From: Odontesthes bonariensis
Taxonomy: Eukaryota; Chordata; Actinopteri; Atheriniformes; Atherinopsidae
Length of the DNA stretch: 64,000 bases
NCBI RefSeq assembly: GCF_027942865.1
Contig: NC_134519.1
Span: 20,060,248 to 20,124,247, forward strand
Reading direction: 5' to 3'
The notes beneath the pieces were generated by a model. That model made no database searches, had not been told where the DNA came from, and saw only the letters and a program-made list of their open reading frames with translations. The translations under genes were made by a program, and so were the position numbers. Each line of letters starts with the position of its first letter. Position 1 is the first letter of the stretch. Shown one piece after another: positions 1-64,000 of the stretch.

Positions 1-3302
<3,302 letters not shown>

Positions 3303-3347
3303 GTTGGACGAAGGGGTGAGCAGAGTTTTAGGGAGGCAGCACTTGGC

Positions 3348-3354
3348 TTTTATA
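3348..3354 (-). promoter_or_regulatory. TATA box of tf
   Basis: On the minus strand the bases read TATAAAA, 46-52 bp upstream of the tf start codon. This places transcription start near 3320 and leaves a very short 5' UTR of roughly 20 nt, as expected for a highly expressed liver gene. Seen by eye; no transcript evidence. Confidence 0.6.
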
Positions 3355-3399
3355 GGAAAACTGACTGGACCGGTCCAAGAGATAAAATGCCTCAGTTTG

Positions 3400-5762
3400 C
3401 TCAGGTTTCCAAATTGTGAGGGGTGCGCGTGCGTGTGGACTTTAATGTGCAGGCGCGCGGGAGCGCAGAGATTACACAGCCTTTCCGAAATGTCCACATA
3501 ATGGAAATTCACAGACACTCTTCAAACAGTTTGGCTATTGTTTGCGCCTAATGGAATCACCCACGCGCAGAAATTGATTACCGACGGGCATTTCCACGCT
3601 TTCGGGGTACTTTTTGTTTTATGTTGTTGTTCAGATTGTTTTCCAATTTCAAGTAATTTTTGTGAGCGTATCGTGTGTTTGGTGTGTATATAATAACACA
3701 ACGTTTGGGTTTCACTGCAGTTGCCTTTTGTGGACAATTTGATTAAGCAACTTGTTCATCATGAGTGTGTTTGTTTGTAAAAGCAGAAAGTTGTCCTAGA
3801 ATTCCTTTAATGATTAAATTTCTCCAATCTGTTAAGAGCATTTGCCACTTATTGAACACTCACTCGGTTCCAGCTACAATACAAAGTACTCCACAAGTAA
3901 AATACTTAAATAATAATGGGATAATCTGTATCCCATTTAATGTACTGTTCATAGCTGAGTACAATAATCAACAAAAATCAGTAAAAAAAAAAAAAAAGAT
4001 TAAAAGTTGTGTAGAACATCGTGCATGCATGGTTACTTTGAAGAAATGCTATAGTGGACATTTTTGGTTGTGATGCATTCCTGTTCTAACATTTTCATAC
4101 AACAATTATGTCTCGTCAGTCAAGGTACACACTGTAACTACAAGATGCCCGCCAAATTCCCAATTGTAATAGTTATGGAGACCAACAGCCCACCCTGAAG
4201 TTGAGTGATACATTTTTAAATATTAATTCTGCCACTTCAGACAGTAATGTGAATTAGTTATTCTGCTTTTTCAGGGAAAAAAAAAAAAGAAAAAGAACTG
4301 ATACCCAAATTGACATTTTCCTGCATTTTGATGCACTTTTGCACACTAAGCATTATATTTACAGAGTCAACATTACACAACAAAGGAGGCTTTAGGGTCA
4401 TGCCGATTTTTCTTCTTTGCTCTCATTTGCAAGATGTTGCAATATCCCTTAAAACCTTTAAAAACACACTTCATTTTGAAGTGTGTTTTTAACATCAGGG
4501 AAGCAGGATTTTTGGGGTATGAAATTAGTATTTTCAGCTGTTTCTGGAATGCAGAGCCAAAGTTACAAGTCACTCAAGGCAATGATTTATTTAATCTGTC
4601 TTCATTTGTAATCATGCTGTCAAAGTCCTGCTAGGTATTCAGAGGACTTCACCAGCTTGCGTCCGATGTTGAAGTTTGCGTGAGTCTGTGCTGATTTTGC
4701 TGTCACAGTGGTTTTCTTATTGTGCATTATCTACTTTATTCATTTTTTTTTTTTTTGTTTATTCTGTTTTCTCTTTGTATGGGATCAGGGCTCTCTGTAT
4801 GTCCGTCAGAAAGCTCATGCAAAAAGTGCGTGGCTAAATTTCACAAAAGAGGATGTAGAGGTGGAGCCATGGAGCCCATAAAAATGTGCTCTGACAATAC
4901 TATACAAACTATACTTTTTTTCGTTTATCTTACCTTGAGTTAACTTTTGTTGTGAATTGGCACTACACTAATAAACTAAACCGAAAATATGAATTAAGAA
5001 TTCATTATCAACTCTTCCCTTAGTTTGTACTTACCTGTTTATATTGTGATTATGTCTGAGTTGTTTTTATCACGTCCTACTAAGTTTATTAGTAAGTGAC
5101 ATGGACCCCACAAACCACAAATCATATTAGTGTTTTTTGTTAGTTTTTGGGGGTATCTGTATATGCTTTGAGGCAAATTAGGCAGCAAAGCTTGGACACA
5201 CCAGACAACATTTATCACTTAAAAGTCAGTCGTCGGTTTGATGTCGAAACACAGCTGAGACTGAATTAGCCCTTTCTACATGATGAAAAATGCCTTCAAC
5301 TCTGAAGTCAACTCTGCATCTAAATGGCTCATTACAGATACATCCACCAGAATGTGCAGTGCATTCAATACGTCACTACCTTGGTCGTACATGGATGATA
5401 AGAAACATTTTGGTTTGAAATGAAAGAAGACATTTTCAAAAGAATCCAAAAATGAAAGGATGAATATGGCCGTATGTGCACATTTTCAGAGTTTCCAGAG
5501 TTTTGTGCGCTTGCAGGCGGCAGGAAGCACTAACAAGTATTACTGGGAAAAGAGAAGCAAATGGTTGAAAATGAACAGGCCGGCAAAATCTGAGTTCAGC
5601 AAAAGCAAGATGTGGAAAAAAAAAAGAGGCGGATCTGCAGATTCTGCAACACTTTATGTGGAGAGCTGAATTTTGATGGGTAATTCTGTTTTTGCTGACT
5701 CATTATTGACCAGGTGAGTGACTATACTTCTACTTCTCCCAGTATAAAGACTAATCTTGTCA
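3400..5762. other. Intergenic stretch, no gene seen
   Basis: AT-rich spacer between the tf promoter and the LTR-like array. It holds several A/T homopolymers (for example around 3984 and 4275) and one perfect hairpin at 4458-4492. Short open frames here have no recognisable protein family and no flanking splice structure. Confidence 0.6.
4458..4492. repeat. Perfect 16-bp inverted repeat with a 3-nt loop
   Basis: The left arm TTAAAAACACACTTCA (4458-4473) is the exact reverse complement of the right arm (4477-4492), separated by TTT. It could be a cruciform or hairpin RNA, or the collapsed remnant of a palindromic transposon end. No microRNA family was recognised, and the 3-nt loop argues against an ordinary microRNA precursor. 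Confidence 0.9.
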
Positions 5763-7029
5763 AGGCCATGGGGTTTTCCCCATGTTTTTAGTTTTATCAT
5801 GTTTTAGGTTGTCATGTCTTGGTTTTTGAGTTCATGTTTTGTTTTAGGTTTTGCCATTGTTTTTCCCTCACTCAGTTCATTAGTTTCACTCACATCACCT
5901 GTTTTCATTGTCCCCTAGCTGCACTCATTCACAATCACCCAGTTCACTATTTAGTTACCAGGCTCCCCTGTCATGTTGTGAAATCCTTTCCCTGATTTTC
6001 ACCCCTCATGCCACGACGCCACATATCAAAGATAAGTGTTTTTTAGTGTCATGCCAAGTCTTTTGTTTTCTTTAGTCATAGTCATAGTCATATTCATGTT
6101 CATGCCCCAGTTTGGTATTTGTCTTCCGGCTCAGCCTCACCCTTTGTTAACTTTGTTTTTTGAATAAACCAAGTTTTGCCTTACACCTCTGGAGTCCGCA
6201 TCCGTGTCCTTCCAACCCCACCCTGTCTGACAGGATTTCACCAGCCATGGACGCTGTCATGTCTGTGGGTTTTTGCCACGTTTTTAGTTTCTCTATAAGG
6301 TCTTAGTCTTACCATGTTTTAGTTTTTCATGTCTTAGTTTTGTTAAGTTTTAGGTTCAGGTCTTTTTAGTTTTTGCCATGCTATGCCACCTCAGTCTTTC
6401 TACTGCCCTGCCATCAGCTTCACTTCCCTCACCTGTGTTTTCCCCATCAGCTGCACCCACTCACCAATCACCCTCCTCAGTATTTAGTTTCCAGGTTTCC
6501 CCATGCACTTTGCCAGATCCTCACCGTCACTCATGGTCTCAAGTCAAGCCAAGTCAAACTAAGTTAAGTCTTTTGTTTTCTCACAGTCATGGTCATGTTT
6601 TTTTTTTTCTCTGTCTAGTTTTTGTCATCCGGCTCAGCCGTGTTTTGTGTTAAGCGTTTTATTTGCTTTTTGAAAGTCCGCATCCGTGGTCCAGAAGGAT
6701 CTGGCCAAACATGGACCCGGCAGACTTCGAGGCTTTCTGGGAGCTAGCCGGTAAACTCTGGAGCTGCTCGGCACGGGACAGCAGCTCTTGGGAGAAATTT
6801 TTGGTGACTAATGAACTCCTGGATTTTTATTTTTTTTTTGTGAGAGAAAGCAGGTTCTCGAGACGTGGGCTGTCAACACATCACACATCTGGGATGAGGC
6901 GAGGAGTGTACAGCGTGCTGCGGTGCAGGATATTTTCGGCATGGAGCTGGAAAAAGTAGCCACACTGTACACTTCCTCCCTCATCTCTCCAGCATCCCAG
7001 GACCCACAGCCCCAGGACCCCAGAGAGCC

Positions 7030-7950
7030 CGAGTTAGCCCCAGCCGCAGAGGCCGTAGCGCCCGAGCTGGCCCCAGCCCCAGAGGCCGTAGCGCCCGAGC
7101 TGGCCCCAGCCCCAGAGGCCGTAGCGCCCGAGCTGGCCCCAGCCCCAGAGGCCGTAGCGCCCGAGCTGGCCCCAGCCGCAGAGGCTGTAGCGCCCGAGCT
7201 GGCCCCAGCCGCAGAGGCTGTAGCGCCCGAGCTGGCCCCAGCCGCAGAGGCCGCCCCAGCCCCAGAGGCCGTAGCGCCCGAGCTGGCCCCAGCCGCAGAG
7301 GCCGCCCCAGCCCCAGAGGCCGTAGCGCCCGAGCTGGCCCCAGCCCCAGAGGCCGTAGCGCCCGAGCTGGCCCCAGCCCCAGAGGCCGTAGCGCCCGAGC
7401 TGGCCCCAGCCCCAGAGGCCGTAGCGCCCGAGCTGGCCCCAGCCGCAGAGGCCGCCCCAGCCCCAGAGGCCGTAGCGCCCGAGCTGGCCCCAGCCCCAGA
7501 GGCCGTAGCGCCCGAGCTGGCCCCAGCCCCAGAGGCCGTAGCGCCCGAGCTGGCCCCAGCCGCAGAGGCCGTAGCGCCCGAGCTGGCCCCAGCCCCAGAG
7601 GCCGTAGCGCCCGAGCTGGCCCCAGCCCCAGAGGCCGTAGCGCCCGAGCTGGCCCCAGCCCCAGAGGCCGTAGCGCCCGAGCTGGCCCCAGCCCCAGAGG
7701 CCGTAGCGCCCGAGCTGGCCCCAGCCCCAGAGGCCGTAGCGCCCGAGCTGGCCCCAGCCCCAGAGGCCGTAGCGCCCGAGCTGGCCCCAGCCGCAGAGGC
7801 CGCCCCAGCCGCAGAGGCCGTAGCGCCCGAGCTGGCCCCAGCCGCAGAGGCCGTAGCGCCCGAGCTGGCCCCAGCCGCAGAGGCCGTAGCGCCCGAGCTG
7901 GCCCCAGCCCCAGAGGCCGTAGCGCCCGAGCTGGCCCCAGCCACAGAGGC
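7030..7950 (+). repeat. 33-bp coding-type minisatellite, first array (about 25 units)
   Basis: Tandem 33-bp units translate on the plus strand to an 11-residue period, EAVAPELAPAP, with AAEAV variants. I count about 25 EAVAPELAP units plus four places where a 5-residue AEAAP-type block breaks the period. The units are nearly identical, as expected from unequal exchange or slippage. The array lies inside segment B of the LTR-like element. The unit length is a multiple of three and has no stop on either strand, so long open frames occur on both strands. Confidence 0.9.
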
Positions 7951-9246
7951 CGACTTAGCCACAGCCTTAGAGCCTGAGTCAGCCACAGAGGCCATGGGGC
8001 TTTTAGTTTTATGTTTTTATCATGTTTTAGGTTGTCATGTCTTGGTTTTTGAGTTCATGTTTTGTTTTAGGTTTTGCCATTGTTTTTCCCTCACTCAGTT
8101 CATTAGTTTCACTCACATCACCTGTTTTCATTGTCCCCTAGCTGCACTCATTCACAATCACCCAGTTCACTATTTAGTTACCAGGCTCCCCTGTCATGTT
8201 GTGAAATCCTTTCCCTGATTTTCACCCCTCATGCCACAACGCCACGTATCAAAGATAAGTGTTTTTTAGTGTCATGCCAAGTCTTTTGTTTTCTTTAGTC
8301 ATAGTCATAGTCATGTTCATGCCCCAGTTTGGTATTTGTCTTCCGGCTCAGCCTCACCCTTTGTTAACTTTGTTTTTTGAATAAACCAAGTTTTGCCTTA
8401 CACCTCTGGAGTCCGCATCCGTGTCCTTCCAACCCCACCCTGTCTGACAGGATGTCACCAGCCATGGACGCTGTCATGTCTGTGGGTTTTTGCCACGTTT
8501 TTAGTTTCTCTATAAGGTCTTAGTCTTACCATGTTTTAGTTTTTCATGTCTTAGTTTTGTTAAGTTTTAGGTTCAGGTCTTTTTAGTTTTTGCCATGCTA
8601 TGCCACCTCAGTCTTTCTACTGCCCTGCCATCAGCTTCACTACCCTCACCTGTGTTTTCCCCATCAGCCGCACCCACTCACCAATCACCCTCCTCAGTAT
8701 TTAGTTTCCAGGTTTCCCCATGCACTTTGCCAGATCCTCACTGTCACTCATGGTCTCAAGTCAAGCCAAGTCAAACTAAGTTAAGTCTTTTGTTTTCTCA
8801 CAGTCATGGTCATGTTTTTTTTTTTCTCTGTCTAGTTTTTGACATCCGGCTCAGCCGTGTTTTGTGTTAAGCGTTTTATTTGCTTTTTGAAAGTCCGCAT
8901 CCGTGGTCCAGAAGGATCTGGCCAAACATGGACCCGGCAGACTTCGAGGCTTTCTGGGAGCTAGCCGGTAAACTCTGGAGCTGCTCGGCACGGGACAGCA
9001 GCTCTTGGGAGAAATTTTTGGTGACTAATGAACTCCTGGATTTTTATTTTTTTTTTGTGAGAGAAAGCAGGTTCTCGAGACGTGGGCTGTCAACACATCA
9101 CACATCTGGGATGAGGCGAGGAGTGTACAGCGTGCTGCGGTGCAGGATATTTTCGGCATGGAGCTGGAAAAAGTAGCCACACTGTACACTTCCTCCCTCA
9201 TCTCTCCAGCATCCCAGGACCCACAGCCCCAGGACCCCAGAGAGCC

Positions 9247-9700
9247 CGAGCTGGCCGCAGAGGCCGTAGCGCCCGAGCTGGCCCCAGCCGCAGAGGCCGT
9301 AGCGCCCGAGCTGGCCCCAGCCGCAGAGGCCGTAGCGCCCGAGCTGGCCCCAGCCCCAGAGGCCGTAGCGCCCGAGCTGGCCCCAGCCCCAGAGGCCGTA
9401 GCGCCCGAGCTGGCCCCAGCCCCAGAGGCCGTAGCGCCCGAGCTGGCCCCAGCCCCAGAGGCCGTAGCGCCCGAGCTGGCCCCAGCCCCAGAGGCCGTAG
9501 CGCCCGAGCTGGCCCCAGCCCCAGAGGCCGTAGCGCCCGAGCTGGCCCCAGCCCCAGGACCCCAGAGAGCCCGAGCTGGCCGCAGAGGCCGTAGCGCCCG
9601 AGCTGGCCCCAGCCGCAGAGGCCGTTGCGCCCGAGCTGGCCCCAGCCCCAGAGGCCGTAGCGCCCGAGCTGGCCCCAGCCACAGAGGCCGACTTAGCCAC
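9247..9700 (+). repeat. 33-bp minisatellite, second array (about 13 units)
   Basis: Same repeat family as the array in the preceding unit, about half its length. A block from just ahead of the array (CCAGGACCCCAGAGAGCCCG, first near 9230) reappears inside the array near 9555, showing local rearrangement. The flanks are otherwise almost identical to the first unit, so the arrays changed length after the parent unit duplicated. Confidence 0.88.
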
Positions 9701-10180
9701 AGCCTTAGAGCCTGAGTCAGCCACAGAGGCCATGGGGCTTTTAGTTTTATGTTTTTATCATGTTTTAGGTTGCCATGTCTTGGTTTTTGAGTTCATGTTT
9801 TGTTTTAGGTTTTGCCATTGTTTTTCCCTCACTCAGTTCATTAGTTTCACTCACATCACCTGTTTTCATTGTCCCCTAACTGCACTCATTCACAATCACC
9901 CAGTTCACTATTTAGTTACCAGGCTCCCCTGTCATGTTGTGAAATCCTTTCCCTGATTTTCACCCCTCATGCCACGACGCTACGTATAAAAGATAAATGT
10001 TTTTCAATGTCATGCCAAGTCTTTTGTTTTCTATAGTCCTGGTCATGTTTTTGTCCTAGTTTGGTTTTTGTCTTCCGGCTCAGCCGCGCCCTTTGTTTAC
10101 TTTGTTTTTTGAATAAACCAAGTTTTGCCTTACACCTCTGGAGTCCGCATCCGTGTCCTGCCAACTCCACCCTTTCTTAC

Positions 10181-11640
10181 AAATCAGAACAGTTTGTATC
10201 ATATTAGTCATTTCAGTGACACAAAGTGGAACAACACAGATAACAGTGTTAATGAGTGACAGTGCAGGTTATACCGACCACCATCTGTGTACTACTAAAA
10301 TCAATAAGAGCTTGATTTAAATCCATTCTCAGGTTTTCTGACATTAAATGAGAAAAACTTCCTGAATAACACATGGGCATGGCTTTTATGGTTCTATCTT
10401 GTTCGTGTGTTGATGCTGAAAAACCACTCACAGAAAATTGAGATGATAAAATTTGGCATGTTTAGCAGTTATTGGTTGCATTCATTAGTGTTTGTCAAAA
10501 TAACAATACATAGAAAGCTGCTTTGTAGACAATAACAATGCCTTCCAACCAGGCTGATCTGGATGAATAAACTGCAGGGCCTGCAGTGAGTTCCCTGATA
10601 TGAAAGTATTTAGTGAAGAGTTCATTGCTCTCAAAACATCAAGGTGACTAAATGTTCCTCAAGCTGGAGGTATGGACCAGCCTTTACCTCGCCTCTTTCC
10701 AGAAGCAAGAGGGAGGACAAACAGGTCCAGGTGAAGGGTGGTTGGAGTCCTTCCTTTTACCTGCACCTGCTTAGATATCAATAATGTGGAGACGACTGAC
10801 CCTCTGGACGTTCTTCACCACTAAATTGCCTGCAACAAGGGAACTACAGAAGACTCAATTGGCCTTACACTTGCTGAGCTGGAGCTCCGTGTGAGGATGT
10901 TTGACATGTTCAGTCGCTTATTACATGAGATGACCGTGGCCGCCTGACATAAGGTGTACAATCTTTTTTTTGGTCTTTTTGGACCTACCGACTGAGAAAT
11001 TGTTCCTTTTGAACCAGGCCTCTGGTTTCTGCAGCCTGTTCTGGAAATTTTACTAGCTACTAAAGCTGTCAGGTGAACAGAATAGCGTAAAAAGTAAAGG
11101 ACATTCCTCGATTGTAGTGAGGCACAAAAATACAAAAAAGATCTATATCAAATAATGTAAAGCACACGTGCCACAGTTCGGACTGCAGAGACAGTATCTG
11201 CCGACCGTTGTGTGGGTGTTAGGTGAGGTACAGCTTACTGCGCTACAACCAATCACAGCAGAGTGGCCTTTCAACTGATCTAATCTAGCACCAACCACAC
11301 AGAAAGGGCTCACCTTTGATATTGACTTCCCAGGGTGGTCTTAACGCTTTGTCTAAGCCATCTACAATACTCCTGTGTTTAAACCTGAGCTGTTTAAGAG
11401 GACAGAAATGATCTTAAGGCATACTCTGCTTTTAGACTAAACTCATTTTACGGGTATCTTTTTTTTTCCTGTTTAAATACCCGGCAGCATTTTCTGTACC
11501 AGTGATCTTTGTGCACATAAAGAATAATTCTGAGTGTATTGCTGGTCCCTGTTGCCTCATCACAGATGGCTGTGCCTTTGTCAATCTGTGCTGACACTTC
11601 ACTCAGCAGTATGATGACGCCTTCTGATAACACAGCCGAC
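10181..11640. other. Intergenic stretch, nothing recognised
   Basis: Follows the 3' edge of the LTR-like array. Contains only short open frames without family resemblance and no clear RNA gene or transposon signature. Confidence 0.5.
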
Positions 11641-11689
11641 ATGCTGTAGCATTACTGTCCTGTGTTCTTTGGACAATTTGACATTTAAT

Positions 11690-12042
11690 GCACAATACAT
11701 ATATCAAATTGCACCCTTCCCCTTCTTGTGGGCAGTCGGCCTTTCCAAGCTGGGGTCTTCTACCAGAGGGGTAGGAGCTTGAGGGCTCTATGCAGTATCT
11801 TAACAGTAATCCAGAACTGCGCTCTTCTGGACAGAGATCTCTGATGTTGTTCCTTGGACCCGTTGAGGCCATGGTTCCCAAACTGGGAGAATGATTACCA
11901 CTGGCACCACTGTTGCCTTCACCTCCCACATCTTTCTACCTTCTTCCTTCCGCCCATGGTGTTTTTTGAGCTTCTCGTGGTCCCTCGATTTTTGTTGTCA
12001 CTTGGAAGTGCCACATCTATTATTACTGTTTTCTTAGCTGGC
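11690..12042 (-). mobile_element. LINE fragment, C-terminal end (restriction-like endonuclease type, Rex6/Dong-like)
   Basis: On the minus strand this encodes pieces of the C-terminal end of a common fish non-LTR retrotransposon: first KKTVIIDVALPSDN (from about 12030 downwards), then VQGTTSEISVQKSAVL (near 11870-11820). The usual fish sequence runs KTAVVIDVAIPSD, then GTTSEISVQKSAVLGTAKILRR. The IDVA motif fits the acidic active site of a PD-(D/E)XK-like nuclease. The copy is 5' truncated, holds only this end, and has lost a continuous frame, so it is old. The clade name is from memory and less certain than the LINE call. Confidence 0.65.
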
Positions 12043-12112
12043 AGGTTGGCATAAGGGTTATTGTTGCTGCCCACAAACAGAATATTTATGGTTCAATCCC
12101 CTGACGAAACAT
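12043..12112 (+). repeat. Possible tRNA-type SINE head
   Basis: A stretch beginning TTGGCATAAGGG and ending GGTTCAATCCC resembles the box A and box B spacing of tRNA-derived repeats and the common fish repeat that reads '...CAGAAGG...GGTTCGAATCCC'. It abuts the LINE fragment. It is short, weak, and has no clear tail. Confidence 0.3.
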
Positions 12113-15100
12113 GCCTCCAGCAACCTTGATATTAGAATAAGAGAGACATACAATTGAAGCCATGCCAGCTTGGATTTCTCCTTAATGTGTCAGGTGTAGT
12201 TGGACTGGGACATACTGATGGTAAGTAAGATCTACTGGAACAGGACATTAATGATTTTTTTTTGCTGAAAAATGCACACAAACGTGAGTCTCTGTTACGA
12301 TGAGCTTTTCTTTTCAGGCAATATTCCGCTTTTGAGATGTACGATGAGTAGAACATTGTATGCCGAAGTGGTAAATGTGTTACTATAAGAGGAGACGGTG
12401 TTGCCAAACAGTCAGATGTTTTGCATTTGATCGAGAGATACGTGTGGAATTAACTGACATACAGCAACACTCAGTCACCGATGACTCATCTGGATACCCA
12501 CACATGATGACATTACTCTTTAAGCCCAGAAAAGCCCTTCAGGCCTTTCACTTTTGGAGAAATGACGGAAATTTGTGATAGCGACGGTTAGCTTAACCAT
12601 GTCTTTGGTGTGTAGGCTGGAATTAAAGGGGAGGATGAAATGTTAGGAGCTACAGCTGAACTTCCATCTCTCTTTCACAAGCCGAGCCTCTTCACTCATG
12701 GTCAGAGTGTCTGCAACTTTGTTTCAACAAGGTGGCCCGATTTTGTGTGAATTATTTTTGTGGCGAGTTAAAAACTCGAATCTATGTTACTGGCGTGTGG
12801 TGATTAAAGTCGTCATCCACTTCTCCAGAGAGCAGGCTCTTGTGATCTGCGTGTGCAAAGTATTCTAGAGATTCAGCACTGCACGAGCATGAGTGTGAAC
12901 ATCCAAGAGATCAGGTGAAAAATCTAAATAAAGGCTGATATGTATGGTCCAAGCTCAGAGACAATCCGACGCACTCAGTTTTTAATGCAAGATTTCTGTT
13001 TTCACACCTTAAATAATTAAAACAAACCCGTTGGCGTGGAGTAGTTTTTCTTCTTAAACTTTGGGGAGCTTCATAAGAGCCAGAAAAGTCATTAGAACAT
13101 CATTAGACACATAATTGTTGAGTAGAACTTCAATAAAATGAATGTCGATCTCCTTTAAACTCAGATCCAAGATGACTCACTGATCACACATTAACTTCTA
13201 TTGACTTTTTCTCAGAACCACTTGAAAAGCCGATGACTGGGGGCAACAGCCTATTAAGCAACAGTAAACCCTTTAAACAAACCAGGTCTGAGGGCTACTG
13301 TCCTGGTTACCTAATCACAGTTTCAACACTGATTAATACATTTTAGCATTAACATGAAATTAATGTCGATCGTCGCTGCAAGCCACAAACATTCGATCCC
13401 CCTTTAGATCTCAATTTCAGAACAAAACCACATTACGACTTGTAAAATCCACAAAACTCCAAAGTAAATGTGACATATTAAGGAGAAAGCCAATTTAGAG
13501 ATCACATTTTGACTTTTGATCACAAAAACTTGAGTTCAATTGCAGAAGCTACCGTTCAAAAAAAAAAACTATTGAATTGCTGGTGAAACACCTGTGCAGG
13601 TGATTTGTTGTTTGAGGGTAATGGGTTTAAATGTTTTCATTTATCCAGCAGCACATTTCCCTGTCAGCCCCTTTTGTCCTTTACACAAAGAGCGAGCGGT
13701 GAAGGAATGCACATAACAAACTGTAAATCCACACAGCAAGGGGACTGTAAAAGAGTCAATGTACTCGTGTTTGTACAGCTGCAAGTCTTTCTCTCAACTC
13801 TGACCGTTGCCCTGCACCGAAACTGTTTCTAACATCAGCTGGGGCTCTTATTCTATTGAGTGATAAGTTAAAAAAAAAAAAAACTTGAAATCTTAGATGC
13901 TGACCGACGATGGACTGAAAAACAATGAACAATGACAATAAACACAAAGGATACTTTGTTATTAAGATAATACACAATTTTTTCCTGATTAGACCAGCTA
14001 CAGAAGGGCGACATATTCAAGAAAAGTAGGGGACCCTCCGTTGTGCTGTTGGGGAGGGGGGGTTCTTTCTAACATGGGTAATGACGCCCCTTTCGAGGGA
14101 ATGGCCCCTGCAAATCAATACAAAGTTCTTCGGAGTGATCATCTATCTCCTCGTATGATGAAACACCTTTATCTGCGGGGGAGGGACTTTTCCCTGAGTG
14201 ACAAGGCTTCAATCCAAAGTCCTCAGAATCACTCAATCAGCATTGAATCAAAAGCTAAAGTATTTAAGTATTCACCCCCTGTGGCAGCCTGGAATTTTGT
14301 ATAATTTGATCAACAACATGCCCACAACAAGAAACAAGACCAAAAACTGTGTTTTAAGAGAAGTATTCCTTCCTCTAAGTGAATACTTTGAACAGCCCCC
14401 TTTTTTGAGAGGTTGCCAGCCTACTCCTGTTGCCTTTCACTTAAAGAGCTGATCACTTCTGTTACTTTGCTCCATTCTGCAGTTCCTGCTCCATTTGCAA
14501 CTCCCGAATTGAGACCACCAAACAAAACGCACTTCCTTTTCTCTTCTACACCGAGGAATGTCTGAAGTTTCACATTCAGCAAAAGTACCTCAATGTTAAT
14601 CCATTTCACTGCCATGCCCATGAAGTTGTGGTGCACCGTTTTTTAACATTGAAATTATGTAGAGCGGGGAATCAGGCTCGTGCAAACGCGTGCAATTTCT
14701 CGATGATTGACATTCATAAGGGAAGACCACATTTAATGACAGCTTAGTGTAGTATGAATATTTCTGGCTTTGTGCGGACAGACAGTTTTAGTCATGAAAC
14801 TGTAGTTTTATGCAACTGGCCACTGTTTTTTTTTTTTTTTACATGACACTTCCAGATAAAGAAACAAATCTGAGAAGAAGGGAAGAGCAGCAACTCCAGA
14901 GACATCTACAACCGCTCTCAGGATCAATGTGAAACGTCTTTGCAGTCAAACATACAGTACCTACCTCCAAGAAAAACATGTAAATCAATAGAAGTTGAAG
15001 AACACACTCACAGTATTTCTTTTAGGCTGATTAAACACTTGGGAACCTTATTTGAATATCTTAAAATCCTTCATTTTTACAATGATAAGCGATCTTCGTG

Positions 15101-16256
15101 CTTACTGTCGGCATTTAAGGCACTTTACCCCCACCACCTGTCCACATGAAGAACTGTGAGTGTTGAGTCTTGGGAGACTGGATCGAGTGTAAAAACCTTT
15201 TCTTTACCACTTCCAGACAAGCAGACAAGTGCAGAGATGTGACACCACTAATAACAGGAGATAAATCAGTGGCATTGCCAAAATTGATATATGAATTAGG
15301 ATCAAGATAAAATATAATCAGAAGAAAAGAAATATCAACTTAGAATATTCAGCATTTCTCAATTTGTCCTATGTAAGCGGTGGCATCCCCATATTTTTTT
15401 TGTAGTTTCATGTGGAAACCATTCATTTCTACGTGAGTTTCAGATTCAAATTTTTCTTTAAAAAAAAAAAAAAAAAAACCTTTGAAAAGAATCTTAACAA
15501 AAGACCAAGCAGAATCTCTTGGTTTTTGGAGGTTATATTTCAACATCAGCATATTTTCTTGGCAGCATATAAAAAAAAAAAAAAAAAAAAAAAGGAAGGA
15601 AACAAAGACTACAGCTAATAACCAGTCTCTCTAGGCCGTCTCTGTACAGTGTAGGTCTGACTGATGAGATGTACCACCTTCCATTCCGTTCCCCTCAGAC
15701 ACATTTCTCCGACTTGCAATTTTTGGATCTGTTCTCAGGGTGCTCCTAGTTTCCGATTAATTAACAACTGTTCAAACGATAACAGATTAATATAAAAAAA
15801 ACAAAAAAAAAAAAACAAGAATGAGCCTCCCTTTACCTGTCCCATGTACAGAAAATAAAACTCTGACTTTTAACATCCTTTCTGGGAGGTAAAAGTATTT
15901 TTTGTACAAGTCCCCGGTGGGCCATCATCGATAAGTGATCTGCTATTTGAGGTTTTTGAACAGGAGATATGTGTATGTAGTCTGTCCTGATGTGCCTCAG
16001 TGTTCAAAGAGCTTCATTAGAACAGAACAGATTCTATTAAAAAAGGACTACATAGTGCTGAAATCTGCAGACAACTGACAAGTGGAGTGGCGGTGACAGC
16101 AGTCCATCCACAGCTGCCGTGGCACACAATGACCGGGCCTACTTCCAGAACTGAGGGTTATGGGATCGAGACCTGTATCATCGTCCCAGTTTGTTGATGA
16201 AATGGTGAGGTCTACCAGAGAAACGGACAAGCAGAAAGCAAATGTGTCTGGGAAGG
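12113..16256. other. Gene-poor stretch including the probable ubxn7 3' UTR
   Basis: No coding exon recognised. Long A/T homopolymers occur near 13558, 13870, 14827, 15461, 15570 and 15800. The part just below 16257 is presumably 3' UTR of ubxn7, but I found no convincing minus-strand AATAAA to mark its end. Confidence 0.5.
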
Positions 16257-19200
16257 CTAGTTCCTCTCCTGTACAAATACAGTCTCCTGTGGACAAAGCC
16301 CTGCCTCTTGCAGTGTGATGTCATAGTCCAAGTGGGCGAGCTTCCTCCTGGGAAAGTTGGTGACGAGTTCAAAGCGTTCATTAGGGTAACCTTTGGACTG
16401 GACATGTCTTACCAGGGCCTTGAAGGAAGAGAGTTAAATTGTATAAGAGATATCATCTGCAAAACTTGTATCAACATGCACTGTTAACCAGGCATTACAC
16501 AAAAAAGAGAAACATCATGATGTTAGCTCACCAAAAGTTTTGCTTTCGAGGACAAAGAAATCTGCTCTCTCTGTCCGTCTGGGTAACGAAGCATCAACCT
16601 GGCTTTGGGTCCTTTGAAGAGAAGAAAACAAAACTAAACATTAAATATCTTTCTAAGATGATGCAGCACCAGGACATTTACCACAGCTGTAAACCAGAAC
16701 CCAAAGCTGAAATTATTTCTTGGGTTTTGTAAAAGTATAAATCGCATACAGCATGAAATCAAATGGGTGTCTCTACACAAAGACGCCCCAATGTGTCAAC
16801 GGATTAAAATCCACAGCACACGCCTGTTAACTGTGTTTGCAGAGACTAAAGTCCAGTTTCCATAGTCTGGGTTTTCATGCACTTTCCAGTCTATACGCGT
16901 CACACAAAGGTCCAATATACAACCTTAGCGAATCACATGGGCTTGCACTACAGCAAATTAATTGCAGTGCAAAAAGGACTAAACTAAAACTGACAGTAAA
17001 ACCCAACCTTTAGCAGACCACTCTGTCTTAGAGTGAAGAGGACTCTAAGAGATCTCATCCCCCTGTCTGAGAGAGGCAGCTTGGCTGAAAAAAGTGGATA
17101 TTCAGTGGAAGGCTGCACAGCAAGGACTCATGCGTGCTCGGCTGGACCGGCCGCAGCAACGGAACACTTGTGACGAACACAGAAGAAGAGAGACTGTGCT
17201 GAATAGTAACAGCATCTTTATAGTGCTATACCTTTATATAGCAGATAGTTGTTTTCAAGTTAAAATACCCATTTATACATCCGTCCCTCCCTCCAGTTCA
17301 CATAGATTTCCCGACCTTTCCTGGTTCATGTCAGTCAGTACCACGAATCTAAGATGGGGCTCCTCTGTTGCTCTGGTTTTTTTGTAGGTCTATCCAGCCC
17401 CTCTAGAGTAGATTTAGAAGATTCTAAACTCAATTTGCAATTTGTACCAATTTGCAAATCGGTCAGGTGAGGCCAGGCTATCAAATTGCCACTTGTACAA
17501 AGCAAACTCGTCTTCCTTCGTTATATTTTTCACCAGAACCTGAAGCTTGTTTACCAAGGGGCTGTCTGAATGCTCACCAACACAAACGCTAAACACTTGA
17601 GACACATTCGCCCTCCTGTAACGCTAATCAAAGTGTTTCGGAAACGACACGACTACAAGTGGTCTTGTTTTGGAAAGGAGCCTACAGGTTTGTACTTGTC
17701 GTACCATTGTCGTCAGGACAGTCTACGTCGCAGGTTGTGGTGGTGCTTATCTTGGAGGTTCCGGCACTTTTAGTTTGTGTGGTGCAGTGGTTCCCTCCAG
17801 AATCTGCAATGGGCTGAGGGTGACGGGGACCTGCAGCCGGCGGCTCCAGGTGGTTCTTTTTGCTCTCCTCTTTCTTGTGACTGTGATTGTTTTCTTTGTA
17901 CGGAGACTTTCTGTGGGAAGAAGTAGAACTATCTGGATGAAGACGCTGCTGGGCCGCAGTGGCTGAAGGGGCTGGTGTATGTTTACTGGTAGAACTTTTC
18001 TCTTCGTGGGGTGCTGGTGTTTCACTGTCTGACCCGTCAACAGAGATTGGTCCCTCGCTGTCAGAGAAGGGCTCGGCATCTGACTCGTCCTCTGATCGGG
18101 GGGAGTCGGGGGCTTCGGGGACATTCGAGGACTCATAGTGAGTTTCCTGTAGGGAGGCTCGGATCGCCGCCTCCAGCTGGCTGTCTTCACTGGCATCAAT
18201 AAGACTCTCCTAGAACAGAAAACAGAGTGAGCAGCTGTAGAAAGCACATCAAAGAGAGTCAACCTCATACATTACTTGTGGCTGTGTAACACTTAGGTTG
18301 ATCAAGTGCTTAAAATTCATAAATACAGATAGCGAAATCTGAAGCTCTTCAACATAGCAATGATAATCAAGTCCCTCTAAAACTGATGTGACAGAGGAAT
18401 TTCAAATTGGATTGTGAAAACAGAACAGAAGAGCAGCAACACCATGAGAACTAGAGGGGGCGCATGAGATAAGACACCCACAGAGCGAGCCCTTTTGGCA
18501 GGGGGTGCTGGGCAGGATGGCCCGTCGAGCTGTCCATGCTCTGCCAGAAAGCCAGTTGCTTGCTCCAGGAACGATGCCACATCCAGCTGGTTCCACTCCA
18601 CCATTTTTTGACCTAAATTGAAGATGGTTTTAGCAGAACAAATCAACAATCATCATTTATTTAAAGACATCAAAAGCAGGGAATCGAATGGCAAAGTATT
18701 TGAGACAGGCCAGTCGTGATCTACACTGCAGATGCACACAACTTAAGCTAATGTTTGGCGCACTTTTCCTTGTTAATTGCATCGACATCTGTGTAACATT
18801 TACCTTTCCAAAATGTGTTGCTGGAAAGTATTGATAATATGCCTTTATAATATGAGGATCTCCTCTTTTTCACATAGTTACTTAAGATTGTTATAAATCT
18901 TATCTATTTAAACTCCAGCCTTTGAACTGTGGATACTATAATGTTCTGGAAAGCGTGTTTTGTTAAGCTAAACTGGCACTAACTTGTCATAAGCACTCAC
19001 CTGTGCGTGGATCAAGGATGGAAATGTAGGGAAACTTGTTCAGCTTATAGAACTGAATGTACCTTTGTCCCTCTTCACTGTCGTGATATACCTGCAAAAA
19101 AAATAAATAAATGCAGTAACATACAGAAGTGAATGTAAACCAGACAGACCTAAACTGAAAGTCTGTGAGCTGATAAGGTTTCACTCGAGTGGAAGACGAA

Positions 19201-22200
19201 CTATAGCAATTTCTTCTTTTCAGCTAGAAGGGACTGAAGGAGAATTTATGGACTGACCAAAACTACCAACAACAACTAAGTTTCCATGCAGTGATGGTTG
19301 GATATGTTCACAACCCAAACTGCTCATGATCTGTAGCTTTCTGAGACTGAAGGTCTAACATTCAAACCCACTCCTGCTGTGTGACCAGCCAGCTGTGTAG
19401 GCTATTTTGCTTATCATTCTGGATCTTTTTTCTAAATTAATCCTGTAAAATCCTGCGCCACTTTTAGCACTTATATGTATTGTCTAATATACACAAATAC
19501 GCTTTTCCTTGTTGGCTTTTTTTTCCAGTTCTTCTAGTTTAATTTTGGAGTGTACCTGTCAGGTTATCAACATCTATCCAAACTAAAGCTTCCTCGCCAT
19601 CAGCAGCAGACCTAATAGAATCACTGCTTTCAAGTTACATATTAAGATCTGACTTTGATACATTTTGGGATTATTAGTAGTCTTCCTGTATGCTGGGACG
19701 CTTTGAAAGAGACTTGAACAGCCTTCCTGTCTCATCTCTCCTGATCTTTTTAACCACACAGCTGCAATGCAACAGAGGAGAGAGGAGGAGCTAATTTGAT
19801 CAGAAATTAAACTGATGTTCATCATTTACACTCAAACAAAACAAGTGGACTTATGTGACATTAATAGTATTTATTTTTCTTTCTTTCTTTCACTAGAACA
19901 GCATGTCAGGGGCTTCAAAGAACAACCGATTGGGCCACTGATCATCACCTGCTGTTGTTTTTGCACAAGCGGAAACACTGAAGGCCTGCAACTCTCATTT
20001 AATTTGGTCTGAATGTACCACCATCTCCGTGTTGTGCATTGCCTTTGCATTAATTCACATTGTATTTCTGTTGCTATGTAGTCCCCATGTTTGAACGATA
20101 CTCACTATGCTCACTGAATAGATTGGTAATGGACTCTGAAAATGCACACCTGCCAGAATATGAAGTGTTCTCTGATGATGTTCTTCACTGCATCATTACT
20201 CCACACGTCCCTGTTCAGACACTGACACGCAAAGTCCTGAACATTCTGAATGTTGATCATCAGCCACTTGTTTTCGAGCTGTCCACAGTCTTTTGCCTAT
20301 AGGGCACAAAGCAAGAGTCAGAGTTAAGTCACAGCTCCACACTGGATTAAAAAAACTAAATGGAATGAGTACTTGTATCCGAGTTGCATATTTCATCTGC
20401 AGACTTTTAATCTGATGCTAGTAATATCTACCATAAGGTGGGGACGGGGGTACGTTTACGGCTCTATTGTGTAACCGCGTCTTAACAAAACTGTGTGAGC
20501 AGAGCTATATATGTTTAATGTATAAAATCCCAAAATTTCTTGTTAGTTCACAAATAGATATTTTGCTCTGATTGCTGAACCATTTGACCCCAAAGTCTTT
20601 CACGGTGTTCAATTTCTCCCTCACTTCCAAAAGAATCTTCTCTGAAATGCTCCTTTATACTTGAACATGTTGCTGACCTGCTGCTAACTCACCCAATTAG
20701 TTGTGAGGTTTTTTTTGTTATAGCATTACACAACTTTTCCAAGATTTTGTTACAGTTGTCCCAAATTGTTTAGAATTGTTTTGCTGCTACCACCAAAAAC
20801 TCAAAATGAGCTAAAGAGCTTTCAACACGTAAAAATAATTCTCAATTTCAACACTTGATATTTTGTTTTGTTTTTTTTGTTTTTGAACTCCAAGCAGTGC
20901 ATTTCGTTTTCTTTCAACTTAAATGGGTCTTAATTTTGGGGGAAAACCAGGTTTGGTCAGTGATTGCATACTTTGAGGGCCTTCACACTTTTACCTGGTT
21001 TCACACATTCATTTGAAAGTTCAGTCCAACTGATGAAAAGTGTCCTATGAGTGACATTTACCGTCTCAAAGCTGCCTTTGTGCATGAGCTCAATGGGAGG
21101 ACGGAAAAGGTCTGCCAGAGTGCTAAGTTTCTTATCCACTGTTGCGCCGTTACGCAGCTCCTGTTCCTGGCGAACTAGTAAAGAAAACCATTCAAAAACA
21201 GGAAGTCAACACGACCAAACAGAAAGCTTGTGAGAGAATTCTTTTGTCGATTGTTATCGAGCAATATTAGCTTTCGACAGACACAACCAGTCCAATTCTT
21301 TAAGCTCGAAAAACTCAAAGACATACTCACTTGTTTCTGTTTGGAAGTCTCTGAAACCATCAAATATGGACCGAGCAGGCCGTCTTCGCTTTGGCACTTA
21401 ATTCATGACGGAAACATAAACAAAAGTCACTTTAATCAGGGAATTTTAAGACCAGCTCATGAAAACTCTTTTTTTGCATGAGGTGGGAAAAGAGAAGAAG
21501 CATTAGAATACCTCCAAATAATGACTCTGGTTCCACTAGTATGTCTTGTTTCTGAGGAATGGGTGCTCGCACTTCACTGAGACAGAAGGCAAAATACACA
21601 AACTAATAAACAGAGTGATCAAGGGCACAGCATTCAATATCAATCAAGTTGCAAACACTGCATCTCCGATTCTGTTATGTCACTTGTGGCAAGTCACTGG
21701 GATGAAAAAAAAAACCCAACAACTTCTTTTTGACAGTAAAACATAGACATAAAAGGTCAGTTTTCGTTTTGTTGGGAACAGGAATGTGGAAATAAATATG
21801 TGCTCACTCTGTCGGTGGAGCTCTGCTGCTTGACGCTGCTGAGCTGGAGCTGGTGCTGGGCTCCTCTACTATCCCCCCTCCATCCAGAAACATGGTCACT
21901 GCCATCTCCAGATTGTTGTTGCATGCTTCAAGCATATGCTTTCCTACGCTCTCTGTGGCTCCTGAAAGCATATTGGGAAAAACCTTTTTAAAAAGCCAAA
22001 GTTTCCACCTGAGCAGTGGAGACATTTCTTTAACTTATGATAACAATAATGGTATATGCTCTCAGTATTGATTGATCCTGACTATTAATTGGTTAAGATC
22101 CTGTGGAAGTGTACGTTACACTGTGAAAGCAAAGCCAAGTAAAAATCAATGCCATCATTCAAACAGAACATCATGAAATCATTAACACTGTATAAGATTT

Positions 22201-23496
22201 CTGAAAATAATTCTAATAATCTATAATGTTTCTGTTTAAGGGCATAACATTAATAATCATCATTTGATTCCTTGCCTCTTTTAGAGGACTGCTGAATTTC
22301 TTCATTTAGCAATTTGTGAGAAACGCACAGATGAAATTCACTTAATGCAAGTATCCTGAGCAAGTATTGGTTTGTTAAAAACTTATTAATTGAAGTTTCA
22401 ACGCAGATGCTTTTCCTGTAATATGCAACAACGGTTTGGCTCATTAAGTGTAGATATGCAGTTCATTTTAGACGGATTACCAGATATCCAACGAGTTTTT
22501 GCAATGTGACTTGAACACAGTGCCATGACTTAAACTGAAGCATGTGATTTACGGATCAAGTAAAAAAAAAAAAAAAAAATGCAACTTGTTTAAAGGGTTG
22601 TGGTTGCCTTTGGTAAATAGAAAGACATTATCTCGCCGAAAACACCCGAAAAACCGTCAAATGTCTTCCAATCCTATATCGCCACCATCAATGGAAATAT
22701 GAACCTATGACGCATGCAAGGAAACACGACGCGAGAATGAAGCTGTAGTTTTTTTTAAGGATTTAAAACCTTGTAACTCGTACTACGATCTCTCCGTCTG
22801 TACTGCGCATGTCCGTTTCACTTTCCAACCCCGGCAGCTTCTGAGCGGTGTCCTGTCCTATTTTACGATAAATAACTTCAACTAAAATACTGTCCGTCGT
22901 GTCAAAGCGCTCATAAATTATTTTATACCTTTGTATTGCAATTTGAGACAAAAACAATGTCTTTTGAAGTGTCGTTTGTGTCAGAGTCACTACGAGGATG
23001 ACAGTAACACAACATGAAGCCTGGCTGGTGATGAAGAAGGGGAATGTTGTACAGCCGACGTCCATTCCACACTCCCAGACAACAAGCCATGCAAAAAGAG
23101 CATTAAATCTATTCAAGGCTTACGAAATAATGTCTGTTATACGCATCTAGAAGAAAATAGGATATATTTCAGCGAGCGTGGAAGATAAAATTCCAAGCCG
23201 GTGGCTTTAAAACCTCTTTCGGAGTCTTTCACCAGAGTTATGCTAAAAACTGGCTATGCTTTTCCCCTCTGCAAAGCATTGACAGCGCAGAAGCAAGAGG
23301 AAGACTTACCGCCCATTTTCCTTACCTGCGTACTAATTATATGTGTTCTGGGGGGAAAGAGCTATTCCTATATGAACATCTAAATCAACCCAATAGTTCA
23401 AACGCATTACAAAAGGTTATTTTTACCTGTTATTGCTGTGAATTGTTGTATTAACCCGTTCACCCCCGGAGCTGAGGTATCTCCGAGCGCCGCCAT
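16257..23496 (-). CDS. ubxn7: UBX domain-containing protein 7 (p97/VCP adaptor)
   Basis: Adaptor linking the p97 ATPase to cullin-RING ligases and their ubiquitylated substrates. Eleven coding exons in order: 23496-23427, 21961-21808, 21576-21512, 21396-21331, 21174-21062, 20296-20150, 19091-19001, 18612-18482, 18209-17705, 16611-16532 and 16418-16257; phases close and give 527 residues (human is near 490). Order of domains: N-terminus MAALGDTSAPG; UBA near residues 24-65 (ATESVGKHMLEACNNNLE); UAS thioredoxin-like domain near 120-250 (NKWLMINIQNVQDFACQCL); one UIM near 286-303 (EDSQLEAAIQASLQE), which in the human protein binds neddylated cullin; a Ser-rich acidic linker; and a UBX domain from about 448 with the p97-binding FPR at 496-498. 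The large linker exon makes it longer than the human protein. The start codon lies in a CG-rich context just after the promoter sites. Confidence 0.96.
21962..23426 (-). other. ubxn7 intron 1
   Basis: The largest intron in ubxn7. It contains a poly-A run near 22561-22579 and short open frames of no recognised family. No nested gene or transposon identified. Confidence 0.7.
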
Positions 23497-23524
23497 CTTA
23501 CCGCCACAAACAACAACATAGAGC

Positions 23525-23538
23525 TAGCGCATGCGCTA
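23525..23538. promoter_or_regulatory. NRF1-like palindrome in the ubxn7 promoter
   Basis: TAGCGCATGCGCTA is a perfect 14-bp palindrome containing GCGCATGCGC, the NRF1 consensus, 29 bp upstream of the ubxn7 start codon. NRF1 sites are typical of TATA-less housekeeping promoters, and no TATA box is seen here. This close to the ATG it may overlap the transcription start. Confidence 0.65.
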
Positions 23539-23600
23539 CGCCGTCTTTTCCCCACCGTGTGGCGCGGCGCGAGCCACATGCGTAACCACAAGCAGGTGCT

Positions 23601-23619
23601 GCATCATGGGTAATGTAGT
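23601..23619 (-). promoter_or_regulatory. ZNF143/Staf-like site upstream of ubxn7
   Basis: On the minus strand the bases read ACTACATTACCCATGATGC, one base or so from the ZNF143 (SBS) consensus ACTACAATTCCCAKRATGC. It lies about 105 bp upstream of the ubxn7 ATG. ZNF143 sites often sit beside NRF1 sites in housekeeping promoters. Confidence 0.6.
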
Positions 23620-23639
23620 GAACTTTTTTAACCGATTTA

Positions 23640-26600
23640 CAGCTCATTATATGATGTTATATGGTAATAGTTCATCTGGTAACTTATTCTACCGTATAAA
23701 ATACTTGTTAGGGATTCCTCAAAATGCAGACAAAATGCGCTCATAATATTCAACATCCATATGTCAGGTTTTGCTGTGTATTCTCCAAAATGGGACGCCT
23801 TTTCAGAGGGTGTTCATTTTTGTGGCTGCTGTTTTCAGCCCACATGGCCACATGAAGATCGGTTTCTAAAAATGTCAGTCTTGAAAGTTAACTGTAAATA
23901 GGAATAAATCAAATCTGCATTATAAATGAAACATGGGAAAAAGGGCGAATTTTTCAAAATTTAACAGATTGGTACATTTTTTTTATCTTCTGGTATTTTT
24001 TAACAACTTTTCACAAGATGTAATACATGACTCTACAGTTCTGACTATAGGCTATGTGCAGCACCTTGGACTTTTCTACATTTCCTGTTGGTTGCTATCA
24101 GTTTGAAGAAAATTTTGTCTTAGTGACTAAGCGTGTCAGTATACTGTTATTGATCATAACTGTGGTTGTAAAAAGCGTGTTAAAAAGGTACATTTGGATT
24201 TTTATGCCGGTACACGCTGTAAAATTGTTTTCTTTGTATGGCACATTTTTTAATTCGATTTGACTTCAAATCTTTCTAAATTCTTTTCCCCACAATGTTG
24301 TGCTGTGGTGATTGTGGTAGCCCTAATGGTACCTGACACCATTTGCTGTGCCAGTTTTTATTTGAAATACAAACATTCAGAGGGTATCATGCGGTAAACA
24401 CAGACCATGGATGCAGTCTGTACGCAGGCAAAAAAAAAGTCCATTGTCACAATTTGTGTGGGTTTTGGTGGTTTATTACTTCATTGCAAGCAAACTCTCT
24501 CCTGCTGCTTCTCTTGCCCTGGTAAAAAGTAACAACAGACACCCATCCAGGTGCATGCTGGTCCTATACCTGCCTACCTTCTTATGGGGTGCATGAATCC
24601 TCAACAGGCCCATTCTTTCTATGAAAACCTAACTAAATGGGTACCAGCAGCATTTCTTTTAACCAAACATCTGAAGTATCCTGAGCATTAACACAAAACA
24701 AAGTGCAGTTAACAAAAATAGATGAACTGCTACTACAGTTAATATAACTACTTTTCTGGGTCAAATTTTGAGTGAACAAACTTCCATTTGGTCTTCCTTC
24801 ATTTGTCTTCTTTTAAACATGCAGATTTGCCAACTTATGATATAAACAACGAGGGGACGAATTCCTTACGCAATTCAGCTGGTCTTCATTTTATGTAGAT
24901 TGAATTTCACTTCCACAAATAAAGAAGCTAGACCAACAACTTTAATTCAGTTATTTTAAACTCTGCAATGCTACCAGTCTCACAGAGTTGTATATTATTT
25001 GGTTGGGTATTAATAGCCATGAACGAATAGGCTTTAAGACTTAGCCATATGATCACATAATGTTGAATCAAGCTTCAATAAAATGCACTATTTTCAGTCA
25101 TGTAAATTGAATGAACTAAAATCACTTAGATTCGCTTCTTAAGAGTCCTTTTATTGTTATCTGCATAATACATTCAGTCTGAAAACAGCGTCGACCAAGT
25201 CCAAAAACCCAAAGACTCAGTTCTGACAAGGAGCTGAAAGCAGTTTATGGATAGGCTCCTCCAGTGGCAAAAGACATTTTGTTATTCTAATTCGATAACT
25301 CACACGAATCCGTTGTGTTGCCTGGCGTAAATGTAACAGTTGAATAATTCACTTTACAAAGGGAGGGTGGTGATGGCACTGGCTCTACGACATGAGATGT
25401 CCAATCTAGATTCACAAATACACAGCGTGGCACTTCAAATTCCACCGGCCAAAAGCAGACTCATTTCAGTTGATCTGAAAATAACATAAAATTACATTTC
25501 AAACAGGAATGCACAACCTTCTCGCCAATAGTCTCGTGTGGGCTCATAATTGATCTACAAATGAATTTTGGATGAGGTCACTAACATGAACACTAAAAAG
25601 CCTAATTTAAAAAGTTTGAACCATCTAATATATAAAAAAAGAACTATTCTACAATATAAACCAGGTTTTATATATTTGTCTTCCTTGCCCATAAAGGGAA
25701 ATCAATGATCATTTTAGGGTGCTTTGATTGTTAAAAGGCCAGTGATTTATAAAAATTTGAGTTATTAGACCACAAAGGTCAGAGAGAGCACCTGGTTTAA
25801 TGCTCTTCATCTAAACTAATGCATTGAACTTTGATGCTTCATTATTATATTTATACGTGACCTTTCAGACCTGAGGTGGGGAACCATTTTACATATAAAA
25901 GAGATGCAACTTTGTTGGGTTTTTTTTTTTAGCAATAACATCGGGTAAATTATGAGCATCCAGAGATTATATACAGGAGGCCATCAGAGTAATTAATTTA
26001 ATGATCACCTCACTGTTTGATCTAAGCAATAAAATGGCAACTAGTCAATAAATTTACACAAATTCATATCATTAAGTACCCCTGATCTTTGTACATTTGA
26101 ATCTTTTTAAATACCCAAATGTGCTTAGAAATTGTCTGCCAACATGAAGTAGCTTATCTTACATTAGTAAACACTTTGTGAGAACAGTAGATCCATAAGA
26201 ATATAAATTCTATTCAAATACAATCTACATTTAACTGTTACCTGTTCACATAAAGTTTCTGATATTTTCTTTTTTTTAAAAGTAAAAGAGAACAAAAGCT
26301 GTAAATCAGTGATGTATTTAAAGTAAAAAAAAAAAAAAAAAGACCGTACCACTGATTACAAAAACTTTTTTTTTTTTACTTTTTACATTCTCATTAGTTT
26401 TCGTTTGCTGCAGAGGTCACTCTCGCTAATCAGCAAATGAATCTATGAGCTGCAAAGCGTTTGGGTGACCAACGGATTTGGTGGCTGTGCCGGTTTATGT
26501 AAGCAATACATCAGTTATGGAGTTAATTTAAATCGGCGAAATGTCTTTAGGCTTCAAGTTAGACGTGCCTCTCACTGTCAAGTTTAACACCGGGGGGGAG

Positions 26601-26750
26601 CAGGACTGTTTTGAAATGTGTTGAAGCCTGAAAAGGAAAAAAAATTAAAAAATAAATAAAACTAGAAAAATCTAAATATGTACTAAGTAACTTTTTTTTT
26701 TCCTTTTTTCCTCTCTAACCAACTTTCTCTTTAATCTCAACTTTGAATTG
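23640..26750. other. Intergenic stretch upstream of ubxn7 and downstream of ppp1r7
   Basis: No coding exons recognised. The distal 3' UTR of ppp1r7 may extend into the upper part, because a second minus-strand AATAAA lies at 25149-25154. The rest is AT-rich with homopolymers near 25920, 26324 and 26368. Confidence 0.45.
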
Positions 26751-26754
26751 GTCT

Positions 26755-26760
26755 TTTATT
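26755..26760 (-). terminator. Candidate poly(A) signal of ppp1r7
   Basis: Minus-strand AATAAA about 490 bp after the ppp1r7 stop codon. A further copy at 25149-25154 could serve a longer transcript. Which one is used cannot be told from sequence. Confidence 0.4.
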
Positions 26761-27245
26761 CATCACATAGACAACGGCATAATTCTGTCCAACCAATAGA
26801 AATAAATCCCCCAAAAAAGTCCCTAAAAATAGTAATAATGCCACCTTTTGCTCTAACATGGCAACTTCGATAATGTGATCAATAGATCGATTTCCCCATT
26901 TTCCTGATGGTCACTGCATGATTGGGGATCCAAGCTGGATCTCACATGTAAAATAAGAAAAGAAGCAGAGTCCAGAGGGAAAATGAGGAAATGAGCGTGG
27001 GGCAGTTTTTAATTTTCACAGTTCCATCTTAATAAATAAAAGCTTCCACACAACAGCATAGATCGAGGTTTGAATGAGTGCATACATGCATACCGTGAGC
27101 GAGTTTCCTGTTGGAATGTGTTCTGTGTGTGGAGTGACTACATTAGATTTAGTGAGGCTGTGTTTTTGTAGGCAGGGCAGGCAGGGAGGAGGTGGTGGTG
27201 GTGGTGGGGCACTATGAGGTCGGCAGGTGGATCGTACACTGCAGT

Positions 27246-28415
27246 TTAGAAGCGGATAAAGGTAGCGTCGATCTGGCGCACACTGGGCAGCGCCAGCATG
27301 ATCTTTCTTCGGTACTGCGGATCTTTCTGTAGAGGGTTCCTTTCAAGGTAGACCGTCTCCAGAGTCTTGGCATTCTTCAGCTCATCAAGATCGGACCAGT
27401 TGTCGATCTGATTATCGTTCATCTGAAGGAAGATTCAAAGACAACAGGGAAATCAGGCTTATCGTACTTTGAATTAAAAAAAAAAAAAAAAAAAAAAAAA
27501 GTTTTACAACAATAGTCTTGATCTAAACTCAAATAATCAATCCAACATTTACCACACAGAGTTATACGTAAATGTTTGAGCATCACTAGGCCAAAAAAAA
27601 AAAAAAAAAAGGAATGTGAGCTCTGCAAAGGACAAACGATACCTCCATTGAAACCCTGTTTTCTCCACCAAGGCCCAGTGGATTGATACCCCACCATTCT
27701 TGTGCCAAACGTTCAGGGCAGAGTGCCTCTGCATTCATGTGAGGGTTTACTTCCTGTAAAGCTGGCCAGTAGACATCCAGCTTTTTCTGAATCTTCTTGG
27801 TATTCTCACACTATGACAAGCAAGATGTCGCAAATTGCAGTCTGAAAGCACCGCCACATCTTTTATAGCCTTCCCCTGCTTTCAAAGGTTGAGTTAGCTT
27901 CATTTTCAGGCGCTCAGACAATTGTTAAGGAGGTGCTCACGCTTGTGAAGACTTACAAGAATAAAGCAATCAAATATTGTATCAGCAATTAAATATTCAT
28001 CAGATCGTGATCACGTTCAGAGGTAGGCGCAGCATTTTCAGAAAAGAAATACCCACCCTAATGACCATTTCAAATGAAGCATAACGGTGCCGAGAAATGT
28101 TCTGTATACGTGCCTCAATTAGTTTGGATAACCATCAAATAAAAATCAATTCTTTAAAATATAAAAAGGAAAGTCTGCAGAAAACTGATAGATTAACAAC
28201 AAGGCCATTTAAAATTCATGAACATAAGGACAAAGGCAATGATTTGGATGGCCATTACATCACTTCAGCGTCCCAAACTGCAGAGTGAAATACATCGAGA
28301 GAAAAAGCCTTTGAAGGCATGTTGACCTGTGGGAAGCTCACTAATCCCCAAAGTTACCTTGAAGTTGAATATAATAAACTATTTGGGAGGGTAGGACCCC
28401 TACTTGTAGTATTGT

Positions 28416-28450
<35 letters not shown>

Positions 28451-31327
28451 TGTCAAGTCCATTTATCTGCCATAAAAAAAGGCTTTTTGCATACTCACCT
28501 GTTAATAACATTGAACTGTTTTAATATCTTAATAATTCAACATCAACTTATCAGTTAGCTAAATAAAACAAAACAAAAAACTAGATTATGGCAGTTAAAG
28601 GTCCTCGGCGAAAAGAAAATAATTCATACCCAGAACTCCTGCAGCTCTGTCAGGTGGCTGATGTTCTCAATTTTCTTTACTCGATTAGCAGCGATGTCCA
28701 ACGTGGTGAGTTTTTTCTGGGAAAGGAAAACAAACTAAATGTTTGGATGTCCAGAACAAACTATTGTTAACACGTTTGCACAACTGAACCATTTGGTATC
28801 CAGTCTTTTTCAGATGTTTTCTATAACTCACATTGTTTTCCAGGCCCTCAATGACCTCAATGCCATTGTGGCTCAGATAGAGCTCTTTCAGGTTGACAAG
28901 GTTCTGTAGCCCCTCCATTTTAGTTATCCTGTTACTCTGCGAAGGGATGGGCATAAAAATTATTACTTACTGCCGTTTCAATATACACAAACTAGTCTTG
29001 TTATTAACCTCTACAAGTGTGCAATACCTGAATGCTTAAAACCGTCAGGCTGTGTAAACTGTCCAGATTCTGTAGCTTCGTTATTTTATTGGTACCAAGA
29101 AACAAACTTTGCAAAGATGGAAGTGCATCCAGGTTCTCAATGACCTGTGGACATTACAAAATGACAGACACGCCTTAAGTTGAAGTCATGGCTCCCCACC
29201 CCAAATGATGCAATTCAGTACACATATTTGTGATATTTCCATTAATTCTCACTGCAACAGAATCCTCTTTTGCCTCACCCTAATGCGATTAGAGCCCAGC
29301 TCCAGCATCTCCAGACCCGAGAGGTGGTCCAAGTTGGCAATGGTGCCAATTTTGTTGTGAAGCAGAAAAAGTTTCTTCAGCCGAGTAAACTGCTCCAAAT
29401 TTTCCACCTTCCTCAAAACGTTGAACGACACATCAAGCTGCCTATGGGTTCATTGTAAGAAAAAATAAATAAACCATAATAATAAATTAAAAGAATATTC
29501 GATATGAGAGCTCTTTCTCCAGACTTACTCCAATTCTGTGAGGCAGTGAAGATTCTCCAGTTTGCGGATCTGATTGTCGTAGAGATCTAGTTCCCGCAGT
29601 GAGCTCAAACTGTCGAGGTTTTCAATCTTTTTTATTAGGTTTTGTCGTAAGGAGAGCGTCTGGATAAGCAAAGAGATGAAAACAAAGCAGTTAAATGATG
29701 CGTTCTCTCGGATAGGACAACGTTGAAGTATGGTCGAAAGAAAATGCTGCTTTTTGCTTTCTGGTCATAAAAATAAAAAAAAATATTTAATAAAGAAAAG
29801 AAAACCTTGTTTGTGCACACTGCACTCCCACCTTTACTTCTTCAGTTCATGACAGTGGCACCTACATATTGAGGTTACTTACTTGAGCCTTCTGTAGCAC
29901 CTCCAGTCCTTCAATTTTTCCAATACGACAATGAACAAGATCAACATCCTGGAAAAACAAACAAAAAAAAAACATAGACAACTTGGATGAGGTGTCAACT
30001 ACAAGTGCACAGAGCGATTTGTTTCCGTCATGCCCTACCCTGCAACAATGTTGATTTACATACAGCAACAATTAATAAACAAAATCTTTATTCAAAGAAA
30101 AATATATATAATTTGCAAACTCCAAATACAAGAAAGGGATTCATTAGTTTAGGTGGGTGGTTATAGGAGGAGGTAATCAAAGCATCTTTTAACCTCTTCT
30201 TCTGGGTCCAAGGTTATAGTGTCCATATCAACGGGGGATTCTTCTTTACCTAAAGTGACAGCAAGAATAAATTACTTCAAGATAATACTTTCTTATATAA
30301 AATATTGACACAGAGGCTTCATTAAAGCAATATAGAACGATAATAGTATCAATGCAACCACACAGAAGGACCAATTACTGTTTGACATATTTTAAAGCAT
30401 CCATGTCAATCCGACATGAAAAACATTGTGCTTTTTGTGTCTCTGTGCAAGAGATGATGATGAATTACTTGTGGCAGAGGGCTGGTTGGGGTCCACATCG
30501 CCATTGATACTCTTCCTCCTGACTTCATCATCACCAGACTCCTCAGACTCACCCCTTCGGTCCACTATAATCAGCAAAGAGAACCTTTATTTCACCGTGC
30601 AGGGCTTTAGTCCGTTTATACATCAGTGACACTTTTAGATTATGCACATGTAATATGATGCAGAGCCCAGAACCAGCTCCACCTTGTTCACTGGGGAGAC
30701 AATCAGCATATCTGCCTGCTAGATATATCAAATAAATCATGATTGTGCACAAACAAGCACTTCTAACTATCAGTAAGTGGGAATGGGATCTAAACTACCT
30801 TTCCAGTCTTACCAGTTTGCAAGCTAAAGGTTAAGTTCTATCAATTTACACACACTGCTAACCATGCTACGTAGCTAGGTAGCTAACCGAACCAATATTA
30901 ACAGGTCAACAAGCAAAATTTTAAACATGTTAAATGCATACACAAACGGTACAAAACAGAAGAACAGTTTTCCACAGCGGTAGAGCAGCATCTGGGGTAA
31001 ATGAGTAGTACAAATTCAGAGTGACTAAACATTAAATAAATAACGTCTGCTAACGTCTTGTTGTTAGCCTGTTAGCTAAACCAAGGATGAGGGTCTGGTC
31101 AGTCAGAAGAAAAGTGAGTCACCAAGTGGGTCCATATTAAACTAGATGACCGTGTCTAAATGGGTACTAATTTCCCCGGTTGATACAGTCACACACCGTC
31201 GGCTTGTTTTGATATTTATACACTCACCTTCCATATCTTGAAGCTCTCCAACAGCCTGAGAAGCCATGTTTCCTTTAAACACTCCTGACAACCGCTCGTC
31301 CAATCGGGTGGAGGTTCGTGCTGCCAT
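27246..31327 (-). CDS. ppp1r7: Protein phosphatase 1 regulatory subunit 7 (SDS22)
   Basis: Leucine-rich-repeat partner of the PP1 catalytic subunit, acting in nucleus and cytosol in PP1 maturation and mitotic exit. Ten coding exons in order: 31327-31228, 30564-30469, 30249-30194, 29948-29883, 29659-29529, 29441-29279, 29144-29028, 28936-28832, 28716-28630 and 27422-27246; phases close and give 365 residues (human 360). The N-terminus is acidic (VDRRGESEESGDDE). Next come about eleven SDS22-type 22-residue LRRs (for example LRELDLYDNQIRKLENL and LVNLKELYLSHNGIEVIEGL). The C-terminal LRR cap ends LPSVRQIDATFIRF, nearly identical to human. The exon 3 donor (GAG then GTTAAA) is weak but is required by the phase. 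An in-frame Met (residue 21, GNMASQAV) could be an alternative start. Confidence 0.97.
28418..28446. repeat. Poly-T tract, 29 nt, in ppp1r7 intron 9
   Basis: Uninterrupted T run, poly-A on the transcribed strand, between the last two coding exons. It may be a retroposed poly-A tail, but no element body could be recognised beside it. Confidence 0.8.
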
Positions 31328-31355
31328 GACTCACAAAGGGGCGCTGCTGCCACAC

Positions 31356-31374
31356 ATTGGAAACCGTACATTGG
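31356..31374 (-). promoter_or_regulatory. Paired CCAAT boxes upstream of ppp1r7
   Basis: Two minus-strand CCAAT motifs (31356-31360 and 31370-31374), 29-47 bp upstream of the start codon. They could bind NF-Y. No TATA box is evident. Being so close to the ATG they may lie within transcribed sequence. Confidence 0.35.
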
Positions 31375-32480
31375 GTCAGCACTTTTTTTAAAAGACTAAA
31401 ATCATCCCATAAACTCGTGAACCATTTATAATGAGGTGCTCTACTGCTAATCTTTAAATGCATATGAAGCACTCACTGTAAACAGATCAGTGATAATTAA
31501 TCTGTAGAGCTCGTGTGTTCTCCTAACAAAAACACATCAATCATATCTGTGTTTTGGGAGAATTTTTTTTCTTGAACTATGACTTTATATCAGACAGAAT
31601 TATCAACTCACTCAATACAATATGTTAACTAATTGAAGTGGATTCTAAGATATGGAAGCAGCCAAAGTCAGTCATGTTATTGAAATTGAGATCAGTCGGA
31701 AAAGTGATGCCACAAAGCTCCAAAACAAAACATAACATCATTCTCTGGTGGTTTATAGCTCACTTGTTTTGTGCCATTTTGAGAAGAAAATGTTTTAATG
31801 TCTGCTTTTTTCCTTTCTTGCTCCTTTGTGGTCGTCAACAAGCCTACACGTGCATGGTGCCAGACAAAGGGAGGAAATTCTGTTTTATTCGATACTGCTA
31901 ATCAGATCTCAACATAATGTGATATCAGTTGTGTGTGTGTGTGTGTGTGTATTCTCTAACTGTTTTTTTTTTTTCCATTTTCCATGGGAGATAGAATTGC
32001 ACTTGTTCTGAAGATTTATGGGGACATATGCTGTGCATTCGTCTCCAAACGCAGGCCTGTGGAGGCCACATATTTGTCTGCCAGTTAAAGTTTGTAGTTT
32101 GTATAAAGTTTACATAAAAATTATGTTATGAAAATGTTTTTCATATAATTTATCCATCTGTTTATATGAATTGTATGGTATAAGCTCAGCTCTGAGTGGG
32201 CATGATCTTTCATCACAGTCTTTTTTAAATAAATATTTTTCAAAAATTCTGTGTTCTGAATATTTAGCATCATTTGCTGGAAATGCTCATTTTCTTTTTC
32301 ATATCATAACCCTTTAGCATTCAATCCTGTGTGACTTCATTTCACCATGATGACAAATATGGTTTCCAGTTTGTCAACAAATGGATGACAAAATAAGTCA
32401 AATGAAAAGTTTTCCCCAGAGAAAAATTATAATACACTCTATGATATCAACAGGGAATTCAGGATTCAGAATTCAGAAAA
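31375..32480. other. Intergenic stretch, nothing recognised
   Basis: AT-rich spacer between ppp1r7 and a Tc1 fossil. It contains a GT dinucleotide repeat at 31930-31950 and no exon-like sequence. Confidence 0.5.
31930..31950. repeat. GT microsatellite
   Basis: About ten uninterrupted GT dinucleotides in intergenic sequence. Confidence 0.9.
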
Positions 32481-32489
32481 CAGATTTCA

Positions 32490-33200
32490 GTGTCTAAAGG
32501 GCAAGGGTGTCATTCATCAGTAACTGATAAACCACTCCACATAGGCTTATCAGGGTCTGCTGTGTGAAACCCTTTGTAAGGCATTACAGTAATGAGTTCT
32601 ATTCACAAATACCTCTCAAAACTTTGCTGTGCACAAGAGAAGCATTAAGTTATTCCTGTCCAGAGACAACATTGATTTCTCTGAGCTCAGATTAATCTGG
32701 GATGGACCATCACAAAGTTCGCCAGCCAGGCTCTGTTATGGTATACATCTCAATGGTCTTAGCAAAGCATATTAACACTCTGTTATGGCAGCATTAATGC
32801 AGAAAAGTTCACTGAGAGCAACAAATGCTACCTTCAAAAATCACATATTTTCCAGGTACATCCATGTATTTTTCAACAGGACAATGCAAAACCACATTCT
32901 GCCCACCTTACGAAGGCATGCCTGCAGGAGAAGAATGTAGAATTACTGGACTGACCTGCCTGCAGTCTTGACCTGTCCCCAAACAAGAATATTTTGGAGA
33001 ATTTTAGATACGTAAAATGCGACAAAGACCAGTACTTTTGCATACCTTGAATGTTTGCAGGAAGAGTGGGACAAAGCAGCTCTTGAAACACTTCCTTGCT
33101 TAGTCCCTTTGATGCCGTAACATCTTTTGAGTTCTAAACATTCTCAAGGATTTCTACAAAAGCTTTAAAATCAGTGTAAATTATTGTGTAAAATGTTCTT
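32490..33200 (+). mobile_element. Tc1/mariner transposon fossil (plus-strand transposase remnant)
   Basis: The stretch resembles a common fish Tc1-like transposase region. It includes CACTCCACATAGG, TGTGTGAAACCCTTTGTAAGGC and GATGGCAGCATTAATGCAG-like blocks, then a frame reading FQQDNAKPHSAHLTKACLQ (near 32873-32930), a Tc1-type catalytic region, followed by LDWPACSLDLSP in place of the usual PxSPDLxPIEN. Compared with the family consensus as I recall it, a central block is missing near 32725-32745, and several stops break the frame. The copy is dead and old. No clear terminal inverted repeats were found. Confidence 0.8.
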
Positions 33201-33459
33201 GGTTGTCTGTATCCTTCTGGAAACAATATATTTAGGTATAGTTTCACTTTGTAAAAGTCGTAAAACCAGATCGAATTACACAAAGAAATTTTTTTAGACT
33301 CCTAAAACCCCCTCACTGTACTCTCACAGCAGCATGTTTATACAATCCCTTCCCATCTGCATACCTTTCACTTTTGGAATAGTCCTGCAATACACTTAGG
33401 GACTTGAAGATAACAACATTAGCCCCATAAAATTCTTTTTTTATAATGACATTACATGG

Positions 33460-33735
33460 GCTGTGCAGTGGTGGAGCGGTGAGCTCATAGCAAGAAGGCT
33501 TTAGTCACTTTGGATAAAAGTGTCTGCTAAATGCATAAACATAAATACAGGAAGGGCTTTCCAAGTGGAGTTTGTGTGTCTTCCCTGTGCCTGCATGGGC
33601 TCGTGTTTACTCCAACAGTCCAAAGACATGCATGCTGGGTTGACTGGTGATTCTAAATTGTCTGCAAGTGTGAGTGAGAGGGTGCACACAGTATTATATT
33701 ACTCTGTGTTGAGCTTGGGTTCCTGTCCAATCAAA
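33460..33735 (+). repeat. Teleost SINE-like repeat
   Basis: Begins GGGCTGTGCAGTGGTGGAGCGG, contains GGATAAAAGTGTCTGC, and continues with TGTGCCTGCATGGGC and CAACAGTCCAAAGACATG blocks and a TGACTCTAAATTG-like block. These are shared by a very abundant dispersed repeat of fish genomes. It looks like two such blocks joined. I cannot assign a Repbase family without a search. Confidence 0.6.
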
Positions 33736-35758
33736 TCAACTGAGGTAAAGTAGTTTCCAGTATTAAACACAAATGTTACCGCAGTTGCAGTTACTGCCGA
33801 AATTAGCTCTAAATATATCATCAGCTTGCCCCTGTGTCGTATTTCTGATAACCTAAGGGCTTTTATTTCTTCTGTAAAGCGAAGATAGGATTAAAAAAAG
33901 GAACAAACAGTGTAATTCATATGTGAGCTGTTATTTGCATATGCTGATGGGGAGAAAGAGCCAAACAAAGTGTTCTTGATTATCAGACTTATAAAAACAA
34001 CAGATTGTGTCAGTCAGGATAACAGTTGAATAAAGTCTTCGCCTAACTGGGCCACTCGCTAAATATCTTCTGAAGCCAAACAGCACAGAATCATTGAAAG
34101 TTACATTTACTAATGAACTTTTCTGAAAGGTTAACAACAAAAAACAGAATCTTCGATTGTGTACAAACTAACGCAAAAATGCAGTCTCAAGGGTTGGAAT
34201 ATATACCATGGCCACTGCACTTGTAGAGGAAAAAGAGGGATGAGATAAAGAACAGAAGGATCATTGGAAAAAAAATAATAATAATAATGTGCGCATTTCT
34301 CACACACATTCCAGAAAGTGAATTTCAGTGTGAGCTAACAGGAAGTTGACATGAGTGGAATGTGATTTTTATTTATGAAACAGAGACTAGGGTTATGGTG
34401 CAGCAATGTAAAGAATGAATGTAAGAATGGAAAGTTTCTGTTCCTGCTTCCTGACGAGTTGCTGCAAAACGTCTCTGATTTGCCTTACTTTGAATCCAAA
34501 CCGTTGCCTGTAGTGTTATTACTAAACTCCGTCTCCGTAGGTGACCATAAATCAGCCTTTACTGTAGGATTATTGACCCAAGGATGAGAAGGCTGTCAGA
34601 ATATTAATGGTGTTGTGCCAGTAACTGCACTAATCCCTACCACTTTTTAGAAACGGCAGAATCTGTTCCTACCATTTTTTAGAAACGTGATTTCTAATTC
34701 TGAAAAATGGATTGAACAAAGACATTTCGAGAAATAACTGATAACACTGGGAGAGCTTTGTCTGCACATTCTGACTTTAAAAATAGAAGTGACATTTGTG
34801 TGTCGTGGGTAAACTATGTGGCTGCATGGCTCATCAGTTGTGGGCGGTTACATCTCGCTTTGTTGTGTGAGGAAGCAGAATCTGCATGCCTCTGTAAAGT
34901 AGATGTTAAAGAGTATGAGTCATAATAGTCAGTGTAGAATAAGCTAAGGTTGCAGGCTGCATAGTTTTATGTGAGGTTCGTGTGTTGTATGCCTTTATGT
35001 AATGAAAATGTCATGTTTATGAAAGCCACAAACATATTACAATCATACTTCATCGACAGATGAACCTGTAGCCATGAAGTTACCATAGGTACAAGCTGCT
35101 AGCCAAGCTGCATCAGTTTAATTTAATCAGAACACTCCCAACTTTGCTTTGGGGCCATAAACTGCAAATTCCTTCAAGCTCAGAATAGGTCATGAATAGT
35201 TGACCTTGACTTATGAACTGTTGAAAACTCCTTCTGAATTTTTCAGAATGAAACTTAAGCAGTTAAAGTAAGAGTAGTAGTTTTCCATGCAGCAGCTAAT
35301 TAGGCCAATGTATTATATTTGGAGATAATCATTATTCGTATCACGTGTTAATGGCTTCCTTAGGTACTATAATGATAACAAATACAAAGCCCATCTCTCT
35401 ACCACTAAGAGTCTCTCAGAATCTCAAAAACCTAATTTTGAGATAGATGTAACGTTCATTTTTATAACATCTTTTTTTTTTATGTACAAAGGAACTAGGA
35501 TATAGCACCTGAAACACTGAATGTTAATTGTCACTCACTATATTGTTCAACCCGATTTGAATGCAACTGGACCCCTGTTCGCAGCAGGTTACTGGTATTG
35601 CTGCCATGGTTCCATGTAACCATGGCATGAACTAACTGAATTAATTTCTAACAACTGATAGGAGGGTTTCGGGGACCATTTAAATTCACCATCTTTAAAC
35701 AACTTTTCAGACTTCAGACCTTTACAGGGCAGATAACTCATTACTGAGCCTGTGAGTG
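33736..35758. other. Intergenic stretch upstream of the MHC-like gene
   Basis: No exon, RNA gene or transposon recognised. AT-rich, with an AAT-type simple repeat near 34270. Confidence 0.5.
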
Positions 35759-35808
35759 AGGACTTTCCAGCAGCCAATCAGAAGCTGCATATGAAGGGAA
35801 ATTTAAAA
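35759..35808 (+). promoter_or_regulatory. Candidate promoter elements of the MHC class I-like gene
   Basis: A kB-like decamer AGGACTTTCC (35759-35768, one mismatch to GGGACTTTCC) is followed by a CCAAT box (35774-35778) and a TATA-like ATTTAAAAG (35800-35808), about 150-200 bp before the start codon. Classical MHC class I promoters carry a kB site in enhancer A, so the arrangement is suggestive. I found no convincing interferon response element. All motif calls are by eye. Confidence 0.4.
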
Positions 35809-35964
35809 GCAAAAGGGGGAGTGCTGCCAAGTACTTTCTGTTTAAAGTTTGAACAGATGTGACGACCATCCGAGCGCTGTTTAAATGGCTTGACGCATTC
35901 GTGCTTCGACATTTTACGGTTGAGCTCTCTCTGAAACCGAAGCTGCCTAAAAGCAAGCAGAAAG

Positions 35965-38321
35965 ATGCATTTTCGTAGTATTGTCGTGTTACTGTGGTGT
36001 CACTTATCGCAGGCTGTTCCTTCTCCGGTCGGTAAGACCTGTCTCTTCCTTTGTTGTTTTTGTTCTGTTGCATTGCATTATTTTGAAGCAAATGACTGCA
36101 CGAGTAAGAATGTCTTATAAAGCTGTAAAACGGACGAAGAAAACGGTTTTTTGCACCTTAGCCATTAACGTTGCCCAGTAACCGTACACAAACTGGCCTG
36201 CTGCTAATAAATTCAAGCCAATCGTTTGGTTGAGATTGGTTTTTAATCCTTAGTCTTTTACACCTTAACTTTGAACCGGGCAGTTTATTGAAGGAGGACC
36301 AACAAAATACAGCGCGTTAAAACCTGCCTGTTCGGTTTTTGTTGACACGGACAGGGTTGTTTAAACTCTGATTTTATGTTTTTATGATGCGCGTTTAATA
36401 TATTTTTAAGTAATTGATTTAAAGCTGCGCGGCTATTATTTGTAACTGAGTCCTACAAATGAGCTAGGGCCATGTAAAAGTGCCTACAAAACAATGTTTC
36501 CCTTTAAACATCAGGGTGAGGCCATCTGACAGGACAATGTCAACAAAAACTGTCGAGAGAGGGTTTTTTCCCTTGGCTTGTGGATTTCATCAAGTTGTAC
36601 TGCTGCAAAACGGCTTGCATTTAAAAACTTTGTTTTATCACAGTGTGTATATAAATGTGTGTGTGTGTATTGATAAATGCATTTTTTGAATTTCTCCACT
36701 ATAAATGTGCGACTTGCAGCTTTATAATCGTTGTGAAAATGAACTTCTGCACCGTGCGCCAGCTTTTGCTTCTAGTTTTGTTTTTAACCACAAATGAAAG
36801 TTGAAGACAGGGCGGCTATTGGATTAGCAATACAACTTCCTTCTTTTCTGGCCCTTTACAGATGCCATCGTAGTTCAGATCCAGCAGTGGGGAAACGTTG
36901 GAGCTCAGCACGTCACACAGCAGGTTCTTCTTAATGGCGTCTCTTTTACCAGCTCGGACCAGGAAATCAACAGCATTATCCAGACCATTTTAGTTGGTGC
37001 ACTTCTGCCAGCTAGTATTGGCATTAACCAGATTCCAGCTCTGAGTAAGACAATTAGATGGTAGTCTACTATTAATGACCGCGCCACCACAACTTGGATC
37101 CAATCTCATGGGTATTCATTTATTTTTGTCAATTCCATAGATGACCACACAATACTTCGTTCTCGAGAATGCATACTAGAAGGGCCTCAGTTGCACTGGA
37201 CTGACCGCGTGTTGTACGATGGTAAGGTGTATCTGACTCTGAACCATAATGACACCTGGACTGCTCATGAGCCTCAAGCAGTGGCCCTCAAAGTGCTTTG
37301 GGACCAGGACGTGCAGCGCACAAGGACTGAGAAGACCCGCCTGCTGGAAGGATGTGTGCAGCTGATGAGAGAACTCCGGCTCTCTGAGGAACAGTCAGGT
37401 GCGGTGTTTCTCTTCTGGGTATTTTTTAAGAAAGTAGCTTACACTATATTAAACAAGTTTGTCCAACGTGACTGTGGTGGTGCAAGGATGCAGTACTATA
37501 AATGGTTTTTGTTCTTACTCTGTAGCTCCAGGAATTCCTTTGCCTCGTTTCCTGGTTCCAATCTTGGCAGTTGTGGCATTTATTGGACTAATTGCTGTCA
37601 GTATTCTTGTCTCCAAAAGCTGGGGTAAGAAAATAACAGTTTTTCCCATTTTTGGATAATGCATTGTATTGTACAACCTGTTATCACACCTCAAATGTAG
37701 CCTTTATGAGACAGAAGTATAGCACATTATTGTCTGCTAACTTTTGACCCCTGCTTTAAAGTTGGACTCTGTCATGCTCACAAAACGTAGCATAACTTGT
37801 CACATGATTATTTGTACTGTATCTCCTACTTATAGTCGATCATGTGTTGTCTTTTTCCACACTCTTCTTAGGTTCAACACTCCCTGGAGGTAAGCAACAA
37901 CAATCCTTGCGTTTCACTTTAGTTTCTGAACACTTCTCAGCTGACTTTCTTGGAAGATTGATAAAAAGTTAAATATTGAATATACTCCTCATACCCTTTT
38001 GGATGATGAGGACATTTTATAGTGCTTGAAGGCATGTCATGTGGTTTTTGTCAGTCCTGACGCACCCAATTTTATGTATAATCTGACCTCACTTATCAGT
38101 GCAGTTGCCAGATCAACAATTTACACATGAGACACTGTCTCGATTCCTCACAAATTGTGTGATCTATTTGTGGCTTGATTGTGCATCTGTACGCTAAGCT
38201 TACTCTATTTGGTTTTTATTTCCCTTTCCTTTCAGGTGTCATCGGCTCAGTTATACATTACCCCAAAGACATGAACAACATGGCTCCAGATGTAAAAGGC
38301 AGTGGTTACTGTAGCTTGTAA
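35965..38321 (+). CDS. MHC class I-like protein, teleost H lineage (no alpha-3 domain)
   Basis: Six coding exons: 35965-36031, 36862-37044, 37141-37398, 37526-37624, 37872-37889 (18 nt) and 38236-38321; all junctions are phase 1, giving 236 residues. Order: signal peptide (MHFRSIVVLLWCHLSQA); a short alpha-1-like part, residues 23-83 (usual domain near 88); an intact alpha-2 domain, 84-169, with YDGKVYLTLN, TWTA and LLEGCVQLMREL motifs, the Cys94/Cys155 pair and an N-glycosylation sequon at Asn120; a membrane segment at about 178-198; and a 38-residue tail with Tyr217 (IHYPKDM) and Tyr233 (terminal YCSL). No exon encodes an Ig-like alpha-3, so beta-2-microglobulin binding and classical peptide presentation are unlikely. 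This matches the H lineage described in 2019: decayed ectodomain and conserved tyrosine tail, suggesting signalling. EPCR or ULBP homology was considered, but the alpha-2 motifs and tail favour H. Confidence 0.85.
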
Positions 38322-38548
38322 TCTAAAGCGTCAGCTGAATAATGTTTGCAAACCGACATCCACTTACTGTTGCAACCACATACCGTGGGGGGACGCTGTA
38401 CCGCGAATGTGACCAAAGCTTGACTTTGTTACAGCAATCCAATGTAATTAACCAAAGAAAATGCTGGTGGGCTTAATTTCCAGCAGCACTGTCATGCACT
38501 TTTCTTATGCATTTATTTATTCTTATGCACACTTTACACAGATATTAT

Positions 38549-38554
38549 AATAAA
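38549..38554 (+). terminator. Poly(A) signal of the MHC class I-like gene
   Basis: AATAAA about 230 bp after the stop codon on the plus strand, followed by a T-rich stretch. A reasonable 3' UTR end, though unconfirmed. Confidence 0.55.
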
Positions 38555-38559
38555 TATTT

Positions 38560-40330
38560 TTTTCACCCATGCACAAGAATATAAATGCTGTATACCCACT
38601 GCCTGAAGAAATGTAGAAGTTTCTTAAAGTTAATACCTCATGTTTCCATGATGTTATATCTGTTTTTAAGATCATTTGTGAAAATGTCTCTAGTTTGAAC
38701 AGTATTTGATGTCTGTGTTTTTTTGTTTTTTTTTGTCTTTACTGAAACTGTGCCAACACTGGATGAATATTTTCTGTTAGCACTGTCCCTCTTCCAGAAT
38801 ATGTTTTTATGAAGATATAACCTGTTCCATTCTGTCTTACTTTTCTATGGAGCACGTTTCTTCGGGCGCATTAAAAATAAGTCATTTCTGGACTGAGAAT
38901 CATTTTTTTTCAGTGATGTTTCTCTCTTGTTGCTGAGTGGACAAAAGGGGAGGATTTGGAGTGATTTTTGGAAAAAACGTGCATTGAGAGAAAAATGTCC
39001 GAACATGGAAAATTAGGTTAGGGTGAACTGTAATATATTAAATTTGTGTTGAACAAATTTTGATTTCTCTGTAAATGTTGGTGTTTTATGGATAAAACTA
39101 AATTGTGTTGCACAATGCTAGTAATCCTTTTTGTTTTGTTTTTCTGGACACATTTCATCCATTTTTATAAAAGGTCGTGTGTCCAGGTTTTTGACTAGAA
39201 CCATCAATGTTTAGCTCTATGTAGACTGATTCTGAGGTCTTGAGCCTGACTGTTATTTAAGTACAGTCAATAGCCAAGAAGCCAACTGCCTCCTTTAAAA
39301 TTTGTCATTCAGTACCAAAATGGTCATTTATGTGTAGAAATCATTCCAACTTCAGCTATAAAAGGTAATAATTGACATAACTCTTCCTGTTTTTAGTGCT
39401 TTTGAGGTAAATGTGTTATTTGTGACACACATATGTGTTAATTATTTCCTTTTCCAAGAGGAGAAGAGAGGCTGACGGTGCCATGGTTGCTCAAGTTTCT
39501 GTTGACCATTGAGTACCGTAAGTGTTATTTGAGAAAGTTGACTAAAAAAAAAAATGGCCTCAGTGTTGCAGTAACTTGCAATCTACATTTTCAGATCTAT
39601 ATACATTTGACCTGTTCTGTTAGCCCACTGCCTTATAAAAAAAACTTATTAAGGATCAAATATTGAAGTTAACTTACTTAACAAATAAGTTGACAAAGAT
39701 GGTTTTTGAGCAGAACCCACCTAAAAGTGATTACATATTCCCTTGTTTCCAAAACTTAATGCCAAGTTTTACCTTTAAATTTCAATTGATCCTAACAACT
39801 ATAATGTTGTCTAACGTCATGATCATTATTATTATCATTTCATTTGATTTATCTGTTGTTTCTTAGGAAGCATACATAAGGGTTTCTAAAGCAACTTGCT
39901 TATCCATTTGTTCATACCGCTATCATTTATTTGGTTATGAAGCACACCCATCTGATCATTTAATGTTATCAATGTAATTATTGCACTCAAACTAAGCAGA
40001 ATGAGCAAATAAATGTTTTATTTAGTTTGATGGTAAAGTATTTCATCATAACTATTTTCGGTGTATGTCATGACTTTTACAAATAATACATTTATGAAAA
40101 ATAATTCCATGAGGATGGGTCATTGATTTATGATGCCTAATATGGTTCATGATTAAACATTTTTTTACTCTATTTAATTAGTGGGGAAATTCGCCCATTT
40201 TATTTAATCTTATTCTATTTTATTTTACAAATCCAAGCCGTAATATAATATCTGAGCAGTAGGTGGCGATAAATATTAAATGACGAGGTTCGCGTCCCGG
40301 CGTTAATTTCAGGAAATGACGTCCCTGATA
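38560..40330. other. Intergenic stretch between the MHC-like gene and cdc20
   Basis: AT-rich, with short open frames only. No family resemblance, RNA gene or transposon recognised. Confidence 0.5.
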
Positions 40331-40334
40331 TTCA

Positions 40335-40455
40335 CCAATCAGATTAACGCGTTTGCAAACGTTACCATAGCAGTACTGCGGACTCTTGAATGAACCAATC
40401 ATAGAAGCGCTGTGTCGCATTTAAATTGTGTTGCGTCATCACTGCGAAATTCAAA
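40335..40455 (+). promoter_or_regulatory. cdc20 promoter: two CCAAT boxes and a CHR-like element
   Basis: CCAAT boxes at 40335-40339 and 40395-40399 are followed by TTCAAA at 40450-40455, the reverse complement of the CHR core TTTGAA. G2/M genes including mammalian CDC20 are driven by NF-Y at CCAAT boxes and by DREAM/MuvB at a CHR, so the set fits cell-cycle control. The 60-bp CCAAT spacing is wider than the roughly 31-33 bp typical of such promoters. Confidence 0.5.
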
Positions 40456-40469
40456 TTTTTAAAGAAGAG

Positions 40470-40522
40470 ACGAGAGAGAACAACAAACGATTCTTCCTTG
40501 TGATCCACGCTTTCTCCTAGAG
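40470..40522 (+). other. cdc20 5' UTR exon (end defined by splice donor)
   Basis: A donor AGAG then GTGAGC ends at 40522. The next exon begins at 40919 after ATGCCCAG, 21 nt before the start codon. The transcription start is a guess from the position of the CHR-like element. Confidence 0.5.
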
Positions 40523-40939
40523 GTGAGCTCGCTGTGTTGATTTCGGAGTTCTCTATCTGATACTTCAGTAACCTTGAATATGTTTCTATTTATTGGTCAT
40601 TGACACAGTAGTAATTGCGCTTCTTAATTTTAATACTTCCTTTCGACAATGTTACACGGGGAAATGTGAATCCCACTTCCTTTAGCTTATTCAACTGACT
40701 TATTTAATCATGCCGAGTTAGCGGTTTTTAAAAAACTTGAGTTTGGGTAGATGCAATTAAGCAATGCAAAGAAGACAAGTTAATTATCAGCCACTGTTGA
40801 CAGAAACGCATAAAACATTTAGCATTAGCGTGGGTCGCCCTTTCTATTACGCTTAAAACGTATGTCAAAGAAAATCTGATCCCTGATGCGCCTACATTTT
40901 CTTTGCCTTGATGCCCAGGTCTGTGAAAACGTGGATAAG

Positions 40940-43121
40940 ATGGCGCACTTTGGGTTTGAAAACGACATCCACAGTATTTTGAAGCTGGACATGCCCATCA
41001 CAAACGCTCCCATGGCGAGGTGGCAGAGGAAGGCCAGCTCATCCAACATATCCGCCGTGAACGGTTTGTCACCCGGAAAGTCTGCTAATGTGTCGCTGAA
41101 TTCATCAAAAACTCCGAGCAAAACGCCAGGTAACGTTGGTTTATTTGTGTTTGTGACACTTCAAGACACGCCGAAAAGAGCTCTGAGGTCTCTTATTCAA
41201 CTTGCAATAACGTCCCGTTGGTCCTTTTATTGAAGGTAAAAACAAAAAAACGCCCTCGAAGATGGGGGGCGATCGCTTCATTCCCATTAGAAACGGCAAA
41301 CAAATGGACGTGGCAAATTTCCTGCTTACAAAGGAGACTGAGCCGGTTGACCCAAACGCATCAGCTTCATTGGTAAGTTATGTGGTACATTTCCTCACCA
41401 AACCTGTATATAAATCAGGTATTTTATTGACCATACCAACTGTGTTTACAGGCAAGCCAGAAAGCTTGGTCTGTGTCGTTGAATGGATACAACATTGACG
41501 ATGCAAAGATCCTCCACCTTGGAGGGAAACCTCTTAATGCACCAGAAGGTAGTGTGCAATCATCAACATGATTTGCTGTACACATTTTTTTTTTATTATT
41601 ATTTTTTTCTAATATGTCCTATAATTTAAGTCTTGGTCTGCCTTTTCAGGTTATCAAAACAACTTGAAAGTCCTCTACAGTCAGGGTACAACCCCTGCTT
41701 CTGCGTTAAAGACCAGATATATATCTTCAACGGCCGACAAAATCTTGGACGCCCCCGATCTTAGAAATGATTTTTGTAAGTTGAGCATTTCATTTTGACA
41801 CCACTCACGTCAGAACAACCTAAGAACACTAAGACTGAACATCGGTAATCTATTAATTTCTCAGAAGAAAATGGATTCATTTTTGTCTCCCAACACACAT
41901 TTGTTCACGTTTCTCTGCAGATTTAAATCTGCTTGACTGGAGCAGTCAAAACATTCTTGCTGTGGGGCTTCATAAAAGTGTGTACTTGTGGGATGCTACT
42001 CAAGGAAACATCTATCTTCTGATGACGCTGGAACGCGAAGAAGACTACATCTGCTCAGTATCTTGGACCAAAGAGGGGAGCTATCTAGCTATTGGCACCA
42101 GTGACTGCAAAGTTCAAGTAAGTGTGGCGCTAGAAATGCCACATTTGGACATGAGGATACAGGACAGGATTTATTTTTGTATGCGTTTCAAATTATGACT
42201 CTTTGTTTTCCTTAGCTGTGGGACGTTATATCTCGGAAGCGCTTGCGCATCATGTCTAGCCACACAGCTAGAGTTGGAAGTCTGAGCTGGAATGTGCATA
42301 TTCTTTCCAGGTACAGTTGATCTGACACAAAAGGGTGAAACCAATGGTCACAAATGCCTCTTCTTCAAAACTTCTCATATTTACTCAACTTTTTTTTTTT
42401 TTTTTTTTCTCTCCATCCCCCAGTGGGTCCAGATCTGGACACATCCACCATCACGACGTCAGGGTGGAAAACCATCACATTTCCACACTTGCTGCTCACT
42501 CACAAGAGGTGTGTGGCCTTAAGTGGTCCCCTGATGGGCGATACCTGGCCAGCGGAGGCAATGACAACTTGGTGTGTTTATGGCCCCGTGTGCAGGAGGG
42601 TGGCTCCAGCGATCAGTTGGTCCACTGCTTGAGTGAACATCAGGGAGCTGTCAAGGTGAGATTTATTTATTATTTAACTATTTTCTTGTTTATATATTTA
42701 TATGAACGAATTGGATTATTTTATGAATTATGATTATTATTAATTAATTGAATTCCAATTGGCTTGAATTGGACTTACTAAGTGCCTTGAGATGACATTT
42801 GTTGTATTTGGCGCTATATAAATAAAAATGAATTGAATTGAATTATAGAATTTCTTTATAATGCTGTCATAATAAAGTGCAGATGCTTTTTGTGCCACGA
42901 CTGAATATGTCAAAACATGCGTGTGTGTGTGTGGTGTTGTAGGCTTTGGCCTGGTGTCCTTGGCAGTCAAATATACTTGCGTCTGGAGGTGGGACCAGTG
43001 ACCGTCACATCCGCATCTGGAATGTAAACAGCGGCTCATGCATCAGCTCACTTGACACTCAGTCCCAGGTAACTGTAGCTCCAAATCCCTTAGTTTTGTT
43101 ACCCTGAAATGACCATGGATG

Positions 43122-43158
<37 letters not shown>

Positions 43159-44477
43159 TTTACAACACACCTCTTGCTTGAAACCTTTCAGATCTCGTCA
43201 CTGGTGTTTGCGCCCAACTACAAGGAACTGGTTTCTGCTCATGGATATGCCCACAACAATGTGGCTATTTGGAAGTACCCTTCTCTTACCAAAGTCGCAG
43301 AGCTCAATGGTAAAGAACCGTTTGAACTGATCTCTCTACTTTTAATTCTCTACATTCAAATCTAACATTGACATGCATCTTTTGATTTGATCACAAACTG
43401 ACTGCTCCAAGTTTAAACGCGTATGACTCATTGAGTCGATTATTCTAACCACATTCAGAGGTGACCTCGACTGTATTCGGCCGTGAACACGAGTCTTGTG
43501 CTTCATTAACTGGCTGCTCAAATGGCACGCTATACATAAAAGCTGATGCAGTGCTGACTTGATGTACTGCATTATGGTTGGAAATTTTATTTTATTTATT
43601 TTCTTGGCTCGTGTTAATGAGTCGTCATGTCTAAGGAAAATTAAACCCTTGTGGCAACAATTGCAAGGTCATGAATGCAATGAGATCAGAACAGGTGTGA
43701 CAATTGCCCTGGCAGGTAATTTTCGATACACACAATAAGCTGCACTATCACAATTTATTTTCATTTCAAAGTATTTAAATGAGTGAATTTAAAAAAATAT
43801 ATATATACCTTTTTTTTTTTTTTTTTTCTCTAAATAAAAAAAAATCCTGTTTATGTAAAAGAGGTGATGCCTTTTAAATTTATTTTCACCCCTCTAGTCT
43901 ATACGGTTTTCAGTCTGCGATCAGCCGTCTTTGTGAGCTATCTCGCTAATCAAATGACATCAGAAATGGTCCATGCTAAATCCATGTTTACCACCAAGTC
44001 AAAAAACTGCCTGCCAATATAACCAATCTCTGGAAAAATGTGCATTGGGAAAGGCATTGCTACTAGTTATAAGGCCTATTTGTTTTTTCCAAAAGGGAGT
44101 GATGCCACTGCATTTGTAAAAAGGGCAGGGATGTTCAGATCACAATAGCTCAATGGTGACTCATTCTAATGCTATGAACTAAGTCAACTTGTGAAATGGA
44201 TCATCCAAGGTGCACGTCAATGCCAGGTTTCAGTGGGGCTTTACTCGAAGAAGAGCTGTTCTTAACCTGTTTTAATCTAAAATGATTTCATATTTTAGGT
44301 CACGAGGACAGAGTTCTCAACCTGATTCTGAGCCCGGACTTCTCTACTGTTGGGTCTATTGCTGGAGATGAAACAATTCGTCTGTGGAAGAGCTTTGAAA
44401 TGGATCCTGTCAAGACGAAAGCTAAAGAGAGGATGATCAAGCCCACTAGCGGTGTCATTCATCAGTCAATCAGATAA
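40940..44477 (+). CDS. cdc20: Cell division cycle protein 20, APC/C co-activator
   Basis: Activates the anaphase-promoting complex and recruits mitotic substrates; target of the spindle checkpoint. Ten coding exons: 40940-41129, 41236-41372, 41452-41548, 41650-41775, 41921-42117, 42216-42310, 42424-42655, 42943-43068, 43192-43309 and 44299-44477; phases close at 498 residues (human 499). Visible parts: C-box DRFIPIR near 76-82; a MAD2-binding-type motif KILHLGGKP (human KILRLSGKP); seven WD40 repeats from about 170 onward, with conserved blocks such as [14 protein letters not shown] and [14 protein letters not shown]; and a C-terminal Ile-Arg tail (HQSIR) that docks on APC3. Odd: the KEN box of human CDC20 reads KET here (FLLTKETEP, near 96-98). 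A poly-T run and an L2-type tail lie in introns. The gene converges on elovl1, as in human 1p34. Confidence 0.98.
42733..42845 (+). repeat. L2-type LINE/SINE 3' tail in a cdc20 intron
   Basis: The stretch contains GTGCCTTGAGATGACATTTG and TTGGCGCTATATAAATAAA, followed by GAATTGAATTGAATT. This is the well-known 3' end shared by teleost L2-group LINEs and the SINEs they mobilise. The preceding body is too short to name the parent element. Confidence 0.75.
43123..43157. repeat. Poly-T tract, 35 nt, upstream of a cdc20 acceptor
   Basis: Uninterrupted T run within the intron between 43068 and 43192, ending about 34 nt before the acceptor. It may act as an extended polypyrimidine tract or be a remnant of a retroposed tail. 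Confidence 0.8.
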
Positions 44478-44545
44478 CTGGCTTAGTCTTAAAGTTTTTA
44501 TTTTTTTTTATGGTGACTGAAGTGCTAATGTTTTATTTAATCCAC

Positions 44546-44551
44546 AATAAA
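44546..44551 (+). terminator. Poly(A) signal of cdc20
   Basis: AATAAA 69 nt after the stop codon, giving a very short 3' UTR. Confidence 0.75.
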
Positions 44552-44893
44552 GATTACCACCCAGTTTTTGTTCCTTTTGTTGGCATAAAGGGTTGTTGGT
44601 CAATAGTTGAGGCCTGCAGGGGTGGTAAAATTGTATTTTATAACCTGTTGATGAATTTATAACCCGTGTCTTTTATTGTCAGATACAATGTATTCATTGG
44701 AATGGGTTATAAATAAATGGTATAGTTCCCACATCCTTCCTCTTATTTTACAGATATTGATTCTGTCATTTTGCAAACTTTTGGACTTGTCTGATTTAAT
44801 TGATTTGACATCTTTGGAGATTAGTTTTTGGATCAGTACTCAAATAGGTCTCTTCTGGTGGATCACCTCTTAAATCATAATACATTTTTGGCC

Positions 44894-45143
44894 CTTTTTT
44901 TTTTTTTTTTTTAAAGGAATGGTTTTGCGTAAAATGATAATTTGAGAATCACATCGTGGAAAAACAACCGATTTTCTTATATTTTCCAAATTGGGCCCCG
45001 TACAGTTGCATTGGCTGCGTTTCTAACACTTTGGAATGCCACAGTCTTTGGAGAGGCTCATCACCCATATAAATGTGGCATGACCATGTGATGTTCAAAT
45101 TATCATTTTACACCGAACCATTCCTTTAAGAAAAAAAAAAAAA
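44894..45143. mobile_element. MITE-like inverted-repeat element between cdc20 and elovl1
   Basis: Arms at 44912-44945 and 45095-45128 are near-perfect inverted copies (34 bp, about three or four mismatches), each beginning TAAAGGAATGGTT and ending ATAATTTGA. The outer flanks extend the symmetry as a T tract on the left and an A tract on the right. The roughly 150-bp interior has no coding potential. AAAGGAATGGTT-type termini are common in non-autonomous fish DNA elements; the superfamily is not certain. Confidence 0.7.
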
Positions 45144-45607
45144 ATGCAGTTCATGAGCCCATCTTCCCATTTGGGATGCTACTTGTTTTTATTGCAGCAT
45201 CTACCGTTTAGTTTTGATCGAGTCGTACTTTTGTGCTGCAGATCCCAATGAATGTGTGCTGCCACTAGATGTCTCTGAATAAATAATTTACAAAAGGAGC
45301 CTCGAGGACCAGTAGGTTGAAATGGGACAGTCAAACAATTTCATTCTAGCAGTTGAGTAGTTTAAATTATAGCATTAGCTAAAAAAAGTTGACTTTCAAT
45401 GCCATTTTGGCAGTATAAATAACCCACGTTTTTGTTTAAGAAAAGCCTTATTTATATTCTGCATTGAGGATCTTTACTTTTAGTGCAAATCAAATGATGT
45501 ATTTCATTAAGGTTTTAGTTGAGCATGGTTATCTATAAATATACACACAAAAACCGAGCTCTACACAACGATAATCAAAACCACAAACACTGTTGGGCTT
45601 TTCAAAG

Positions 45608-45613
45608 TTTATT
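45608..45613 (-). terminator. Poly(A) signal of elovl1
   Basis: Minus-strand AATAAA about 780 bp beyond the elovl1 stop codon. It sets the likely 3' UTR end near 45590, leaving about 1 kb between the convergent cdc20 and elovl1 transcripts. Confidence 0.6.
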
Positions 45614-46392
45614 CTTTTTTATAGTGATACTGACAGCAAAATTTGCACCAGTCTTTTAAGTCTGTTATAAACTTTACCAACTACCTAACAGTGTTGCAAA
45701 AAAAATCAGAGTGGATTTATCTGGAAGAACATGTATACCAGAGTATGTGACACTTGATAGTGCCAAAATGCATTACTGTAATATACAGTACAACATTTCC
45801 ACAACTCAAAATACAAAATGAAGTTTGACACGTTGCTCTCACAGCATACTTCACCACTGCTTTCCAAATGACACAGACCTTTATCTAAAATGTTTTATTT
45901 CAAAAGATAAATATCAAGGGAGGAAAAAAAACAAATAGATATTTCACATTTACAATGAAAACCTTTTTATGGGAGGCATAAACTTCATAGCAATGATTTA
46001 CATGTACTAGTCTTCAGTGGAAACAGTGCTATACCCCCTTCAACAACAAAGACCACGGTAGCCAAACAGTGCTGCAGGGTGCCGAGTTGAAGAATACCAT
46101 CAGTGACTAAGTGAGCACCAATTCTGACAGCGTTCATCACAGTATTGCAACATTTTACAGTGTTGCAAGCAGATATCAGTGGTAAAAAAAAAAAAAAAAA
46201 TTCCGCCATTCATATCTCCTTTGTGTCAAAGTTTCATAGAAGACTAGACTTGTATACAAATTCTTCAGGCAAGAAGTAGCATATTGAGCTCTCTGACACT
46301 CAAATGCGCTACTAGATATGAGTGACAGTTGGCATACTGAAGGTAGTGATATAAACTGACTACGCTTTTTCTTCATTTCAAGAGTCACAAAG

Positions 46393-48649
46393 TTAGATGT
46401 TCTTTACTTTGCCCATGACGACTTTGCCATTTGCGTTGTTGTTAGCATGCCCATTCTCACAGCGTTTACCATTTCTCACCACAGTGATGGGTTCGGTGGT
46501 TGAGCCATTCTGATTTGGCTTGTGGTTTATGGCCGGAAGTCGGTTGCCCTTTATGTAGGCCTGTATCCAAAAGTTGGAGAAGAGGAGGAAGAAGAAGACG
46601 CCATACATCCAGATCATGTGGATCCATAAAGGAACCTGATAGTCGCACTTCTCCATGAAGTAGTACTGGCTGATGTGGATGGAGACCAAAATGAACTGTG
46701 TCTGCAAGACAGGAGGAAAAAGCAGCCAATAATGTAGTTATCCAACACTAACCCAGAGGCAGTCAAATTATATAGGGCACAAAGTTAAAGAAAACAAACA
46801 TACCAACTGGATGGCAGTCATGTACTTCTTCCACCACAGATACTTCTGGAAGCGAGGTCCTGCGGCAGAGAGTCCATAGTAGGAGTACATGATAACATGC
46901 ACTGATGCGTTCACCATAGCATGGAAGGAGCCCATCCCACCAGCTTGAGAGAGGAAAAATACACAGTAGATAATTAATTTCATTAGGTACTTATATGTAC
47001 CTCTACCATTATCTCCCCATTGTGTTATTTTTTTTTTTTAAAGATATTTTATGCTTTCATTTCCTTGGCTGAACAAACAAGTGATTTAAAATTAATGTGC
47101 ATGTGTTTGCTGGATAAAGCTCACCAGGTGTCAGGGAGACGCCCCACCACCATGTCCAGGGCATGAAGGAGTGATGGAAGACATGGAGAAATGTGATCTG
47201 ACTCTGCTTCTTTCTCAGCACAAAGAATACCTTTCACAAAGGAGAGAACATTCTTCGGGTGAACATTCAATATGACTCAACAAAATAATCTAATTAAGTG
47301 ACTACGAGATTCAATAAAAAAAAAAGAAGAGAGATGTCCTTACTGTGTCAAGGAGTTCGATGAATTTTGAAAAATAGAACAGCCAAGCCACTCGAACCAT
47401 CTGTGGGAAAGAAGAGTGCTGTAGCGTCAGTTTATTTTATATATATATATATATATATGTATTTTTTTTTTTTAAGTGAATCAACTGTGATCATTTATCA
47501 AATAAGTATTTTCTCCATTTGTAAGACTAGATCTGACCTAACATTCGATTCAGGGGCAACGACCTCTGCAGCTATTGGTGGCTTACCCTGAGAGCCTGTG
47601 GGCTGCTGGTGAGATCGAGAAGGTCACATCTCCACGTGAAAGTGGTGGCCCATCCAGACATCAAGAACTAGGTGAAAAAGTCAGCCGTTATTTATGTGGG
47701 AATTAAAGCAAACTCTTCAGAGGACATGACTAAAGTAAGATTGGAAACCCAAGACTTGTCTTTTTGTGCGATTAATCATGCCAGACCTAATAAGGGAGAG
47801 TCTCCAACCTAATCTAGGCTTGTCAAGGAGGGGAGACTAGAGTAAATGATGAAGGCTATTACCTTCATACTGTCCTGAGACATAACCTCGGTTACCATGA
47901 TTTCAGATACATACACAAGGAAGATAAGACCGGCTGGAACCATGACTCCTGATACAGTGTCTATCAGAGATAGATGGGGATGTATAAATAAACAGTAACA
48001 GTAAGTCACCCTGACCTAACGCACATGAAGTCTAAATGCTTATTTTCCTCATCAATGATAAACCAGTCTTTGGTTTCGATCAGCAAAAAAAACCAAACTG
48101 TTCTTTAACTTTAATCAATATTTTTTTATTTATTTATATCCTTACCTCATAAACTATATAGGCGTTCAGTAAAACCATTGATAGATTGTAGATAATCATG
48201 GCTCCCTTGAGGCTAAAAGGTTTGCGATTTGCCATCAGGCGAGGTCCAACGTACACTGCGAAGAGGATGTAGGCCAACAGGATTGTGGTCATTTGCACAG
48301 GGCTCTGCATCAGAGGGTAGTCTCTCACTCTGGCATCTGGAAAATGCATGCACGCCTTCATGACTTCATGACAATACCTTTCTAGTGGTAACATACACAC
48401 GTATCTGGGTGAGTCAACTCAGGGCAGTTTAAGAGAATATGTGGTGAAAATAAAACACCTATATCGAAACAGTTTGATCTTCTTCTTCACAGTTTTTGGT
48501 CCCTATGCATCCTTTTGACAAGTAAAAACTTGTCAAAACTCTAGCAAAGCACAGTAGATCTATCACAGGTAGAGAAGAAGGCACTCACCAGTTCTCGACT
48601 GCAGATAACCATAGAGATTTGCAATGCTTGAAAAAGCTTCGCGCAGCAT
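46393..48649 (-). CDS. elovl1: Very-long-chain fatty acid elongase 1
   Basis: ER membrane condensing enzyme that adds malonyl-CoA to saturated and monounsaturated acyl-CoAs (C20-C26) for ceramide and barrier lipids. Seven coding exons in order: 48649-48589, 48336-48146, 47667-47587, 47400-47344, 47230-47125, 46943-46804 and 46701-46393; phases close at 314 residues (human 279). Features: N-terminus [19 protein letters not shown] signature [15 protein letters not shown]; catalytic histidine box HVFHH at 146-150; then MYSYYGLSA; and several membrane helices. The extra length is an Asn-rich tail ([19 protein letters not shown]) whose end resembles the human KVKAN. A 5' UTR acceptor lies at 48683-48684. 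Teleosts have elovl1a and elovl1b; which one this is cannot be decided here, though adjacency to cdc20 matches the human ancestral position. Confidence 0.96.
47438..47458. repeat. AT microsatellite in an elovl1 intron
   Basis: About ten TA dinucleotides, followed closely by a T run, in the intron between coding exons 3 and 4. Confidence 0.85.
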
Positions 48650-49560
48650 GATGACGGCTTGCCTTTTATCAAACTAAACCTCCTGAAAAACAAAAACAAG
48701 GAGTTTTTAAAAGGCGGGAGATGAAGCAGAGCTGAAACAGAGGTTGGCAGGCAACAGAACGACCTGTACACCTGCTTCCCCATTGACTGAACAAACAGGA
48801 GACAGCTGCACAGGCTCATCAAACACCCCCCCGAGTGACCCTGGCTACCACCTTTTAAGCAAACAAACCAAGAGACTTTGTACTAGGGTCTCCTGATACA
48901 ACCCAAGGTGCTAATATTAAACAGTTTATTTAAATTAGGAGAAGTTTTATGAGGGATTATGATACATGTGAACTGTCATTGTAAAGATAATAAATCCTTC
49001 CATCCAAGCTCACTAACAGAGCAAGTCAAACAGGTGAGGCAATGAACTTCGCCCATATGGCACAGGTAACCAACTGACAAATTAATATACGAGCTAGGAT
49101 GTTGTCTTAATCTAGATCAGGCTCGTTCTTACTCAGACTGAGGGAGTAATCGACAAAATACACCCGTCTATCCGCAGTGCATCAAGCTTATACACACCCA
49201 TCAATTTGAAACAAACTATTTTACAGGAGAGGCAGACATAATGATGATACACAAGTTTAGCTCCTGTGTTTGAACTCACCCTCTGTGTACAAGTTTTCAG
49301 TGCTCCTGTTGAGAGGAAAAAGCAGCTGCACAGCCAGAGTGGGCAGCACTTAGTCCAGAGGATCCAGCAGACCAGGTGTGAGAGTGATCAGGTGAAGAAC
49401 AGATACGTACAAAGCAAGTGTGTGAGTGGTAGCCTCTAGCTGTCCTCAGAGGTGAAGTATTTTCATTAGAGAGATCCAACAGGAGCTGAGCGTGTTGCAG
49501 ATAAGACTTTTGGAAAGTCTGTGATAGGTGAAAGTGTCAAGACTGCTGTGATGACTTGGC
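48650..49560 (-). promoter_or_regulatory. elovl1 5' UTR exons and promoter region
   Basis: The exon holding the start codon extends to about 48682, preceded by a TTTTTGTTTTTCAG acceptor on the minus strand. A donor-like GGTGAG near 49275-49280 suggests a non-coding first exon just above it. No TATA box is obvious. The exact transcription start cannot be fixed. Confidence 0.4.
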
Positions 49561-52500
49561 TCATTCAACTCAATTTAAACCCCATGGCACTACTACAGAC
49601 CTCACAAGTTTCAGGAACCACACCCTGTTTCAGTGACTAGCTCCACCCTACTGTCCTCATTCAGCCTGTTTGTGATTGGACTGTCTTGTCAATGAAGGGG
49701 ATGATGTCAGAGAGTTGGAAGTCCCACAGCCGAATATCTATCATTAATAGGTATGCACAAGGGGATTGGAAAAAAAAAAAAAAAAATCTTAAAGGCGAAA
49801 CAGAATGTGCCGTGATATAAATGATACTTTAAAAAAAAAAAAAAGAGGATGTTCTTCTAAAAATATCCCCTAGGCATGATTTAGGTTAAAGGTAAAATCT
49901 GATATGATACATTTGCCACCCATCGTAACATTTGGCATGGCCCATCCCTTCTTGGGTTGTAGCTTAGAGGCTTGGTTCCTATCAGACAGGCTCTCCTGTG
50001 CCTCAAGTTTTACCTGTTTCCCAAGCAAGATAGGCGTGGGCACTGAACAGAGCTTGAAATCTTCTGTGCAACATGTACACTGGACAAAGAGGTTGACTGG
50101 AGAGAATGGCATCTGTTCACAAGAGAGGAGGGAGCGAGGGATGGAGGAATCCTTGCTGTCTATTCACATTTTGCTCAGCATGTGGTGCCTGTGTCATGAG
50201 ACATGTTAGGATTAAATGGGAGAATCTTGTGCAAAATTTCAAACTGCAAACATGTGCTGGTGAATTAGAAACATTTTTAAATATAAACTGAAATGAAGAG
50301 ACGTGCTGGGATTTAATTAAGCAGAATTAAGTTCTGCATCTGGCCCTTTGTCACTGGTGAAAATGCTTTCTGTGTTTCAGACAATGTCACCAGGGGCTCC
50401 TGAAACTTGGCCAGTGGCTTCTTATCAGCCCCTTGAAGATGCAACTTTCTTTCTTATGCATATGGAGGGCTATTTAACATTTCAGTTTCACTCACTGATC
50501 TCTGAAGGTGCTGAGAGGATTGCAGCTGCTGACATGGGTGGTTATGTAACAGGGGACGCTTTTCCACTGTGCCTTACTTGTTTTATTCATTCATTCATCA
50601 TCATAGGCAGTGAAGACTCCAGAAAAGGACATGTGCATGCACATGCCCGTTCTGACACAGATGTTAAACAACCACTCGCTGCACGACCAAGAATGTGCAA
50701 AAAGGCAGCACGGGAACAACGAGCTATTCTGCAGCCAACACAGGCAGGTTGTGGGCCCAGATTATTTACTGATGGAGGTTGATAGCATAAAGTGAACAAT
50801 AAAAATGTTAGAGTCTCTGTCTCTAATCACATGGTCATCTGTTTTTTTTTTTCCTCTTTCTATTGTTGCTGGAATATTTCAACACAATGCAACACAACGC
50901 TCTCCCAGTTGTTCTTGGTCTCATGACTGTTTAATTCAACTTAAAGTTTTTTCCAAATTGCAGTATTTATCTTACCAACACTCACAAAACAGTGCGATTA
51001 TTCAGCCAAACAACAGTGCACAGTGAATGGAAAGAGTCCCAGAGACTCAATTAGCCAATTGTGAAAAATTAGACAGGATAGATGGTTCTTATGGATCTAA
51101 TGGAATGAGAAAAATACTTTATTTATCTCAAAGAAATATTATATAGAATAAAACACTGATTTTGACTAATGAAATTAAGTCAATGTAAGGATCCACTAAA
51201 CATGAATATGAACATGTGTTTCTTAGCATGTCTGTTCATGTTACTCAACACAACACAGTCACATGGCCCCCAGGGCTCATAACTACACTTTTCTGTGTAG
51301 TCTGTGGAATGTTACTCTGTTTGTGTTGTTTTGTGTTGCATAATACTGTGTAATGTTCTGCACTTTGTGATGTGTGAATATTGCAACATTGCAGTATTTC
51401 AATTATTCCACATTTTACTCTCTATCATACCAAAAACAAGCATGCATTTTGGACATTTTAACACACTGCAGGAGAAATCTTGGAAAGAGTCATTTGCAGA
51501 TGGAAAGCTTTGAGACATTTAGAAATTTTCCACATTTTGGTATCTGTCCAATTGTTATAATTGACTTTGTTCTTAGACATTATGTACAGTATATATGTAT
51601 GGTCACTTAGTTGGGGGTTCAGACAGCACGGGTTTTGGTAGCACATTCTGTTTTCTAATCTAGCAGCTAGAAAATAGCCTAAACGTCACCAACACATAGG
51701 TTATGGGTTAGGGTCATGTTCTGGCTGGCTGGTTCTATTGCTGGCAGGGTCCAACTGGGCTGCATGGTTCCTTCTGTGACTGGGGGGCAATCCAGAGCAC
51801 TGGTGGAGGTGCATGGCACTGGCCCAACACACCAGCACCAGCTGTGATCCAGCATGTCACTGGCTGTGGTCACTGGTTGATGTCGAGTAAGTATTGAAGG
51901 ACATCCCTGCTTTATATCTTACTGCTGGAAGGCTTTATTTTTTGGTGGATAAGGAGGTTACTTTCAGACCACAACACAAACCTATGCACAAGAAAAAATG
52001 CAAGATTAAATTGTTTATATAAGAAAAATTGTTTCTTGCCAGACCTTGGCATCAACCATTGATAAATATGCAGATGGTGGAGAAACTCTGCTCATACTAC
52101 GGAATGTATGTCCTTGAATGGTCCAAGACTTTAAGATAGCATAACTGGACTAAATGACTGGGTCAGAAGCTTCTATATTTTGTCAGATAGCTCTGTTACA
52201 TTAGATACTGTGGACAGTGGTTGGCCTGTTCATGTCACTAATAATTGGCCAATTACATTCTGTTGCAAGTAAGTCCAACTGGCGCAGCCCAAGAAGATAA
52301 ATATGAACTTTTTCCGGATATTGGTCCAGCGCTGCCACACTTTATCTGTGACCAATAACAAATAATGATTAACTTAACATTTCTCCAGTTTGTTCTTGGC
52401 CCTCCAATGAAAGAATCGGGCTAACAAAATTCATCCCAAAAATGGATTAATTGAATTTTTTTCTCATCAAGCTTTATACTTTTATATCTTAAGAGATCCA

Positions 52501-52790
52501 AGGACCAATGCATGGGTCCATTTACAGAAAGATTCACAACCCTTGTTATGACACTTACAAGTGAGCTCTGGTACTTTGGTGCAGGGGTCCTGGACAGGCT
52601 CAGTCTGAGCAGACTCCTGTGCCACACCCGACTCCACCCTGTGCATAATTAGTAGGATGAATACCTTTCTAAGGATTACATTTCATTGCTACACAAACTC
52701 ATCCCTGCATCCCTGTCAGTCAGGCCAAAATGTTATTGAATCGCATTCATTAATGAACATCCAAAGAAAGGTGAGTTTTATTTTTTCACT
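49561..52790. other. Intergenic stretch, nothing recognised
   Basis: Gene-poor. Contains A runs near 49770 and 49832 and several short open frames (the longest at 50348-50782, 144 codons) without family resemblance, splice context or repeat signature. Confidence 0.5.
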
Positions 52791-52794
52791 GTTA

Positions 52795-53742
52795 TGTGCA
52801 CATTATTAGGCAACAAGTAGGTATGCATGATTAGCAGGGAACTTTACAATAAAGAATTTTCCCCAGCTAACTTGTTTGTTCTCAGTTGTTGGAGTAAGCG
52901 TCATAAATATGTAACACAAGTGAGGAATTAAATCATATCTTTTACTGTTTTAATATTATTGAAGGACCATTCTTCTTAGTAACCACCGTTAAGTCTTCTT
53001 CCATGGACTCATGATTGTGAGTATTGATCAGCTTTTGTTGACGAACAAAGCATCTTAAAGGCTGTCAAAAAAGGTTTATTGTCTTCTCTCATTGTAAAAC
53101 CTCCTGTTTGAAAAGGACACGCAAGTTCTCAATAGGATTAAAGTCAGGTGAGGAGGGCGGCCACAAAATCATTCTGTCACCTTTAAGGCCTTTGTTGGCA
53201 GCATGAAAGAGGAGTACTGAATGGGATGTCCTGCTTAAAGAGCGCATCATTGAATGCAGCAGACTTCTCCTGTCTCCATGAATGATACAGCCTAGAGTAG
53301 CTCTCATTTCATCTGTCCGTAAACATTTTGAAAAGTCAGTCATCAAGGGTTTTTGTGATGCTTCTTATCTTATTCCGTGGAGGTCGGGCAACATACCCTG
53401 AGTGATTACTCGACACTCCCAGTATATTGCAGTTCTGGAATTAATGGATTCCTGGTAGCTTCAAGCTGCTACTGTTCTCTTTTTAATATGTATTTTTACA
53501 CTCTGTTAATGCTTCACAGGGTTATGTGGTGGAAGCATCTCTGTTAAATACCCTTTTCTCATCCATTTTACCTGAGACAACAAAACTACCTAATTTAAAT
53601 GAGCACCTTATAAATTGTGCATCCTCCCACTTTGCACATTATACATACCGCCTGAATTGATACACACTTAAGTTTACAGTTTGAAAATATATAAGGAAAT
53701 AATAATGTTAGAAAAGTCACTTGCCTAATGACTGTGCATGCT
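52795..53742 (-). mobile_element. Tc1/mariner-like transposon fossil with recognisable ends
   Basis: On the minus strand 53346-53089 encodes a transposase piece with ILWPPSSPDFNPIENL, matching the Tc1/mariner block PxSPDxNPIEN just before the last catalytic acid. Ends are present: GTGCACATTATTAGGCAA at the left (about 52796-52815) and, inverted at the right, TGCACAGTCATTAGGCAAG (about 53722-53742), giving degenerate terminal inverted repeats around a body of roughly 950 bp. Only a C-terminal part of the transposase is legible. It is an inactive, internally deleted copy, and a different family from the Tc1 fossil at 32.5 kb. Confidence 0.75.
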
Positions 53743-55780
53743 GTACATATGATATGCACATGAGTTCAAGGGAGCTCTCCACAGACCTGCGAGGCAGAAT
53801 TGAATTTAGCAACAGAGTGGGGAATATGACCCTGAAGTGCAAAACAAAACATCATCACAAAAGACACAACAACAAACCCCCAAAACACAAGAAAATTAAA
53901 CCAATGTATCGAAAAGCATTTATTTTCTTGCATTTATTTTCTTTTTTTTGTGTATATGTGTGTGTGGGTGTTTCCTGAAGTGTGATTGTTGGCAAAATTT
54001 TATTGTGCATTTCTCTTTGTTTTTGATTATCATTACTGTTCTTTCTAATCTAGCTGTCCTGCATCTCGAGGCCACTATAGAAGCTGAAGAAAACACCATC
54101 AAGAAAACATCAGAGTAGAGTAATTTGAACCCACTTGAACAGATCCAGCCAAAGTTTGGCCCTAAACCCAGCAAGGGCATCGATATCAGGACACACCTGC
54201 ATTGATGTTAACCATTCACCCTTGTTGCGCTTGCATGTTTCTGCTATGAATAATGGCAGAAACATCCAAAGAAAAGGTGTGAGAGGCTTGTTGTTGCTTT
54301 GTCACTGAGGAGAACTGTTTGTCCATTTGTGAGGGGGAAAGAAGCATGGTATCTATTTCAAGCCCTGTCAAGGGCTTTCGGCGGGGGGGTGGGGGGGGCA
54401 AAAGGGGTGAGGCTTTCATTTTCATCCAATGCTTTCCTTTAAACAAGATCACTTAGAAACTCACCTACAGACATGCTAATTACCGGGCTCCCAGAATGGA
54501 AAAAAACTGGAGGATGTTCCTGAGTAACACAACTGTGTTGATTTTTAAACCTTTCTTCTTTGACTTAGGAGACCCAGTAGAAACTCTGTAGCCTCTCATC
54601 AGGGTTTTTTTTTTTTAATGGAGCATCACAGCAACATCCACACACAACAGTGGTCAGAGTTTTAGCTCAGGTATGACTGCAGGACCAACAGCATTGGATT
54701 TGATTATATATCAATATATATATATGTCATTTACTTATTTCAGAATAACATTAAAAAGAAAACTTTTCCTGTAGCAACTAAAAAAAACAAAAAACTACAG
54801 ATTCACAAGAAACACAAAGGTGTTTCTTTGTGTTAGACGTTTTCCTCTGAATATTCAACAAACACTGGGAAAAGAAACACATTTCTGAGTTTGACTGCCT
54901 GGACTATTACCAGAATATGGTGTCCTCACCGATTGCATTTATGTTATTGTACTTTATTTTATTTCACTTGACTTCCACATCCTTATATGGATGAACTCCA
55001 ACAGGAAATGAGAGAGACAGTGACAAACAGCGGACACAATAAATAAATAAAGGATATTTAATGAAGGGAATTATTAACGTCAAATATATAAAGCAATTTC
55101 CTCAAGAAAACTATAATCATTGATGGGAAGGAGGGTGGAAAAATCAAAAAACTGACATCCGTGTTAAACTTATGAAAAGATAAAGATGTATTGTTTTTAC
55201 AGACTCTGTTTGCTTTTTCAACACATGATAAAACATTTAACACGACCACCTCTGGGGGAATACTTAACAGCTTGTTTTTTAAACTGAACATGGGATACCC
55301 AGTGGTTGTAAATGTGAGAATTTTCATTTCGATAAAAGTCACAGAACAGTAGGCTATAAAATAAATAGCCCAGTTTTGCCACATCCATATGTATCTGATA
55401 TAAACAATGCGATGTTTTTGCCTCCAACATTTGATTCACACAGCGTTTAGCACGAGATTACCCACACCTGTATTTAAACCTCCTCTTTTTAGCTCACAAC
55501 ACGTCATGTGCAAGAACGTTGTCCCTTGTTTAAAACTTGTTTCCTGTGGTTTAAACATGTCGGAGGCATGAAGAGAAAACTAGATCCCTTTCTGCGTACT
55601 GCAGATCCGCCTAGATTTGTGAATGAAAGAGGCTGCGGTTGGTTTGTCTCCCTCTGTCCGCAGCGGAGGGGGTTTCCTCAGTCGCCTGTAGGAAGGCGGG
55701 AACTAAACTTCGGGCTTCTCCTGCCTCTAAAACCAACACACCCACAGGGCGCCAATGGGAAGGTGGAACAACAGGTAGGC
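53743..55780. other. Intergenic stretch upstream of bok
   Basis: No exon recognised. It holds a G-rich hairpin-plus-quadruplex candidate at 54360-54408, a TA repeat near 54708-54725 and A/T runs. Its last few hundred bases become CG-rich as the bok promoter approaches. Confidence 0.5.
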
Positions 55781-56080
55781 GTCCTCTAACTGCGTCGCTC
55801 AGCTCCAACTGTCTGTGCTTTGCGGCTAACGAGTGGACCGAGTGGACCATGCGCTCTGCGGGAAATGAAAGCTGGACCGGAACTTTACCTGGTGTTTGTC
55901 TAATTGCCTGACACAATTAAACTGGAGTGAAGAGATTTCTTCTCTTACAGTCGAGTTTTTTCTTTTTTGGGGGGCGGCCGGGAAACACTACAGAGAGCTG
56001 CTCTGAAAGGCTTCCTTCATATTGCAGGATCAATTCCATTATTATATAGGAGACATCTCACTGTGGAAGACATGCTGAGG
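55781..56080 (+). other. bok promoter-proximal region and 5' UTR exon
   Basis: CG-richer sequence, with a CCAAT box upstream (within GCCAATGGGAAGG, near 55752), leads to a donor GAGG then GTAAGG at 56080/56081. The next exon starts at 56476 after CCTCACAG and contains the ATG, so a non-coding first exon ending at 56080 is likely. Its 5' edge is a guess. Confidence 0.45.
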
Positions 56081-56596
56081 GTAAGGGCAGCTTTTCTTGG
56101 CGTGCATTTCAGTTGATTTTTTAATTTTTTTTTTTTACAGAAATGTTTGACTTTGTCCCGTTGCTTTAGATTGATGGCGGATGCAGAGGTGATACTGCCC
56201 CACCAACACACACATTTTTCCTGTTATCATGTGGCATCAGTGCTTGTTGTTGCATAATCCAAGAAGTGTAGCAATATCTTGACTATCCCGCCGTGTGACT
56301 CACAACAATAACGCCTCCATTATGTTCTTATGTAATTTTTCGGGTCCGTTTCAGACTGAATAATTTTACACACCTACCTTACCTGTAAATGTGAAGACCG
56401 TGCACAATATCTGTCACACTCTGTTTTGTGGTTGCTTTTGCCTTTCTGATCCAACATGTCATCTTGTCCTCACAGCTGCCATTTTACCCTCGTCACTAAT
56501 CTTGGCTCGTCTGGGAGAAATCCAGGACAGTCTTGATTACACAGCTGATCCCTGAGAGGTCAGACACACTCTGACCCGGATTCCCTGCTGGCGAAC

Positions 56597-59500
56597 ATGG
56601 AGGTTCTCCGGAGGTCTTCTGTGTTTGCTGCAGAGGTCCTGGATGTCTTTGACCGATCGCTCACTGAGAAGGAGCTGGTGTCCCAGTCTAAAGCGCTGTG
56701 CAGAGACTACATCCTGTCCAGACTCAACCAGAATGGGCTGGGATGGTCCAAAAGTGAAATTAATTTCTCTCCCTGCAACGCAGCTCTCGCTGAGGTGTCC
56801 CTGGTGCTCCTCTGTCTCGGTAAGGAACAGTCTAAGAAAACTGCAGTGAATGACTTTTATTTATTTTTTAATTTTTTTTGCCAAAATGGTATCAGAAAAA
56901 AAATAAAAATAAAATCCATTTAATTGTCCTCATTCACATCTTGACAAAAAAAGGACACAAAATGGATAAACCATGCAAATGTTTTGAATATAAAACAGAA
57001 ACTATAAAACGGACCTGTAAAAAGTGTTGCATTGAGACTTGTCAAAAGCTTTTTTTGGGGAAGTTTGAGGTGATAATAGTTACTTCTGCTTGTGTTTATT
57101 TGCAGATTTGAATTTGGACTAAATGTTCATCCACTGGATAACTGGAAACAGTTTGATTAACAGTTGATCAGTTTATCAATTCAATTGACCCTTAAAGCAA
57201 TCTACTCGTGAGCTCATGACGTCAGTTCTTCCTCTTGGGTCATAAAAGCAGAGTTGCTTCGTTTTAATCTACTGTTTGTCAAATTAGGTGTGTGAAATGA
57301 GACTGCTCAACATAGCAGGAAGTGATCAATTATAGATATGGAATATAAGAAACCATACTGAATAAGTCTTTAGACCTGACACACAGTGATTTATACACAC
57401 ACACACACTGTCTGCGTTGACTATTTTAAGACACGATAAGCTTGGAACAAGTGATGAGTAAAACAATCAGGTCTCTAAATGGGACACAGACTCAGATTGT
57501 CGAGCTTTCTCCTCATATTTGGTTGATTATGGTGAATTTGAATGCTTGTGTGGCAGCTACGTAATTTGTTTAGTCTCATTCATACAGTTTGAAAATGTTC
57601 TTCCTAAAAGACTTTCCACTCTTTCTGTCTCTGCTTCCCCTCCTGTTCCTAGGCGACGAGCTGGAGTGTATACAGCCCGGTCTGTACAGGAACGTGGCGC
57701 GGCAGCTTAACATTTCTGTTGCCATGGAGAACATGGTTTCAGATGCCTTCCTCGGCGTGGCAACAGAGATCTTCTCAGCAGGTACAGTACTGGCCAACTG
57801 TGAACCTGGAGGTGTTGATGATGAGCTAGCTGGAAACTAAACATGTCTTAAAGAGACAAAGGAGAACTGTCAGCACAGGAAGTGACTTTCACTTGTGACT
57901 GCAGATGGAGGCAGTTAGTGTGATTTAACAGGTGTGACTCTGCAGTTTTCTTCAGGTCTTTTTGGCTCCGAGGGCCTTTCAGTGAGTGTGAGTGGGTGTG
58001 AATCAGATGTAGGTGGAGGGACTCTTCATTAGTTCTACAATCTAAGTTTAGAAACTTTGTTTCCTGAATGCAGCCTCTGGCTTCTCGTCAGTGGAGTTTG
58101 TTCCTTGCTGTGGTTACAGCCTTGCAATCAGATCTAAAAGAACTAAGAGTTCTTTCGATGGAAGGTTTTGTATAACATGTGGTTTGCAACTTGGCGTTCA
58201 CAAGATAATTGCCAAAATTGGAAGAAAAAGGTCAATCAAATAAACAAAGTTGAAGTCAGGTTATCATGGAGGAGAACAGAACATAAAGACAAAAAAACCC
58301 TTCCAGGGCTTAAATAGCAAAAGGCTTAATTACAGTCATCATTTTCAAACTGATTCTCATTTATATAATCAGCTAATTTAGTTACAGCTCATGTGATCTC
58401 GTATAACCCTGTCAGCACAGTAGCAAAGCAGTCTTTTTTCCTGTTTTACCTTGTATTGAATTATTATTATACAACTGGACATGCTGAGGTTCAGCTGGAA
58501 AGATCATGAGACCAGACTGTATCCTTCGTGGCTTCTTCTCAGCCCACATTTATTCTCGAATGCAGCCTCTGAATGGTTCAAGTTTTAGTGGCTTTTAAGA
58601 CCAAATTCTCCTGACAACGCATTCATCGTGGCCTTCTTACTCTTTTCTGTCTTGAGAACAGCGCACTCAGACCTTATTTGGTGTTGTAAAATTTGGTGTC
58701 TCCAAATACAGAGAATCATACTTTAATGGTCTTCAATTCTTTTAAATGTGCAACGTTTCATCCTTTGATAGATGACTTGATGTGAAGGTAAACAACTAAG
58801 ACCTTACTATTTTTGAGTCGAGGGGATTTCAATTGGTCTGATTAACAGTTTGACATCTGACACATGCAGTATGCACATAGCAAAAATCTCATCGGAAATG
58901 ATTCCTTTTTTTAATGCTTTCTTTAACGACTAATGGAAGTCGGCAGTGGGATCAGAGGAGCAAACGATGGTCTTCACTTGACCTCAATCTGTGATGCCTG
59001 AGGATGCAGTCAAATAGTCAAAAGATTCATCCCAAGCCTTTTGCTAAACACTTTCTCTTGACTTCAGTGGAAAACAGCACACGGCCTGGTAAAGATTTAA
59101 AAGAGAATTTATAAGGAGTCAGGAAAAGACGGGCACAGTTTAACAAGAATCGACGTGCACTTCATTTCTGCTAAAGCTGACGCATTGATGGGCTAAAAAA
59201 GGCGGATTAGATATTTCGCCTCACGCACTCTCACTATCTTGGTCCATGCCACTTACATAAGCCCAGTAAAAGAAAATAGTAATGGTTAGAAGGTTGAAAG
59301 CATAAACAAGTGGGATTATCTTATTTCCTTCCATAAAAGATGGCCTAGTGTTTCCTTGATTGAAAAGATGATAAATGACTCCTTGAAGCTCATTTGCTTA
59401 GCATTTAGAAAATGCGACAGCTCTGGTCATGGCAGCCAATTACTTCAAGGCCTTTTGCTCTTAGGAATCTTCTTAAGGAAAAAAAGATTTTTCATCCGTA

Positions 59501-62500
59501 CATGGATGATTAATGGTTGGTTCATAAGGTTACAGTTTTTTCCTCCTTGAATTTTTCTAAGGCCACAAATCTCTGTTGGCTGCTGGTCAAACTCCAGTTC
59601 AGCCTTTCTTTTTACTGCAGATCTAATCTTGATTCTTGTTGTCCTGAAAACAGATAGCCTTTGCACATTATTAAAAGCAGCAATTACATTTTGAAGTGCC
59701 CAAATAAAAAGTGACTTGTCCTCTGTATGAGCCTTGGGGATAGATTAGAAAGTCAGACTGCAGTGTGATGAACATGTAAGACCTGGCGTGTTGCCTGGAA
59801 ATACCCAAAACAGACTTGCCTGATATAATTTTCATGCTTGTGTTCTGGCCAAATTTCCCATCGTTTTGACGTCACAAGGCTGTAATTTGTGGAAACGGCG
59901 TGGGATTCCTCCTGAAGGAAAAACAAACTGGTGAACCCAGGCTGATCCAGCCTTCTGGGATGGGTTGAAACCTGGATATAAATAGGGAAAAAAAAACATA
60001 CAAATTTTTCCTGACATCTGGAATTTGCTTTGAAGCAAACCTTTTAGGTTTCTGGTATTCGTTATTCTTTCACCACAAAGGAATAACATGCAAACATGGG
60101 TTTTGATGGAGTGTAGCAGCCGTCTGTACTGTGGTGTCTTCAATAAAATCAACATGGCTCATCTATCTTCTATCTATCTTCTCCTGCCTCCCACTCCTGC
60201 TCATTCTTTTCCCGCCCTCTTCTCTTTATCCCTGACAATCTCGTCTCTATTCTTGGCCTGCTTCTCAGTAGGGAGTGAGACATGACGTGCTCTGACAGCT
60301 TCCATGGACAGTTATCTCATTTAAGCTCACCCAGATCTCTCCCCTTATAGCCAGTCAGACGCTGCAGGTCAGCGCTAAAGAACATTCATGACAAAGCAAG
60401 CTGAGCTAAGAGAGGCCAATGCCATTAAGCCCTGCCCTGCATCAATGATGGCTGTTATAACAGCCTCTGCTTCTGGGGCAATGTACCTGGAAATGGCCGG
60501 GTGACCTTATTTCTTATAGCAGGCAAGTTCAAGTTTTGATGTCGTCTGTTCTCAACATGGGATTAAGTAAGAAAAAAGGACCAAGTCTTGCTTTTGAAGC
60601 TGTGCTGAAACTGCATCAGTGCTTTACCTTCAGTGAAATGGCAGCATATTCTCACCCTGTTTAATTGACATCCGGGTGGTGTTATAGAATGTCTAAGCAG
60701 TCACATTAACAGACACGCTCTGGTTTGATGACTTGGACCTGGCATTTACTGTTTATTCCAGTGCAAGGTCCGCAGACTTCCCCACATGTGCCATGTCGGA
60801 TCAGACTATGTAACAGCAGCCTCAGTGGAGATGGGTGTTATCGCTCGAAAAAGAGCACTGATATTATATATGGCAGTTTATTGATTCCAGTCAAGAAATT
60901 CTGCCCCAATGAAGGAGTGACGCACGTCTTCTGAATGGAGGGTTACTTATGGTCCTCGTCCGTCAAACTGCTCTGTGACCGCAAGACACAATCAATAGCT
61001 TTAGCTGCTGAAGCTTAACTCGGATTCAGTTTTAGCACGGATGGAGCGGCGCTTTAGTCATACACTAATGATTAAAAACAAGTGTTTTTTTTTTTTTGAA
61101 ATATCCATACAGACGAGGATGATGAAATCTAACCCGCTGTTGTTTTATTTGTCTTTTTGCTGTAGGTATAACGTGGGGTAAGGTGGTGTCCATGTATGCA
61201 GTAGCTGGAGCCCTGGCAGTGGACTGTGTCCGACAAGGCTATCCCACTACGGTGCATGTCTTAGTGGACAGTCTTGGACAGTTTGTTCGCAAATTCTTGG
61301 TTCCCTGGCTGAAGAGGCGGGGGGGATGGGTGAGTGTCTGCTGCTGTAATTTCTGATAATCTTGTAAATTAGGAACACGATGCCTGAGTAGTACTGTGCG
61401 GTTTGCTACTTGAGAAATGGCCTATCATTTCTGCACCGCTGCTGTGTGATTTTGGGTTTGACATATTTTGGGCACGCTCATAAAGCTAAAATGTGAAAGG
61501 CTTAGATCATCTTAAAAACCTAGATGGGTAAAAGCACTCCCAGCTTCCCAAAGGATTAAAGAAGTAGCATTCAGTTATTTTGTCAGTGGCTCTTCTGTAG
61601 AAACTTGAGTGATTCAATTGAGATCTTATTGTTCAGATATCAGTTTGCTCCCATAAACTCTGAAACTCAGCAGAGACAATCTAATGATACTCAGTCATGA
61701 CTGAAAACTGAGCTTCTCTCAACTTGTCACTGCTTCTTTTAGTAAATCTGATCTGACCTAAGCTTTCTAGTGCTTGGTTCCGATGCTTGTTGTGTTTCAC
61801 TCGAGTAACGCTTATTTGATCAGTTGCTCTCTCTTTACCATGTCAGTTGTGTTGTTTGTTCAGATGCATTAAATCTGTTGCCTTCTCCAAAAAAAAAAAA
61901 AAAGTTTTCTCTCGAATTGGCTCATTTCACTGTAATAACAGAGAAACCATATTGGTTCATGTTCTTATGATATTATTGTTATTCTGGCTTAAAGTCATGA
62001 GTACTTCCTTATCACTAAATCTGATCGTTAAGTATAATTTGATTTGGTTTCATGTACTACTGCGGTGATGATAGATGGTAAGCAGTAGCTTGCTTGATCT
62101 GGCCTTGTATTATAATATCATTGTTTTTTCTTTTACTTGACTCCTAATTACAGTATATTTAGCAAATGACTATCTACAGTGGTTCTAACTCCCCATGTTA
62201 GAATCTTGAGTATATTTCATTATAATAAGCATCTTTCTGCATTTATGTTTTAATTACCTCATTTGACATTTTCAGTAAGTAATTCAAGTGTTAAATACAG
62301 TCAAATTACTGATACTTCAGCATTATTAATGCGAGATACTTTAATTTGCAGCTTTCTTTTCAGTTGGGGAGGGTTTCCTAGGTTCTTTGGGGTAAACGAA
62401 CACGGTGTTTAAAGTTTTAATTGCGCCCTTTGGAATAATACCTTTTAAGGATCCTCAAATTGAGAAAAATGTCTTGTGCTTCCATGTCCTAAGATTTGGA

Positions 62501-62891
62501 TATGAATCTGCCCAACCTTGAGGTCCGTCGATGCGCGAGGCCCCGTGAGACGGCATGGTTCGCACATCCCATGTATAGGTTTTGCAAGCAGGGGACTACA
62601 TACAAGGTGTTTTGGGATGTTCAGGAGCAGCTGACTTCTGTGGAAATGAGCTTTGTACTTTGAAACTCCACAGACCTTTTATTTTCACCAAGGGGGAAAA
62701 AAAAAAACATCTGAAAGACCAATTCAACCGCACTCGGGCTCATATTTCTGTTTCCCTCCTGCCAGGTGGAGATCACAAAGTGTGTGGTGAAGAAGGATCT
62801 CACCCCTGAACACAACTGGCTGTCCTCTGTCATTGAGTCCACCAAGTACTTCCTCACCACAATGTACGTGTACGTCATGAAGGAACCGTGA
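56597..62891 (+). CDS. bok: BCL2-related ovarian killer, pro-apoptotic BCL2-family effector
   Basis: BAX/BAK-like effector that permeabilises the mitochondrial outer membrane; in mammals its level is set by ER-associated degradation. Four coding exons: 56597-56819, 57653-57781, 61166-61329 and 62766-62891; phases close at 213 residues (human 212). N-terminus MEVLRRSSVFAAEVLDVFDR. BH3 spans the first junction (LLCLGDELECI). BH1 is ITWGKVVSMYAVAGALAVDC. BH2 includes WLKRRGGW. The C-terminal anchor is YFLTTMYVYVM, weakly hydrophobic as in other BOKs. The ATG has a matching human N-terminus and lies 121 nt into its exon. Introns 2 (3.4 kb) and 3 (1.4 kb) are large. Fish have one or two bok copies; which one this is cannot be told here. 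Confidence 0.97.
57782..61165 (+). other. Large bok intron 2
   Basis: About 3.4 kb without recognisable exons, nested genes or transposons. It has a T run near 61085. Short open frames (for example 59356-59550 and 60725-60934) show no family resemblance. Confidence 0.6.
61330..62765 (+). other. bok intron 3
   Basis: About 1.4 kb, AT-rich, with A runs near 61890 and 62697. No nested element recognised. Confidence 0.6.
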
Positions 62892-63835
62892 ACGGCTGAG
62901 ATGGAGCAGAGTAGTGTTCGTATTGAGGGACTGTAACCTCAGACTTGTCAATATAAACTTGAGGTGATCGATGTGCTTGATAAGGATCGAGCCTGCCGGC
63001 AGATTTTTTTGTCTGTTGCTGAATGGCCATCAACAAATGTTTTTTTTTCAGCGGCGTGCTCGTGTTGTCTCAGTGTCGGGTGAGCCTGCAAGTGATTACC
63101 CTTCATCCAAAGAGTAGTCACCATGATATTAAACGGCATCTTTTGCGTCATTCCACCTCTCCTCCACTTTTTCTCACTGCTTCTAACGACTGCAGTAAAC
63201 CAGGCTTCTTCAGTGTAATGTGGGGCTGTTCATACTGCAGATGTTAACGGTCTGGTGCACATTGTGAGGTTTTTTTTTTTCTTTTTTTAAAGAATATATA
63301 TTTCAAGAGGAGTGATGACGGTGAAAGCTGGGTTTGTAAAGAAACTGATGCTCAGCTGGCTGAGATGGTACTTTTGAGGTTTCTAGGTCTTTAAAAAAAG
63401 GCCCTTTTTACAAAAAGTGTTTCGGGAAGCTTTGAGTTCACGCTTCAGAGCAATATCGGGTGATATTAACTGTTTACACTTAATAACTTTAAGCTATTGT
63501 ACCTTACCAAAGCACAGTGTTTCGTTCCAAATATGATCAGAAATTTTTCTAGTAAATACTCTGCAATTTGAGGCACAAGTTAGGAACATTGTGTCTTCTA
63601 GTGTCCATTTATTAGCCAAAGAACTTAGGACTACTACAAACTGAATGTGAATATTTTGGCTCTACTGATTTCTGTTTTTAATCTGTAAATTTATTTATGA
63701 TTTTAATCTTATTTCTTTTATAATTTTGGTTATCACCAACAACTGAAACCATTGCACTATAAAGACTGCCCCTACAACAGCTCTTCAGAATGATTGTGTG
63801 TTATGGGTGTCACTTTCACAGTGTTGATCAATAAA
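62892..63835 (+). other. bok 3' UTR with poly(A) signal
   Basis: About 0.95 kb of non-coding sequence after the stop codon, ending at AATAAA (63830-63835). A second AATAAA lies near 63881. ATTTA-like motifs are scattered in the last 300 bases. Confidence 0.65.
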
Positions 63836-64000
63836 TGAATGTGGCTGATTGTGTGTTTTTTATTTTTTTTTTAAATCCACAATAAAACTTAACCAAATCC
63901 TCAATGATGGACTTGTGAAACTTTATTCCACTGAAAATTGAGCAGATTACGAGGTCTTTGAAAGCCTTTCCTTTGAAGTAGCCTCAGTAATGCAAAGCAA

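Follow-up and report, generated by a model that had tools for sequence, protein, structure and literature searches.

A probable H-lineage MHC class I gene without an alpha-3 exon next to PPP1R7 in fish genomic DNA

The window, by which we mean the whole 64-kb stretch of DNA analyzed here, contains, between positions 17685 and 61353, UBXN7 (minus strand), PPP1R7 (minus), a divergent MHC class I gene (plus; hereinafter the H gene, after the lineage to which we assign it), CDC20 (plus), an ELO-family gene (minus) and BOK (plus), in that order. The genes around the H gene were recognized by their protein matches. UBXN7 was identified through a PDB match titled 'KIAA0794' (E=4.4e-15), which we take to be the same protein; PPP1R7, with exons at 28.7-29.9 kb and matching pieces at 28841-29931, yielded E=1.3e-30, and the ELO-family gene and BOK yielded E=1.9e-13 and E=6.8e-26, respectively. 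CDC20, which starts near 40940, matches CDC20 in the PDB with E=2.1e-36, artificial and other WD-repeat chains being ranked above it through repeat counting; one of its exons matches the Pfam family WD40_CDC20-Fz with E=3.5e-25, under the whole-domain cut-off of that model. On its upstream side, the H gene has PPP1R7 as its closest recognized neighbor, the interval of 29.9-35.9 kb from the last PPP1R7 exon found to the H gene having been read as a list of open reading frames only; on the other side, CDC20 is the closest gene recognized. In human, CDC20 and ELOVL1 reside together on one chromosome and PPP1R7 and BOK on another, so that the gene order in the window joins two blocks.

The H gene comprises six plus-strand exons (35965-38321) that join in frame into 711 nt, predicted to encode 236 amino acids and a stop codon. 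The in-frame splicing, the GT...AG borders of all five introns (830, 96, 127, 247 and 346 nt) and the phase 1 start of every exon after the first bear out the exon structure proposed in the initial annotation; the 711 nt contain neither internal stops nor frameshifts. Exon 1 (35965-36031), delineated by the in-frame splice and a GT donor, carries the start codon and a probable signal peptide (MHFRSIVVLLWCHLSQAVPSPV), the hydrophobic stretch of which was called by eye. The product thus predicted consists of this short leader, a first domain of 61 residues, an alpha-2 domain of 86 residues, a membrane helix and a 38-residue tail. A candidate polyadenylation signal, found as a match to the pattern A(A/T)TAAA, is located on the plus strand at 38549-38554, and further candidates start at 38870 and 39037. 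The window harbors no second H copy detectable by tblastn with the model, which returned eight rows, four of them the gene's own exons and four with E of at least 2.9. Upstream of the start codon, a sequence resembling an interferon-stimulated response element (ISRE), GAAACCGAAG at 35933, with one mismatch, was considered and dismissed as uninformative because the two strands of the window contain 165 one-mismatch and 11 exact ISRE-like sites.

The alpha-2 and membrane exons are separated by intron 3 (37399-37525, plus strand), the place where an exon encoding the alpha-3 immunoglobulin (Ig) domain would be expected. All introns were inspected for a hidden Ig exon by the length of their open stretches, the longest being 86, 31, 41, 43 and 39 codons in introns 1 to 5, respectively. 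A usual Ig exon spans about 270 nt, so that intron 3, which has only 127 nt and in which none of the six frames stays open for more than 41 codons, has no room for alpha-3, in agreement with the initial annotation, which had noted no such exon at this place. Accordingly, the gene model lacks alpha-3, as do the teleost H molecules.

Exon 3 (37141-37398) encodes the alpha-2 domain. Searched alone against Pfam, it matches MHC_I with E=9.4e-7 (29.0 bits, above the 28.3-bit cut-off; the query was translated through the split first codon, its residue 1 being Asp, not Asn); the whole protein gives E=6.6e-6 and 26.3 bits, slightly under the cut-off. The best match among PDB sequences is an MHC chain (3fol_A, E=1.9e-5). 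A match of the whole protein to the Pfam family BrkB (E=0.5) was set aside as due to chance. The landmarks on which the initial annotation relied are all in place, namely Cys94, Cys155 and the motifs YDGKVYL (starting at residue 109), TWTA (122) and LLEGCV (151), and a possible N-glycosylation site is present at Asn120. Glu93, immediately before Cys94, aligns with position 100, adjoining Cys101, and is the acidic residue expected of H; this numbering is borrowed from a mouse-type PDB chain and is taken to equal that of HLA-A2 at this place. The predicted structural model of alpha-2 comprises four strands and helices, and a fold search with this model placed MHC chains on top with weak scores, the best of them mostly class II chains. 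The residues of alpha-2 that hold the peptide ends in classical class I molecules are Thr143, Lys146, Trp147, Tyr159 and Tyr171. In the alignment, Trp147 is retained, and Thr143, Lys146 and Tyr159 are replaced with Leu, Leu and Arg, respectively; the place of Tyr171, found by counting on from Cys164 outside the alignment, is occupied by Leu, so that four of the five residues are replaced. Together with the lack of room for alpha-3, these replacements rule out a classical MHC class I molecule.

The first domain is encoded by exon 2 (36862-37044), which was assigned by its position and phase. The initial annotation called it a short alpha-1-like part. Its shortness and position stand; the likeness to alpha-1 was not found, given that exon 2 has no MHC match among Pfam families or PDB sequences, and that a fold search with its low-confidence model returned no MHC title among the 50 matches shown. 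Exon 2 is alpha-1 by order, position and phase only. The consensus length of alpha-1 and of alpha-2 is about 90 residues each; thus, the lengths of 61 and 86 residues found here represent the combination of a shortened alpha-1 with a near-normal alpha-2 that characterizes teleost H. The H alpha-1 is described as uncertain to align in the study by Grimholt et al. 2019 (PMC6769792); the absence of detectable MHC homology in exon 2 fits this description but is not positive evidence.

Exon 4 (37526-37624) encodes a connecting peptide and the membrane helix, the hydropathy of which peaks at 2.94 over 19 residues starting from residue 180. The helix contains Pro181 and Ser195, 14 residues apart, which is the spacing of the published Pro290 and Ser304, a correspondence drawn from the spacing within the helix. 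The tail is predicted to be encoded by an 18-nt exon 5 (37872-37889), delineated by its AG/GT borders and phase 1, and by exon 6 (38236-38321), which ends with the stop codon. The tail sequence GVIGSVIHYP (residues 209-218), with the first Gly codon split across the junction of exons 5 and 6, fits exactly the teleost H motif GV(I/L)GS(I/L/V)(I/V)HYP (PMC6769792), and its nine-residue core has a single match among the 127,996 six-frame positions of the window. Signals of the GYxxPhi type direct the sorting of lysosomal membrane proteins. The C-terminus of the H protein (SGYCSL, 38301-38321) ends in GYCSL, which resembles such an endosome/lysosome sorting signal; the portion of the text of PMC6769792 used here makes no mention of this tail end.

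The H lineage (HAA) of teleost MHC class I was described in 2019 and, according to PMC6769792, is distinguished by the absence of alpha-3, a shortened alpha-1, a near-normal alpha-2, an acidic residue at position 100 of the HLA-A2 numbering and, in the membrane helix, Ser304 and, in part of the sequences, Pro290; in characins, catfish and knifefish, alpha-1 or alpha-2 is shorter or missing, so that the fish studied here probably belongs to none of these groups. The gene described here shares with HAA the domain losses and lengths, the acidic Glu93, the Pro/Ser spacing in the membrane helix, the exact tail motif and the proximity of PPP1R7, and hence almost certainly belongs to the H lineage. 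The initial annotation had reached the same assignment from the domain losses alone, and the addition of the tail and membrane features makes it much firmer. With high confidence, we regard the gene as an HAA-type MHC class I gene of bony fish that encodes a type I membrane protein devoid of alpha-3. Some observations weigh against this reading, namely the whole-protein MHC_I score under the Pfam cut-off, a first domain in which no homology was detected, the prevalence of class II chains, with weak scores, among the best fold matches of the alpha-2 model, and the failure of the HMG-box patterns described below to reveal TOX.

The H genes of pike and salmonids are flanked by TOX and PPP1R7 (PMC7853315). 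The PPP1R7 neighbor agrees with this arrangement; on the TOX side the closest gene recognized here is CDC20, and a search of the 64-kb window with two HMG-box patterns did not find TOX, which may lie outside the window. Spotted gar HAA, the H molecule of the Holostei, shares with the present protein a tyrosine in the tail and a serine in the membrane helix; it differs in keeping alpha-3 and domains of consensus length and in having the tail motif just partially (PMC6769792).

Two explanations other than a working H gene have to be weighed. Absence of room for alpha-3 would also be compatible with another kind of MHC class I-like molecule, either EPCR (PROCR/CD1-like) or a stress ligand of the ULBP/RAET type, the alpha domains of which are read by receptors of other cells; the ULBP/RAET proteins, likewise MHC class I-like and devoid of alpha-3, are named in PMC7853315 as mammalian molecules similar in build to H. 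The ULBP/RAET proteins are nevertheless set apart from the present one by its cut-short first domain, its membrane helix and its 38-residue tail with the H motif. Given, moreover, that the H tail signature is exact, that the residue at position 100, the membrane Pro and Ser and the PPP1R7 neighbor fit H, and that a first domain of 61 residues makes a full two-helix platform doubtful, we consider an EPCR- or ULBP-type identity very unlikely. Alternatively, the locus could be a decaying H gene, still open in frame, the protein of which is no longer of importance in this fish: the ectodomain decays as a rule in the H molecules of teleosts, and for some salmonids HBA is probably a pseudogene (PMC6769792). 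An intact frame over 711 nt, free of internal stops and frameshifts, five canonical introns and the preserved tail motif argue against decay, which appears very unlikely.

An assignment to the H lineage has implications for function. Pairing with beta-2-microglobulin and peptide display of the classical kind, already doubted in the initial annotation, which reasonably inferred their absence, seem unlikely from the sequence because alpha-3 is missing, the first domain is cut down and most of the peptide-end residues of alpha-2 are replaced. Most likely, the membrane helix, with Ser195 and Pro181, would bind a partner chain; the working part would be the region of the tail that surrounds Tyr217, serving as a phosphorylation or docking site. 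Following the authors of PMC6769792, who regard the tail as the conserved working part of H and report a ds/dn of 14.60 for the tail-motif codons across teleost H, we lean towards a tail-centered function that would combine a membrane-helix partner with a tyrosine-based tail signal; membrane helix and tail are probably what matters most in the protein. Functional tests of an H molecule were not encountered in the H literature, to the extent that it is cited here. A different, rather unlikely arrangement is half of an MHC platform, in which alpha-2 would fold alone and pair, in the class II fashion, with a second alpha-2 or another membrane chain, the C-terminal GYCSL would sort the protein to endosomal membranes and Tyr217 would signal. 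The class II chains among the nearest folds of the alpha-2 model might suggest this arrangement, though at weak scores.

The H gene provides a further clean case of a class I molecule in which the exterior decays while the inner tail is kept, and bears on the stability of a partial MHC platform and on what the H molecules signal. The sequence adds a further member to a known lineage, and no tested feature of the protein falls outside that lineage; because the lineage and the ideas on its function are already in print (PMC6769792), one more H sequence mainly serves alignments and selection tests. Accessions with the XP_ prefix are presumably RefSeq predictions. The expectation that automated annotation is likely to miss such a gene holds only in part, given that six XP_ accessions are presented as H sequences in a legend of PMC6769792.

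Far upstream of the H gene, the window contains a tandem duplication (6200-10200) with a unit of approximately 2.2 kb, the first 1254 bases of which are 95.6% identical to the second copy. Each copy carries an array of a 33-bp minisatellite (7027-7952 and 9254-9690); these arrays keep long frames open on both strands, which is probably an effect of the repeats and not a gene.
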